From the NCBI GenBank assembly GCA_021208645.1, contig JAJOJL010000040.1, forward strand, positions 1-64,000: a stretch of 64,000 nucleotides of DNA. The letters are read 5' to 3'. The stretch is from Bacillus sp. (in: firmicutes) (GTDB lineage: Bacteria > Bacillota > Bacilli > Bacillales > Salisediminibacteriaceae). Below, one piece after another: positions 1 to 64,000 of this stretch. The position numbers were made by a program, and so were the translations under genes. The number at the start of each line of letters is the position of its first letter. The first letter of the stretch is position 1. The notes beneath the pieces were generated by a model. That model was not told the DNA's origin, did not search any database, and worked only from the letters and a program-made list of their open reading frames with translations.

Positions 1-11
1 TGCCCGCTTTT

Positions 12-447
12 TTATTTCTTCATATTCCGTCTCTTCCATTCAGTTCTTGGAGCATTTTTTTTCGTATCTTCAATTGCTTCCTTATTTAATTCTGTAGCAT
101 TTTTCCAACGGTTGATAAACACATTGGAAAATGACTTGTACCAATCATTTTCCGTTTTATATAAATCTTTACGAATTCCCCGTTCCCAAACTCTTTCTAC
201 CATATTGGCTTCTAGTAAGGAACGTATTCCAGTACTCATACTTGTTTTACTCATTCCCAGAGCATTACTCATTTCATCAAGGGTCATGGGCTCTTCTGAG
301 AAAAAAAACTGTTCCATACAACCTTCCTGCTGACGGCGTAATATTATATAAATGAATATTTTTGGCGATTTCTGAAATAAAACGGTCACGTGCCTCTTCC
401 AACTTAACCAATTCAGTACTTAAATCCCCTTTGCACATGGTGGTCAT
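12..447 (-). pseudogene. GbsR/MarR-family HTH regulator (choline/glycine betaine), frameshifted as given
   Basis: ORF 12..389 has EEPMTLDEMSNALGMSKTSMSTGIRSLLEANMVERVWERG. Upstream frame from ATG ~447 gives MTTMCKGDLSTELVKLEEARDRFISEIAKNIHLYNITPSAGRLYGTVFF. The frames join if the A8 run at 301-308 (+ strand) loses one base. Confidence 0.75.
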
Positions 448-746
448 CCCCTTCACTTATTCCTATTATTAATGTTAGCAAAAGTCTTGTTTGTTCGGAA
501 AGTCACATTGTAGTGCCCAATCAAGAGTAAATGGAAGTATTTAATAGAATACCACCTGTAATTTGCGTACAGTTTTTTCTGAACAAACTTTTCTTACGTT
601 TTATGGGAAATATACCGTTTGATAAGGATATACAAAAAAGGATATAGTTAAAAAGGTTACTAGTTACAAACTATCAAACATTGATATGCTTCCATCTTAA
701 TAGATTGTTTAGACAATTGAATACGTCTAGAAAGGAAGGTTATTGT

Positions 747-1948
747 ATGACAAAAATTAAAGTGGAAAAGTTAACAAAAGTTTTTGGTAAAAAAACCAAA
801 GCAAGCTTTACAAATGTTAGATAATAATAAATCAAAAGAAGAAATTCTGGCTGCTACAGGATGTACTGTAGGTGTAAATCAAGCATCCTTTGAAGTGGAA
901 GATGGGGAAATTTTCGTTATAATGGGACTCTCAGGAAGTGGTAAATCCACATTAGTACGTTTACTGAACAGGCTGATAGACCCTACAAGTGGTAACGTTT
1001 GGATTGACGGAGAAGACCTTGCAAAAATGAATGATACAGCACTGCGGGAAGTTCGACGCAAAAAAAATGAGTATGGTATTTCAAAAGTTTGGTTTATTTC
1101 CATTTCGAACTGTCTTGCAAAATGTAGAGTATGGTTTAGAAATGCAAGGGATTGAAAAGAAAAACCGAATGGATACAGCAATGGAGTCACTTGAACTGGT
1201 AGGACTAAAAGGATATGAGGACCAATATCCTGAACAACTGTCAGGGGGAATGCAGCAACGTGTTGGTTTAGCTCGTGCATTAGCTAACGACCCAGAGGTC
1301 CTTTTAATGGATGAAGCCTTTTCAGCCCTCGACCCATTAATCCGTAAAGATATGCAGGATGAACTCCTTGACCTGCAAACAACCATGAAAAAGACCATCA
1401 TTTTTATTACCCACGATTTAGATGAAGCGTTAAGAATTGGTGACCGAATTGCCCTCATGAAGGATGGCTCTATTGTGCAAATTGGCACGCCTGAAGAAAT
1501 ATTAGTAAAGCCTGCCAATGATTATGTAGAGAAATTCGTCGAAGATGTCGATCGTTCAAAGGTATTGGCAGCACAGCACATAATGAAGCGGCCTGAAACG
1601 GTGAACATGGAAAAACACGGTCCCCGAGTCGCCTTAGAAAGGATGCGGGAAGTTGGAATATCTAGCATATTCGTGGTTGACAACAACCGTGCCCTGAAGG
1701 GTTACATTACTGCCGATGCAGCGTCTGATGCCATTAAAAATAATATTAAAGATCTTAAACAAATACTGCAAAATGAAATTCCAACGGTACAACGTGATAC
1801 ACCAATGCATGATATTTTCAATATTATTTATGACTCACCTGTACCAGTTGCCGTAGTAGAGAATGAAAAACTGGTAGGAATTATTGTACGAGGTGCAGTT
1901 ATCGGTGCCCTCGCTCAAGATAGTGAGGTGAAACTACAAAATGTTTAA
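747..1948 (+). pseudogene. opuAA: Glycine betaine/proline ABC transporter ATP-binding protein (OpuAA/ProV), two 1-nt frameshifts as given
   Basis: Walker [41 protein letters not shown]-terminal CBS region. Frame changes at A7 (789-795) and A8 (1060-1067) join [24 protein letters not shown]...[19 protein letters not shown]. Confidence 0.85.
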
Positions 1949-2795
1949 TAATTTATTAGAATTCATACCTAGAATACAAATTGCCGAAGGTACAAGGTGG
2001 TTTGTCAATTGGTTAACGGATACATTTTCATTTATTTTTTACCCTATAAGACAGCATTTAGGTAGTTTCATGGGGTGGTCAACGGATGTTTTAAGTAGTA
2101 TTCCTGCATTAATAATCATTATCTTAGTTGCCGTACTTGCTTTTTTCATTACAGGGAAAAAGTTTGGCTTAGCAATCTTCTCCGTAATTGGACTTTGGTT
2201 AATTTATAACCAAGGGTTATGGGATCGCCTCATTGAGACATTTACACTTGTCCTAATTGCTAGTCTATTATCTGTAGTAATTGGAGTTCCCTTTGGAATT
2301 TTAATGTCAAAGAGCAAGACAGCAGAGGCAATTATGAAACCTGTACTCGATTTTATGCAGACAATGCCTGCTTTTGTTTACTTAATTCCTGCCGTTGCTT
2401 TCTTCGGGATTGGAATGGTTCCTGGTGTATTTGCATCATTGATTTTTGCCGTTCCTCCAACAGTGCGTTTTACAAATTTGGGGATTCGTCAAGTTCCTAA
2501 AGAACTGGTGGAAGCGTCAGATGCTTTCGGTAGTACACCTACGCAAAAACTATTTAAAGTAGAGTTACCGATGGCAAAAGCAACGATCATGGCTGGTATA
2601 AACCAGACAGTGATGCTTGCCTTATCAATGGTAGTTATTGCATCTATGATTGGAGCACCTGGGCTAGGAAGAGAAGTTGTTTCTGCATTACAGCGTTCCC
2701 AAGTGGGACCTGGTTTTGTGGCAGGTATCAGTATCGTAATACTCGCCATTATTATTGACCGCTTTACGCAAAGCGTTAATACAAAGCAAAATTAG
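1941..2795 (+). CDS. opuAB: Glycine betaine ABC transporter permease (OpuAB/ProW)
   Basis: Overlaps the opuAA end; multi-TM permease with QTMPAFVYLIPAVAFFGIGMVPGVFASLIFAVPPTVRFTNLGIRQV. Confidence 0.9.
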   Translation: MFNNLLEFIPRIQIAEGTRWFVNWLTDTFSFIFYPIRQHLGSFMGWSTDVLSSIPALIIIILVAVLAFFITGKKFGLAIFSVIGLWLIYNQGLWDRLIETFTLVLIASLLSVVIGVPFGILMSKSKTAEAIMKPVLDFMQTMPAFVYLIPAVAFFGIGMVPGVFASLIFAVPPTVRFTNLGIRQVPKELVEASDAFGSTPTQKLFKVELPMAKATIMAGINQTVMLALSMVVIASMIGAPGLGREVVSALQRSQVGPGFVAGISIVILAIIIDRFTQSVNTKQN

Positions 2796-2864
2796 TTGGT
2801 ATCTTTTCTTTTGAAAAGTTGTCCATAGATTAAATTAAATTCAGAAAAGGGGAGATTTATAGTT

Positions 2865-3746
2865 ATGTTAAAACTTAACTGGAAACGTATTGGTTTAGCA
2901 GCAGTATTATCTTTATCACTATTTGCTGCAGCCTGTGGTTCAGATGGAGCATCCACTGACAGTAAAGAAATTGAATTAGTATATGTGGAGTGGGATTCTG
3001 AGATTGCTTCTACACATGTTATTGGTCAAGTATTAGAAGAGCAAGGCTATGATGTTACATTAACTCCGATTGACAATGCGTTAATGTGGGAAGCGATTGC
3101 TAACGGTGAAGCTGACGGAATGGTTGCAGCTTGGTTACCAGCAACTCACGGACCACTATATGACGAGCATAGCCCGAATTTAGTCGACTTAGGACCTAAC
3201 CTTGAAGGAGCGAAAATCGGTTTAGTCGTTCCATCTTACATGACTATTGACTCTATCGCCGACTTAGATGCATATGCAGATGGACTTAATGAAACAATCA
3301 CAGGTATCGAAGCTGGTGCTGGTGTTGTAGCAGCTGCTGAAGCTGCTGTAGACACTGATTATCCAAACTTAGCTGGTTGGGAAGTACTTCCTTCTTCCAG
3401 CGGTGCCATGGCAACGGCTTTAGGTGAGGCAATTGCTAATGAGGAACCAATCGTTGTAACTGGTTGGACTCCACACTGGAAGTTCGCATCTTATGACCTT
3501 AAGTACTTAGATGACCCTCAAGGTACATTTGGCGATGCAGAACACATTTCTACAATGGTTCGTGAAGGGTTAGAAGAAGAAGATCCAACAGCATTCAGGA
3601 TTTTAGACCAATTCAATTGGACTGCTGCAGATATGGAAGAAGTTATGCTTGAGATCACTGAAGGGGCAACACCTGCTGAAGCTGCTGCTAATTGGATCGA
3701 AGCTAACCAAGACAAAGTAGAAGAGTGGATTGCAGGAATAGAGTAA
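2865..3746 (+). CDS. opuAC: Glycine betaine ABC transporter substrate-binding lipoprotein (OpuAC)
   Basis: Lipobox LSLFAAACG; ELVYVEWDSEIASTHVIGQVLEEQGYDV...ADGMVAAWLPATHG; third gene of the opuA operon. Confidence 0.9.
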   Translation: MLKLNWKRIGLAAVLSLSLFAAACGSDGASTDSKEIELVYVEWDSEIASTHVIGQVLEEQGYDVTLTPIDNALMWEAIANGEADGMVAAWLPATHGPLYDEHSPNLVDLGPNLEGAKIGLVVPSYMTIDSIADLDAYADGLNETITGIEAGAGVVAAAEAAVDTDYPNLAGWEVLPSSSGAMATALGEAIANEEPIVVTGWTPHWKFASYDLKYLDDPQGTFGDAEHISTMVREGLEEEDPTAFRILDQFNWTAADMEEVMLEITEGATPAEAAANWIEANQDKVEEWIAGIE

Positions 3747-3840
3747 ATTAAAGCATTCTTCTCGAAAAAATAAATACCCGTTCGTTTGAATTTCGGTGTA
3801 AATTCAAACTAGCTCTTACCTTAACAATTGAAAAAACATA

Positions 3841-3878
3841 AAAAGCCGTTGATTTCACACAAGAAATCAACGGCTTTT
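3841..3878. terminator. Rho-independent (bidirectional) terminator after opuA
   Basis: aaaagccgttgattt-cacacaag-aaatcaacggctttt, long perfect stem with T tract. Confidence 0.8.
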
Positions 3879-3978
3879 CTCTTTGGTAGACTACACTTTG
3901 GTATATCTCTGTTAGATTTTCTTGAAATTGTAAGGATAAAAGCCTACCTATCCTTACCAAGGATTGGATTTAAAATAA

Positions 3979-4165
3979 GCGGAAAATTTCCGTTTAAATT
4001 CTAAATTGAGCTTGTTTTTGGGTATATAAGCGGAGTTTTTTCCGGCTATACAAAGTAAACTCACCCTTTTTTCAATTGCTTAGAGATAATAGGCGGAATT
4101 TCTCCGTCTAATAAAGCTATTTTTAAGGTTATTTTCTAATTAAGGGAAATTTCTCCGTTTATTTA
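3979..4165. repeat. Four degenerate units with GCGGA..TCCG mini-hairpins, ~50-63 bp spacing
   Basis: aataagcggaaaatttccgttta (3979), tataagcggagttttttccggcta (4030), aataggcggaatttctccgtcta (4093), ttaagggaaatttctccgttta (4143). Confidence 0.65.
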
Positions 4166-4208
4166 ATAGAATAGGGGCTTAACCTGCTTTTCCAATTCAT
4201 AAGAGCGG

Positions 4209-5033
4209 TCACTTCTGAACCCAAATGCCAGAATCATCATCTATATACATTCCTCTTTTTAATACTGCCCAAGTAACCCTTTTTTTCATGGCTACCCTCT
4301 CGCATTTTCGGAAAACAATCAGCCCGAGAACTAGATAAACGATAGAATTTGCAATTAATATACCATAATCAGACCACGGTAATTGCGTAAGGGTTAAGTT
4401 CTCAATCATTACTGTCCTTACCATATCAACCCCTTTCACAAACGGAGCAAATGTCAGGAAAGGTGCAACAGATATTGGGACGAAAACTAACCCCATAAGG
4501 ACAAATTGAAAAATTTGCAGGAAGGCTTGAATTTGTTTTACAATGATTGCCAACCCTGCAATCATAAAGCTTACACCAGTCATACTTACCATCGTTACTA
4601 GTATAATTGGCACAGTCGTCATTGGATTTAGGTTCAGCCATTGGCCTGAAGTAAGCATGGCTGCAAACAGTAAAATAACCATAATCACCGTTTGGAGAAG
4701 AAATTGAGCGATAATACGGGTCAGCATGATTTTCCACACACCCATTGGGGACATATACAATTGCTCTAGCGTTCCCCGCATCGCTTCCGTTATTATGGCA
4801 AAACCAATGAAATTCATGGTCATCATTGTTAGGCTCCAGAACGCTACACTAACGATGGAGTATTGGACATTCATTTCAAAGCTAGCCGGATCTCCAATGA
4901 ACATAATCCCGAAAAAGGCTCCTAAGAAAATAAAATAGAAGGTTAGTAATAGGGCGATTGTATTGGGTAAGTATCTTTTTAATTCAATATATTCTTTTCG
5001 TATATTTGCATTTAGTAAGTTAAGCCAACGCAT
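4209..5033 (-). CDS. ABC-2 type exporter permease
   Basis: Six-TM ABC-2 permease pattern (AMRGTLEQLYMSPMGVWKIMLTRI); overlaps the upstream ATPase gene. Confidence 0.75.
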   Translation of the reverse strand: MRWLNLLNANIRKEYIELKRYLPNTIALLLTFYFIFLGAFFGIMFIGDPASFEMNVQYSIVSVAFWSLTMMTMNFIGFAIITEAMRGTLEQLYMSPMGVWKIMLTRIIAQFLLQTVIMVILLFAAMLTSGQWLNLNPMTTVPIILVTMVSMTGVSFMIAGLAIIVKQIQAFLQIFQFVLMGLVFVPISVAPFLTFAPFVKGVDMVRTVMIENLTLTQLPWSDYGILIANSIVYLVLGLIVFRKCERVAMKKRVTWAVLKRGMYIDDDSGIWVQK

Positions 5034-6000
5034 ACTTTCGTTCCCCTTTCACTATTTCCATAAACACCTGCTCAAAGTCAATAGTCGTACGATCTATACT
5101 TTCCACTACCGTTCCTTCTTGTTTAAAGATATCAAACAGTTCATAAATATCCTCGCTGTGTTCCAGATTTACTTCCACTATCGTCTGGTGTGAACTGGCG
5201 TTATATGTGCTTAATGGAAATCTATTAACAAGTTGCTGTTGTTGGGCTTCACTTAATGACTCACCCAATCTGATAGCATAAGCCCTTGTCTCAAACAGCT
5301 TCAGAAGGTTTTCAACTTTTTCATCTACCACTACCGTCCCTTTGTTAATAATTATCGTACGGTGACAGAGCTCTTGTACAACAGGCATATCGTGGGAACT
5401 AATGATGATTGTTCTTTTCTCTTCTTTTACTATATTTCTCAAAATCTCGCGAAGCTCATGACTGATTTCCACATCTAGACCTAATGTTGGTTCATCAAGT
5501 AGGATTACTTCTGTATTGGCTAAAAGAGCTACGGCAATAGCAAGCTTCTGCTGCATTCCGCGGGACAGGCCGTTCACAAGCTCGTTCTCTTTTTCCTTTA
5601 AGCGAAATTGACCTAACAGCTTTTCAACTTGTTCTGCCACTTCTTTTCTGGAATGACCTCTGTTACCAGCAAAGTATTCTAAGTTTTCACGGACAGTCAA
5701 ACGCCAATATAGATTACGATTTCCTTCTAAAACAGCACTAATATGTTTTAATGCCTTCAGTCTTTTCTTTGTTATATCTAGTCCATTAATATGAATGGTA
5801 CCTTCATCTGCCTGTAATAGACCGCAAATCATTTTAATTGTCGAAGTTTTTCCTGCTCCATTTGGCCCAAGTAGTCCTAATACTTCCCCTCGATGAACAT
5901 CAAAGGATACATCATTTACTGCTGTTACAATCTCTTTTGTTTTTCTTTTAGCAAACCGTTTGCTTATTCCCTTAACTTCTATAATTTTTTCCACTGGCAT
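5020..6000 (-). CDS. ABC-2 type exporter ATP-binding protein
   Basis: GLLGPNGAGKTSTIKMICGLL, LSRGMQQKLAIAVALL, VILLDEPTLGLD. Confidence 0.9.
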   Translation of the reverse strand: MPVEKIIEVKGISKRFAKRKTKEIVTAVNDVSFDVHRGEVLGLLGPNGAGKTSTIKMICGLLQADEGTIHINGLDITKKRLKALKHISAVLEGNRNLYWRLTVRENLEYFAGNRGHSRKEVAEQVEKLLGQFRLKEKENELVNGLSRGMQQKLAIAVALLANTEVILLDEPTLGLDVEISHELREILRNIVKEEKRTIIISSHDMPVVQELCHRTIIINKGTVVVDEKVENLLKLFETRAYAIRLGESLSEAQQQQLVNRFPLSTYNASSHQTIVEVNLEHSEDIYELFDIFKQEGTVVESIDRTTIDFEQVFMEIVKGERKYALA

Positions 6001-6255
6001 TTCACCCTCTCCGTTGCAATCCCTTTTTGGGTTAATTAATTGATGTTGAGATTTAATTACTTATCATTATTTTAATGGTGGAAACTCTTTTAGCAAACTA
6101 ACTTGAGGTGGAAATTATCTCAGTCTCCAGTTGGAGAAAGTTTTCCTGCTTAAGGAGGCTTTGGAAATCTTTCTGTTTTACAGTAATATGGAAAAACTTG
6201 GTGAACTTTATGTTATATTAGAAACTAGAAAACAAAATGAACCACGGAGGATACT

Positions 6256-6798
6256 ATGAATATAAAATCTATGACTTCACTTGCCATTAGAATACTAGCT
6301 GTTTATGTTATCGTTCAAGCATTAAAAAACTTGCCTATGTTTGTAAGTTCTTCACAAATGATCGTTCAGTTAAGAGACCCTTTTGCCGTGCACGATGGTC
6401 TGAATCTACCCTTTCTCATAGCTGGATTTGTCCCCTTTTTAGTTTTGTTGGGCGTTGCTCTGTTTTTGTGGATTAAGGCGGAAGCATTCGTAACATTTAT
6501 AGGAAAAAAGACTACCATTTTTCAAGAGGAACTTTCCAATGAACAATTTTCATCAGGTCTCCAGATTACAGCCTTTTCTGTCGTTGGCTTAATCGTTTTA
6601 GTAAATACAGTTCCACAACTTTTTAACGTCATTCCAAGCTGGTTATTAACAAGGGATCAATATGGTATGAATGATCTGGCAAAAACTCAGACAACCATTT
6701 ATACAATCGGATTAATTGTACAAATGGCTATCGGCTTCTATTTGTTTTTTGGATCAAAAGGGTTGGCTGGAATCCTTAAAAAAGTAAGAGACTTATAG
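6256..6798 (+). CDS. Hypothetical multi-TM membrane protein
   Basis: 180-aa ORF, four hydrophobic segments, upstream cacggagga RBS. Confidence 0.7.
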   Translation: MNIKSMTSLAIRILAVYVIVQALKNLPMFVSSSQMIVQLRDPFAVHDGLNLPFLIAGFVPFLVLLGVALFLWIKAEAFVTFIGKKTTIFQEELSNEQFSSGLQITAFSVVGLIVLVNTVPQLFNVIPSWLLTRDQYGMNDLAKTQTTIYTIGLIVQMAIGFYLFFGSKGLAGILKKVRDL

Positions 6799-6918
6799 AA
6801 ACATTATAAAAAGCTGCTCCCTCGAAACCTTAAAAAGATTTATACTTTAGTATAATAGGACTTTCCTCCCTAACGTTGTAAGATGATACTAATGTATATA
6901 CAACTTATACGAGGGGGA

Positions 6919-7521
6919 ATGAAGGTGAGCGAACAACCGGAAGTTAACAATGAACTGGTGGAAGAAGTTAAAGAGGAACAACAGAAACTAAGTTATTTTC
7001 AGTATGTTAAGCAAATTTTTAAGAACCCAAGTGCCATCTTTAATGAAGATTTTAAAGGGTACGATTTATTCGGAATTATAAACTTAATGGCACTTGCCGT
7101 GTTGCTTTTCGGAAGTATCTTTGTCCAACGGGTGATCATGTTTTCAGGAACAGCGTGGTTTAGTTGGGGATTTTCTGGTGCCGTCAGGCAAAGTATTGCC
7201 TATATGGTCCCTCTGGCCATCGTTCTTTTTCTGTTTCACTGGTACGCCACAAAAGAAGGGAATAAGCAAAAGATTTCTTTTTTCTTTGAAAAAGTTGGTG
7301 CTGCTATTTTAATCCCATGTGTTTTTTTACTCCTGTCTATCCCATTTAACCTTCTGGATATAACAATACATTCCTAGTTTCGCTCCATGGGTATAACATT
7401 TATTTATATAGGTATTTTTATAGTCTCTTATTTGTTTGTGTCACGTAACAATTTGCAGGTTGCCGCAATCTTTTTAATGGGATATTTCTTCACTTTCAGG
7501 TTAATTAATTTGATTTTATAA
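6919..7521 (+). pseudogene. Yip1-like/unknown membrane protein interrupted by an in-frame TAG
   Basis: Start MKVSEQPEVNN after gaggggga RBS. In-frame TAG at 7375-7377 is followed in the same frame by FRSMGITFIYIGIFIVSYLFVSRNNLQVAAIFLMGYFFTFRLINLIL and TAA at 7519-7521. Confidence 0.55.
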
Positions 7522-7566
7522 GAGTCAGTTCAAAAAGGCCGCTTTTGGGCCTTTTTTAAACTGACT

Positions 7567-7649
7567 GCAATGAGCGTAGCCGTCGCAATCTTTTAAGAGC
7601 TGACAGGAGTGGGTTTCTCCTGTCAGCGAGCGACGAGCGAAGCCATTGC
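7567..7649. repeat. Interspersed intergenic element, copy A
   Basis: gcaatGAGCGTAGCCgtcgc...CTGACAGGAGtgggtttCTCCTGTCAG...gacGAGCGAAGCCattgc; homologous to 22176-22259 and ~34683-34761. Confidence 0.8.
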
Positions 7650-7737
7650 CCAAACATCTATTTTAATGCAATATAGAAAGAAGGGTGACGGTGAGGCAAA
7701 AATTCCTCTTGTCACCCATATATATGTTTCGCCAAGA

Positions 7738-8853
7738 TTATCTCTCATTTATCCTTATGGCACCGTTCGTTCCATTTGCTGTAATTTTATACGTCCCTTC
7801 CCCCACTACCGCATCTCCTTGCCGGTTCCTTCTCACTCCATCATACTTCCGATTCCAGACCAAATTCCCATCAACAGATCCATTCGTCGTCTCTCCTTCT
7901 ATAGCGGCAGATGAACCCTCTGGAAATTCAATATCGATTTTTCCATTGGTCGTCGTTACCTCCCAGTTTCCACCGAGCACGTTACTCTTTATTTCTATTG
8001 CACCATTTGTACCACGCAACTCCACTTCTCCCGTCACATTTGAAACCTCAATCTTTCCATTTGTGGAGCGGGCTGCTACATCACCATTAACCTCTTTTAA
8101 AGACAATGCACCGTTTGTGCTTCTGACTTCTAAATTTCCGGAAATCCTTTCTGCTCTTATGTTTCCATTGGTCGTAGTAAATTCTCCGGCCGATGCCATA
8201 TCTTTCACTTCAACGGAACCGTTCACCGTCACTAAGCTTACAAAAACATGTTTCGGTACAGTAATTGTTAAGTTAGCAGATAGGCTGTTGTTCGCAAATA
8301 GAAAGGAGCTAGTAGATTGTTTAATGGAATACTGAAAAGTCTCCCCTTCTTTCACTCGCTTTTGCTTATCTAGCTCCTTAAGAAGGTCTCTTTCATTAGT
8401 ATGATTAGACCTAATTTGTCCCTCAATCGTAACTTCTTCTACATCCTCTCCAATCACAACAATTGAACCATTGGTAAACTCAAGGAGTGCTCTCTCCATC
8501 TCTGATGCATCATACTCTTCATAAATATCCACCGATGTATTCCAGTTGTTGCCGAAGAATGAAATCCCAGTTGCAATCCCAGAATTTTGAAAGGAGAAAA
8601 GACCGCCGCTTAAGAGCATAACAATAAACAGAAGGGTGACTGCTCCCCCGTCAAAGGAAACCTTTTGGTCTTCCTCCTCTCTCATACGCTGTTTGTACAT
8701 GTACTCAGCACCTAATCCAATCAGAACAAACGGCCAGAAATAAGGAAGAACATTCCAAATACTAATATTCATCCAGTTACTAAATAGCCAAACAACACCG
8801 ATAACGACTAAAGAAATGCCCGCAGTCCAACGCCCTACCTTACTTTTTCCCAT
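7738..8853 (-). CDS. DUF4097-type beta-strand-repeat membrane protein (LiaF/LiaI-like N-terminus)
   Basis: N-terminal TM pair, then repeated TTNGxI/STNGxL motifs (FTTTNGNIRAERISGNLEVRSTNGALSLKEVNGDVAARSTNGKIEVSN). Confidence 0.8.
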   Translation of the reverse strand: MGKSKVGRWTAGISLVVIGVVWLFSNWMNISIWNVLPYFWPFVLIGLGAEYMYKQRMREEEDQKVSFDGGAVTLLFIVMLLSGGLFSFQNSGIATGISFFGNNWNTSVDIYEEYDASEMERALLEFTNGSIVVIGEDVEEVTIEGQIRSNHTNERDLLKELDKQKRVKEGETFQYSIKQSTSSFLFANNSLSANLTITVPKHVFVSLVTVNGSVEVKDMASAGEFTTTNGNIRAERISGNLEVRSTNGALSLKEVNGDVAARSTNGKIEVSNVTGEVELRGTNGAIEIKSNVLGGNWEVTTTNGKIDIEFPEGSSAAIEGETTNGSVDGNLVWNRKYDGVRRNRQGDAVVGEGTYKITANGTNGAIRINER

Positions 8854-8924
8854 TTTCCTCTTCCCCTTCTTATTTTTTTCTATATGTTATCGTTAGAAAA
8901 ACACTGTGATGTATATAATTTTAG

Positions 8925-9599
8925 TTAATTAACTTTTTCGTCTGTTTTTTTACATTGGATGATTTTTTTGTCCTTACTTCTAAGTATTTGACGTATCAAA
9001 GGTAATTGAAATAGATAGGTTAATATTGTCCTTAGGATAACTCCGTGGATGACAACACCTGTTATTGTTAAAAGGGTAATAATTATCGTACCAAGGGTCG
9101 TTTGTGGATGGATGACTGAATAACCGAAAAATACTAATGATGCCAATCCTCCTAAAAAAGCATCATAATAGGTTGTTAGCTTTGGTTCTAATATGTAAAG
9201 AGGGATTACGGATATAAAGACGAACATCATCCCTATTGGAAAAACAAATAAAAATTTTTGCCGATAAATGGTATTAATCAATGGTTTTGTATAATATTGC
9301 GTGATTACTTTTAGTCGCATAAAATGAAGCAATCTAGCCACCCGCGCCAATTGAAAGATGGCATCCAAAGGAATGATGGCAATTACGATAAAGGGGTTGG
9401 AACGAATAAACTGCCACTTTTTCTTTGTTGTAAAAAAACGATACAAGAAGTCAACAAAGAAAATACCCCATGTTCCCCAGACAATCCATATATCATATCT
9501 AGTCTGATACCAAATGGTGGCCACTGCAGCAAAGGCAAGGATAAACATTCCTGTTTCGTATATAACTTCTATACTCGACTTACCCTTCATAAGTTTCAT
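8925..9599 (-). CDS. Ion-channel-like (voltage-gated K+ channel fold) membrane protein
   Basis: Multi-TM with LARVARLLHFMRLKVI S4-like basic segment and pore-like region; filter motif (FFGYSVIHP) atypical. Confidence 0.5.
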   Translation of the reverse strand: MKLMKGKSSIEVIYETGMFILAFAAVATIWYQTRYDIWIVWGTWGIFFVDFLYRFFTTKKKWQFIRSNPFIVIAIIPLDAIFQLARVARLLHFMRLKVITQYYTKPLINTIYRQKFLFVFPIGMMFVFISVIPLYILEPKLTTYYDAFLGGLASLVFFGYSVIHPQTTLGTIIITLLTITGVVIHGVILRTILTYLFQLPLIRQILRSKDKKIIQCKKTDEKVN

Positions 9600-9852
9600 C
9601 CTCCTCTACCACCTTAACTTTATCATTTTTTTAGACAAAACGGGGATATATAAGGGAAATATTACTAAAAGATAATAGTAGTTAACGGTCCATTAGAAAT
9701 GATTTCTTCTCTCTTTTGAAACAGAAAATATAGGGATCTAGGTTGACAAAATCATACATTTTTCGCAACAGAACTATGAATTTATGTTATTCTTGAAACA
9801 TCTTAGATTTTTTCTCGACTAATATACAAATGAATAGAAAGAAGGGGTAACA

Positions 9853-10509
9853 ATGAAGAAAATACTTATGGGTATTACCATTCTAGGTCTCTTCCTTTTC
9901 CTCGTTGCTTGTGGCCAAGGGGAAGACAATGGAGAAACAACTCCCATTGACAACACAGGAAATCAAGAAGGAGGAGAAGGGACAGTAGAAGAGGAGACAA
10001 ATGAAACAGGGGAAACAACAGAAGAAGCAACTGAAACGGAAGAGGATGCAACAGACGATACAGATGAGAATAATGAAGAAGATGTTGCAGTTATCAACAA
10101 TGTTTCACTCTATTTTGCCGACGACCAAATTATGGGAGTATACAGAGTAGACACAGACCACTCTTTTACTAAGGACGAAGCGGGAGTCAAAAAGGCATAC
10201 GAGCTTTGGCTAGAAGGACCTTCACACGACAATCTTGTGAGTTTAGTTCCAGCAAATACAAAGGTACAATCTGTTGATTTCATTGGGAATGTTGCCCACG
10301 TTTCATTCTCTGCTGATATTTTTGATGCCAATCTTGGATCTGGTGGAGAAGCGATGCTATTGGAGCAAATTGCTATGATCGCTGAACAGTTCGGTTATGA
10401 TAAAACACAAATTCTTGTAGATGGTGAAGTACCTGGTTCCTTATTAGGTCACATGGATGCATCTGAACCTATTGAAGCGGGAAATCCATCTGATTACCAG
10501 ACCTATTAA
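9853..10509 (+). CDS. GerMN-domain lipoprotein
   Basis: Lipobox FLVACG, acidic linker, VSLYFADDQIMGVYRV...ELWLEGPSHDNLVSLVPANTKVQSVDFIGNVAHVSFS. Confidence 0.8.
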   Translation: MKKILMGITILGLFLFLVACGQGEDNGETTPIDNTGNQEGGEGTVEEETNETGETTEEATETEEDATDDTDENNEEDVAVINNVSLYFADDQIMGVYRVDTDHSFTKDEAGVKKAYELWLEGPSHDNLVSLVPANTKVQSVDFIGNVAHVSFSADIFDANLGSGGEAMLLEQIAMIAEQFGYDKTQILVDGEVPGSLLGHMDASEPIEAGNPSDYQTY

Positions 10510-10523
10510 TTAGTTAAACTGGC

Positions 10524-10556
10524 AAAAATGCATGTCCTACCGGGCATGTTTTTTTG
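10524..10556 (+). terminator. Terminator after GerMN lipoprotein
   Basis: aaaaatgcatgtcc-tacc-gggcatgttttttt. Confidence 0.65.
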
Positions 10557-10662
10557 ATTATCTACAAAAGGCTAATCTACATTTATGCAAGTATGCAAAT
10601 TACATCTAATTGGACTATACTAAGAATGGAGATAATTAATTAACTTCGAGAGGGGACTTTCA

Positions 10663-11229
10663 ATGCTGAAAAGTACAGATCAAACTGTTTTACATTGTTA
10701 TCCAGGATTAATTGCACTAGTTACTGCCAAAAATGAGGAAACACAAAATATTATGGCTGCTGGTTGGCATTCCTACATATCCTATGACCCTGCCATCTAT
10801 GGTGTTGCCGTTGCAAAGGAACGTTTTACACACCATTTAATTGAAAAAAGTCAATCCTTCGCCATCAATTTCGTACCTGCGGAATATGCACACTATATTG
10901 AAGGTGCTGGCAAGCTTACCGGTCGAGACGGAGATAAATTGGAAGCAATGAAAGTGGAATGGAAGACAGGAGAAACCGTTCCATCTCCGATTCTAGAAGT
11001 TGCTTATGTAGCCTATGAGTGCCAGGTGATGGATATACAAACATACGGGGACCACGATTGGATTGTAGGTAAGATAACAAAATTCCACAAAGATGAAACA
11101 AAGTTCGAGAACGGTCTTCCTAAATTCGAGAATCTACAATTGCCATTATATATTGGGCAATCCAAGTATTTAATTGGGGATGCAAACTCTACTATCAAAG
11201 AAGTACAATTAGAAAAGCAGCAAAAGTAA
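10663..11229 (+). CDS. Flavin reductase family protein
   Basis: GLIALVTAKNEETQNIMAAGWHSYISYDPAIYGVAVAKERFTHHLIEKSQSFAINFV. Confidence 0.8.
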   Translation: MLKSTDQTVLHCYPGLIALVTAKNEETQNIMAAGWHSYISYDPAIYGVAVAKERFTHHLIEKSQSFAINFVPAEYAHYIEGAGKLTGRDGDKLEAMKVEWKTGETVPSPILEVAYVAYECQVMDIQTYGDHDWIVGKITKFHKDETKFENGLPKFENLQLPLYIGQSKYLIGDANSTIKEVQLEKQQK

Positions 11230-11304
11230 ATACAGAAACAAGAAGCAGCAGAGCAAAGATGTTTTTCTTCGCCCTGCTGTTTTTTCACTATTAGTGTATT
11301 GAAC

Positions 11305-11700
11305 CTAATGAAATATAGAAATATAGATTCCAAAAAGAATAAATGTTACAACAGAAACCACTACTCCATAGTAGAAGTACCTCAACCACTTAGGTAATCC
11401 CTGTATGTTCACCCTTTTCCCTACTGGACCTATAACATTTTGATGATGCTGGATATAATCATTAAACGGAGCATCAGCATTTCTACTCCCCGAAAATGCC
11501 TTAACAGTTTCTCTACAATGATGAATAATCTTATAATCATCGAAATGAGTGAGACAATAGTACTTTGCCCTTCTCAAATCTCTAAAGGTCAAGAATTCAT
11601 AATTAGAATCTTTTACATCGATTCTCTCAAGGTCTGTGCAATCCCGTTGTTCATGGATGATATATTCCTTTTTCTCTTTGTTAATCATTACATAAGCCAT
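11305..11700 (-). CDS. Hypothetical protein with one C-terminal TM helix
   Basis: 131-aa ORF, soluble N-terminus then FYYGVVVSVVTFILFGIYISIF. Confidence 0.55.
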   Translation of the reverse strand: MAYVMINKEKKEYIIHEQRDCTDLERIDVKDSNYEFLTFRDLRRAKYYCLTHFDDYKIIHHCRETVKAFSGSRNADAPFNDYIQHHQNVIGPVGKRVNIQGLPKWLRYFYYGVVVSVVTFILFGIYISIFH

Positions 11701-11766
11701 GGCGCAGCTCCACCTTTGTCGAATTAATTACCTTTTATTGGCATCTTCTATTTTCTTATTATAGAT

Positions 11767-13887
11767 CTACTTATCCTTAACTTTAATCAGTCTTAAACTA
11801 TTTAATGTGACAAGTAAAGTTGCACCCATATCTGCAAAAATGGCAATCCAGAGAGTCAACCAGCCAAAGGGAACTAACAGTAAAGCCAGTGCTTTTATAC
11901 CAAGGGAAAAAAGTATATTTTGCTTAATAATACGCAGCGTTTTTCTACTCAACCCGATTAAATACGGGAGCTTCTTCAGGTCATCCCCCATTAAAGCTAT
12001 GTCAGCCGTTTCAAGGGCTGTATCTGTACCAACCGACCCCATGGCAATTCCTAAGTCTGCTGCAGCTAATGCCGGAGCATCATTCATTCCGTCCCCTACC
12101 ATTGCCACCTTCCCACCTTGTTGCTCTTTTAATCTAGTAATTTCTTTTAGTTTCTCATCTGGGAGTAGTTCTGCTATTACCTCTGAAACACCAACAGAAG
12201 ATCCAATTGCTTGCGCTGTTGTAGCATTATCTCCTGTCAACATTACTGTGTTTTGAATCCCTAGCTCTTGTAAGCTTTGAATAATTCCAGTACTTTCTTG
12301 CCTTACTTCATCCCTGACTGCAATAATACCGTAGATCACTTCTTCACTGCCAATGACTATCGCCGTCTTGCCTTCCATTTGAAAACGGGTTGCTATGAAT
12401 TCCCAGTCGTCCGTATAGAGATTTGTATATTGACTTTTTAAGTAAGCTGGGCTGGCTGCATAAATTAATGTGCCGTTAACGACAGCACACATACCTTTGC
12501 CTGTTAGGGATTCTGCATACTCTACCTTAGCTTGTATAGTAATTTCCTGCTCTTCTGCCTTACGTACAATCGCCTTAGCTAGAGGATGGTTGGAGTACTT
12601 TTCCACTGCGTAGGCCAATTCTAAAACTTCCTTTTCCCTACCGTTTCCTTCGATGTCCGTTACGATTGGAATCCCTTTCGTTAACGTACCTGTTTTGTCA
12701 AAAGCAATCGTATCCAGTTTCCCTGCTTGTTCAAGGAATACCCCGCCTTTAATGAGAACACCATTTTTTGCACTGTTACTAATGGCCGTAACCACAGCTA
12801 CAGGTGTTGATATGACAAGGGCACACGGACAGCCAACCACAAGAGTAGCCAAGCCTAGATAAATCCATTCCTCCCAAGAAGCGCCCATGGCAAGTGGTGG
12901 AAAAACCGCAACTAATAACGCGAGGAGCATAATAAATGGAGTGTAGTATTTCGCAAATCGGTCGATAAATTTCTGGGCAGGTGCCCTTTTGTTTTGTGCT
13001 TCCTCCACAAGGTAGATAATTTTTGCAATTGTCGTATCCTTGATATGCTTTGTAACTTTAACATGTAGGATTCCTTCTTCGTTAATGGTACCTGCAAATA
13101 CTTCATCCCCTGCCCCTTTTGAGACAGGGATACTCTCACCAGTAATGGGAGCCTGATTCACGGCAGAAAACCCTTTTACTACAATCCCATCGAGGGCAAT
13201 TTTTGTCCCAGGTTTTACAAGGATTTCATCCCCTACATGTACGTCAGATAAGGGTAATTTTTTTTCCCCTTCACTTGTAAAAACAATGGCTTCCTTCGGC
13301 GTAGCATCGATTAATGATCGAATCGATTTTCTTGCACGCTCCATAGAGTAAACTTCTAATGCCTCACTAATGGCAAAGAGAATAACGACGACAGCGCCTT
13401 CCCCCCACTCTCCAATTATGGCTGCGCCAATAATAGCGATTGTCATTAATGTCTTCATATCAAATTCAAGCTGCAAAAGATTTTTTATTCCTTGTAAAAA
13501 TAAGCGGTAACCTCCTATTACCATACCTGTTAGAAACAAGCCAATGGTAAGAGGGTGGTGTTCCCCATGAGTAAAAACAGTAACCCAGCCGAAAATAACA
13601 AACATGCTGGCAATAATGACTAGGAGATTTTTTCTGGTATTCCAAGTTGGTGTGTCGTCTGTCAAATCGTTCCCTACAGATGTAAGCTTAAGATTTTCAA
13701 ATGCGCCTGCTTTTTCTAAATCATGAATCGAAGGGGTTCCGTCGACCCACAGTTTTGCAGCAGAAAAGTTTACTTTCGCATCTTTAACATTTGGCAATTC
13801 TTTTACATTCCGCTCGAACCGAGCAGCGCAGCTTGATCAGGTGAACCCTTGAACATAATACTCTTTTCTATTATGTATGTTAGTCAT
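11767..13887 (-). CDS. cadA: Cd/Zn/Pb-type P1B ATPase (CadA) with in-frame UGA at codon 17 (candidate selenocysteine)
   Basis: CPC motif VGCPCALVISTP, AFDKTGTLTKG, MVGDGMNDAPALAAADLG. From ATG at 13887 (GGAGGAG RBS, ATGA overlap with the arsR stop) the frame reads MTNIHNRKEYYVQGFT[TGA]SSCAARFERNVKELPNVKDAKVNF, an HMA domain with the first Cys of CxxC replaced by TGA. The given ORF track starts only at TTG 13797. Confidence 0.85.
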
Positions 13888-14243
13888 TTTAGCTCCTCCC
13901 GTCGATGGGCAAACGCAATATTGATTAAATCCTTTACATGGTTGTCGTCAAGCCGATAAAAAACAAGTTTCCCTTCTTTACGGGAATCGGCAAGCCTTTG
14001 TTTCTTCAGGAGTCGTAAGTGATAGGATGCTGTTGCAGTAGAAGATTGGATAATATTTGCCACATCACAAACACATAACTCTTCTTCCAACGTCAAAGCG
14101 TAGGCAATTTTCAATCTGGTCTCGTCTGCCAACAACTTAAAGATTTCCGTGGTTGAAAGGATTTCCTCCTCAATGATTTTTTGTTGGGCGTTATTTACTT
14201 TTTCTTCATCGAAACAATATATCTCACAAGTATCATTCGTCAT
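13884..14243 (-). CDS. ArsR/SmtB-family metalloregulator (CadC-like)
   Basis: Winged HTH with ELCVCDVANIIQSSTATASYHLRLLKKQRLADSRKEGKLVFYRL; adjacent to and overlapping cadA. Confidence 0.9.
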   Translation of the reverse strand: MTNDTCEIYCFDEEKVNNAQQKIIEEEILSTTEIFKLLADETRLKIAYALTLEEELCVCDVANIIQSSTATASYHLRLLKKQRLADSRKEGKLVFYRLDDNHVKDLINIAFAHRREELK

Positions 14244-14274
14244 TTAGTTATACATCCTTCCTAGGTTAATCAAT

Positions 14275-14296
14275 CATTCAAATATTTATTTGAATG
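14275..14296. promoter_or_regulatory. CadC/ArsR-type operator palindrome 1
   Basis: cattcaaatatttatttgaatg immediately upstream of arsR-cadA. Confidence 0.75.
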
Positions 14297-14318
14297 TATT
14301 TTACCATGGAATGGATGC

Positions 14319-14342
14319 ACATTCAAACATTTGTTTGAATGT
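14319..14342. promoter_or_regulatory. CadC/ArsR-type operator palindrome 2
   Basis: acattcaaacatttgtttgaatgt; same half-sites (ATTCAAA/TTTGAAT) as the first. Confidence 0.75.
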
Positions 14343-14379
14343 TTTGTGTCTTTTGGCTAAAGGAAGGAAATGTTGTAAA

Positions 14380-14632
14380 CAACAAACTAGTGTTTTGATT
14401 TAAATAGCGGTTGTGATTAGTGGCTACTTAAGTCATATCAGCGTTTTGATTTAAATAGGAGCGTAAATCTAGGGCTACTTCCATCATACTGGTGCTTATG
14501 ATTGAAGTCGGAGCAGATTCCTCTGGCTACTTCCATCATACCTGCCTTTATGATTGAAGTTGGAGTAGAAATATCTGGCTACTTCCATCAAACGGCCTAT
14601 TTGGATTGAAGTAGGTGCGAAAATCCCGAGCT
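14380..14632. repeat. Tandem array of ~51-52 bp hairpin units
   Basis: ggctac starts at 14422, 14473, 14525, 14577; units contain ACTTCCATCATA...TATGATTGAAGT inverted arms. Confidence 0.8.
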
Positions 14633-14760
14633 TTTTACGTTATCCACCACACCCTTTCTTAGATAGGCACGTTAAAACAATTCTATTTCACTTCTAAATG
14701 TCTAATCTGCGAATAAGCTATTAAGGAAGCTTGTCTTTTACTAAAAGTTGGAGGGTTATC

Positions 14761-15357
14761 ATGATTATATACAGCTTTTTCTTCATTTTTCCTATGATTC
14801 TTTACTTTGCTGGAATGATCAAAAAAACAAAGACACGTACAAAAATGGAAAAAATGATGCTGGCGATGGGGGCTTCGATGCTAGTAGGCTTTACAATTGG
14901 TATTTATTTTGGAGGTACCTTTCATGGGGCATTTTTTGCTTCCTTAGTGATAAGTCTTATTGTAACCAGTATTATTGGATTATTAATTGGCCTCCCCCAT
15001 GGACAATTAGGTATGATTGAAGGATTATTTACTGGCAGTATGGCTGGATTAATGGGAGCCATGACTGCTGAAATGCTAGCCATTGCAGAGGTCAGGATTC
15101 TACTTTTATTACTCTTCTTATTAATGGGGCTTGGCGCCTTTTGGAGTTTTTATTTTTGGAATAAAAAAGACAGGAATCATGAAAATAAACTAGCAGCGGT
15201 TATTGTTCATGTCACTACTTTTCTTTACCTTTCAGCAGTAACATTCATCTTTATATATATGCCACCTTTTCAGGGTAAAAAAGGGGCACCAGGGCATGAT
15301 CACACTCTGTTTAATAGTGGCTTTTACACGCTTCTAGAAGAGCTAACCATTTTTTGA
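14761..15357 (+). CDS. Hypothetical multi-TM membrane protein
   Basis: Gly-rich TM segments (GLLIGLPHGQLGMIEGLFTGSMAGLMGAMTAEML); RBS ttggagg before ATG 14761. Confidence 0.65.
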   Translation: MIIYSFFFIFPMILYFAGMIKKTKTRTKMEKMMLAMGASMLVGFTIGIYFGGTFHGAFFASLVISLIVTSIIGLLIGLPHGQLGMIEGLFTGSMAGLMGAMTAEMLAIAEVRILLLLLFLLMGLGAFWSFYFWNKKDRNHENKLAAVIVHVTTFLYLSAVTFIFIYMPPFQGKKGAPGHDHTLFNSGFYTLLEELTIF

Positions 15358-15429
15358 TAAAGTTCCATAAAAAAGATCAAGGAAAGTTCCATAAAAAAGA
15401 TCACGGCTTGAAATTTTTCATAGCGTGAT

Positions 15430-16035
15430 CTATTTTTTCACATGCAGTTCCCTCATAATAGACCCCATCAACCGCTTTTCGTAGGCTATATTAAATCCTG
15501 CCTGCTCGAGATTTTCGAGGGTTCTTCGGTTAATATTTGCTCCCAGGATTTTTACAACTACAGGGTTGACAATATCCATTAGTAAACCTAATAGGCGGTT
15601 TTCGCTTCGCATGTGTTCCAGCATTAATAGTTTCCCTTCTGGTTTTAATACCCGATGGATTTCCTTCAACCCTCTCACAGGGTCTGGAACAGAACAGAAG
15701 ACACAAGTTGTTACAACATAGTCAAAGCTATTATCGGAGAATGTCATCTTTTCAGCGTCCATTTCGTAAAAGGTTACTGGTTTCTTTAATCTAGCTGCAT
15801 GCTCTTTCCCGTAGGAAAGCATTTTTGGTGAAAAATCGATGGCCGTAAGATTCACTTCCTTTGGATAATAGGACAAATTAGCACCTGTTCCTACCCCCAC
15901 TTCTAAGACATCTCCACTAACGTGATTCAAAAGTCGCTCACGCCATTTACTCTTTACCATTCTATCCATTTTATTAAAGAAAGGAGCGATGCGATTATAA
16001 CGTTTTTTTATAACTGCTGAATTGCTGTTTTCCAC
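15430..16035 (-). CDS. Class I SAM-dependent methyltransferase
   Basis: VLEVGVGTGANLSYYP, DAEKMTFSDNSFDYVVTTCVFCSVPDPVRGLKEIHRVLKPEGKLLMLEH. Confidence 0.85.
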   Translation of the reverse strand: MENSNSAVIKKRYNRIAPFFNKMDRMVKSKWRERLLNHVSGDVLEVGVGTGANLSYYPKEVNLTAIDFSPKMLSYGKEHAARLKKPVTFYEMDAEKMTFSDNSFDYVVTTCVFCSVPDPVRGLKEIHRVLKPEGKLLMLEHMRSENRLLGLLMDIVNPVVVKILGANINRRTLENLEQAGFNIAYEKRLMGSIMRELHVKK

Positions 16036-16036
16036 A

Positions 16037-17485
16037 TTACTTCGCCTCTTTCCTTGGAATGATTAGTGTGAAGGTTGTCCCTTTCCCTAACTCACTATTT
16101 ACCTCTGCCGAACCACCATGGGCCTCCACAATTTCCTTTACGATAGCCAAGCCTAACCCCGTCCCACTTTTATCTCTGTTTCTAGAAGCATCTGCTTTAT
16201 AAAAGCGATCCCATATATGAGGTACGTCCTTATCTGCAATTCCAACACCTGTATCCTTTACAGATAGAATGATGTTCCCTTTTGCTTTTTTCAGCCTCAT
16301 TTCAATTTGCCCATTCTTCGGTGTATGTCGAATGGCATTTTCTACGATGTTAATAACAGCCTGTTCCATACGATATGCATCCATTAATAAGGTGATCTCT
16401 TCACAATCAGGATCTATTACTAGGTGGTGACGAAGGTTTTTTTGATCGAACATAAGTGCCCGGCTTTCATATAGACTTTTTAACCAAGGGGCAACAGGGA
16501 TTTCTTCCTTTTCTAGTTTGATTTTTCCCTCTTCCAACTTTGTTAGTAAAAACAAATCACTTACAAGGTTTTCCATTCGTACCGCTTCCTGATAAATAAC
16601 GTTTAAATTTCGCTTCCATTCCCCATTATCATCAGGGGGGATTTCTTTCATTACGGCAGAATACCCTTTAATATAAGTTATTGGAGTTCGCAGGTCATGA
16701 GAAATGTGCGAGATAAAATGCCTTCTGGAATCACGATACTGCTTTAATTGCTTCGTCATGGATTGAATGCTATTGGCAAGTTTAGCAATTTCATCCTCAC
16801 CCTTGAGTTCCAATTCAACGTCAAAATTACCTTCGGCGATCGTTTTTGTTTTTCCACTAATATGATTTAATGGCTTCGAGATTCTCTTTGTCAAATAAAC
16901 AATAAATAGATTCCCAATGATGAAGGTGACCACACCCATTATAGCTAGAAGCCATAACAACTGAATTCTGGCTTGGTTCAGTTCGCCCGTATCCTGATCT
17001 AAAAAAACATAACCGACAATTTCTCCCTCTCCCTTTTCAAATACAGGCATCAAAGCCCAGATGTGTGGAATATGGAAAGGCATAGATGTATCCACTCTAG
17101 CAATAAATGGTTCATTCACATTATAAGCAGCATGGTAGTTATCATTTATCCAGCTTAAAAAATGATGAAGTTTCGATTCAGTCACTTTATCTGACAAATA
17201 CGTAATATTTAAATTGCTATCAAGTATTAAAAACGAACTCTTTTTTCCTGTCTCAATTTCTTCTATATACTCAATAACCTTATTATCCACATCCTTTTCT
17301 AACAAATGGGCATGGGAAACAATCCGTCCCGCCACCTCTTCCGTTAAATGTTGCTCATAAAAATTTTTGGTGATCCAATTGGCACCACCTACTAACGTTA
17401 CAACTGTGACGAGCAGAATAACCATAACCCACGCCGTCACTCTCGATGCAAGGCTTTTAAACAGCATACCTAATCCTTCTTTCAT
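16037..17485 (-). CDS. Sensor histidine kinase
   Basis: HAMP, H-box HFISHISHDLRTPITYIKGYS, HATPase motifs GTGLGLAIVKEIVEAHGG. Confidence 0.9.
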   Translation of the reverse strand: MKEGLGMLFKSLASRVTAWVMVILLVTVVTLVGGANWITKNFYEQHLTEEVAGRIVSHAHLLEKDVDNKVIEYIEEIETGKKSSFLILDSNLNITYLSDKVTESKLHHFLSWINDNYHAAYNVNEPFIARVDTSMPFHIPHIWALMPVFEKGEGEIVGYVFLDQDTGELNQARIQLLWLLAIMGVVTFIIGNLFIVYLTKRISKPLNHISGKTKTIAEGNFDVELELKGEDEIAKLANSIQSMTKQLKQYRDSRRHFISHISHDLRTPITYIKGYSAVMKEIPPDDNGEWKRNLNVIYQEAVRMENLVSDLFLLTKLEEGKIKLEKEEIPVAPWLKSLYESRALMFDQKNLRHHLVIDPDCEEITLLMDAYRMEQAVINIVENAIRHTPKNGQIEMRLKKAKGNIILSVKDTGVGIADKDVPHIWDRFYKADASRNRDKSGTGLGLAIVKEIVEAHGGSAEVNSELGKGTTFTLIIPRKEAK

Positions 17486-17554
17486 CCCTCTTTATGGGGA
17501 GTTGTGGACAGTTCGATAGTATCTTTTATTCCTAAAGACATGAAAGAAACTCTC

Positions 17555-18245
17555 CTACACTTCCGGAACTTTATATCCTATTCCCCAAACAGTCTCTATT
17601 ACAGGTTCATTATAACTCACAGCCTTCAACTTCTCGCGAATATTTTTTATATGGGTGTCTACTGTACGGTTGTCCCCTTCATATTCCATTCCCCACTCTA
17701 GTTCTAGCAAATGGTCCCTGCTATAAACTCTACCTCGATTGCTTGCCAGTCGGTAAAAAATTTGGAATTCTTTTTTTGTTAAAGGGAGAGTTTGACCCTT
17801 AAAAGAAATTTGATAGCTACTAGGTTGGAATAATAATTCTTTAACGGTAAAAGTATCCTCTTTATGCTTGATATTCTTCGTTCTCCTCAGGATTGATCCA
17901 ATCCTTGCTGCTAGCTCTTTTGGTTCAAACGGTTTAACCATATAGTCGTCAGCCCCAAGCTTTAGTCCTTCCACTACTCTCTCTGTATCTCCTAAAGCCG
18001 TTAAAAGAATAACAGGAATTTGATTTTCCAGATGCCCCCTTAAAGTTTTCAGCAACTCAAACCCGTCCACTTCTGGCATCATAATATCTAATATAATTAG
18101 ATCATAATTGCCAGTAATAATTTTATCTAATGCCTCTTCTCCGTTGGAAGCTTACGTCAAGGCTGTACTGATATGGCGCAAGGCAAACCCTTAGCAATTT
18201 CCTCATTTCGGCTTCATCATCTACAAGTAAAATTCGTTCACTCAT
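17555..18245 (-). pseudogene. OmpR-family response regulator, frameshifted as given
   Basis: MSERILLVDDEAEMRKLLRVCLAPYQYSLDV from ATG 18245, then a frame change near 18147 into ASNGEEALDKIITGNYDLIILDIMMPEVDGFELLKTLRG...winged HTH. Confidence 0.8.
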
Positions 18246-18397
18246 CTCTGTTCCCTTCTTTCTCAGTATAGAAAACTAGTTGCAGCATTATAAATGATTT
18301 AATAGTTGATTAATCCATTTTAAATGATTTTATTGAAGAAAAAATGAAGTTATTATCTTTAAGTTTGGCACTTCTAAAGTAGATTGTATTACAAAAC

Positions 18398-18451
18398 GTT
18401 AAACAAACGTTTATTTAATTGCAATGGTGAGTTTAAACAAACGTTTATTTA
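18398..18451. promoter_or_regulatory. Duplicated near-palindromic operator-like sites
   Basis: gttaaacaaacgtttattta (18398-18417) and tttaaacaaacgtttattta (18432-18451), 34-bp spacing, between divergent genes. Confidence 0.5.
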
Positions 18452-18550
18452 GCCATTACAGTACTTCTTTCCATTAGTTCTTCACCTTTTATATTTTAGT
18501 TGACACATGATAAACTAGATGAAATAACCTTAGAAGGAGCAACACAAGTC

Positions 18551-19447
18551 ATGAGTGGAAATGAATTTCAAACAAAAGTAGCAAATGACCCTATATTCGA
18601 GCATCAATTGGAAGAAAAAATACAACACAATACAAATTATTATATAAGCAAATGGAAGGATGCTTCAGAGCCTTTTAATTTCTCCGGTTGGAATTGGCCT
18701 GCTTTCCTTATTACACCATTTTGGCTGTCTTATCGACAGATGTATCGGCATCTTATCACGTATTCTCTATTTCTTTTAGCTATTTTTAGTTTATCATTAA
18801 GCATTCCTTTGTTCCTATATTTCACTCCATTGCAGGAGTTAAACCAAATATTTTGGACATCAACAGCCATCGTTCTTATACACCTTTATTATGGATTCAA
18901 AGGGAATGCAGTTTACGCTAAATTTATTGCCAGTCTCTTTCAATGGGAAGCTAGCGAAAGGAAAACAAATGTCCCATTATTTAACCGTACAGGTCGATCA
19001 TGGATCAGTGCAATCATTGCCCCTATTTTTATGATTGTCTTTATTGCAATTCCGTTGTTTTGGGGAAATACTTTCATTAACACATCAACCTTGCCCTATG
19101 GTCTTTACGTCTATTTAGAGGATCAAGGAGCACCTCAATCAGTAGTTGAGATAATGGAGTCGGAATCACAAGTATTTCAAAAATATTCTTCCACCATCCA
19201 CCTTCTCTATTATTCTCAGGAGCCTATTAACAGCCAACCATTTCAAATTGTCCTTCATTATCGAGAAAACGAACAAGATGATTGGACATTGCTGAGAGAC
19301 AGAACCTTCTCGTTCTTCACTTCTAATAAGATTGAATTAGATTTATTAAATGCAGAAGACCCCTTAACAAAAACCGGAGAGTATCAGGTTGAGGTTTTCA
19401 TAGATGGAGAACATAAAGGGATTACTTTTTTTGAAATACAATTGTAA
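18551..19447 (+). CDS. DUF2628-like membrane protein with extracytoplasmic domain
   Basis: KDASEPFNFSGWNWPAFLITPFWLSYRQMYRH...HLYYGFKGNAVYAKFI; start at ATG 18551 after agaaggagc RBS. Confidence 0.65.
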   Translation: MSGNEFQTKVANDPIFEHQLEEKIQHNTNYYISKWKDASEPFNFSGWNWPAFLITPFWLSYRQMYRHLITYSLFLLAIFSLSLSIPLFLYFTPLQELNQIFWTSTAIVLIHLYYGFKGNAVYAKFIASLFQWEASERKTNVPLFNRTGRSWISAIIAPIFMIVFIAIPLFWGNTFINTSTLPYGLYVYLEDQGAPQSVVEIMESESQVFQKYSSTIHLLYYSQEPINSQPFQIVLHYRENEQDDWTLLRDRTFSFFTSNKIELDLLNAEDPLTKTGEYQVEVFIDGEHKGITFFEIQL

Positions 19448-19501
19448 AGAAAGGCTAAGGCATTAATAGCTAGGTTTAGCTTTGCTGCCTTAGCTTAAAT
19501 C

Positions 19502-19843
19502 CTAAGATATTTTTGTTCCGTTTGGTACAGGATTATCAACATTCAACAGAATCACGTCCCCTTTTTCAGGAACACCTCCAAGAACCAACACTTCTGATTT
19601 ATATCCTGCTATGCGTAATGGAGGAAAATTGACAACTGCAGCAACCTGTCTGCCAACCATCATTTCCGGTTCATAACGCTTTGTTATTTGTGCACTTGAT
19701 TGTTTTATCCCCAAATCACTGCCAAAATCTATTTTCAGCTTAATGGCAGGCACTTTTGCCTCTGGAAATTCCTCCGCTTCCAAAACGGTTCCAATGCGTA
19801 AATCTAGTTTCTGAAAATCATCGAATGTAGCCAACTCAAACAC
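19502..19843 (-). CDS. csaA: CsaA-type tRNA-binding domain chaperone
   Basis: FQKLDLRIGTVLEAEEFPEAKVPAIKLKIDFGSDLGIKQSSAQITKRY...VAAVVNFPPLRIAGYKSEVLVLG. Confidence 0.9.
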   Translation of the reverse strand: MFELATFDDFQKLDLRIGTVLEAEEFPEAKVPAIKLKIDFGSDLGIKQSSAQITKRYEPEMMVGRQVAAVVNFPPLRIAGYKSEVLVLGGVPEKGDVILLNVDNPVPNGTKIS

Positions 19844-20232
19844 CTCCTTATTTCCAATATTCTACAAATCATTCCTAAATCCTTTTATAAAGTTTGAGTC
19901 ATTTCTTCTGTTTCTAATAAATTATTATACATTTAAATGACAAAGGTACTCGCGAACATTTATTTGATTAATTTTTCGGACAATTGAGGTAACAGAAGTC
20001 ACCCCTTTGTCCGACGGTGATTCATCTCCCCCTTACCGTTAGGCTTATGCCCTTCGCACGCTTGAAGAGGGAGTTTTCTCGCCTACTTTACATAAATCTC
20101 TAGCAAATCACCTATCCTAACGTAGAGCATTTGTTAGTTACATGGATCACCTATTGAAAAGTCAGCTTTTATTACTCATTCTCACATACAGTGAAAGGGG
20201 GATACATCCGTTTCTTCGGATGAAAAAACCTG

Positions 20233-22035
20233 ATGGGAAAATATCAATATGAAACAAAAAAACCTAGTATTGTATTTTATCTCTCTGCTCCGCTTGTTGC
20301 TTTATTCGTGTTATGGGGAGCAATAGGACCAAGATCGTTAGAGAACTTTTCTAATAACGCATTAGCTGCAACCATTGATAACTTCGGCTGGTTTTATATG
20401 TTGGCCACCGCATTTTTCATAGCCTTTGTATTATTTTTAGCAATTAGTCCTTTTGGAAGACTTCGTTTGGGAAAACCAGATGAACGTCCTGAATACAAAT
20501 TTTACACCTGGTTGGGGATGTTATTTTCTGCTGGAATTGGTGTTGGCTTTGTATTTTGGGGAGTGGCAGAACCTGCCCTTTACTTTTTAGACCCACACCC
20601 TGACTATATTGGACTTTCTGACGAAGTAAAGGCAGCTGCAGGACTTCGATATGCTGTTTTTCATTGGGCCCTCCACCCTTGGGCCATCTTTTCTTTAGTA
20701 GCATTAACTCTGGCCTATGTTCAATTTCGAAAAGATCAACCTGCTCTAATCAGTTCTGCTTTCCAGCCATTACTAGGTGAAAAAATTTACGGGCCACTTG
20801 GAAAAGGAATCGATGTTTTAGCTGTACTCGCTACCTCAACAGGGGTAGCTACTACATTCGGTTTAAGTGCCTTGCAAATTACTGGTGGTCTTTCTCACCT
20901 TACAGGAACCATACCAAACAATGCTGGTACCCAATTGACTGTCATTGCCATTGTGACTGTATTATTCATTTTTTCAGCTGCTACAGGTGTGAATAAGGGG
21001 ATAAAAATATTAAGTACTATTAATTTAACTATCGCTTCGATCTTACTTATTTTTATGATAGTTATGGGGCCTACCTTGTTTATTGCAGAGAGTATTGTAA
21101 CAACTATCGGTAATTACATTGCCAATGTGACACAGATGAGTTTGGATCTTAATCCTTTCGGTGACGGTGAATGGATGGGGATTTATACGATTTTTTTCTG
21201 GGCTTGGCATATTTCATGGGCACCCTTTATGGGGATCTTCATAGCACGGATTTCACGTGGGAGAACAATTCGGGAATTTGTAGCTGGTGTTTTAATTGTA
21301 CCATCATTGCTGGCAGTCATCTGGTTCACTGCCTTTGGGGGAACTGCCCTAAAAATGATAATGGATGGCAATGATCGAATCGGAACCCTAGTCATGGAAA
21401 ACGTTGAAGTCGCCCTATTTGTCACCCTTGGGGAGTTACCTCTTGGCATTATCATGAGTATCCTTGCTGTTGGGTTAATTATTATCTTTTTTATTACATC
21501 TGCTGACTCTGCATCCTATGTTTTGGCCGCTTTAACAAGCAATGGTAGTCTTGAACCTAAACTAAGCGTTAAGGTCATTTGGGGCTTTCTCATTGCTGGT
21601 ACCGCAAGTGTATTATTATTAAGCGGTGGGTTAACTGGACTGCAAACAGCTTCTATAATTGCTGCTCTCCCCTTCGCCATCATCATGGTTGTAATGATGT
21701 TTTCATTATTGATGATGATGAGTCGCGATGTTCGAGTCGAGAAAAAACGTGAAAATCAGCAAAGGACCAAGTTAATTAAAAGTGAAATCCATAGTGATAT
21801 GTATGAAAAAGTTAAGGAAGAAGTTTATGAGGAAATTAAAGAAGAAGTGTACGATGAAATGAAAGAAGAAGTATATGAACAAGTGAAAGAAGAGGTATTT
21901 GACGATTTAAAGGAAGAGGTGTATGAAGAATTTAAAGAAAAAATATATGAAGATTTGAAAGAGGATTTAAGCGAGCAATTGGACGGTGAGCTTGACCCTC
22001 CATCGGAAGGAAAAAATGATGATCGTAAAAAATAA
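20233..22035 (+). CDS. BCCT-family betaine/choline/carnitine transporter with octapeptide-repeat tail
   Basis: KFYTWLGMLFSAGIGVGFVFWGVAEP, FFWAWHISWAPFMGIFIARISRGRTIREFV; C-terminus (MYEKVKEE)(VYEEIKEE)(VYDEMKEE)... Confidence 0.92.
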   Translation: MGKYQYETKKPSIVFYLSAPLVALFVLWGAIGPRSLENFSNNALAATIDNFGWFYMLATAFFIAFVLFLAISPFGRLRLGKPDERPEYKFYTWLGMLFSAGIGVGFVFWGVAEPALYFLDPHPDYIGLSDEVKAAAGLRYAVFHWALHPWAIFSLVALTLAYVQFRKDQPALISSAFQPLLGEKIYGPLGKGIDVLAVLATSTGVATTFGLSALQITGGLSHLTGTIPNNAGTQLTVIAIVTVLFIFSAATGVNKGIKILSTINLTIASILLIFMIVMGPTLFIAESIVTTIGNYIANVTQMSLDLNPFGDGEWMGIYTIFFWAWHISWAPFMGIFIARISRGRTIREFVAGVLIVPSLLAVIWFTAFGGTALKMIMDGNDRIGTLVMENVEVALFVTLGELPLGIIMSILAVGLIIIFFITSADSASYVLAALTSNGSLEPKLSVKVIWGFLIAGTASVLLLSGGLTGLQTASIIAALPFAIIMVVMMFSLLMMMSRDVRVEKKRENQQRTKLIKSEIHSDMYEKVKEEVYEEIKEEVYDEMKEEVYEQVKEEVFDDLKEEVYEEFKEKIYEDLKEDLSEQLDGELDPPSEGKNDDRKK

Positions 22036-22049
22036 AGTTTTTCAATTTT

Positions 22050-22090
22050 CTAGAAGAGTTTGCCTTTACTGTTTGGGCAGCTCTTTTTTT
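22050..22090 (+). terminator. Terminator after BCCT gene
   Basis: agagtttgcc-tttactgttt-gggcagctcttttttt. Confidence 0.55.
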
Positions 22091-22175
22091 ATATCATTAA
22101 TAGCTATAGTCCATCCCATCTTGTCACGAGGGTACTGAAAAGTGGTACATTTCCTCTTTTTCCAGTACCCTCGAA

Positions 22176-22259
22176 GCAATGAGCGTAGCCGTCACAATCT
22201 TTAAAAGCCTGATAGGAGTGGGCTCCTCCTATCAGGTGAGTGACGAGCGAAGCCATTGC
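22176..22259. repeat. Interspersed intergenic element, copy B
   Basis: gcaatGAGCGTAGCCgtcac...CCTGATAGGAGtgggctCCTCCTATCAGG...gacGAGCGAAGCCattgc. Confidence 0.8.
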
Positions 22260-22428
22260 AACAGCAATTTAAAGCGCCGAAAAAGTTGTTTTGTCATTTT
22301 TCAGCGGTCTCCTAGTCACTCTCCCAACACTTCGTACGCATTTTCCGCTCCAACTGTCACTCCCATGCTCCGCGCTCACCACCCCTATACTCCATCAAAA
22401 CACTTCCACCTACTACAATCCCAAACTT

Positions 22429-22459
22429 AAAAAGCCCATTCCTCAATGGAATGGGCTTG
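22429..22459 (-). terminator. Terminator of csp gene
   Basis: aaaaagcccattcc-tcaat-ggaatgggctt. Confidence 0.75.
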
Positions 22460-22477
22460 GATTATTCGTTTTAGGAA

Positions 22478-22675
22478 TTAAAGCTTAACTACGTTAGCAG
22501 CTTGAGGACCACGGTCGCCTTCAACGATTTCGAATTCAACTTCTTGGCCTTCTTCTAATGTTTTGAAACCTTCAGATTGGATAGCTGAGAAGTGTACGAA
22601 TACATCGTCTCCACCTTCGCGCTCGATAAATCCAAAACCTTTTTCTGAGTTAAACCATTTTACTTTGCCTGTCAT
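22478..22675 (-). CDS. Cold-shock protein (CspA family)
   Basis: [65 protein letters not shown]. Confidence 0.97.
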
Positions 22676-22962
22676 GTTAACGGCCTCCTTAAAAATAAAT
22701 GAAAAGTTAAATCTTTGAATACCGTAAAACTTATTTCATGCCTTACAAGAACTTTTTGCTTCCGAGGCCGAAAACGTTTTTCGATTTCAAAACTATTTAC
22801 TTCCTGATCATATCATACTGATCAAAGGGATGCAAACACATTTTTCCTGTAATGGCAATGAAAATAACGTGTTTCCGACCCCTTTACAATGTTTATTATA
22901 GACAAAGTTGGGTATTATCATTCACTATTCTGCAATACCAAAAAAACTTCCTATGTAACGGC

Positions 22963-23391
22963 TTACATACTCCCCCCACTAAAAATTATAAGCACAACAA
23001 TCGAAATAATTGGTATTGCTGTAATTAATGGAATAGAAATGGTAAACATCATCGTCAATGCGCTTTTAACCTCTGCCTCATTAAGTCTTTCTTTTTTACT
23101 TCGATAAACAGAAAAAATCCTCAACAAGCCTAAAATGAACACTACAATAACCATGATCAGTGGAACAGCAGGATCTATTGTCTGGCCTTCCAAGGTAATA
23201 AAGGCAATAATGATTAAGGCAATAGGAATCATTTCAATAAAGGCCAAGCGAACAAATAACTTAGTTTGTATTTTTTGCATAAAGGCTTTTGTTGTATCCT
23301 CATTAACTTCCTTAAGCAAACCTTGAAAGGTAATGATGAATCCGATAATAAAAATTACAGTTGCAGCAACTAATAAGTATTCCACACGCAT
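22963..23391 (-). CDS. Hypothetical four-TM membrane protein
   Basis: 142-aa ORF with four hydrophobic segments. Confidence 0.6.
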   Translation of the reverse strand: MRVEYLLVAATVIFIIGFIITFQGLLKEVNEDTTKAFMQKIQTKLFVRLAFIEMIPIALIIIAFITLEGQTIDPAVPLIMVIVVFILGLLRIFSVYRSKKERLNEAEVKSALTMMFTISIPLITAIPIISIVVLIIFSGGSM

Positions 23392-23515
23392 CCCTCCTCG
23401 TCCAATATTATAATATTACAATTTAGAAGGTTTGGCTGTCTATATAAGTAGTTGCATTTCTTTAGTAAAAATGTGCAAAGACCCTGCACTACTTGGTGCA
23501 AGGTCCAACCCGATC

Positions 23516-23989
23516 TTACAAAATATCCAATTTGATTGCTAAAGCAACTAATAGTTGAAGTAAAATTTGAATGTTAGCAGCGATTTGAGTGTCAGTAGTG
23601 GAAATTTCAACATTTCTTGAGTTTTCAACAACTGTTTTCTGGAAAGAAATTTGCTTCATTTTTGATGTTTGCATTAATTCTTGTGTTAAATCCTCTGCTG
23701 TCCTTGAGTCTGCAATGGAGATACTAATTAATACAGCAATGGCTGCCTGTAATCCTGCCTGTAAATTTACTGCTGCTTTAGTATCCGTTGTAGTAACAGT
23801 TACATCACAAGAATCCTTAATAAAAATATATTCTTCATTTAACTGAAGTGTTTTGTTTTTATTTGCGGCCCCTTGCGTTTCATCTTGAATATCTTTGCGA
23901 CCACATAATGGGTGTGCGCTATCTGCGTCTAATGCGCTCCAGTCCCTATTTGCATCAGTTGAGCGAAAGACTTCCTGATTCACTTTCAT
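23516..23989 (-). CDS. Spore coat protein CotX/CotV-domain
   Basis: Two CotX-like repeats: FIKDSCDVTVTTTDTKAAVNLQAGLQAAIAVLISISIAD and VENSRNVEISTTDTQIAANIQILLQLLVALAIKLDIL. Confidence 0.85.
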   Translation of the reverse strand: MKVNQEVFRSTDANRDWSALDADSAHPLCGRKDIQDETQGAANKNKTLQLNEEYIFIKDSCDVTVTTTDTKAAVNLQAGLQAAIAVLISISIADSRTAEDLTQELMQTSKMKQISFQKTVVENSRNVEISTTDTQIAANIQILLQLLVALAIKLDIL

Positions 23990-24074
23990 TCCTCCTTTTC
24001 CTATTCTCGTTACACTGTATGTGAGAATACACAGTTTGTTTGGACAATGTGATCAAGAAATAAGTCTATTTTTA

Positions 24075-24399
24075 CTATTTTTTTCTTCTTTTAGAGCTAG
24101 AACCCTTAACATAAACTTTCGGTTTAGTTTTTGGTTGCTCAGCAATTCCAAAGAAGTCTTCTGTTGAGTCTTCAGCCGGTTTCCGTTTCCATTTCCATTG
24201 ATTTTTGGGGCATATCATTTTCCGTTACGGATTTATTCGTATTCTCTAAAAACTTTTCAACATCGGATTCAATATTCTTAACGATATTTCTTACCTTTTC
24301 CTTCTGATCAGGTGATAAGTCCACTTTATCTGGTGAAATATTGTACTTTTTAAATAGACGATCTAGGTATACGTCCATTAATTGATTTTGTTCCTTCAT
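24075..24399 (-). pseudogene. Small spore-coat-type protein, frameshifted near the C-terminus as given
   Basis: ORF ends ...MEMETETG* but the adjacent frame continues PAEDSTEDFFGIAEQPKTKPKVYVKGSSSKRRKK* with a basic tail; next to cotX. Confidence 0.5.
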
Positions 24400-24615
24400 C
24401 AGTCAAACCTCCTCATTTTCCACGATACTATACCTTATGCATGGAAAATCGTTTGGCATAGGGAACTTGACTAGTTTTTGGTAATTTCTCAAAACAAAAG
24501 CGTAAGCGCTGAAGCTATTACATTATAAATCCCAGTTATTCACATTTATATAAAATAAAAATTCCTTAACAAACAAAAACAGCACGGCGAATTCACCGTA
24601 CTGCTTTTCTAATAA

Positions 24616-26355
24616 TTATTGGAAGTCTTTCACTTTTTGAACAAGGGGTTGAACCAATGCTACAAGTTTCTCTTGTGCCTCTATAGACGTATCGCCACGT
24701 ACGCCAAAGTACAATTTCAGTTTAGGCTCCGTTCCTGACGGTCGTAAACAAAACCAAGATTCATCTGTCATGATATATTTCAGAACGTTTGAATTAGGAA
24801 GTCCCGTAGGTATCTCCTCTTCCTTTATATGATCAAATGCTTTGCCCGTCAAATAATCCTCAGAACGCTTTAAGGCGAATCCACCTTCTGGATCAAATTC
24901 TGCTTCCCTTAAGCTATTGATGAAATTACTCATGGTTTCCACCCCTTCTTTCCCCCTAAACACAAAGGAATGAAGTGTTTCCCGATAATGACCATACTTT
25001 TCATAAATTTCTTCTAAGCCTTCAAATAACGTCTTCCCTTGCTCCTTATAATAGAGGGCCACTTCAGATGCCAGTAGCACAGCTTGAACAGCATCCTTAT
25101 CCCTAACAAAAGGTTCGATTAAGTACCCGTAACTCTCTTCATATCCAAAGATAAAGTTTTTAGTGTTACCTTCACCCTCGAAGTCCCTGATTATTTCGGC
25201 AATATATTTAAAACCAGTTAATACATCTATCACTTCCACATCATGGGCTTCGGCGATTGCTTTCCCTAACGGAGAGGTAACAATCGTCTGAACCATAACA
25301 CTGTTCGTTGGAAGAGTAGCATTTGCTACCCCTGTTGACAACAGGTAATGAAGCATTATTGCACCAGTTTGGTTCCCTGTTAGGACTTGATACTGGTCTT
25401 CCTTATTTTTTGCTGCAACCCCAACACGGTCCCCATCTGGATCCGTTGCAATTAATACATCAGCTCCAATTTCTTCTCCCTCTTTCATTGCCCTGTCAAA
25501 TGCCACATGCTCTTCTGGATTCGCAGAGGTAACATTGGAGAAGTTTTCGTCTGGTGTTGCTTGAGATTCTATCACATGTACTTGAGAGAAACCAACCTTA
25601 CGATAACTGTTTAAAACTGGGGTTAGTGACGCTCCATGTAAAGGGGTAAAAACAACGGATAATTCTTTTCCTTTTTCCGAAACTAATTCCTTATTTTGAA
25701 TCACCTTCATAAGCTGAGTTTCATATGATTCATCCATTTCCTTACCAACATAAACAAGTAAACCACTAGTTAACAATTCTTTTTCATCAGTTGTTGGGAC
25801 AATTAATTCGTCTGCTACTTCATTAACATATTTCAACAATAAATCTGAGTCAGCACCTACTAGTTGAGCACCATCATCACCGTACACTTTGAACCCGTTA
25901 TACTCTGGAGGGTTATGACTAGCTGTGATCATGATACCTGCAACAGCTTTAAGTTCTCTAACTGCAAAGGACAATTGAGGTGTAGGACGGAGTTCTTCAA
26001 AAACGTATACTTTTACTCCATCCGCTCCAAGTACTTTCGCAGACTCTAATGCGAACTTTCGAGAAAAGCGCCGGTTATCGTAGGAGATGGCAACGCCTTT
26101 TGCCATTGCTTTCTCCCCTTTTTCACAAATGAGCTTACTCAACCCTTTCGCAGCACGGCGTACTGTATATGTATTCATACGATTTGTTCCAGGTCCTATT
26201 TCGCCACGCATTCCACCTGTACCGAATTCCAACGCCTTATAAAAAGAGTCTTCCAATACTTTATGATTATCTTTTAACGCCTCCAGTTGTTGCCTTAACT
26301 CCAATTCTAATTCGGCACTTTTTTGCCAACGTTCAAATTCCAATTCCCAGCTCAT
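24616..26355 (-). CDS. pgcA: Phosphoglucomutase/phosphomannomutase (alpha-D-phosphohexomutase)
   Basis: GIMITASHNPPEYNGFKVYGDDGAQL, ATDPDGDRVGVA, FIFGYEESYGYLIEPFVRDKDAV, RPSGTEPKLKLYF. Confidence 0.93.
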   Translation of the reverse strand: MSWELEFERWQKSAELELELRQQLEALKDNHKVLEDSFYKALEFGTGGMRGEIGPGTNRMNTYTVRRAAKGLSKLICEKGEKAMAKGVAISYDNRRFSRKFALESAKVLGADGVKVYVFEELRPTPQLSFAVRELKAVAGIMITASHNPPEYNGFKVYGDDGAQLVGADSDLLLKYVNEVADELIVPTTDEKELLTSGLLVYVGKEMDESYETQLMKVIQNKELVSEKGKELSVVFTPLHGASLTPVLNSYRKVGFSQVHVIESQATPDENFSNVTSANPEEHVAFDRAMKEGEEIGADVLIATDPDGDRVGVAAKNKEDQYQVLTGNQTGAIMLHYLLSTGVANATLPTNSVMVQTIVTSPLGKAIAEAHDVEVIDVLTGFKYIAEIIRDFEGEGNTKNFIFGYEESYGYLIEPFVRDKDAVQAVLLASEVALYYKEQGKTLFEGLEEIYEKYGHYRETLHSFVFRGKEGVETMSNFINSLREAEFDPEGGFALKRSEDYLTGKAFDHIKEEEIPTGLPNSNVLKYIMTDESWFCLRPSGTEPKLKLYFGVRGDTSIEAQEKLVALVQPLVQKVKDFQ

Positions 26356-26514
26356 CTTTACCTCTCCTTTATAACCAAAATTCGAATATCTATATCATAA
26401 TATGTATTTTAACTAGATGCCAATCAATATTATACGACAAAAAAAGACCCAATAAGAAGAGGATGACACAAAAGGAATATTTATCCTTATGTAGTCACCC
26501 TCAACTAAGTACCA

Positions 26515-27732
26515 TTATTCATGATAGTGATAGGAAAACAGTTCGGCCAAAACTAACGTGATGGCTCCCATTAACGACCCTTTTTCTCCAAGGGATGCTG
26601 CCATGATCTTTGTTTTTAACTCGCTTCCTGTTAAAACACGAGCATTCACCACTTCTCTTAACGGAGTCATAATCAGATTCTTTGCTTTAGCTAAGCCCCC
26701 ACCAATGATAACAAGGTTTGGGTTAAACATATGAATAATATTCACGATACCGATCCCTATAAATCGGCCTGTCTTTTCTATCATTTCCAGACAAAGTTCA
26801 TCCCCATTTAATGCATGTTCATGTATTAAAGCCCCTTCAATTTTATCTAAATCACCGTTTACGGATTTCGTAAGCATTGTTTTTCTGCCTAGGGAAATTT
26901 CCCGAATCGTTCGTTCCCTTAAAGCCTGTCCAGAAGCTAGCGTTTGAAAACAGCCAAAGCCACCACATGAACATTGAGGTCCATTCAAATCAATAACCAT
27001 ATGGCCAATTTCACCTGCTATGCTTTCATGACCATTAAACAACTCCCCGTTGATCATAATACCAGCACCAATTCCCTCTCCAATGTTGATACATGTAAAA
27101 TTATCATATCCCTTCCCGTTCCCGAACCATTTTTCCCCTAACGCCATGGCTTTCGCATCATTTTCAACTCTGACAGGCAGGCCAAAGAGTTCCTCCAGCT
27201 TTTCTTTCACTGGAATGTCGTGGAGATTTAAGCTTGGCGCATAGCGGGACATCCCTTTTTTACTATCAACAATACCATGCATGGAAATACCTATTCCAAG
27301 AAGCCTGCTGGCATCTATTGCCTTGCTTCCTTTAATGTCCTTAATCACATAAACCAACTCATCCAGCAAAGATTCCATTGAAATTTCCTGAGGCATCTTC
27401 TTCTCTTTATAAATCAATAACTCACCCATAAGGTTAGAAAGCCCATAGCGAAGTTTCTTTATCCCTACGTCAACACCTATTACAAAATGGTCCGGATGGA
27501 TGACCAATAAAACAGGCTTCCTCCCTCCCGTAGAAGCGCCTGTCTCACTTTCGAGAATTAAATCCTTCGCGAGAAGTTCATTAACAATATTCGTAACAGT
27601 TGGTGGAGTCAGTTTCGTTTTTTTGGCCACATTTGCTCGAGAAATTGGCCCGTGTATACGAATGGTATTCAATACAAGCGACCGGTTTAGTGACTTCATT
27701 AATTGAAAGCTTCCTGCTATGCCCTGATTCAT
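26515..27732 (-). CDS. ROK-family transcriptional regulator
   Basis: N-terminal HTH SRANVAKKTKLTPPTVTNIVNELL, ROK domain with CSCGGFGCFQTLASG zinc motif. Confidence 0.9.
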   Translation of the reverse strand: MNQGIAGSFQLMKSLNRSLVLNTIRIHGPISRANVAKKTKLTPPTVTNIVNELLAKDLILESETGASTGGRKPVLLVIHPDHFVIGVDVGIKKLRYGLSNLMGELLIYKEKKMPQEISMESLLDELVYVIKDIKGSKAIDASRLLGIGISMHGIVDSKKGMSRYAPSLNLHDIPVKEKLEELFGLPVRVENDAKAMALGEKWFGNGKGYDNFTCINIGEGIGAGIMINGELFNGHESIAGEIGHMVIDLNGPQCSCGGFGCFQTLASGQALRERTIREISLGRKTMLTKSVNGDLDKIEGALIHEHALNGDELCLEMIEKTGRFIGIGIVNIIHMFNPNLVIIGGGLAKAKNLIMTPLREVVNARVLTGSELKTKIMAASLGEKGSLMGAITLVLAELFSYHYHE

Positions 27733-27775
27733 TTTCCTCCACCTCCTCTTTTCCCATTATAAATGACAATAAAGA

Positions 27776-29295
27776 TTATAAGCTTTTAATAAACTTCCGG
27801 AAAGCCATTTGCCCTATTTCATCTCGTTTAAACACACCTGCATGCTCTAGAATTATGGAAAAAGTATTCCCTAGTTCTTGTTGTAAAATAGATTGACAGT
27901 TATCCTTCGTTACAGGGTAATCCTTAAAATGCTTAAGGCCCATTTTTTATGTTTTAATATACTTCCTTCACGGTCAATGGCTTGTTCCGGGTCTGGTGTA
28001 AGCATTGCCTCTTCCAATAATGTCATTTCTTCAACTAATCTCCCTGGTAAAACTGCAAGTCCCATCACTTCAATCAAACCGATGTTTTCTTTTTTAATAT
28101 GATGAACTTCCCCGTGAGGATGGAAGATTCCCATCGGATGCTCGTCATTGGTTCGGTTATTTCGCAAGACAATATCTAGCTGGTAATTTTCTTGTGACAT
28201 TCTAGCAATTGGCGTCACGGTATTATGAGGAGTCTTTCCCGTACGAGAGTGAATTCCCACACTCTCATCATTGTAATGCTGCCAATTTTTCCGAATGTGT
28301 TCGGCAGCGTTGATAACATCTTGTTTAACTTGTCCTGTCACCCGTAGAACTGACATGGGCCATTTTACCTTCCCAATAGTCACACCTTTTAAATGAGAAA
28401 ACTCAAAGACTTCTTCTTCCTCTGCAACAGCCATGGGAAATTGATGGTTTCCCCCTTGATAATGGTCATGGCTTAAAATAGACCCTCCTACAATTGGTAA
28501 ATCTGCATTAGAGCCTGCAAAATAGTGTGGAAACCGTTCTACGAAATCCAATAGACGAGTAAATGTCAGCTCAGAAATTACCATTGGCTCGTGTTTATCT
28601 GACAGAATGATAGCATGCTCGTTGTAATAGACGTATGGCGAAAATTGAAGACGCCAAGACTCTCCGTTAAGGGCCAAAGGAATTGTCCGTAAGTTTTGCC
28701 TTGCTGGATGATTTAACCTCCCTGCATACCCTTCATTTTCCTTACAAAGGAGACATAATGGATAATTCGAGGATTTTACAAGCTTTGCAGCAGCAATTTC
28801 CTTCGGGTCCTTCTCTGGTTTTGACAAATTAATGGTGATTTCCAGTTCACCATAAGGAGTTTCTGCCTTCCAATTAAGATTTTTTTTAATACGGTCCTGT
28901 CTAATATAATGGGTATCTTTACTGTACTGATAAAACCACTTTGTTGCCCCTATTGAATTTTGTTCCTTTTCTATTTGTGTAAATTCGTGGATCACTGTCG
29001 ATGGTCTTGCTGTTAAACATCCCATAATCTTCGTATCTAACAAATCTCTTTCCGTAACTGTATTATTTTTTATACGGCCAGTTTTATAAGCCCATTCCAA
29101 TATAGGCTCTAGTAACTCTGCTGGCTCAACCGTCGCAGGAACATTCATGATTACATCGTTGGGCTCGTATTCATCTATTTGGAGACATTCCAAAATGGCA
29201 TTACGGCAAAAAACTGTATCTTCCAAGCTAATTAGCTTTTTATTAATACCGTACTGAAGTAACCGTTCAATATGCCCATAAATAGTATTAGACAT
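27776..29295 (-). pseudogene. galT: UDP-glucose-hexose-1-phosphate uridylyltransferase (class II GalT), C-terminal frameshift as given
   Basis: RLNHPARQNLRTIPLALNGESWRLQFSPYVYYNEHAI, GGSILSHDHYQGG. The ORF stops at 27910, but the neighbouring frame supplies KHFKDYPVTKDNCQSILQQELGNTFSIILEHAGVFKRDEIGQMAFRKFIKSL. Confidence 0.9.
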
Positions 29296-29321
29296 TTTCC
29301 TCCCCCTGTTCTTTTCCAAAA

Positions 29322-30311
29322 TTAATGACGATAGCCATTTGGATTTCGCTGATGCCACTTCCACGCCGTTTCAATAATATCTTCAACATTCGTGTAAATA
29401 GGCTTCCAGCCTAGTACATTAGTAGCTTTTTCCGAGGAGGCAATTAATACGGCCGGATCCCCTGCTCTCCTTGGTGATACCTCTCTATTTATGGTTACAC
29501 CTGTTACACTCTCAGCAGCGTCAATTATTTGTTTTACACTGAATCCATTCCCATTGCCTAGATTAAAAATATCGCTTTCACCATTATTTCTCAAATGGTC
29601 TAAAGCCAGTAAATGTGCTTGAATTAAGTCAGAAACATGAATATAGTCCCTAATACAAGTGCCGTCTTCCGTAGGGTAATCATCCCCAAATATTTTTATA
29701 GAGTCCCTTTGCCCTAAGGCTGCCTGGAGGACGATGGGAATTAAATGTGTCTCAGGGCGATGATCTTCACCAATGGAATGGTTTGGGTGGGCACCTGCCA
29801 CATTAAAGTAGCGGAGTACTACATAGTTAAGGCCATAGGCTTGGTCAGTCCATTTTAGCAATTTCTCTACTGCCAACTTTGTTTCGCCGTACGGATTGGC
29901 CGGGATCGTCTTATCCCCTTCTGAAATAGGTACACTTTCTGGCTCCCCATAGGTTGCTGCCGTTGATGAAAATACAATATTTTTCACGCCGTACTCCACC
30001 ATTTTTTTCAAAAGACAAATGGCTCCGTATACATTATTTTCATAGTATTGAAGAGGATTCTCTACACTAACACCTACTAAAGAATCGGCCGCAAAATGCA
30101 TTACTGCATCAATATGATTATCTCGAAATATCTTGTTGAGGATATCCATGTCTTGAAGTCTACCAATATATAGCTTTGCACCTTCTAAAACTGCCTCCTT
30201 ATGGCCAGTCTGAAGGTTATCGATGACAACAACTTCTTCCCCCTTATCCAATAAATCCGCCACCGCATGACTGCCAATGTATCCAGCTCCACCGCAAACC
30301 AATATTGCCAT
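29322..30311 (-). CDS. galE: UDP-glucose 4-epimerase
   Basis: ILVCGGAGYIGSHAVADLL, FSSTAATYGEPE, NPYGETKLAVEKLL, YPTEDGTCIRDYIHVSDL. Confidence 0.96.
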   Translation of the reverse strand: MAILVCGGAGYIGSHAVADLLDKGEEVVVIDNLQTGHKEAVLEGAKLYIGRLQDMDILNKIFRDNHIDAVMHFAADSLVGVSVENPLQYYENNVYGAICLLKKMVEYGVKNIVFSSTAATYGEPESVPISEGDKTIPANPYGETKLAVEKLLKWTDQAYGLNYVVLRYFNVAGAHPNHSIGEDHRPETHLIPIVLQAALGQRDSIKIFGDDYPTEDGTCIRDYIHVSDLIQAHLLALDHLRNNGESDIFNLGNGNGFSVKQIIDAAESVTGVTINREVSPRRAGDPAVLIASSEKATNVLGWKPIYTNVEDIIETAWKWHQRNPNGYRH

Positions 30312-30345
30312 TACTGCACTCTCCCTTCTTATATTATGAAGTTAT

Positions 30346-31524
30346 TTACGTTAGCTTTTTCGCTCCATCACCAATGCCTACTACGTAAAAATCAGCTTTG
30401 AGTCCTGTAGCAGCCTCGTATTTTTCACCGATTCGCTTCAAGGTTTCTTCCATGTTTTCCTCCCGAATTAAGCTGACTGTGCAACCCCCAAAGCCTGCAC
30501 CTGTCATTCTAGATCCTAGTACTTCCTCTTCCTCCCAAGCGGCATTCACTAAGGCATCTAAATGCTCTCCCGTTACTTCATAATCATCCCTTAACGAAAC
30601 ATGAGACTCATTCATTAATTTCCCGAACCCTGCTACATCCTGGTTCTTTAATTTTTGTGCCGCTTCTTTTGTTCTTACGTTTTCCGTTACTGCATGCTTG
30701 GCTCTTCTAGCTACCACAGGGTCTGATATATGTGTCTTGAGCTTTAAAAACTCGTTGTTGGATAGTTCACATAAATTATCAATCGTTGTGACTGCCTGTA
30801 AATCCCTTAGGGCCTGCTCACATTCAGAACGCCTTTCATTATATTTAGAGTCGGCTAAACCCCTACGCTTGTTCGTGTTGGCAATGACAAGCTTTACACC
30901 ATTCAGCTTGACTGGAGCATAGTGATATTCCAACGAATGACAATCAAGTAGAACAGCATTTTCCTCTTTGCCCATACCAATGGCAAATTGATCCATTATG
31001 CCACAATTCACTCCGATATACTGATTCTCTGCTTCCTGAGCATATTTAACAAGTTGTACCCGATCTGCTTGGAAGTCATTCAACCAATCCCACATAATTG
31101 CCGTTACTAATTCAATTGAAGCAGACGAGGACAGTCCGGCTCCATTGGGAATATCTCCATAAAAGACTGCATCAAAGCCGTATTCTCCTATGTAACCGTG
31201 TTTTTTCATTGTTTCAATCACCCCTTTTGGGTAATTGGCCCAATTATGATCCTCATTATATTCAAGACTTCCAACAGAGAGTTCTACAACCCCAATATTA
31301 GGGAAGTTATCTGAATACATCCTAATTTTTCGGTCTGCCCTAGGGCTTATAACTACATAAGTTCCAACAGTTAGGGCGCATGGAAAAACCAGTCCCCCAT
31401 TATAGTCGGTGTGTTCTCCAATTAAATTTACCCGTCCTGGTGCAAAGAAAAAATGAAGACCTCTGTTCCCTTCACTAGATCCATAGACTTTGTTAAATAA
31501 ATTAATTAATTCATCCTTTGTCAT
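30346..31524 (-). CDS. galK: Galactokinase
   Basis: FFAPGRVNLIGEHTDYNGGLVFPCAL, GDIPNGAGLSSSASIE, GSRMTGAGFGGCTVSLI. Confidence 0.97.
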   Translation of the reverse strand: MTKDELINLFNKVYGSSEGNRGLHFFFAPGRVNLIGEHTDYNGGLVFPCALTVGTYVVISPRADRKIRMYSDNFPNIGVVELSVGSLEYNEDHNWANYPKGVIETMKKHGYIGEYGFDAVFYGDIPNGAGLSSSASIELVTAIMWDWLNDFQADRVQLVKYAQEAENQYIGVNCGIMDQFAIGMGKEENAVLLDCHSLEYHYAPVKLNGVKLVIANTNKRRGLADSKYNERRSECEQALRDLQAVTTIDNLCELSNNEFLKLKTHISDPVVARRAKHAVTENVRTKEAAQKLKNQDVAGFGKLMNESHVSLRDDYEVTGEHLDALVNAAWEEEEVLGSRMTGAGFGGCTVSLIREENMEETLKRIGEKYEAATGLKADFYVVGIGDGAKKLT

Positions 31525-31744
31525 ATGACTCCCTCCAAATGCACTAACTTTTTATAAGTATATTATACATTTCCTTGGGTGATTTTGAAATCTTTATTAA
31601 TTTATTTAATAAAGTTTCTTGTGATTGGTTGATCTTCACAGAATTAGTTGTTATCACAATCCCTTTTCAGAAAAACACCTCTCATTCCTTCTTATCATAG
31701 AATAATTATGTACTTTTTTATGTCAAAGCTTAGGAGTGATAAAT

Positions 31745-31867
31745 TTGGAACAACAGGATAATCTCAGCCTGGTGGTAAAATCCCTGTTTTTTTTAGGTTC
31801 ACTTCTATTTTTCATTGCCACCTATCTAAACCTTCAAGACGAGGTTAAAATGGTAATAACCTGTTAA
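31745..31867 (+). CDS. Putative small single-TM protein (40 aa)
   Basis: TTG start after aggagtgat: (M)EQQDNLSLVVKSLFFLGSLLFFIATYLNLQDEVKMVITC*; not in the ORF track. Confidence 0.3.
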   Translation: MEQQDNLSLVVKSLFFLGSLLFFIATYLNLQDEVKMVITC

Positions 31868-31958
31868 ACTAATTTTTTATTTCCAAAATCGAATGTCCTG
31901 CCATCACCTCTGTTATGTTAAAGCCACTTATACGATTCCCTCTTCAAGGCAAAAAAAG

Positions 31959-32007
31959 AAATGGATGTATAAAAAGGATATTCCTGTCTATACATCCATT
32001 TCTTATA
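31959..32007. terminator. Long hairpin, probable terminator
   Basis: aagaaatggatgtata ... tatacatccatttctt. Confidence 0.6.
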
Positions 32008-32040
32008 TTTTCAAAACCAGTAACTACTCATGTTTTTTAA

Positions 32041-32379
32041 TTAATGGCAATAGGCCAGGCCAAACTCATCAAATTGACCAGTAACGTCTATTATAAATGC
32101 CACATCCAAATCTTCATCTAACCTTAAGGCAAGTTCATATTTTTCTCCACCTACTATTGACTTTAACTGAATAGCATACCTGTCTTCTTCTTCCCAATAC
32201 TTAACTTTCTCAACATCTATTTCATCCTCTTGCAAGGAATAATTCTCGACTACAAATTCTATACTTCTTTCGGCAGCAGCTTTCTGTCCGGCAGATACGC
32301 CTCCCCCGCCAATAAAAAACCAGCAAATGGCTATAACAAAAGCTCCTGATAAAATAATGGTTAGCTTCAGACGGGACAT
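32041..32379 (-). CDS. Hypothetical membrane-anchored protein
   Basis: 112-aa ORF with N-terminal signal anchor. Confidence 0.55.
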   Translation of the reverse strand: MSRLKLTIILSGAFVIAICWFFIGGGGVSAGQKAAAERSIEFVVENYSLQEDEIDVEKVKYWEEEDRYAIQLKSIVGGEKYELALRLDEDLDVAFIIDVTGQFDEFGLAYCH

Positions 32380-32522
32380 GCATCCACCCTCCCTTTATCA
32401 CACTTTCTGTATTAATTATTATATAATGTATAGCTCGAAAAGGGAACTAATTCTCAGTAAGTTTATAGGATTTATTTGAGTTAGCTGATGAGACAACCTA
32501 AGAAATCTTTTTTTAAAATGAG

Positions 32523-32555
32523 AAAAATGCTGAGAAATGAATTCTCAGCATTTTT
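32523..32555 (-). terminator. Terminator of dps
   Basis: aaaaatgctgagaa-atgaa-ttctcagcattttt, perfect stem. Confidence 0.75.
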
Positions 32556-32562
32556 GAAAGGA

Positions 32563-33021
32563 TTATACTCTCGTTGGTACCTTATTTAAGTACGCCTTTA
32601 ACATCCAGTTATGTTTTTCTATGGAAGCTCTCATACCGATAAATAAGTCTGCTGTCGGATGATCGTTGCCATCTTCTGCTAGCTCAATAATTTTCTCCAA
32701 GTCCTTCTTCAAGTGATCAAAATCCTCTGATAGGGTAGCCACCATTTCTGAAGGTGCTTCTCCTCCTCTAGCTTCTTCAATAGAGGCTTTGTCTAGGTAA
32801 TCGCGTAATGTGGAAATAGGCTCGCCACCGATCATTAAAATACGCTCTGCGATTTCATCAATATAACCTGCAGCTTCTGTATAAATCTCTTCAAACTTTT
32901 CGTGAAGTAAGAAGAAGTCCTGCCCCTTTACATACCAGTGATAATGATGAAGCTTCGTGTTTAATACGTTCCAATTGGCTAGTTGTTTATTCATTGTTTG
33001 TACAAGATTAGTTCTACTCAT
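32563..33021 (-). CDS. dps: Dps/ferritin-like DNA-protection protein
   Basis: LANWNVLNTKLHHYHWYVKGQDFFLLHEKFEEIYTEAAGYIDEIAERILMIGG. Confidence 0.92.
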   Translation of the reverse strand: MSRTNLVQTMNKQLANWNVLNTKLHHYHWYVKGQDFFLLHEKFEEIYTEAAGYIDEIAERILMIGGEPISTLRDYLDKASIEEARGGEAPSEMVATLSEDFDHLKKDLEKIIELAEDGNDHPTADLFIGMRASIEKHNWMLKAYLNKVPTRV

Positions 33022-33213
33022 GTTATAAAACACTCCTTCTTTGAATGGGCTAATATCTTATTATGTTTTCATTATATACCAAACTATAAAAAGTATCAAT
33101 TAATAATAATTATAATTTAGTAATTATTTTATTTGAATGGACTGACCCTTACTATTTTACCTTTTATCATGGAATGTTATCCAAATCTCTTGTTTACCTG
33201 TTTATTCCATACC

Positions 33214-33724
33214 TCATATGTATATTGCCATTAATTCTTCATCCCAGTATTGCCCTTTATATTTAAAGGCCTGTTTCTCTACACCATACGTTTGAAAACC
33301 TAGTGTAGAATAAAACTGTTTAGCTTTTTGGTTGCTTGTTACAACCATTAATTGAAGTTGCTCAAGGTTTCTTTTTTTTACTGTCTTCGATAATTGCTTC
33401 CATCAAACGCTTCCCAATCCCCTGCCCCCTCACGGTCTTGGACACATACATTCCCAATAAACTTCCCTTGTGTTTCATTTTTTCTAAGGGAAACCTCCTT
33501 ACAGTAGCAACGGCAGCTAACCTCCCGTCTACAAATGCACCATAAGTGGCCATTCCTTCTCCCGTAATGAATGATTTTATATTTTGTTTCGGATCATCAC
33601 CAGTTAATGTTTCTTCAAGGGTTGCCGCAAATGCTTCCGGGTTGTTTTGTAAAGCTTCTAGTCGAAGTAGCCAATATATATTAATATCTTCTTCTGTCAA
33701 AATTTTCACTTCCATACTCGCCAT
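33214..33724 (-). pseudogene. GNAT N-acetyltransferase, C-terminal frameshift as given
   Basis: GMYVSKTVRGQGIGKRLMEAIIEDS. Removing one base from the T8 run (33372-33379) extends to RNLEQLQLMVVTSNQKAKQFYSTLGFQTYGVEKQAFKYKGQYWDEELMAIYI*. Confidence 0.8.
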
Positions 33725-33744
33725 TAATCTCCATCTCCCATGTC

Positions 33745-34597
33745 CTATAAAAGATTTTGAATAGATAAAAAAGCCTTCACTTGTGGAAGAGTTTCAGACT
33801 CCTTAGAATAAGTAATCCATGTTTCCCTCGTTAAAGGATTACCGTCTACAAACAAAGGATTTTTGTCATAACCTTCTTCCCCTAAATCGGAGATAGCGCT
33901 TTGGGGGAGGACGGCAATCCCAATCCCTTTTTTCATTAATTGCTTACAGGTCTCTATTTGGTCCACTTTTATAATTTGTGAAAATTTAAATTCATCATTG
34001 TCCATAAGCCATTTGCTCACTAATGATTGAAGTGTTTCGTCCCCTTCAAAAACAATAAGGGGACGGCTCGAATCGACGATTGGATCACCGCTGTGTTTCT
34101 TAATGAGATATAATTGATCACTTAAAAAGTGGTGACAAGGTTGTGTTTTGATTTTTTCTCCCCTAAAAATGGTTATATGGAAATTTTTAATGCTTCTTCG
34201 TATTTCTTGACTTAATCCTGTCGTTAGCTGCAATTGAACTTTCGGGTATTTTTTTTATGTATTTTTCCAAAAGATTAGGAAGTACGTAAAGGCCAACAAC
34301 TGAGGAAACACCCAGAGATAAACTGCCCCCTACTTCCTTTTCCAAAGCTGCTAATTCATTTTTTAATTGGGCTTCCTTGAGTAATAGCTCCTCACCGTGA
34401 GCAACCACCTTTTCCCCAGCAGGTGTGATCATTAACTGCCTCGGTGTACGAATAAACATTTCTACACCCCAAGTTTGTTCAATTTGCTTTAAACGTTGAC
34501 TTATTGCAGGCTGTGAAATCATCAGTCTCTCCGCTGCCCCCTTAACAGTCCCTGCTTTATGTAAGGTAACTAAAACTTCATAATCCTCTACCTTCAT
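33745..34597 (-). pseudogene. LysR-family regulator, frameshifted as given
   Basis: MKVEDYEVLVTLHKAGTVKGAAERLMISQPAISQRLKQIEQ. T8 at 34249-34256 breaks KYIKKYPKVQLQLTTGLSQEIRRSIKNF. Confidence 0.85.
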
Positions 34598-34682
34598 TAC
34601 CCAATCACACCCTCTGTTTAAATTCCTCTTATAGATTCTTTTTTTCAAAACAACTATGGCTTTACAGCCACTACCATGACAG

Positions 34683-34761
34683 GAACGCAGCCGTTGCATT
34701 CTATTTAGAGCTGACAGGAGGGGGTTTCTCCTGCCCAGCAAGCGACGAGCAAAACCATTGC
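34683..34761. repeat. Interspersed intergenic element, copy C (more diverged)
   Basis: GAACGCAGCCgttgcattctatttagagctgacaggagggggtttctcctgcccagcaagcgacGAGCAAAACCattgc. Confidence 0.65.
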
Positions 34762-35019
34762 CAATTCAAATTAACAATCTCTTATACAAAATAATAACAA
34801 AATTACTGTTACCTTATACAGTATTTTGTTATACAATTTTTTCTGGATTTGCTTATTCCTGTAATACGTGCTATACTAAGCCCTGTCTTCGCAAAGAATA
34901 TTATGATTTTGCTTTTTCGAAAATAATTTATAGATATAACAGAAGGAATCTAGTCAACATTAATTGTTTCGATATATATTTTAGTATCTTGATTTAACTC
35001 TGAGTTCCTTATTTTCACT

Positions 35020-35176
35020 GGAACGGTCTCGGAGCCGTAAGGACGAAAGAGTAGGTAGGGCTTTCGTTATTTAAGTTTTCAGCAGTAATTTAATGATCTA
35101 CCGCGGCAAAATAATTTTTAAAGTAACGTCATAATAAACGAGGGTAAACTACTTCCAAGGTGGTTTACCCTTTTTA
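35020..35176 (+). ncRNA. Candidate structured leader/ncRNA with terminator upstream of LOG-family gene
   Basis: ACGAAAG-agtaggtaggg-CTTTCGT hairpin (35043-35067), downstream CTACC (35098-35102) complementary to loop GGTAG, then terminator gggtaaactac-ttccaag-gtggtttaccctttt (35142-35175). Confidence 0.4.
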
Positions 35177-35305
35177 TAATACGAGTTATTCATTTTCATG
35201 CTCTATCAAAGGTATAATAACAGAAATGGACTTTTACACAGATACCCTATAATTGTGCGTCGCATAACAAAGTTTACATAGTACACAGAAGGGAAGTAGG
35301 TTTCA

Positions 35306-35872
35306 ATGATGAAAAAAGTTTGCATTTTTTGTGGTTCTAGCTTCGGAAACAATGAGATTTATAAAGAAGAAGCGTATAAGCTAGGAAGGTTTCTTGGAGA
35401 AAACAAACTGGATTTAATTTACGGCGGAGGTAACGTCGGCTTGATGGGGATATTATCAAAAACAGCCATTGAGCATGGCAGCAACGTGACTGGCGTCATT
35501 CCCCAAAAAATCTATGATCAGGTGGAGCATATTGAGTTAAGTGATTTGCATATTGTTGAAACAATGCATGAGCGAAAAAGCAAAATGTATGAGTTAGCTG
35601 ACGGGTTTATCTCCCTGCCTGGTGGAATTGGTACCTTGGAAGAGATCGCAGAAATTCTCACTTGGCAGCAAATCGGTTATCACCATAAACCAATAGGTAT
35701 TCTAAATATTAATAATTTCTATAACCCATTCCGGGATATGCTTCTCCATATGGAACGGGAAGGGTTTTTAAGACGGGAATTTTTTGACACGTTAATTGTG
35801 CAAGATAACGTCCCTGCACTGTTAGAGAAAATGAACATATTCCAACCAACTCTTCGTAGCAAATGGGATTAG
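35306..35872 (+). CDS. LOG-family (TIGR00730) Rossmann-fold nucleosidase
   Basis: VCIFCGSSFGNNEIYKEEAYKLGRFLGENKLDLIYGGGNVGLMG, SLPGGIGTLEEIAEILTWQQIG. Confidence 0.92.
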   Translation: MMKKVCIFCGSSFGNNEIYKEEAYKLGRFLGENKLDLIYGGGNVGLMGILSKTAIEHGSNVTGVIPQKIYDQVEHIELSDLHIVETMHERKSKMYELADGFISLPGGIGTLEEIAEILTWQQIGYHHKPIGILNINNFYNPFRDMLLHMEREGFLRREFFDTLIVQDNVPALLEKMNIFQPTLRSKWD

Positions 35873-35890
35873 TTTTTCAATAATCAAAAT

Positions 35891-35929
35891 AACAGGGTCA
35901 CCAAAACGAATACACGGTGACCCTGTTTT
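35891..35929. terminator. Bidirectional terminator between LOG gene and arsA
   Basis: aacagggtcacc...ggtgaccctgttt. Confidence 0.75.
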
Positions 35930-35931
35930 AT

Positions 35932-37794
35932 TTACCTCCCGTTCAGAATGCGTCCCAATCCTTCAACTCCTATTACATCTTCTGTAATCCACGGTATCAA
36001 GGCGACATTTTTCTCCTTTTCACTGACAACATATTTTATCCAGTTTGTCTCCCCTTCACCTCTCGCCTGTAGTAATGGATCCTGTGTAGAGGAGGCAAAG
36101 AAACTTTGATTTATTACCCACCAACTTGAGTCGATCCCTGCCCTTACCAAATCCTCTTCTAACCGCGCCGCTTCCAGTACAGGAGTAGCTTCTGGTAAAG
36201 TCACAATTACAACATCTGTTTCCTCCCTATTTCTAAGGCGTGGCAACAATTTTTTTACAGAAGAAGGAATGTCTCCAGTTGACCGTTCGATTTCAGAAAA
36301 ATATGATTGGGAAGCATCTAATAGAAGTAATGTATGACCCGTTGGAGCCGTATCAATGACGACGAACTCATGGTCTGACCTTTCCACCACCTGTGCAAAA
36401 GCCCTAAAAACAGCAATCTCTTCCGTACAGGGAGACATTAAATCCTCTTCTAAATAAGCGAGGGCTTCTTCATCTAATGACTCTTCTCCCTTAGCCAACA
36501 CCTCTGTCCGATACTTAGCCACTTCTTCTTCGGGATCTATTCTGCTCATGGTCAGGAACTCTCCCAACTTGTCACCTCGCAAAACATGAGTTAAATGGGC
36601 TGCAGGGTCTGTTGTTGTTAAGTGGACCTTCTTACCTTTACTAGCAAGGCCAATGGCGATAGTAGCAGCAATAGTTGTTTTACCGACACCACCCTTTCCC
36701 ATGGTCATAACAACGCCGTTCGTTTTTTCTCCCAATCTATCTACGAGTACATGTAAGCTAGAAAAATCCCTAACCTTTTCTGCATCTGATCCTCTTCTTT
36801 TGTTATCAAACCTTTCCAACTTCATAAAATTCCTTAAGGATTCTACCCCCGTTAACACATAGGAGATATATGGAAACTGATAGATCGGTATTTCAGTCAG
36901 ATGTTCATCAATACTTCCCATTGCATCCCTTTGTTTATTATGAAAAGCTTGTGCCACAAGGTCATGCTCATTCACAGGCTCAAAAACACCGTTCATGACA
37001 AGTACTTGATTGGTTATTCCTAGCTCCAACAACTCCTTCGATGCCCTAGTACTTTCTGTGAGAGAAGAAGGATCTGGCCGAGTGACAAGGACCATGGTTG
37101 TTACTTCAGGATTCCCTAAGGCGTCGACAGTTTTACTATAAAGGGATTTCTTCTCGCCTAGTCCTGACAATGGACCTAAACACGAGGCACCATGGGTACT
37201 TTCTTCAATGAACCCTGACCATGCTGTCGGCAGTTGAAGTAAACGTAATGTATGTCCCGTTGGAGCCGTGTCAAAGATAATATGATCATACTCCGATACA
37301 TCGCTTTTCGTTAATAACGTCGCAAATTCATCAAAAGCAGCTATCTCGACTGTACATGCACCAGATAGCTGTTCCTCCATTTGTGCAACAACAGCTTGGG
37401 GCAGTTTCTCTCGATAAGGTCCTACTATTTTTTCCCGATAGGTTGCGGCGGCTGCTACTGGATCCAGATTTACCGCTGATAAATTCGGTACGAATGGAAC
37501 TTTTCGAATTACAGCGTCTATGTCCATTTCAAACACATCTTGCAAATTAGATGCTGGGTCTGTACTTACAATGAGAACCTGTTTCCCCATTTCCCCTAAT
37601 GCTACTGCTGTAGCGGCGGCGATGGAGGTTTTACCAACACCGCCCTTTCCTGTGAAAAAAATATACGGGGTTCTTATTACTTGATTAACTTCAAATGCTG
37701 GATACATTTTTTGCACCTTCTTCTTTAAAGCAGGGAAATGTTCTTCCCCTTTTTTGGTTTTTTCTCTAATTCCGCCGCGTCTAGTCCTGTCCAC
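35932..37794 (-). CDS. arsA: Arsenical pump-driving ATPase ArsA (duplicated NTPase domains)
   Basis: Two deviant Walker A motifs FTGKGGVGKTSIAAATA and TMGKGGVGKTTIAATIA; FDTAPTGHTLRLLQLP and IDTAPTGHTLLLLD. The 5' end overlaps arsD. Confidence 0.95.
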   Translation of the reverse strand: MDRTRRGGIREKTKKGEEHFPALKKKVQKMYPAFEVNQVIRTPYIFFTGKGGVGKTSIAAATAVALGEMGKQVLIVSTDPASNLQDVFEMDIDAVIRKVPFVPNLSAVNLDPVAAAATYREKIVGPYREKLPQAVVAQMEEQLSGACTVEIAAFDEFATLLTKSDVSEYDHIIFDTAPTGHTLRLLQLPTAWSGFIEESTHGASCLGPLSGLGEKKSLYSKTVDALGNPEVTTMVLVTRPDPSSLTESTRASKELLELGITNQVLVMNGVFEPVNEHDLVAQAFHNKQRDAMGSIDEHLTEIPIYQFPYISYVLTGVESLRNFMKLERFDNKRRGSDAEKVRDFSSLHVLVDRLGEKTNGVVMTMGKGGVGKTTIAATIAIGLASKGKKVHLTTTDPAAHLTHVLRGDKLGEFLTMSRIDPEEEVAKYRTEVLAKGEESLDEEALAYLEEDLMSPCTEEIAVFRAFAQVVERSDHEFVVIDTAPTGHTLLLLDASQSYFSEIERSTGDIPSSVKKLLPRLRNREETDVVIVTLPEATPVLEAARLEEDLVRAGIDSSWWVINQSFFASSTQDPLLQARGEGETNWIKYVVSEKEKNVALIPWITEDVIGVEGLGRILNGR

Positions 37795-38082
37795 TCAGCA
37801 AATTTTTCGTTCAATGGATAGCTGCCAACACTTTCTACTTTTCCATCTACCATTACTAACGGAAGGGCATCGGTTCCTTTTTCCTCTAAGAGTTGCTGAA
37901 CTGTCGTATTTTCTACGAATGCATGCGGTTCACTGGCAAGGTTAAAACGTTTAATATCCATCCCCTTTTTCTCTAGAAGAAATACTGTCGAGGCAACTCT
38001 CACCAATTCTGGGTCTACACTAGGGCCACACACACCTGTTGGACAGCATAATGCAGGATCATAAATTCGTATTTTCTTCATA
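37725..38082 (-). CDS. arsD: Arsenite metallochaperone/repressor ArsD
   Basis: MKKIRIYDPALCCPTGVCGPSVDPELVRVASTVFLLEKKGMDIKRFNLASEPHAFVENTTVQQLLEEKGTDALPLVMVDGKV; start is internal to the longer ORF. Confidence 0.93.
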
Positions 38083-38157
38083 AATATATCTCCCCTCCTT
38101 TGAATTGGAAAAAGAGTCCCTCTATACTGAGGTCCTCCGCTTCCAATGAGTAGTGTA

Positions 38158-38577
38158 TTATTTACCAGTCTCCGCAAAAGTTTTAATTCTTTCTCCTATT
38201 TCATTGCGAACCCGTTGGAAAACAGCCCATTTTTCCTCTTCAGTACCCTCTGCTTTTGCAGGGTCATCGAAGCCCCAATGAACCCTTTCTTTATTTGGTG
38301 GTGTTGCTGGACAAACGTCATTTGCATGGCCACACAAAGTCACGACCAAATCTGCCTTTTCTAGAATGGATTTATCAATTGTGTCCGATGTTTGGTCAGT
38401 TATATCGATCCCTACCTCTTCCATTGCTTTTACAGCCTTTGGGTTAACGCCGTGGGCTTCGATTCCCGCTGAATACACATTGTATTTAGCACCTAAGTAT
38501 TTTTTCCCCCACGCTTCTGCCATTTGGCTTCGGCAGGAATTACCTGTACATAAGAAATAAATAATTGGTTTGGTCAT
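38158..38577 (-). CDS. arsC: Arsenate reductase (thioredoxin-linked, LMW-PTP fold)
   Basis: [52 protein letters not shown]. Confidence 0.95.
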
Positions 38578-38608
38578 GGTTGAAAACTCCTTTTTTTGAT
38601 TTAAGTCG

Positions 38609-39683
38609 CTATGCTTCTTTTGGAAACCAGTGTTTTGTTTTGTTGGCTATGCGTACTAAGTAAAGCATTAATGGAACTTCTACGAGTACCCCTACCACGG
38701 TCACTAATGCAGCTGCAGAATCAATACCGAAGAGGGCAATGGCTACCGCTACTGCTAGTTCGAAGAAATTACTTGTTCCAATCATGGCAGCTGGTGCCGC
38801 AATACTATGCTTGATTTTCCACCATTTTGCCCAAAAATACGCAACGACAAAGATGAAAAAGGTTTGAATAATTAACGGAACTGAAATCAAGCCAATATGG
38901 AATGGGTTATTGATGATGACATCTCCTTGGAATGAGAACAAAATAACCAAAGTCAATAAAAAGGCCAATGATAGTAAATTTGCCAGCCTTCTTTAGATAA
39001 ACATTCTCAAACCAATCTAATCCTTTATATTTAACTAGCATCACCCGGGATAAATAACCGGCAGCTAACGGTATAACAATAAATAAGAACACGGATAAAA
39101 ACACTGTCTCTAACGGAATAACAAAATTGTTAATTCTTAAAAGCAATGCAACAATGGGACCGTAGGCAAAAATAAGAATAATGTCATTGACAGATACTTG
39201 TACTAAAGTATAGCCTGCATCCCCTTTTGTTAAATAGCTCCATACAAACACCATTGCCGTACAAGGCGCTGCTCCTAACAATACGGCTCCCGCAATATAA
39301 TCATTTGCTAAGCTTTCAGGAATAAACGGACTGAAAATAACTTTATAAAATACCCAGGCAAAGAAAAACATCGTAAAAGGTTTTATCAGCCAGTTTACAA
39401 CGAGAGTTACGACAAGACCCTTTGGCTGTTTTCCAGCGTTAACGATGCTGGAAAAATCGACCTTGGCCATCATCGGATAGATCATTAGCCAAATTAAAAT
39501 AGCAACTGGGATGGATACATTGTAGTATTCGAATTGACTCAACGTGTTCGGTACTGCCGGAAGCCATTGTCCAACGGCAATACCAACAATAATACAAAGG
39601 GCAACCCAAATGGTTAAATAGCGTTCGAAAAAACTTAAGCCCTGACCTTTTCCTTCATCTACTTCCTTATTCAAATCCTTCAC
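38609..39683 (-). pseudogene. ACR3-family arsenite efflux permease, frameshifted as given
   Basis: ERYLTIWVALCIIVGIAVGQWLP, GAAPCTAMVFVWSYLTKGDAGYTLVQVSVNDIILIFAYGPIVALLL. The A5 run at 38958-38962 separates [12 protein letters not shown] and [21 protein letters not shown]. Confidence 0.9.
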
Positions 39684-39692
39684 CTTCCTCCA

Positions 39693-40058
39693 TTAGTTAC
39701 AACAAATCCGTAACCCTTTTTGTTCTAGCTCCTTAATTTTTCCCTGTTGATCCGGTAGATGGTTCACTACCGATAACACAAGTGGATAGGCTTCTGCGTC
39801 TTTATTTAGACGATAAAAGATCCATTGCCCTTGACGTCGTTCTTTGATTAAGTTTGCTGTCTTTAACTTGCCAATATGCTGACTGATGGATGGTTGACTC
39901 ATCTGTAAAATTTCAACTAACTCGCAAACACAGCATTCATGTTTTGCCAATAAAGCTACTATTGTCAACCTTGTTTTATCACCTAACAGCTTAAAAACCT
40001 TTGCTCCTTCATCCAGTGTCACTTTCACTCCTACCACCTCTTTTCTCTTCCACACCAT
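39693..40058 (-). CDS. arsR: ArsR-family arsenic metalloregulator
   Basis: LAKHECCVCELVEILQMSQPSISQHIGKLKTANLIKERRQGQWIFYRL; first gene of the ars operon. Confidence 0.92.
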   Translation of the reverse strand: MVWKRKEVVGVKVTLDEGAKVFKLLGDKTRLTIVALLAKHECCVCELVEILQMSQPSISQHIGKLKTANLIKERRQGQWIFYRLNKDAEAYPLVLSVVNHLPDQQGKIKELEQKGLRICCN

Positions 40059-40132
40059 TATATAAGCATATAATTATATAATCAATTACATATACTAGAG
40101 TTAACAAATTCTTAATATTTGGTACTAAATAC

Positions 40133-40160
40133 AGCCACCATCCAATTGGATGATGGCCAG
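40133..40160 (-). terminator. Terminator of the TraR/DksA-type gene
   Basis: gccaccatccaattggatgatggcc. Confidence 0.55.
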
Positions 40161-40163
40161 TCC

Positions 40164-40892
40164 TTAATCATAATTCTGTTCACTATTATATTCCATCGTA
40201 TTTGTAACATCGTTTTCGTCCAGATAATTCTCATAGTCCCGGTGATATACACTTATTCCAGAAAAGCTACCATCAATATTTGCCGTTGCAATATTTTCAA
40301 CCTCTTCCACATATCCTACTGGCTCCCGCGATTCCACAAACATATTGTTGTAATCTTTTTCAGTATTATAAAAATCAGAAGGTGATTCCGAGCTCCCATA
40401 AACACTTACTGCCTGCCAAGCATCCTCTGCGTCAAAAAATGTCTCATTTCGAGGACTTTCATCATATTCAAATTCACCGAAGGCAGGAGCTAAAATATCC
40501 TCCTCCACCGGTCGGTTATCCGATACTTCATTTTTTTCTGTGTGTTTTATACATCTTTTCGTTTCTGGGACTACCTCTAGCCTTTCATAGGGAATATCTT
40601 CCCCACAAACTTCACATTGACCATAGGTACCCTCATCTATCGCTTTCAGCGCTGCATCTGTCTCCTCAATTAATTGCTCAGAATGCTCATTTAGTGCCAA
40701 GTCCTTCTCCCGTTCATAAAGTTCCGTTCCTAAATCGCCAGGATGATTATCATAGCCGGAAAGTTCACTCATGGATTCCTTTACAAGTTCAAAGTCCATC
40801 CCGTAATGTTGGCCATCTAGTCGCTTTTCCGTTTCATTCTTCTGTTCCATTAACATTTCCTTGAGCTTATTTATTTGATCATTTGTAAGCAA
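40164..40892 (-). CDS. TraR/DksA C4-type zinc-finger protein (YteA-like)
   Basis: HPGDLGTELYEREKDLALNEHSEQLIEETDAALKAIDEGTYGQCEVCGEDIPYERLEVVPETKRCIKH. Confidence 0.85.
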   Translation of the reverse strand: MLTNDQINKLKEMLMEQKNETEKRLDGQHYGMDFELVKESMSELSGYDNHPGDLGTELYEREKDLALNEHSEQLIEETDAALKAIDEGTYGQCEVCGEDIPYERLEVVPETKRCIKHTEKNEVSDNRPVEEDILAPAFGEFEYDESPRNETFFDAEDAWQAVSVYGSSESPSDFYNTEKDYNNMFVESREPVGYVEEVENIATANIDGSFSGISVYHRDYENYLDENDVTNTMEYNSEQNYD

Positions 40893-41011
40893 TGTTGCAC
40901 CTCCAAAATAAAATTTTTCGGTACAAACTTAGTTTGCCTCCATATTGGATCAATTCACTACTAATATTTTGGCAGTACTCTTGCAGATTTAGGAAAAGGT
41001 ATTACACCCAT

Positions 41012-41254
41012 CTAAATGGAGTTATTTTCATTTTGCTGTCTTAGTTCATCTTGAGCCAAGTCACGATTTGCTTCTTCTAAATTTTTGTGTTGATCTACTG
41101 AATCTCCTGGATAATATTGATTTGTTTTTAAAGGATTGATGGAGCTTAAGTTTGTATGAATTGTAATTTCTTCATCCTCTGGGGCATTAGTTAACGTAAC
41201 ATTATCCGCTGCATAATTTTTTGTTAGTCTTTTCTTGTCGGCCATATTCATATC
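41012..41254 (-). CDS. Hypothetical small protein
   Basis: NMADKKRLTKNYAADNVTLTNAPEDEEITIHTNLSSINPLKTNQYYPGDS; RBS ataggagat. Confidence 0.5.
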   Translation of the reverse strand, partial: DMNMADKKRLTKNYAADNVTLTNAPEDEEITIHTNLSSINPLKTNQYYPGDSVDQHKNLEEANRDLAQDELRQQNENNSI

Positions 41255-41325
41255 TCCTATCATAAATGGTTTTTTGATTTGTCTGTTTTTCAAATTCTGA
41301 CCAAGCTTCTAAAGCCAGTTATTTC

Positions 41326-41709
41326 TTATGCTTCCTTTTGAATATACTCGGCATCATAGCTGTTTTCCCCTGCGTGTACAACCAATAACGTATCAGCATA
41401 GCCCACCAACCGGTTTACTAACTCATCAGCAATGGCATATACAAGGGGGTGAAGCTTCGGTTCCCATAACTTGGAATCAGAAAAGATTATTGTCGTATTA
41501 ATGAATACATCCCGATTTCCTTGTAGTTCATAATGAATGATCACCTTACCTGCAGCACCACCTGTTTTTGGATCCTCATAATCCGGTAAAAAAACATACC
41601 ATTCCTCAGCAGTGGCAGACCGGAAATTCTTAGTGAAGGTCATCTGGGATATCTGGCTGTTTATCAGATTTTGTAATACAGGGTTTTTAATGTCATTTAT
41701 TTTGTCCAT
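41326..41709 (-). CDS. Hypothetical protein
   Basis: MDKINDIKNPVLQNLINSQISQMTF... from ATG 41709 after a gaggtaa-like RBS. Confidence 0.55.
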   Translation of the reverse strand: MDKINDIKNPVLQNLINSQISQMTFTKNFRSATAEEWYVFLPDYEDPKTGGAAGKVIIHYELQGNRDVFINTTIIFSDSKLWEPKLHPLVYAIADELVNRLVGYADTLLVVHAGENSYDAEYIQKEA

Positions 41710-41983
41710 CTTACTTACCTCATTCGATAATGGTGTTTTTGATAACAGCATAAAGACAAGTTCATATATATATTTTTGGAAAAATAAATATAAATCATCC
41801 AACCTAAATAATGGAGATAATATGAGCTCCAAACTTCTATATTGACACGTCAACACTCTTCCCACGCTCACCTGTCACTTCCTTCACCCGCTACTGACAC
41901 GTCAATACTTTTTCACAGGCATACCAGCATTTTGAGTTAAAAAAGGCCATCTCCATAGCAACGGAAACAGCCTTAAGCATATT

Positions 41984-42448
41984 TTATTTGAGGGCTTTTC
42001 TCGCCAGACTTACATCTCCAGCCAATAATTTTTCTAAATCGTATGCAGGGTATTTCCCTGTTTTCTCCATAAAATGAAACACTTTTGCATGCATATCAAT
42101 CGCCGAATTAAGCTGTTTCTTCAGTACTTTTCTTACACTCGGTGTTGCTGTTTCCGTTATGGCAATGGAATAATTACGAACTGCCGCTTTCCATACTGCC
42201 AGCAAGTCTCCTGCCAAGAACCCTTCTAACACAGCATCTCCCTCCGCCCGAGGCATGTCTGGGTAAAAACTAAGTAGTTCCATCAAATTAGTGGTCAGCC
42301 CTTGGATTGACTCCTGATAAAGTTTGTTCAATTCCTTATTGGATACTTCCGGAAGCGCCTTCTTTAATTTCAATAAAAAAATTGACTGAAATGCAACAAG
42401 TTCATGAATCTCTAAAGTTTCATGCCATGCTAAATGATCGTGAGCCAT
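41984..42448 (-). CDS. Spore coat protein CotF-like
   Basis: MAHDHLAWHETLEIHELVAFQSIFLLKLKKALPEVSNKELNKLYQESIQGL. Confidence 0.75.
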   Translation of the reverse strand: MAHDHLAWHETLEIHELVAFQSIFLLKLKKALPEVSNKELNKLYQESIQGLTTNLMELLSFYPDMPRAEGDAVLEGFLAGDLLAVWKAAVRNYSIAITETATPSVRKVLKKQLNSAIDMHAKVFHFMEKTGKYPAYDLEKLLAGDVSLARKALK

Positions 42449-42615
42449 TTATTCATCCCATCTCCCTTTTGTTTTTTACAAAATAGGGTATTCATCACAC
42501 CCTTGTTTAGGTGATAACTATTTAAAGAATTTTTCCAATTACTATGCCCATTAATAATTACTCCCTAGAAAAATAATACTAACTCTAGAGATTTTTCACT
42601 AAGGGTGTGAGCTAA

Positions 42616-43888
42616 GTGGCTGAAATTCCAATAAACTTAATCGGGCTATTCTTGTTGCTGATGGTTATGTCTGCCTTTTTTTCCTCTGCAGAAACAGCCT
42701 ATTCAAGTGCTAATCGGATTCGGGTCAAAACCATGAGTGATGATGGGAATAGTGGTGCGAAACGAACCTTACACATCCTGGACAATTTCGATCAAGCCCT
42801 TTCCACCATCTTAGTGGGAAATAACTTAGTGAACATTGCTGCGGCTACCATTTCTGCTCAAGTTTCCACTACGATTTGGGGGCCAAGTCTCGGCGTATTT
42901 ATCAGTACCTTTGTTGTGACCATCCTCGTTCTTATTTTTGGCGAAATACTGCCTAAATCGTATGCAAAAGAGTTTGCCGAAACCTTTTGTGCAAAGATTT
43001 CTGGGGTCCTTTGGTTTCTAATGAAAGCTCTATCACCCATTACATGGTCATTTATTCAATTAAAACGTTTTGTCTCCAAGCTCATTAAAAAAAGAGTCCG
43101 CTAATCCATCCGTTACGGAGGAAGAACTGAAAGTCCTTATTGACATTAGTGAAGAAGAAGGCGTTATTGATGAAAGTGAAAAGGAAATGGTACATCGCTC
43201 CCTTGAGTTTAACGATATTATCGTTGCAGAGATTTTTAAGCCAAGAACAGACATGGTAGCAGTTGATATAAATGATTCCATCGACAACATTAAAAATATT
43301 TTTATAAAGGAACGTTTTTCCCGTATACCTGTTTATGAAGGAAATATTGACAATATTGTTGGTATCCTGTCGGAGCGAGACTTTCTCACTTCCTACATCC
43401 AAAAATATGAGGAAATGGAAATAAAGTCCCTCCTGCGGCAGCCCGTGTTTGTGGTGGAATCTATGCGAGTCCATACTTTGCTTCCCCAACTACAAAAAAA
43501 CAAAGGGCATATGGCAATTGTCATTGATGAATACGGAGGTACTTCTGGACTGATTACATTAGAAGATATATTAGAAGAGATCGTCGGAGATATCTGGGAT
43601 GAGCATGATGAAGATATACATCTATTAAAAGAGATTGATCCATCAACTTTTATTTATCATGCAGACTATCCACTGGATGACTTTGTAAGGCACATGGGAG
43701 TAGAACTTCCCGATACGACGTACCACACCCTCGGTGGATGGCTGTCAGACGTATTTCAGCGTATTCCAGCCATTGGAGAAAGTGTTACTTACGAACACCT
43801 TGACCTGGAAATTCTCGAGAGTGAGCAGCGGAGGATTCGCTCCATAAAGGTCATTACATCTAAACCAGCATCTATCCACCAAGATTGA
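42616..43888 (+). pseudogene. HlyC/CorC (CNNM-CBS-CorC_HlyC) transporter, frameshifted as given
   Basis: MVMSAFFSSAETAYSSANRIRVKTM, NLVNIAAATISAQ; second ORF with CBS pair and VVIDEYGGTSGLITLEDILEEIVGDIWDEHD. A7 run at 43087-43093 is the break. Confidence 0.9.
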
Positions 43889-43973
43889 ACAGTATGTCAA
43901 AACAACATTTTTTAATTTAACCCCAGTCTCTGCTAGAATAAAGCTAAGAACTTTAAACTGTGAGGGGTTTACA

Positions 43974-44612
43974 TTGAATAAAATTACCAGTTTGGTTATC
44001 GTCGTTATTGCCCTAGTCGTTGTTGGCTATGTGATCATAGATCATTTTAATACAATGGAACAGGATGCAAACCAGCAACGGTTGGATGAATACTTAGCTA
44101 ATCAGGGTTTGGATCCCCGTGAAGAAGAGGAGTATGTGGAATCAGATGAATACGGGCCTTACAAAGGGATGATGGCACCTACCTTTTCCCTACCTTCCTG
44201 GGACGATTCCAAGGATATTTACTTAAGGGACTATGAAGGCAGTTTTGTGATTATTAATGCTTGGGCCTCCTGGTGTCCACCATGCAGGGATGAAATCCCT
44301 TATTTAATTGAATTCCACGAGAATTACTTAGATGATGAAAACGTACATGTTCTTGGTGTAAACATTACCACTACGGAGGCGAATGTTTCCAGTGCAGTAA
44401 CTTTTATTAACGACTTTAATATTTCTTACGACATTGTAATGGATCACGATGGCTTCGTGGAACGGAACTACCGTATTTTCAGCCTACCCATGACTTTTGT
44501 CGTGGATCCCGATGGTAGGATTGTCATTCGAAAGACTGGTTTTATGGACTATGATATGATTGTGGATATTTACGAGGAAGCAATGGAGATTTATGAAAAG
44601 ACTCCTTCATAA
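43974..44612 (+). CDS. TlpA/ResA-type membrane-anchored thioredoxin
   Basis: MAPTFSLPSWDDSKDIYLRDYEGSFVIINAWASWCPPCRDEIPYLIEF. Confidence 0.9.
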   Translation: MNKITSLVIVVIALVVVGYVIIDHFNTMEQDANQQRLDEYLANQGLDPREEEEYVESDEYGPYKGMMAPTFSLPSWDDSKDIYLRDYEGSFVIINAWASWCPPCRDEIPYLIEFHENYLDDENVHVLGVNITTTEANVSSAVTFINDFNISYDIVMDHDGFVERNYRIFSLPMTFVVDPDGRIVIRKTGFMDYDMIVDIYEEAMEIYEKTPS

Positions 44613-44641
44613 TCTAATAAAATTTTTTAGTAACGGCTTCA

Positions 44642-44679
44642 AAGGCGCCTTAAAGGAATGATTTCCATTTAGGGCGCCT
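44642..44679. terminator. Bidirectional terminator
   Basis: aggcgccttaaa...tttagggcgcct between convergent genes. Confidence 0.7.
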
Positions 44680-44686
44680 CTTGCAA

Positions 44687-46496
44687 TTACGTTTTAATCA
44701 TAGTAACTAATCTCTTCAGTTGTAAATAACTCTTTTTATAAGCAAATTTTGTTGAGTTAATCAACTCTTCTGCCAGCAGTTCAAAACCTACCCACGTTAA
44801 GGAAAATGGGTTAGCAAAGTGTTTCTTTACTTCCCACTTTAATTCGTCTTTGCCGCAAATACTATGTGAATTAACTTCATTCACTTTTTTCCTTATTGCT
44901 TCATATTCTTTCTCTTGTTCTTCTTCTGGCAATGTAAGAATATAATCAATCTTATCCATAAATTCCAGTGAAAAATCAATTTTTGATTTTACTTCCTTGA
45001 ACGTACTCTTATCAATTAACCCGTAATTTAATTTAAATTCATTTAATGCAAGGGCAGATTCATAAGTTGCCTGTACAATTTGATCTCGATTTAAATGGAG
45101 CGTCTCATAACTTAACATCTGTTTCCAAGAAGGCTGCTGTATGGCTTTTCGGTGGTCTTCCAAGCTGTTGCATAATTTTCTATAACCAAATTTCTCAGGG
45201 TTCTCGAAAGCTGGGCTTCCTGGATCGAGAAATGGTGCCAACGGGGCAATAAAGTATGAGATTCGCACGTCGGCACCGCATTCTTTGTGAATAAATTCAC
45301 AAAAGTCCACATTTTTAATAGCACTTTCATACGTCTGCCCTGGTACACCAACCATAAAGAACAAGTCAATTTTAGAACAACCGTTTTTCAGTGCAGCTTT
45401 AATTGTGCTTATTACCTTTTCATTTGTACAGTTAAATTTACCATTAAACCTTCTTAGTTCCTCATCGAAAGTCTCTAACGTCATTTGAATGCTGTATTTA
45501 TTTACTGATTCGTTTAATTCTTTAAAGTACGCTTCATCAGCACTGTAAAAAAGTTCTATTACCAATTCATTTTTACGTTCATTTCTTTCATTCGTTGCAA
45601 GAATTCCTTATAAAAAACCTTCCCACCTTGGCGAAGATCGTTCAGAACAAAAATCGGTGCTCTACTCAAACGTTGAATAAATTTAATATCCTGTTCTAGC
45701 TTTTCGGGAGAGCGGAGGGCAATTTGCTTCCTACCACATATGGATTTATACGCAGATCTTGAACCGCCGCATATTAAACAGTTCACTGTACACCCTTTCG
45801 AGGTTAATACAGCGGTGTTCGGGTACTTCAACCAATCTCCATATGGAAGTGGGTCCATAAAGTTCAAATATTTAAATACGGAACGGATTACATACCGGTA
45901 GCCCGGATCAAATTCGTCTAGACTGTTAGCTATATAGCTATGTTCATTTACCACATAACCATCTTCTTTTTTCCATGTTAAGTTGGGTATTGACCCTAAA
46001 TTCCTTTCCACCTTATTCGTTAACTGATTCATTAATTGCAACACAAGCTTTTCTGTTGCATCTCCTCGAATGATGTAATCAATACAAGGATATTTTATCA
46101 ATTCCTCGTGGTAATAAGATGCAGATAACCCTCCGAACATTACTGGCGTTTCCGGATGATACTTCTTAACTAGTTTGGCTATTTCTATACTTCCATGTGC
46201 ATGTGGGAGCCAATGTAAATCAATGCCAATGAGTTTCGTATTAAGACTTCTTATTTTTTTTCTCTACATCGAAGTTTTTTATCTTGAAGCATGCGATTAG
46301 CAATGTTTACAATTTTAACGCGAAAACCTCGCTGTTCTAAATAATCTGCTATGCTCGTAAACCCAATTGGATACATTTCAAAAACTGGTGAAGATGGGAC
46401 TACGTCACTAATTGGACCAACTAATAGTGATTTGTTTCTAAAATCATACATACTTGGGGCATGTAAAAGTACTAAGTCATATTTCACTTTTTTCAC
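44687..46496 (-). pseudogene. B12-binding-domain radical SAM protein, split by two frameshifts as given
   Basis: N-terminus FEMYPIGFTSIADYLEQRGFRVKIVNI; middle VMFGGLSASYYHEELIKYP and TSKGCTVNCLICGGSR (CxxxCxxC); C-terminal LFYSADEAYFKELNESVNKY. Breaks at T8 46254-46261 and T5 45570-45574. Confidence 0.8.
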
Positions 46497-46698
46497 CTCT
46501 CAATTCCTTTACTTTAAAGAAAAAATAATTTCTTGTATGTCTAAGAGGCAGATAACGATGTATTATATTTCCATTATGATCTTATAAAAGATTAGGTTTC
46601 AATGGGGTTTGAACATTTGTAACAGGATTATCACTAATTACTTCACAATTTAGCTACAATGAGAAAAATTTCACAAAAGCTTTCAAAGAATAAAAAAT

Positions 46699-46723
46699 GG
46701 TAACTAGTAAATACCTAGTTACC
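46699..46723 (-). terminator. Hairpin, probable terminator of the methyltransferase gene
   Basis: ggtaactag-taaatac-ctagttacc. Confidence 0.5.
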
Positions 46724-46741
46724 AATGTAAATTGTGATTTC

Positions 46742-47306
46742 CTACTCATTATTTCTGCAACTTAAAACGTACGCTGGCGGAAAATTCCGAAACTCTTTTT
46801 TGACTTTCACATAATGGAAAAAATCTCGAAACAGTTTTTTCCGAAGCAATGTATATTGAAAGGTAATAAAAAAGACCATCATCTTTTAAAACAGATTTTG
46901 TTTTATTAATAATCTTCTTAGATATCTCTGTTGGGAGGGTAGTAAATGGCAGGCCGGAAACGACATAATCAACATATGGAATATTTAATTTCCGTAAATA
47001 CCAGTCAATATTCTCAGCAGATCCATTTATTATAAAAAGGTTATCCTCTCCTTCAAATCGTTCTACTAGATTATGATAAAATTCGTCACTTAATTCCACT
47101 AGTACAACAATTGTATCAGGACTCCTTTTAGTTAAGATTTCTTCCGTGAATATACCTGTGCCTGGCCCAAATTCCACGATATATTGAGCACTATCAAATT
47201 GAATATCACCGATTACTTTTCTTGCGAGATATTTAGAACTAGGTAAAATGGCTCCAACCCTTGCTGGGTGTTGTATATATTCTGATAGAAATAATTGCTT
47301 CTTCAT
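46742..47306 (-). pseudogene. Class I SAM methyltransferase (phospholipid N-methyltransferase-like), C-terminal frameshift as given
   Basis: MKKQLFLSEYIQHPARVGAILPSSKYLARKVI...YIVEFGPGTGIFTEEIL. The alternative frame at the C-terminus reads FQYTLLRKKLFRDFFHYVKVKKEFRNFPPAYVLSCRNNE*, which looks more family-like. Confidence 0.75.
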
Positions 47307-47763
47307 GAAAGAATGCCCCCTACGGAATCAAATGTTGAAAATAAAGCAATATAATCCACTCTATGAATTCTTACTATCCAGGGACAAAATGAACCTGAAA
47401 AATAGTTTATATAAAAGCGGAGTGAAATATACATAATTCTCAACTCCGTTTATCAAATAACAAATCCCTAGTATATCTATATGATTTATTATATATCATT
47501 GTACATAATAAAGTGCTAATTTTCCACTAATTACTTATTATTCCCATAATCATTTTCTTCAAACTTTTACCTTATGAACTAATCTTATTCACAAATATTT
47601 CACTTGGTGTTCAAAAAATGTTCACAGATTTGTACAATATAGGGGGAAACACCTATAAACGAAAGGGCAAATAATTATTACTATATATATAGTGTTAAAT
47701 AATGAGCAAAGTCTGTTCCCTGTTCTGGACAGCTTTTTCATATATTTGTTCAATATAAGGTAG

Positions 47764-49140
47764 ATGGGAGAGAGTATCATGTTTGTGGAGTACGATCCGG
47801 TTTTATACAGCAGAATCTTGACCTCTTTAACCCTGGGCTTTCATGTCATTTTTGCCACCTTAGGAGTTGGTGTCCCCCTTATGATTGCTATTGCTGAATG
47901 GATGGGTATCAAACGAAATGATCCCCACTATACATTAATGGCAAGGCGTTGGGCGCGGGGATTCGTAGTTACAGTTGCTGTGGGTGTTGTAACAGGAACA
48001 GCGATTGTATTACAGCTGAGCCTTTTGTGGCCAAACTTTATGCAAGCAGCAGGTCACACCATTGGTTTGCCTATGTTTATGGAAGTTTTTGCTTTTTTCT
48101 TTGAAGCTATTTTCCTAGGAATCTATCTTTATACATGGGACCGTTTTAAAAGTAAGTTGAAGCATTTCCTGCTAGTTATTCCTATCGTTATTGGAGCAAC
48201 TGCCAGTGCCTTCTTCATTACTACAGTCAACTCATTTATGAATGCACCGCAAGGTTTTACGTTGGTGGATGGAGTTTTAACAAATGTCAGCCCGTTAGCT
48301 GCCATGTTTAATCCGGCAACACCAACAAAGATTGCCCACGTTATCATTACATGTTACTTAACATCCGCATTTGTGTTAGGAGCTATAGCCGCCTTTAATA
48401 TTATTAAAGGAAAGACACATGTGTATCATAAAAAAGCCCTTCATTTAACGATGGTAACAGGTCTTGTCTTTGCCGTAGGTACTGCCGTTATTGGTGATTT
48501 ATCTGGTAAATACCTTCATGAATACCAGCCGGAAAAATTAGCTGCTGCCGAATGGCATTTTGAAACAGAAAGTGAAGCATCGTTAATTCTTGGGGGGATT
48601 TTAACGGAAGATAATGAAGTTCGATTTGCCCTTGAAATTCCATATGCCCTTAGTATTTTAGCAGGTGGATCCCCTGATACGATTGTGATTGGTTTAAATG
48701 ACTTCCCTGAAGAGTATCTACCTCCACTCTGGGTCCATTATATGTTTGATTTAATGGTGTTTATCGGCATGTATCTTGCTGCCGTGACTGCTATCTTTGT
48801 ATTCTTTAATTGGAAGAGAAAATGGAACGCTTTCAACCGACCGCTACTGTGGAGTATCTTTGCTGGAGGTCCCTTATCCATGATTGCCATTCAGTCTGGT
48901 TGGTTTTTTGCAGAAGTAGGTCGACAACCTTGGATTTTAAACGGAATCATGACCGTGGCAGAAGGGGCTACCACCTCACAGCATGTGGACATTATGCTCG
49001 TGTTATTTATTGCTCTTTATACGGTCCTAGGAGTAACTTGCGTCATAGTACTGCGCCGAATATTTAAATCAAACCCAGTTGAACATGAACTTGAAAAACG
49101 TGGCTTAATTCATCAGACAAACGATGCTGCAAATCAATAG
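47764..49140 (+). CDS. cydA: Cytochrome bd-type quinol oxidase subunit I
   Basis: PVLYSRILTSLTLGFHVIFATLGVGVPLMIAIAEWMG, FEAIFLGIYLYTWDRF, QSGWFFAEVGRQPWILNGIM. Confidence 0.95.
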   Translation: MGESIMFVEYDPVLYSRILTSLTLGFHVIFATLGVGVPLMIAIAEWMGIKRNDPHYTLMARRWARGFVVTVAVGVVTGTAIVLQLSLLWPNFMQAAGHTIGLPMFMEVFAFFFEAIFLGIYLYTWDRFKSKLKHFLLVIPIVIGATASAFFITTVNSFMNAPQGFTLVDGVLTNVSPLAAMFNPATPTKIAHVIITCYLTSAFVLGAIAAFNIIKGKTHVYHKKALHLTMVTGLVFAVGTAVIGDLSGKYLHEYQPEKLAAAEWHFETESEASLILGGILTEDNEVRFALEIPYALSILAGGSPDTIVIGLNDFPEEYLPPLWVHYMFDLMVFIGMYLAAVTAIFVFFNWKRKWNAFNRPLLWSIFAGGPLSMIAIQSGWFFAEVGRQPWILNGIMTVAEGATTSQHVDIMLVLFIALYTVLGVTCVIVLRRIFKSNPVEHELEKRGLIHQTNDAANQ

Positions 49141-49158
49141 GAAGGGGTACGAAGTCAA

Positions 49159-50184
49159 ATGAACTATGAGCTAATTGGGATTACGGTACTTTGGACGTTT
49201 CTTTATGGGTATTTGATTGTTGCCTCCGTTGATTTCGGTGCTGGTTTTTTTAGCTACTACACGAAGCAGACAAAAAAGAATCATATTACCCATAACATTA
49301 TCCAACGCTATCTCTCTCCAGTATGGGAGGTAACAAATGTCTTTCTTGTTTTCTTTATTATTGGCATTGTGGGCTTCTTTCCGTCAACTGCGTATTATTA
49401 CGGATCCGCCCTTTTAGTACCAGGGAGTATTGCCATTATCCTTCTTGCTGTAAGAGGGTCGTATTATGCTTTTGCTACCTATGGTGCAAAGGAAAATAAA
49501 TTTTATTCTTTCCTATACGGGGCTACAGGACTCTTAATCCCTGCCTCCCTCTCCACTGTCCTTACCATTTCTGAAGGGGGCTATGTTACTACAGAAGACG
49601 GGCGGGTACAACTCCTCTACGGAGAATTGTTTGGAAGTCTTTATTCCTGGGGCGTGGTTATCTTGGCTATCGTAAGTGTGTTGTTTATTTCAGCCAGCTT
49701 TTTAACCTATTACGCTTCTCGAGCAAAGGATGGAGAAGCGTTGCGCTTGTTAAGGAAATACGCGCTTATATGGTCCTTTCCTTCGATCATCATGGGAATC
49801 GTCGTATTTTTCTTATTAGGAAAAAGAAATGAGTTACATTTTGAAAACATGGTAGATACATGGTGGGTATTTGGGTTATCCCTAATCGCGTTTGCACTGG
49901 CTACTTATTTGATATGGAAAGGCCAGCGCTATGGATTAGCTTTTATAATGGTAATGATCCAATACTTTACTGCTTTCTTTGGCTATGGTGCCGCTCATCT
50001 GCCGTATCTACTCTATCCTTATTTAACTATCTATGATGGATTTACGAACGAAACGATGGCAATCTCTTTAATCGCTGCATTTATTGCTGGATTGTTATTA
50101 TTAATTCCTTCGTTGTACCTGCTTATGAAGCTATTTTTATTTGATGCAGATTACGTCGAAGGTAAAAAACCAAAAGCTTTATAG
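49159..50184 (+). CDS. cydB: Cytochrome bd-type quinol oxidase subunit II
   Basis: Follows cydA; YLIVASVDFGAGFFSYYTK...NIIQRYLSPVWEVTNVFLVFFIIGIVGFFP. Confidence 0.93.
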   Translation: MNYELIGITVLWTFLYGYLIVASVDFGAGFFSYYTKQTKKNHITHNIIQRYLSPVWEVTNVFLVFFIIGIVGFFPSTAYYYGSALLVPGSIAIILLAVRGSYYAFATYGAKENKFYSFLYGATGLLIPASLSTVLTISEGGYVTTEDGRVQLLYGELFGSLYSWGVVILAIVSVLFISASFLTYYASRAKDGEALRLLRKYALIWSFPSIIMGIVVFFLLGKRNELHFENMVDTWWVFGLSLIAFALATYLIWKGQRYGLAFIMVMIQYFTAFFGYGAAHLPYLLYPYLTIYDGFTNETMAISLIAAFIAGLLLLIPSLYLLMKLFLFDADYVEGKKPKAL

Positions 50185-50203
50185 AGGCTAGGAGGAATAA
50201 AAA

Positions 50204-50371
50204 ATGGATATGACTTGGTTTTTAATTACTGTAGCTCCTCCACTGGTATTAATTGCTTGTGTTTTCATCGTGTTCTGGTGGGCCACCGCTGCAAAGCCGC
50301 CTGCTTTTGTCATCGAGGAGCTAGAAGCAGAGTTTGATAAAGAATTGAAGACAGAAGAAAATATACGATAA
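50204..50371 (+). CDS. CydS-like small subunit of cytochrome bd oxidase (55 aa)
   Basis: MDMTWFLITVAPPLVLIACVFIVFWWATAAKPPAFVIEELEAEFDKELKTEENIR*, strong GGAGGA RBS, immediately after cydB; below the ORF track size cut-off. Confidence 0.75.
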   Translation: MDMTWFLITVAPPLVLIACVFIVFWWATAAKPPAFVIEELEAEFDKELKTEENIR

Positions 50372-50382
50372 AGTAAACAAAA

Positions 50383-50413
50383 AGGTGTCTCGAAATAGTT
50401 TTGAGGCACCCTT
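50383..50413 (+). terminator. Terminator after the cydABS cluster
   Basis: aaggtgtctc-gaaatagtttt-gaggcacccttt. Confidence 0.65.
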
Positions 50414-50421
50414 TACTAATT

Positions 50422-50937
50422 TTATTCGACTGTGAACATAATGGTTTGATTGTACGTATTGCCTAATTCAGACTCCAGCCAAACTTCTAATTCATACGTT
50501 CCATCTTCATATCCAAATAAGATAATTTTTGTATGAATGGATTCGTTCGGACTCAATCGTTGAATACTTTTTATACCCTCTCCTAGGTATGGTTGGCTAA
50601 CCTCCTCACCTTCCCCATTCCGGACAATATGGCTAAAACCACCACCATTCTCTTCATCAAACGGAATGTCTAGATAGTCTCCGGAATTATTAATAACCTC
50701 ATATAGAAAAGTAATTTCACCTGGTTGATCCGGTGCGACCTCCGTAAGCCTTGCAATAATTTCTTCATCCATTACCCCTGTATTTCCTGTTTCTTCTGTT
50801 CCTACTTCAGTCTCTCCTTCTGCAGTTACATCTGTTCCATCTGTATCTGGAGTACCCTTTCCCTTGCTTTCGTTTCCACAAGCAACTAGTACAATACCTA
50901 ATAATATAGCCATCAGTAAGACAATTAATTTTTTCAT
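50422..50937 (-). CDS. Lipoprotein with BsuPI-like domain
   Basis: Lipobox GIVLVACG, acidic linker, ITFLYEVINNSGDYLDIPF...SIQRLSPNESIHTKIILFGYEDGTYELEVWLE. Confidence 0.65.
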   Translation of the reverse strand: MKKLIVLLMAILLGIVLVACGNESKGKGTPDTDGTDVTAEGETEVGTEETGNTGVMDEEIIARLTEVAPDQPGEITFLYEVINNSGDYLDIPFDEENGGGFSHIVRNGEGEEVSQPYLGEGIKSIQRLSPNESIHTKIILFGYEDGTYELEVWLESELGNTYNQTIMFTVE

Positions 50938-51152
50938 TTTCGCACCTCATCATCTAGTAGATTTGTTCATTTCATTTCCTCACAATCTACTAGACGAAGT
51001 TAATTTCGTTTTGTTTCACTTTAGGCAACCTTTTTTTTCCAATGTTAACCCTCGATACCCGTATGTGTTAGACAAGTGTATGTTTTTTGTTCCCCTCAAA
51101 TACTAGTACAAAATTTATGGAGTGATAACTTTTGGGTCAACAAGGTTAGAAA

Positions 51153-51193
51153 GAAGGAGCGTGTAGAAGGAATAACCTTATACACGCTCTTTA
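51153..51193 (-). terminator. Terminator of the tungstate-type ABC operon
   Basis: gagcgtgta...tacacgctcttt. Confidence 0.6.
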
Positions 51194-51925
51194 TAGTTGA
51201 TACAGTTCTTTCCACTTTTGCAAGAATGGAGCTGACGCTTCGTTTGGTTGGTTTATTACCTCTTTCGTCTTCCCTAATTGGGTTAGTTCTCCATTCATAA
51301 TAACAGCCAAACTTTTCGTCAGGTTATTAATTTCGATTAAATCATGACTCACAAATAACGTAGTTGTATTTGTTTCTTTTAATATTTCTTTGAAATCTTC
51401 AATAAGCTGTATTTTCGTAGGAAAGTCCAAGGCAGAAAAAGGTTCGTCAAGAAATAACACTTCCGGCTCGAGGATCAATGCACGGGCAAGATTTACCCGT
51501 TGTGCCTCTCCGCCAGACAAAGCGCCACTATTTTTCTTCGCCAAGTGAGATATATTAAACTTTTCCAGCCAATACACCACTTTTTCATTGATTTCTTTCT
51601 TCTTTACCTTACGCAGTTTTAAACCGATGGCTACATTGTTAAAAACATTCATATCAAAGAGTAAGGATTGCTGCATGGCAACTGCCAGCCTCCGCCTTAA
51701 CTCTAGTGGCAACGTATCTGCATGCCTTGCTTCCCCTTTAAAGTACACCTTGCCCTCACTCGGTGCCTGTAAAAAAGCTAATGTTTTTAACAAGGTCGTC
51801 TTCCCAGCCCCATTGGGACCGATGACACCAACAATGTCCCCTTTTTCTAAATTAAAACGAGGGATATCTAATAGGGTCTCTTTATTCACTTTAAATTTCA
51901 CTTGTTCCAACTGTAAAATCTTCAT
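51191..51925 (-). CDS. Tungstate/molybdate-type ABC transporter ATP-binding protein (TupC-like)
   Basis: VIGPNGAGKTTLLKTLAFLQAPSEGKVYFKG, LSGGEAQRVNLARALILEPEVLFLDEPFSALD; operon context. Confidence 0.85.
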   Translation of the reverse strand: MKILQLEQVKFKVNKETLLDIPRFNLEKGDIVGVIGPNGAGKTTLLKTLAFLQAPSEGKVYFKGEARHADTLPLELRRRLAVAMQQSLLFDMNVFNNVAIGLKLRKVKKKEINEKVVYWLEKFNISHLAKKNSGALSGGEAQRVNLARALILEPEVLFLDEPFSALDFPTKIQLIEDFKEILKETNTTTLFVSHDLIEINNLTKSLAVIMNGELTQLGKTKEVINQPNEASAPFLQKWKELYQL

Positions 51926-52629
51926 ACGCGCTGCTTCCTTTGTTGTAAGGTTGTTAATAGAAAGGTAATCATAAATGCCAATGTCATTAAAATAAGGGAC
52001 AAGGCGATCGCCACGTCAAAGTTTCCTTTCGAGACTTCCATTACCATAGACGTCGTAAGGATTCGCGTATCTCCCCGGATATTTCCACCTACCATCATCG
52101 CTGCTCCTACTTCCGCTAAGACCCTTCCTAAGCCAGCAATGATCGCGGCAAAAATAGCTAGTTTTGTTTCCTTCAAAAGGATGACAAATCGTTGCATTCT
52201 CGTTGCTCCTAAAGCCTTAATTTGCATGAGCATCTTATTGTCAATCTGTTGAAATGCCGCTGCTGTCAACCCGATGATGATGGGAAGGGAGACTAAAATC
52301 TGCGCCATAATAATGGCATGGGTTGTATACAGCAACCCTAAATGACCTAAAGGACCGCTTCGCCATAAAAGCATGGTAATGTATAGGCCCGCTACAACAG
52401 GTGGCAAGCCCATACCTATATTAACAAACACGAGAATGATTTTTTTGCCGGGAAAGGTTTTGAGTCCAAGAAATAATCCAAGGGGTAACCCTACAATCGT
52501 ACTAATAAAAACGGCTGTTAAACACACCCTTAAAGTGGTTAGAGTTATGTCGTAAATTTCCCTATCTCCACTCATAATCATTTCTATGGCTTTTACTATT
52601 CCTTCAAAGATGAGATTCATTGCAAACAC
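51922..52629 (-). CDS. Tungstate-type ABC transporter permease (TupB-like)
   Basis: IVGLPLGLFLGLKTFPGKKIILVFVNIGMGLPPVVAGLYITMLLWRSGPLG; GRVLAEVGAAMMVGGNI. Confidence 0.9.
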   Translation of the reverse strand: MFAMNLIFEGIVKAIEMIMSGDREIYDITLTTLRVCLTAVFISTIVGLPLGLFLGLKTFPGKKIILVFVNIGMGLPPVVAGLYITMLLWRSGPLGHLGLLYTTHAIIMAQILVSLPIIIGLTAAAFQQIDNKMLMQIKALGATRMQRFVILLKETKLAIFAAIIAGLGRVLAEVGAAMMVGGNIRGDTRILTTSMVMEVSKGNFDVAIALSLILMTLAFMITFLLTTLQQRKQRV

Positions 52630-52647
52630 TCACTTACTGGTTATTTG

Positions 52648-53532
52648 TTATTCTGTATATTGGAAAAATAAAGGTTGACCGAACTGTTCCACACCAAATT
52701 CTTTAATTACTTCTTGTGCTTCCTCACTTACCATAAATTCTACAAATAATCTTCCAGCTTCGCCATTCACTAAGTCGTGCTTACTGTCATTAACTTGCAT
52801 TACATGGTAAATATTTAATAACTCCTCATCACCCTCCACCAAAATAACCATATGGTCAATGTTACCTGCATGGGCAAGGTAAGTTGCACGATCCGTCAAA
52901 ATATAGCCTTCACGTTCTGCGCTCAGTTGAATGGAAGCTCCCATTCCTTGTCCCGTTTCTAAATACCAGGATTCATTCGTTGGATCCAACCCGGCCAATT
53001 TCCAGAGTTGTAATTCCATTTTATGTGTCCCGGAATCATCGCCCCTCGATACGAAAGTCCCTCCCGCTTCATACATGCCTTTAAAAGCTGCATATGCATC
53101 AAATCCTTCTATTTGAGCCGGATCCGTTACCGGACCAACTATAATAAAATCATTGTACATAACTCGTTTTCTATTAATGACTGCTTCATTTTCTACAAGA
53201 ACTTCTTCTGCTGCTGGGGAATGGGTTAGCAGCACATCGGCCTCTCCCTGTTCTCCCATTGCTAACGCTTGGCCTGTTCCTACAGCAATTGTCTTCACGT
53301 TAATGTTGTTGTGCTTTTCTTCAAAAAGTGGTATTAAAACATCTAACAATCCGGTATCCTGGGTACTAGTTGTCGTTGCTAAAATCAGGTCTTGCGGCTC
53401 TGTTAACTCTGAATCGTCTCCCTCGGTGTTCGACACTTCACCTGTACCACTTTCATTATTGTTTGAACATGCTATCATTATAAACAAGAGTAAGACGAAC
53501 AAAATTGTTAGCATCCATTTATTCGTTCTCAT
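52648..53532 (-). CDS. Tungstate-type ABC transporter substrate-binding lipoprotein (TupA-like)
   Basis: Lipobox IMIACS; LILATTTSTQDTGLLDVLIPLFEE, ADVLLTHSPAAEE, FVSRGDDSGTHKMELQLWKLAG. Confidence 0.9.
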   Translation of the reverse strand: MRTNKWMLTILFVLLLFIMIACSNNNESGTGEVSNTEGDDSELTEPQDLILATTTSTQDTGLLDVLIPLFEEKHNNINVKTIAVGTGQALAMGEQGEADVLLTHSPAAEEVLVENEAVINRKRVMYNDFIIVGPVTDPAQIEGFDAYAAFKGMYEAGGTFVSRGDDSGTHKMELQLWKLAGLDPTNESWYLETGQGMGASIQLSAEREGYILTDRATYLAHAGNIDHMVILVEGDEELLNIYHVMQVNDSKHDLVNGEAGRLFVEFMVSEEAQEVIKEFGVEQFGQPLFFQYTE

Positions 53533-53569
53533 TGTAATATCCCCTTTGCTGTAAATAGATCTTTGCATT

Positions 53570-54502
53570 TTAGTTTATTTGATACTTAATTGCTCCCAAG
53601 TCCTCTACTTTATAGCCCGGAATGTTAGATATACTTGATTTGAACGCTTCAGAGCAGATGAACTCATATAAAGTTTTCAATTCCTGCTTATTATCTTCTG
53701 TCCAACGAAAAACAAGGTCAAACTGCTCTTCAGTTACTGGGTAAAAATCTAGTCCAAGCTGTTCCGCAGCTGAGCGAATACCAAATCCCGCATCCGCATT
53801 TCCCCTGCTAATTTGCGCTGCAAGGGATAGATGATTCCATTCTTCATTTTCATATCCTTTAACTGTTATCGGTTCAATTTCAGACTTGGCTAAGAAGGAA
53901 TCTAATAGGAATCTAGTCCCAGACCCTTTCTGGCGGTTAACAAAGGAAACATCGGCTCTTGTCAAATCTTTAAAATTTTTAATTTGCTTTGGATTTCCCT
54001 TTACAACAATAAAACCCTGTTCCCTTGATGCAAGTCGAACAACTGTTATTTTTTCGTGAACGAATAACTGCTTAATAAATGGAATGTTGTATTCTTGAGA
54101 GTTCGGGTCCAAGAGGTGAACGGCCGCCACATCAGCAGCACCACGATATATCATCATTAATCCTTCAAGGCTTCCAATAAACGTAGGTTGGATATGTAAC
54201 TCAGTGTGTTTACTGACACTTTTTGATAATTGCTCTACTAAAAAATCGTGGCTACCTGATAACCGAATGGTTCCCCCTAAGGAAGTTTCCGTATTGTCTT
54301 TATGTATAGCTGCTCCTGTTGATTTTTGGTAGGCTTGTGTGGAATCTTTATAACGCTCCACCTCTTCAGGGTTAATTCTCATTTTATTGCCTACTTTAAA
54401 AGCATGTAATTCTCCTCGTTTGATCAGTTCGTACACTGTGTGCTTGGAAATTTTAAACATTTTTGCAATTTCGTCAGGAGTATAAGCTTGATCTGCCAAC
54501 AT
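53570..54502 (-). CDS. Excisionase-type HTH fused to a periplasmic-binding-protein-like domain (Mo/W-type one-component regulator)
   Basis: YTPDEIAKMFKISKHTVYELIKRGELHAFKVGNKMRI + NRQKGSGTRFLLDSFLAKSEIEPITVKGYENEEWNHLSLAAQISRGNADAGFGI. Confidence 0.85.
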   Translation of the reverse strand: MLADQAYTPDEIAKMFKISKHTVYELIKRGELHAFKVGNKMRINPEEVERYKDSTQAYQKSTGAAIHKDNTETSLGGTIRLSGSHDFLVEQLSKSVSKHTELHIQPTFIGSLEGLMMIYRGAADVAAVHLLDPNSQEYNIPFIKQLFVHEKITVVRLASREQGFIVVKGNPKQIKNFKDLTRADVSFVNRQKGSGTRFLLDSFLAKSEIEPITVKGYENEEWNHLSLAAQISRGNADAGFGIRSAAEQLGLDFYPVTEEQFDLVFRWTEDNKQELKTLYEFICSEAFKSSISNIPGYKVEDLGAIKYQIN

Positions 54503-54708
54503 AAATTCTCCCTTTCGTATGATAATTTCTTATAAAATAACTTACTCTATTTCATTTGGCAAGAGTAAATCGTTAAGTTTTGTTGTGTTTCATTAAGTTT
54601 TGTTTGTTTTGTTTTAGTTTTGTCACATTTTAATTAGTATAAAGGGCTATCGATGTTACATTTTTTTTTGAAACGGTGAAAGGGATTTTGGTTATCTTCC
54701 TGTTGTTT

Positions 54709-54860
54709 ACAACGGGTAACCCATTTTCCAACTTACGTTCGTGTTCCTTTTTCCCTCTCACGACACGAAACTCCATTTTCATTCTACTTTAATGTTGCTC
54801 TTTACATTTACAACGGAAAATCAAATTCTCCGCCCTAAGTTCACGTTCTTTCCATATGTA
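54709..54860. repeat. Three degenerate ~50-51 bp tandem units
   Basis: Units start ACAACGGGTAACCCATTTTCC (54709), ACGACACGAAACTCCATTTTC (54760), ACAACGGAAAATCAAATTCTCC (54810). Confidence 0.6.
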
Positions 54861-55009
54861 ATTGGAAGTTGATTTACCGTTTAATAACTTTATTAACAAG
54901 GAATATAACAACAGTAGACAAATTTCTTTATTTACTTTAACAGCATTAATTCTGGCTTTGTTACACTACTTCTTTTTAACGTTGATTCTAACTTTAAGGA
55001 GGGACTATT

Positions 55010-55566
55010 ATGGTAGAAGTAAAAAAGAGTTCGTTCGGGAGTGAAGTCATTGTAGGTGAAAATCCAGTATCCCGCTTCTTATTTGCTAATACCCGCTCGG
55101 CATGGATTTGGTTAATCCTTCGATTATATTTAGGTTACTCATGGCTCACTGCTGGATGGGGGAAAGTCGGTGCTGAAGGTTGGACTGGCCCCAATGCCGG
55201 TGCTGCCATTGAAGGGTATATGAGAGGAGCACTAGCACGAGCCGAAGAAGGGGACGTAGCCGGTTGGTATGCGTGGTTCTAGAAACAGTCGTTATCCCAA
55301 ATGCCACCCCATTTGCCTATATGGTCGCATGGGGAGAAGTTCTTGTTGGTTTAGGGTTAATTATTGGATTTTTAACAGGTATAGCTGCATTTTTTGGTGC
55401 CTTAATGAATATGTCCTTTTTATTGGCAGGTACCATTAGCTCAAACCCGGTCATGTTTATGATTGCAGTTTTTCTCATTCTTGCTTGGAAGGTTGCAGGT
55501 TGGTATGGTGTAGACCGTTGGGCCTTGCCAAAACTAGGAACTCCATGGGAGAGAATACGACCATAA
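55010..55566 (+). pseudogene. DoxX-family membrane protein, frameshifted as given
   Basis: RSAWIWLILRLYLGYSWLTAGWGKVGAEGWTG...GWYAWF then LETVVIPNATPFAYMVAWGEVLVGLGLIIGFLTG; one base missing near 55278. Confidence 0.85.
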
Positions 55567-55695
55567 ACCTTTTTCTCCAAAATAGGGATACAATCAACAA
55601 TCCCCTCGGAAAGAAAAATTCGAAGCTACTTCAACTTCTAAAAGGGGGTCTTACAAGCCACTTCCATTTACCCATTAAGACCCCCTTTTCGCTTT

Positions 55696-57414
55696 TTACA
55701 TCAACACACTCTTTTCAATTTGTTTCATTTCATAGAAATATCCTTGCTTCTCCATAAGCTCTTCAAAAGAGCCCTGTTCCACAATCTCCCCTTGGTCCAT
55801 CACAATTATGAGATCCATTTTCTCCAATCCGACAAGTCTGTGACTAACAAGGATCATTGTGTCTTCTTGGCCCTGCTCCAACAGATGTTCAAATATAAAC
55901 CGCTCCGTTAACACATCCACAGATGATGCTGGTTCATCCATTAGCCAGAATTTTGCCCCTTTCAACATGGCTCGAGCCATGGCCAGCCTTTGTTTTTCTC
56001 CACCAGAAAGGTTTCCACCCTTTTCCAATACCACATCAGATAAAGAAAATTCCTCCAGTTTCACTTTCCTTAAGGCTGATTTTAACTGTTCCACAGTTAA
56101 GTCGTCCTTGGCCAGTCTTAAATTATCTTCGATGCTACCGTAAAAAAAGTGATTTTCCTGCAAAATAACATTCGTTCCGTCCCATAATTCCTCATCGTTA
56201 ATAGCTTGAATCGGCTGATTATTTATTCGAACTTCTCCCTCGGCCCCTTTGTAAAATTTGAGTATAAGTTGAAGTAGTGTAGATTTACCTGAACCACTTG
56301 GCCCGACAATTGCTGTTTTTGAACTGGCAGGCAATACAAAATTCACGTTTTTTAGTACAGGACGGTTTTCTCCCGGAAAGGAAAAAGTCAACTTATTCAC
56401 TTCTATGGATGGAGCCTTTGTTAGATCCACCCCTAACTGAACAGGCATCTCTGCCACTTCCTCTTCCCCTTCAATTACGGAAAACAGTCTTCGGGACGCT
56501 TGGCGGCTCTCTGCAAAATACCTCGGGAAAGCTGCCATCGGTGCTGCGTTTTCAAAGACTGTAATGGAAATCATAACAAGCATCGCCAGAAATACTCCGT
56601 CCAAGCTACCACCTGCTGCTAAATAGGCCGCTATTCCCAGTACAGCGGCAGAAATTAAGAAGGATAGTGAATTACTAATGGAAAGGTGAAGAAACTCTTT
56701 GCTCCCTTCCCGCTCTTGTGATCTTACATAGTCATCTGACGCTTCTATTAACGCATCCCGTTTCTCTCCTAAGCGTTGGTACAGCTTTAAATCCCTGTAG
56801 CCATAGAAGAATTCCGTCGCATCTGTGGAAACTTGGCCCCGCAATTCCCTTAACTGCTGTAGCACTCTTTCTTGTCTCACCGTTAACCATAAGGGAACAA
56901 TAAGCCCTGTTAAAACAAGGCCTGCCAACAAAAGGATAGCAACCTCCATTGTGAATAAGGCTGTAAATGTAATTGTCGCTAAAAAGATGATGATCATAAC
57001 AATTGGTGGATAAAAGACCCTAAGAAAGAAGTTTTGTAAGCTCTCCACATCACCTACAATTCGTGCTAGCAAATCCCCGCTTCGATATTTCTGGAACACC
57101 TTTGGGGCAAGGGGTTCTAGTTTTTCAAAGAAATAGACACGTAAATTACTTAATTTCGTGAAGGTTGCGCGGTGAGAATACAATCGTTCTGCATATCGGC
57201 TCAACGCCCTCATCACACTAAACAGTTTTAACAATGCGATGCTGATGGTTAATATATACAACGGAGGTTTGATAGCAGCCATTGATATTAAATACCCGCT
57301 GTTAGCGAATAATGCAACAGCACCCATTCCTGCTAAGAAGCCAAATAAAATGGAAAGGAGGATATCCCGCTTTTCAAGGAGCATCAGCTTGATTAATACT
57401 TTTACGTCTGTCAT
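55696..57414 (-). CDS. cydC: ABC exporter CydC (heterodimeric, cytochrome bd assembly)
   Basis: TM domain + [66 protein letters not shown]; paired with cydD. Confidence 0.88.
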   Translation of the reverse strand: MTDVKVLIKLMLLEKRDILLSILFGFLAGMGAVALFANSGYLISMAAIKPPLYILTISIALLKLFSVMRALSRYAERLYSHRATFTKLSNLRVYFFEKLEPLAPKVFQKYRSGDLLARIVGDVESLQNFFLRVFYPPIVMIIIFLATITFTALFTMEVAILLLAGLVLTGLIVPLWLTVRQERVLQQLRELRGQVSTDATEFFYGYRDLKLYQRLGEKRDALIEASDDYVRSQEREGSKEFLHLSISNSLSFLISAAVLGIAAYLAAGGSLDGVFLAMLVMISITVFENAAPMAAFPRYFAESRQASRRLFSVIEGEEEVAEMPVQLGVDLTKAPSIEVNKLTFSFPGENRPVLKNVNFVLPASSKTAIVGPSGSGKSTLLQLILKFYKGAEGEVRINNQPIQAINDEELWDGTNVILQENHFFYGSIEDNLRLAKDDLTVEQLKSALRKVKLEEFSLSDVVLEKGGNLSGGEKQRLAMARAMLKGAKFWLMDEPASSVDVLTERFIFEHLLEQGQEDTMILVSHRLVGLEKMDLIIVMDQGEIVEQGSFEELMEKQGYFYEMKQIEKSVLM

Positions 57415-59148
57415 CCAGCATCCCCTCCTTCATGGATCGACACCATATTTTGGTACTCCAAATGGTTTGCCAATAATTCTTCATGACTGCCAACCGCCAC
57501 CAATTCTCCACCACTAAGAAACAATATTTGCTCAGCTTTTCGAATAGTATGAAGCCGGTGGGCCACGGTTATTACCGTAGAGGACTCAGCCAACTCCTTC
57601 ATGGACCGTTGCAAGATCCGCTCCGTATGTAAATCTAGACCTACAGTTGGTTCGTCAAACAAAATAATTGATGGTTTTTTCAAAAAAGCCCTCGCCAAAG
57701 CGATTCTTTGCTTTTCTCCACCTGAGAGTCCTCTGCCCCCTTCACCAACCTTTGTGTCAAAACCATCTTCCAGCGAGTTTATCATTTCCAATATCCCCGC
57801 TTTATTCGCCGCTTGTCGAATTTCAGCTGTTGAAACATCCCCTTTCCCTCCAACAGTAATATTCTCTTTTATTGTTCCAGCAAAGAGATACGGGTTTTGT
57901 GAAATATAACTTAAATGATCGTACCAATCCATCTCTTTGTATTCATAAAGCATTTTCCCATTCACCAAGATATCGCCTTTGGCAGGAAGTATCATCCCTG
58001 ACAATAAATGAAGCAACGTGGTTTTTCCTGAGCCGCTTCTCCCTATGACAGCCACGTTACTCTTTGGTGGAATGCTAGCTGTAATATTCTTTAGTTGAAA
58101 TTCCCCTTCTCCTCCATATTGAAAATGAACGTTTTTAAGTTCAATAATAGGGGGCTCCGAACCTTCGGGCAAAGACAACTTCCCCCATTTGACTGGCTGT
58201 TCTTTTTCCTCTAACTCCTTAATTATATTTTTGGCAGCACCCATACTTCCCCTACCAGAATGAAATGCGCTTCCTAGTTCCTTTAAAAAATTAAAATACT
58301 CAGGAACTAATATAAGTACAAAAAATGCTGTAAAAAAAAGTAAGATTTTCATAAATCACGAGGCGAAGTCCCACTTCTAACGCCACAAGTGCAATAGCCA
58401 GCATAGAAATAAACTCCAGCATCAAGGAGGATACGAAAGCAATCTTTAAGACTGTCATGGTGGAGTCCCGATAATCGAGACTACTTGTTCGAATGACCTC
58501 CCTTTTTTCCTTGGCCCTTCCAAGAAGTTTTAAAGTAGTCAACCCTTGGAGAATGTCTAAAAACTTCCCAGAAAACTGGGCCAGTTTTTCCAATTGTTCC
58601 TCTGATTTCTTTTGTGTAGCTTTTCCTATAATTATCATAAAAATTGGGATAAAAGGGGATGTCACAAGGATAATAAGACCTGACACCCAATTATAATAAA
58701 ATATGGCAATAATAATCATTAATGGCACAATAGATGTTTGGATGATTTGTGGATAATATTTAGAGAAATAATCGTCCACCTCATCTACTGCATCGAGCAA
58801 TACACTTACTTTTTCTCCTGACTGTCCCTTCAAGGAACCAAGCAGTGGATTTCGAGCATATTTTCCTAATAGTTCCTTCCGAAAATCAGCCTTTGCCCTT
58901 GCCGCCAATTTCACACCTGCTTTTCCATTTACATAAGAAAAATAGGCTCTTCCAATAAGGGCCATTGCCAGCCATCCTAAAGGTACAAGAACTTCTTGGA
59001 AGGCAGCACCTTGGAGAAAAATACTATCTACGATAACGACGATAAAATAAGCTTGGGCAACAATTGTCACTCCTAATAAAAGGGACATGAATACAAACGT
59101 GTATTGAATTTTCTTTTGAGCTCTAGCTATCTCTTTTAATTGCTTCAT
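57411..59148 (-). pseudogene. cydD: ABC exporter CydD, frameshifted as given
   Basis: TM half in ORF 58300..59148, NBD half in 57411..58352 (VIGRSGSGKTTLLHLLSGMI, GLSGGEKQRIALARAFLKKPSIILFDEPTVGLD). A8 run at 58332-58339 is the break (ENL-TFFTAFFVLILVPEYF). Confidence 0.88.
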
Positions 59149-59182
59149 TTAGATTTCTCCTCATACTATTGACGATCTTTTT

Positions 59183-59785
59183 TCAAAGCATTCCAAGCCT
59201 TTTCCCCCACTCAACCCACTCACTGTTTCGCAATATATTCAATTTCTTGCGGATATTCCTGCGATGATTCTCCACCGTTTTGGGTGATATACTTAATAGC
59301 TTTGCTGTGTCTTTAACAGTATAGCCGTTTACCTTTAATTGAAATACTTCCTTTTCACGACGAGAGAGTTCATTATTATTGTAATTATCAACGGAAGAAT
59401 TCTGTTTGTTTACATTTAAGTACAGTTTTTCACCCTCCAACACCCTTTGAAAAAAATCCATTAACTCCTCTAAGGAAGAATTTTCGTGAAAAACACCGTC
59501 TGCTTTCTCCAAACTGGAAACCTGATTATTGCATTCCTTCCACAAGAAAACCCGTTTACAATCGGAGGGTAACCCCTTTAATCGAGTTAGGAGAGTTGTT
59601 ATGTAGTCTCCTCCTTGTAAATTAGCATCTGCTACAATCAAATCAAATTTATATGTCTTCGCCGTATTAATTAGCTCTTCTACTGTTGAGACTTCAGCTA
59701 TGTAATCGATTGGCTTAATATCTTTTAATAACTGAACCAGGCCGTACCTTAACAACTCTTGATTCATTGCCACCAGGACTTTCAT
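59183..59785 (-). CDS. NarL/FixJ (LuxR HTH) response regulator-like protein
   Basis: NNELSRREKEVFQLKVNGYTVKDTAKLLSISPKTVENHRRNIRKKLNI; start MKVLVAMNQELLRYGL. Confidence 0.8.
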   Translation of the reverse strand: MKVLVAMNQELLRYGLVQLLKDIKPIDYIAEVSTVEELINTAKTYKFDLIVADANLQGGDYITTLLTRLKGLPSDCKRVFLWKECNNQVSSLEKADGVFHENSSLEELMDFFQRVLEGEKLYLNVNKQNSSVDNYNNNELSRREKEVFQLKVNGYTVKDTAKLLSISPKTVENHRRNIRKKLNILRNSEWVEWGKRLGML

Positions 59786-59860
59786 AACCAAGTCCCCCCC
59801 TCGTATTTTAAAAAACATACTACAGTTCATCTTACTATAAACGTCTTTTAAAATAAAAAA

Positions 59861-59892
59861 ATCCCACCGATGGGTAATCGGTAGGATTAACA
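59861..59892 (-). terminator. Terminator-like hairpin after the MFS gene
   Basis: aatcccaccgat-gggta-atcggtaggatt. Confidence 0.55.
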
Positions 59893-59897
59893 TTCTG

Positions 59898-61304
59898 TTA
59901 AGTTGGCTGTTCGTCGTTCTCCGGCTGTTCCTTTGGCAAGAAAATAAAGACGAGCATTACACAAAGGGAAGCAACCATCGCCATGATGATAAAGACGGAG
60001 TGTAATCCTCCTGCCAGTATATGAGGCGCCACATTGGTTCCATTATTCGTATGACCACCAATATGCTGATTAAGAATCATTCCTAAAAAAGCAATGCCCA
60101 ACGTTTGACCTAACGTACGAAGAAAGGCGTTGGATGAGGCTGCAGCACCGCGATTGTTCCAATCGACAGACGATTGTACGATGACCGTAAACACTGTCAT
60201 GGACAAGCCAAATCCTAAACCCACAAAAAACATAATGACAATGAGAAGAACATTGGGTGTGGAACTAGTTATGAAGGTTAACGAAATAGTCCCCATTGCA
60301 ATTAAGATAACACCAGTCAAGGAAATAGGCTTGGATCCAATGTCTACAAGATACCTCCCACAGATAAAAGAACCTAACGGCCAGCCTAGCGACATGGGAA
60401 TTAAGGTCAATCCAGAAGAAGTAGCTGCCAAGAGCAGCACCCCTTGTACCCATAGGGGTAAATATGCCGTCAAACCAATTAAAATGGAGCCAAGAAGTAA
60501 ACCACTAATACTAGCAATGAGCAAATGACGGTTTTTAAATAAATGAAATGGTACCATCGGTTCCTTTACCTTTAGTTGAATAACAATGAAAGTTCCTAAA
60601 AATAGAAATGCAATAGCAAATAATCCATACATCATCTCTGCTTGTAAAGGCTGTTCATTTTCCATGGACAGGAGGGCATAAAGCAACGCCCCAGTCCCTA
60701 TCATGAACGTAATGGCACCACCAAAATCAATGTACCGCTTCCGCTTCTCGATTTTTTCCTCTAAGTATTTCCAAATCAAATACATGGCTAACAGGCCAAA
60801 TGGGACGTTAATAAAGAAAATCCAGTGCCATGTAAAAAAGTCTACAAAGAACCCACCCACTAACGGACCGAATATCCCTGCTACTCCCCAAATAGAACCA
60901 ATGATTGCTTGGGCCTTTGCCCTTTGCTTATATGGAAAAACATCTCCCACAATCGTGAAGGTCATTGGCATCAATGCACCTGCTCCAACTCCTTGAACTG
61001 CGCGGAACAGGATTAACTGCTCCATGGACTGGGATAAGCCACAAAGAACCGATCCTAGTAAAAACAGGCTAGCACCTGTTATGAATATTTTTTTCCTACC
61101 AAATAAGTCTGCAAGCTTACCAAATATGGGGGTCATAACTGCATAGGTTAACAAGTAAATAGCAAACACCCAGCTAATTAAATCCAGCCCTCCCAGATCT
61201 CTTGTTATGACTGGCATGGCTGTACTAATAACAGTGACCTCAATCGCTGCTAGAAAGGTGGCAATTATAAGTGCAATGGTTATATTCCGTTGGTAACGAT
61301 TCAT
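59898..61304 (-). CDS. DHA2-family MFS drug transporter (14 TM)
   Basis: TVISTAMPVITRDLGGLDLISWVFAIYLLTYAVMTPIFGKLADLFGRKKIF, GVGAGALMPMTFTIVGDVF, WHWIFFINVPFG. Confidence 0.92.
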   Translation of the reverse strand: MNRYQRNITIALIIATFLAAIEVTVISTAMPVITRDLGGLDLISWVFAIYLLTYAVMTPIFGKLADLFGRKKIFITGASLFLLGSVLCGLSQSMEQLILFRAVQGVGAGALMPMTFTIVGDVFPYKQRAKAQAIIGSIWGVAGIFGPLVGGFFVDFFTWHWIFFINVPFGLLAMYLIWKYLEEKIEKRKRYIDFGGAITFMIGTGALLYALLSMENEQPLQAEMMYGLFAIAFLFLGTFIVIQLKVKEPMVPFHLFKNRHLLIASISGLLLGSILIGLTAYLPLWVQGVLLLAATSSGLTLIPMSLGWPLGSFICGRYLVDIGSKPISLTGVILIAMGTISLTFITSSTPNVLLIVIMFFVGLGFGLSMTVFTVIVQSSVDWNNRGAAASSNAFLRTLGQTLGIAFLGMILNQHIGGHTNNGTNVAPHILAGGLHSVFIIMAMVASLCVMLVFIFLPKEQPENDEQPT

Positions 61305-61538
61305 TAGAGTCCTTCTCTCAATAATAATTCACTATTTCTATAATAATAGAGTATATACAGAAAGTATAATGAAATGCCCCATTGTAACAGTTTCGAACCG
61401 TTGAACAGTGATTATTTGTTGTGTGAATAGAATGGTCATTGTGGTAATAGTACAAGATAGAATTGCAATGGAATTAACTATTTGACACAAAATCTAAATT
61501 CCTTTATAACAGTAATAATATACAAAGGGGGAAAAGAA

Positions 61539-62177
61539 ATGGGAATTCATGCTTATTTAAAATCGTTAACAAAGCTAGAAAGAATTTACCGATGTCCTGG
61601 AGAGTTTAAATTCGAAGAACATAATGTAGCGGCCCATAGCTTTAAAGTAGCTCAATATGCTCAACTACTTGGAACGGTAGAAGAAATGCACGGGGTGGAA
61701 ATCGACTGGAAATCCCTTTACGAGAAGGCATTGAATCACGACTACAGCGAGATTTTTATCGGTGACATTAAGACACCAGTCAAATACGCGAGTCCAGAGC
61801 TAAGGGAAATGCTTGCTCAAGTAGAAGAAGGCATGACAAAGAAGTTCGTCCATGCAGAATTTCCAGAAGAACTTAGGGACATTTATTTGGAAAAATTAAA
61901 AGAAGGCAAGGACGACACAGTAGAAGGAAAAATCCTATCTGTCGCTGACAAGATGGATCAAATATACGAAGCCTTCACTGAAATTCAAAAAGGTAATGTT
62001 GAGCCCGTCTTTATGAAAATGTACAAATACTCCTTAATGGGAATTAAGGAAATCGATTTGCATTGCGTGAATTATTTTTTCGATCACATATTAGATGAGA
62101 TGCTGAAAGACAGTACAAATACAGCTGTAGATATCCACAAGCTCACGGCGAATATCTTAGAAAATAATATGGAATAA
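61539..62177 (+). CDS. HD-domain YfbR-like 5'-nucleotidase
   Basis: LTKLERIYRCPGEFKFEEHNVAAHSFKVAQYAQLLG, EKALNHDYSEIFIGDIKTPVKYASPELREML. Confidence 0.88.
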   Translation: MGIHAYLKSLTKLERIYRCPGEFKFEEHNVAAHSFKVAQYAQLLGTVEEMHGVEIDWKSLYEKALNHDYSEIFIGDIKTPVKYASPELREMLAQVEEGMTKKFVHAEFPEELRDIYLEKLKEGKDDTVEGKILSVADKMDQIYEAFTEIQKGNVEPVFMKMYKYSLMGIKEIDLHCVNYFFDHILDEMLKDSTNTAVDIHKLTANILENNME

Positions 62178-62212
62178 ATGCGCGCGCAATACAGTGATAG
62201 TAAAAAAGATGC

Positions 62213-62243
62213 CAGGGAGGCTGCTCGCGATACAGCCTCTCTT
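62213..62243 (+). terminator. Terminator after YfbR-like gene
   Basis: agggaggctg-ctcgcgata-cagcctctcttt. Confidence 0.65.
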
Positions 62244-62331
62244 TAGAATAGAGTTCTTTCCTTTACACCTCCATAATTTTTATATTTATTCGTTATTTAT
62301 TTCAACAGCTATAGTCAGCTGGCTAGTATTC

Positions 62332-63141
62332 TTAGTTTAGAAATTTATACGGAGCAAGGGTATTTTCAGTAGGCCCCCGAATTAAACGTAACCACATCTT
62401 TGAAGTAGTCAGTCTGTTTTTTGGTTGTAAAAGGGAAGGTATACAACTAACCTTAAATGCTCCTGACCTCTTCAAAAGCATGTCTTTTCCAAGTAAATGA
62501 AATAAAATACTTTCATCATCATCATTGTCATACCGTTTATCTACGCCATTACTAACCTCTAGGTACAGCAACCCCCTCCCATCAGTTTTATTTAACAGTC
62601 GTATCCTACTTGAATAAGGGGAGTTAATGTAGGTGACGTCAAGTTCCCACAAACACCTCCAGATAAAACTAGCAATACTCATTAATAGTTGAGCCATAGC
62701 TATGGATACTGGAAGAAGAATGAACGGCTTCAACACATAATCTACTGGAGTAAGGGCTGTCCCTAAAAATAGGTGCCATAATGGATATGCAATTATGGAC
62801 AGGAAAGCTCCCGCAACAACAGAATGCTTAAAATGAACATTAGCTGACTTTGCCTTTTTTATGGTATGACGAATTGAGTTCCAACGAACCTCTCGATCTG
62901 CGAGACTTCTGATATAGAGGACCGCAGAACTTGTCCATTTAAATAAAAACGTAATACCTAGAAATACAAAAGGAAATAACAATAACGGTTTTATCACCGA
63001 ATCGACTGGAGTAACACTCAACCGCCATAATTGGATATGTATTAGATTAAATACGATATACGTCATTATTAAACATAATAAACCGACCAAAACAATCAAG
63101 CTCTGTTTTCTCTGATTTTTTTCTTCAATAATTTGCAACAA
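62332..63141 (-). CDS. Hypothetical membrane protein with internal duplication
   Basis: LSVTPVDSVIKPLLLFPFVFLGITFLF and ALTPVDYVLKPFILLPVSIAMAQLLM repeats. Confidence 0.6.
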   Translation of the reverse strand: MLQIIEEKNQRKQSLIVLVGLLCLIMTYIVFNLIHIQLWRLSVTPVDSVIKPLLLFPFVFLGITFLFKWTSSAVLYIRSLADREVRWNSIRHTIKKAKSANVHFKHSVVAGAFLSIIAYPLWHLFLGTALTPVDYVLKPFILLPVSIAMAQLLMSIASFIWRCLWELDVTYINSPYSSRIRLLNKTDGRGLLYLEVSNGVDKRYDNDDDESILFHLLGKDMLLKRSGAFKVSCIPSLLQPKNRLTTSKMWLRLIRGPTENTLAPYKFLN

Positions 63142-63634
63142 TAACAGCTCCTTTTTTGGTTGTCCGAGTCATATTTGCAATCATTGTAGCATATAGTAAA
63201 TAGGTTTTTTCAAAGAATCGTTAATCAAATTCCTCCATATACTGGGGGCAATCGGCACGGAATTTAGGAATAATCTTTAATATTTGTCTAAGCTTTAAAA
63301 CTCTTAGCGAATTGGTGATTTATAGATGAAATGTAATCTGAAAACCTCTAATGATTTGATAAAAATCTATGATGATAGCTAGAAAAAGTCTATAAAAACC
63401 AGGATTATTGCCAATTCGATAATGTTTACACCTCTAATCCTCCTTCAGAAAACAAATATCACGCTGTTTCCCTATATAAGATAAAGTTTTAATGTTACCT
63501 AATTTAGTGAAAAGGTTAATTAACTCCTTTTCAGATCAGAAATCTATACGAAGGTATAATATATTCTCCAATTGGTTTTTGATACAGTAAAGAAGATACA
63601 GTTTTTGTAACTTCATCATGTGCGGGGTGAGAGG

Positions 63635-64000
63635 ATGAAAGGTAATCTATTGCTTCTTAGTTTAAAAAGTTTGTTCCTGGTTTTAATGCTCCTCCTATTT
63701 TCCGGTTGTGAAATTAATATTCATACAGGGAGCGAATCGACGGAAGAGAATACAGAAGAGCAAGCTGGAGAAGACGACAGTAATGGTGCTACCGGTGAGA
63801 ATAATATAAACGGTGGGACAGAAGAGGATCCAACAGAAGAAACAGAGGAAAATGACATAGGGGATGGAACAGAGGAAGATGGTAACGGTGACGAAAATAA
63901 TGGCGATGGAACAAGCAATAACAATGGCGGTTCCAATAATCAAGGTAGTGACGATCAAGATACGGATTATAATGTATTAGCCTATTTTCCATTGGCTACA
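63635..64000 (+). CDS. Lipoprotein with D/E/N/G-rich linker, truncated by the window end
   Basis: ATG 63635 after gagagg; MKGNLLLLSLKSLFLVLMLLLFSGCEINIHTGSESTEENTEEQAGEDDSNG...DYNVLAYFPLAT, open to 64000. Confidence 0.75.
   Translation, partial: MKGNLLLLSLKSLFLVLMLLLFSGCEINIHTGSESTEENTEEQAGEDDSNGATGENNINGGTEEDPTEETEENDIGDGTEEDGNGDENNGDGTSNNNGGSNNQGSDDQDTDYNVLAYFPLAT

Follow-up and report, generated by a model that had tools for sequence, protein, structure and literature searches.

Among the selenoprotein families predicted so far, P-type ATPases with a UxxC motif already figure, represented by a single protein, ABB15669.1 (PMC13188914, PMC9312934). In the GOS survey the selenocysteine (Sec) form of the ATPase accounted for 1 sequence versus 882 for the Cys form (PMC2398784). 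ATPases are absent from the deep-Sep paper, and our literature search, made in an incomplete collection, found no description of a Sec P-type ATPase in Bacillaceae. The cadA gene analyzed here resembles the predicted Sec cation-transporting P-type ATPase in being a P1B ATPase of the TIGR01525 type with a UxxC motif and predicted Sec insertion (PMC13188914, PMC9312934, PMC2398784). It is set apart from the published family, known from one representative in the reviews' descriptions, by the presence of its form in 39 of 101 related genomes, by two hairpin types, by covariation and by Sec/Cys switching. With the Cys-form Cd/Zn/Pb P1B ATPases CadA and ZntA it shares the domain order, the CPC and DKTGT motifs and the cadC-cadA operon, and it differs from them by a predicted Sec where their HMA motif has its first Cys. 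The closest solved structures are PDB 4umv and 7qbz, and a search of plasmids listed heavy-metal ATPases at up to about 83% identity.

The cadA gene of the window

The window, i.e. the whole stretch of 64,000 nucleotides under analysis, carries cadA on the reverse strand (11767-13887). Direct reading bears out the first-pass annotation, according to which the frame is broken by a single TGA: the reverse complement is one frame of 706 codons from ATG to TAG, and its sole interruption is the TGA at 13837-13839 (reverse strand), the predicted Sec17. In profile searches the protein scored 609 bits against TIGR01525 (heavy-metal P1B ATPase, cut-off 346) and 542 bits against TIGR01512 (Cd-type, cut-off 313.5), as a Cd/Zn-type P1B ATPase. 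The HMA motif of CadA-type ATPases normally reads GFTCxxC. Residues 14-20 read GFT[UGA]SSC here, within a heavy-metal-associated (HMA) domain covering residues 10-56 (13720-13860, reverse strand; Pfam PF00403, E 6e-9), in agreement with the same annotation, which had placed the UGA on the first Cys of the CxxC motif with the second Cys intact. A CxxC with both Cys is absent, the first being UGA; this missing Cys is what makes the protein the Sec form of CadA, and it is not required for membership of the CadA ATPase family. The first in-frame start after the UGA is a TTG (13795-13797, reverse strand), a possible but unsupported restart.

The remainder of the operon lies upstream on the same strand. 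The GGAGGAG ribosome binding site (13893-13899) and the ATGA overlap with the arsR-type stop, both claimed earlier, were read in the sequence. The overlapping gene (13884-14243) encodes a cadC-like ArsR/SmtB metalloregulator (NF033788, 90 bits, cut-off 55) with CEIYC and CVC motifs, as in CadC. Two palindromes, TCAAATAAATATTTGA (14278-14293, exact match) and TCAAACAAATGTTTGA (14323-14338, 2 mismatches), are probable cad operators, a role that we assume from the staphylococcal cad system. Elsewhere in the window, a frameshift near 18150 divides a response regulator gene (17555-18245, reverse strand), with LLVDDEAEMRKLL in one frame and ASNGEEALDKI in another, and 43064-44609 and 51925-52015 also contain frames that are split and overlap. 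These split frames suggest indel errors.

Recurrence of the UGA codon and of its hairpin

A total of 100 related genomes were searched with the read-through CadA protein, and the codon was taken from 90 loci. At exactly the Sec codon, TGA is present in 41 loci from 39 of 101 genomes (the window's own included) and TGT or TGC in 49 loci. All 41 TGA loci keep the second Cys of UxxC and an open frame of 683-704 codons from the TGA on; the peptide upstream of the UGA (GF/L-T/S) is also kept in these loci, though its codons vary. That UGA, second Cys and a hairpin should come together at one and the same codon of 41 loci is far beyond chance. Genome G042 was rejected as a carrier of the TGA form, its single TGA being located upstream of the gene and off the Sec codon.

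A search of the order for the TGA motif retrieved 84 of 399 genomes and 41 of 135 genera, with 0 for a backward control pattern in all listed counts. A scan of GTDB contigs gave at least 120 matches, and those listed comprise 117 in-frame cadA matches and 3 chance matches, the latter (L165, L267 and L268) being located outside cadA. The TGA-form matches listed from these contigs are mostly from Bacillales, with others from Clostridia and from Actinomycetota MAGs, and a few matches look near-duplicate or mislabelled. The Sec-cadA of locus L186 (JAGGQZ010000003.1), from a record titled Chryseobacterium sp. ISL-80, is of the Bacillus type and nearly the same as that of Bacillus sp. ISL-45/ISL-37, and the organism label of this record is probably wrong. 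The CadA of several clostridial and actinomycetal MAGs (L179, L197, L198, L202, L207, L211, L222 and L225) has the same UGA in a GITU(M/L)DCA motif; within the Sec form, this set seems to make up a branch of its own.

The alternation of TGA with TGT or TGC among CadA homologues, a point raised by the first-pass annotation, is apparent in the 41 and 49 loci and also in a tree of 82 CadA proteins computed with the Sec residue masked. The tree needs 16 Sec/Cys changes, at least 11 of them forced by well-supported branches, these counts being approximate as the tree is a quick one. Two cadA genes, L098 (TGT) and L100 (TGA), are 99.6% identical, with 9 differences over 2118 nt; all 9 lie between -43 and +65 of the Sec codon (about 110 nt), and the hairpin is present in both. 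The pattern is like that which a local exchange of a Sec/Cys module would leave. Separate Cys cadA copies are kept alongside in some genomes, e.g. G003, G063, G066 and G097.

The hairpin of the window, CUGCUCG-GUU-CGAGCGG (13810-13826, reverse strand), is a predicted SECIS according to folding and conservation of pairing; it exists as first described, with 7 bp and a loop that starts 18 nt past the UGA. It falls within the bSECIS constraints of PMC13188914: a 3-nt loop that begins with G, a stem of 7 bp, a spacing of 17 nt and an MFE under -7.5. The 45 nt after the UGA fold at -10.5 kcal/mol; when these residues are recoded synonymously, 4.7% of the variants are equally stable, which taken alone is weak evidence for a SECIS. 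Over all loci, the fold stability beyond codon choice has a mean z of -1.96 in the 41 TGA loci versus -0.21 in 39 Cys loci (Mann-Whitney p 1.2e-10).

Two hairpin types are found among the TGA copies: type A, that of the window (CUGCUC-RGUUY-GAGCRG), and type B (GUUC-GARNN-GAAC), sited 5 nt further on and having a less typical loop with G first, then A. For type A, 99.2% of the cells are paired in 18 distinct TGA sequences versus 28.6% in Cys sequences, and full pairing is seen in 0 of 39 Cys sequences. The loop-closing pair of type A shows a compensatory change from G-C to A-U, and in Ammoniphilus (L178) a stem pair changes from G-C to U-A through an Ala-to-Ser and an Arg-to-Lys replacement, one in each arm. 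In both types, double (compensatory) changes are more numerous than in any of 2000 shuffles, many type B sequences having been chosen by a pattern that fixes some hairpin bases, with the same result in the relatives, which were taken without a pattern. Slid pairings leave under half of the cells paired. Folding and conservation of the hairpin, which had been put forward as a check of the first description, thus yield compensatory changes in TGA copies only. In type B sequences, the codons CAC CTG GAT at 39-50 nt past the UGA show unusually little variation (CTG in 115 of 124), and may belong to a more extended RNA structure.

Selenocysteine decoding in relatives and in the genome of the window

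Sec machinery in the relatives was defined as selA and/or tRNA-Sec over the cut-off. Among the 100 relatives, a TGA copy occurs with machinery in 38 cases and without it in 0, and genomes with no TGA copy have the machinery in 27 cases and none in 35 (Fisher 4.8e-10, with kinship ignored, so that the significance is inflated). In tree-independent pairs all differences are in the expected direction, but the pairs are too few (median p 0.25). In another set of 57 TGA genomes, selA is over the cut-off in 55. The two exceptions, G201 and G407, are nearly complete genomes with the TGA motif and with selA and tRNA-Sec not over the cut-off; recent acquisition would account for them, as would a recent loss of the machinery. 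The frame of the Sec-form cadA of G201 (L191) is intact, and the gene is near bdbC/D-like and copC/D-like genes.

In the assembly from which the window is taken (167 contigs, 76.6% complete), selA, selB, selD and tRNA-Sec were not found over the cut-off: every selB and selD match is below it, and two weak tRNA-Sec matches were discarded as tRNA-Gly genes. Eight of eight relatives of the same genus have selA and tRNA-Sec, and in three of them a selA-selD-selB cluster adjoins aconitase. Here aconitase is on contig C29, whose edge comes about 190 bp past a region shared with the relatives, in which this region comes about 120 bp after selA. Because the contig ends so soon after the shared region, the sel locus is probably in an assembly gap; because no selA end is seen at the edge, the locus may have moved or may lie in another region. 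Three formate dehydrogenase alpha genes of this genome (L287, L290 and L291, on contigs C27, C166 and C11) have UGA-His at the canonical Sec position, each UGA being followed by a GCCGGUCUGGC hairpin with a GGUCU SECIS loop. Because these three genes carry the canonical UGA, the organism very probably decodes Sec. The cadA hairpin is at a distance similar to that of these SECIS (fdhA type), whose 5-nt loop is of the GGUNN type, and differs from them by its loop, RGUUY with a closing pair in type A and GARNN in type B.

Readings of the UGA codon and their significance

We estimate at about 0.93 the probability that the cadA of the window is a selenoprotein gene, in which a SelB-dependent Sec at the UGA would give a UxxC metal site. 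Cd, Pb or Zn would release the CadC-like repressor and allow the transcription of cadC-cadA. SelB with Sec-tRNA(Sec) would bind the mRNA hairpin just past codon 17, and Sec would be inserted at the UGA, yielding an N-terminal HMA domain with UxxC in place of CxxC; with no selenium or no Sec machinery, translation would end after 16 residues. The selenolate would most likely serve as a soft ligand or a redox-sensitive metal-binding residue of this regulatory or delivery domain, and synthesis of the pump would depend on selenium. As far as comparative sequence data go, the position of the UGA, the hairpin, its covariation, the link with Sec genes and the alternation with Cys establish the predicted recoding signal and its conservation. 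Evidence that counts against the selenoprotein reading consists of the sel genes and tRNA-Sec not found over the cut-off in the incomplete assembly, of the edge of C29 with no selA end, and of the TGA motif in G201 and G407. The candidate Sec-containing metal P-type ATPase of the first-pass annotation is supported by the alternation, by a hairpin conserved in TGA copies only and by the link with the machinery; its tie of the UGA to Sec decoding holds in the association of TGA copies with selA/tRNA-Sec among relatives.

A sequencing or assembly error, or a nonsense mutation specific to the strain, would place a TGA where the true codon is TGT or TGC. The fragmentation and incompleteness of the assembly would favour such an error, as would other broken frames of the window such as that of the response regulator, but genomes sequenced independently have the same TGA in 40 other loci, the hairpin occurs in TGA copies only, and the motif recurs across the order with no hit of the backward control in the listed counts. 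We therefore reject error as a general explanation, since relatives share the TGA codon, and regard it as exceedingly improbable. Alternatively the UGA could be a real stop, with a restart at the TTG (13797) or an ATPase made without its HMA domain. A long ORF does begin at this TTG, the gene persists in G201 and G407, where selA/tRNA-Sec are not over the cut-off, and related pumps can probably carry out basic transport without their N-terminal metal domain. Nevertheless the HMA sequence is conserved before as well as after the UGA, with the second Cys retained in 41 of 41 loci, the hairpin is maintained with compensatory change and TGA copies are tied to Sec machinery. Conservation on both sides of the UGA leads us to reject the nonsense codon with TTG restart as a general explanation, and we judge it very unlikely.

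The UGA might also act mainly as a selenium sensor, the supply of selenium gating pump synthesis by way of Sec insertion, with a secondary role for Sec chemistry in the metal site. Termination at such an early UGA (codon 17) would be cheap, and the separate Cys copies of some genomes fit this scheme. We find it unlikely: in every TGA locus examined the UGA is on the metal-binding Cys and at no other early codon, and because of this constant position the residue itself appears to matter.

Under the preferred reading, in which Sec is inserted at the UGA, the cadA of the window is a new and strongly supported member of the predicted Sec P-type ATPase family. There is also evidence, from the genomes compared, of features new to the family: a wide spread in Bacillales, two predicted SECIS architectures and repeated Sec/Cys switching. 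Tentatively, and at somewhat less than even odds, many metal pumps of Bacillales might be selenoproteins in which the selenolate is a metal ligand and not a redox catalyst, with Sec and Cys switched often, two SECIS hairpins of different build arisen in the same coding stretch, and cadmium resistance tied to the supply of selenium. Among these soil-dwelling and salt-loving bacteria, Sec-CadA would be common yet barely recorded, and annotation may have taken many Sec-cadA genes for broken or truncated ones, because the NCBIfam matches of the cadA protein include no Sec-specific model. Most selenoproteins are oxidoreductases, whereas the predicted Sec is here in the metal-binding site of a transporter. 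Because the hosts are often culturable and the natural Sec/Cys pairs almost identical, the benefit of Sec over Cys would be directly testable.
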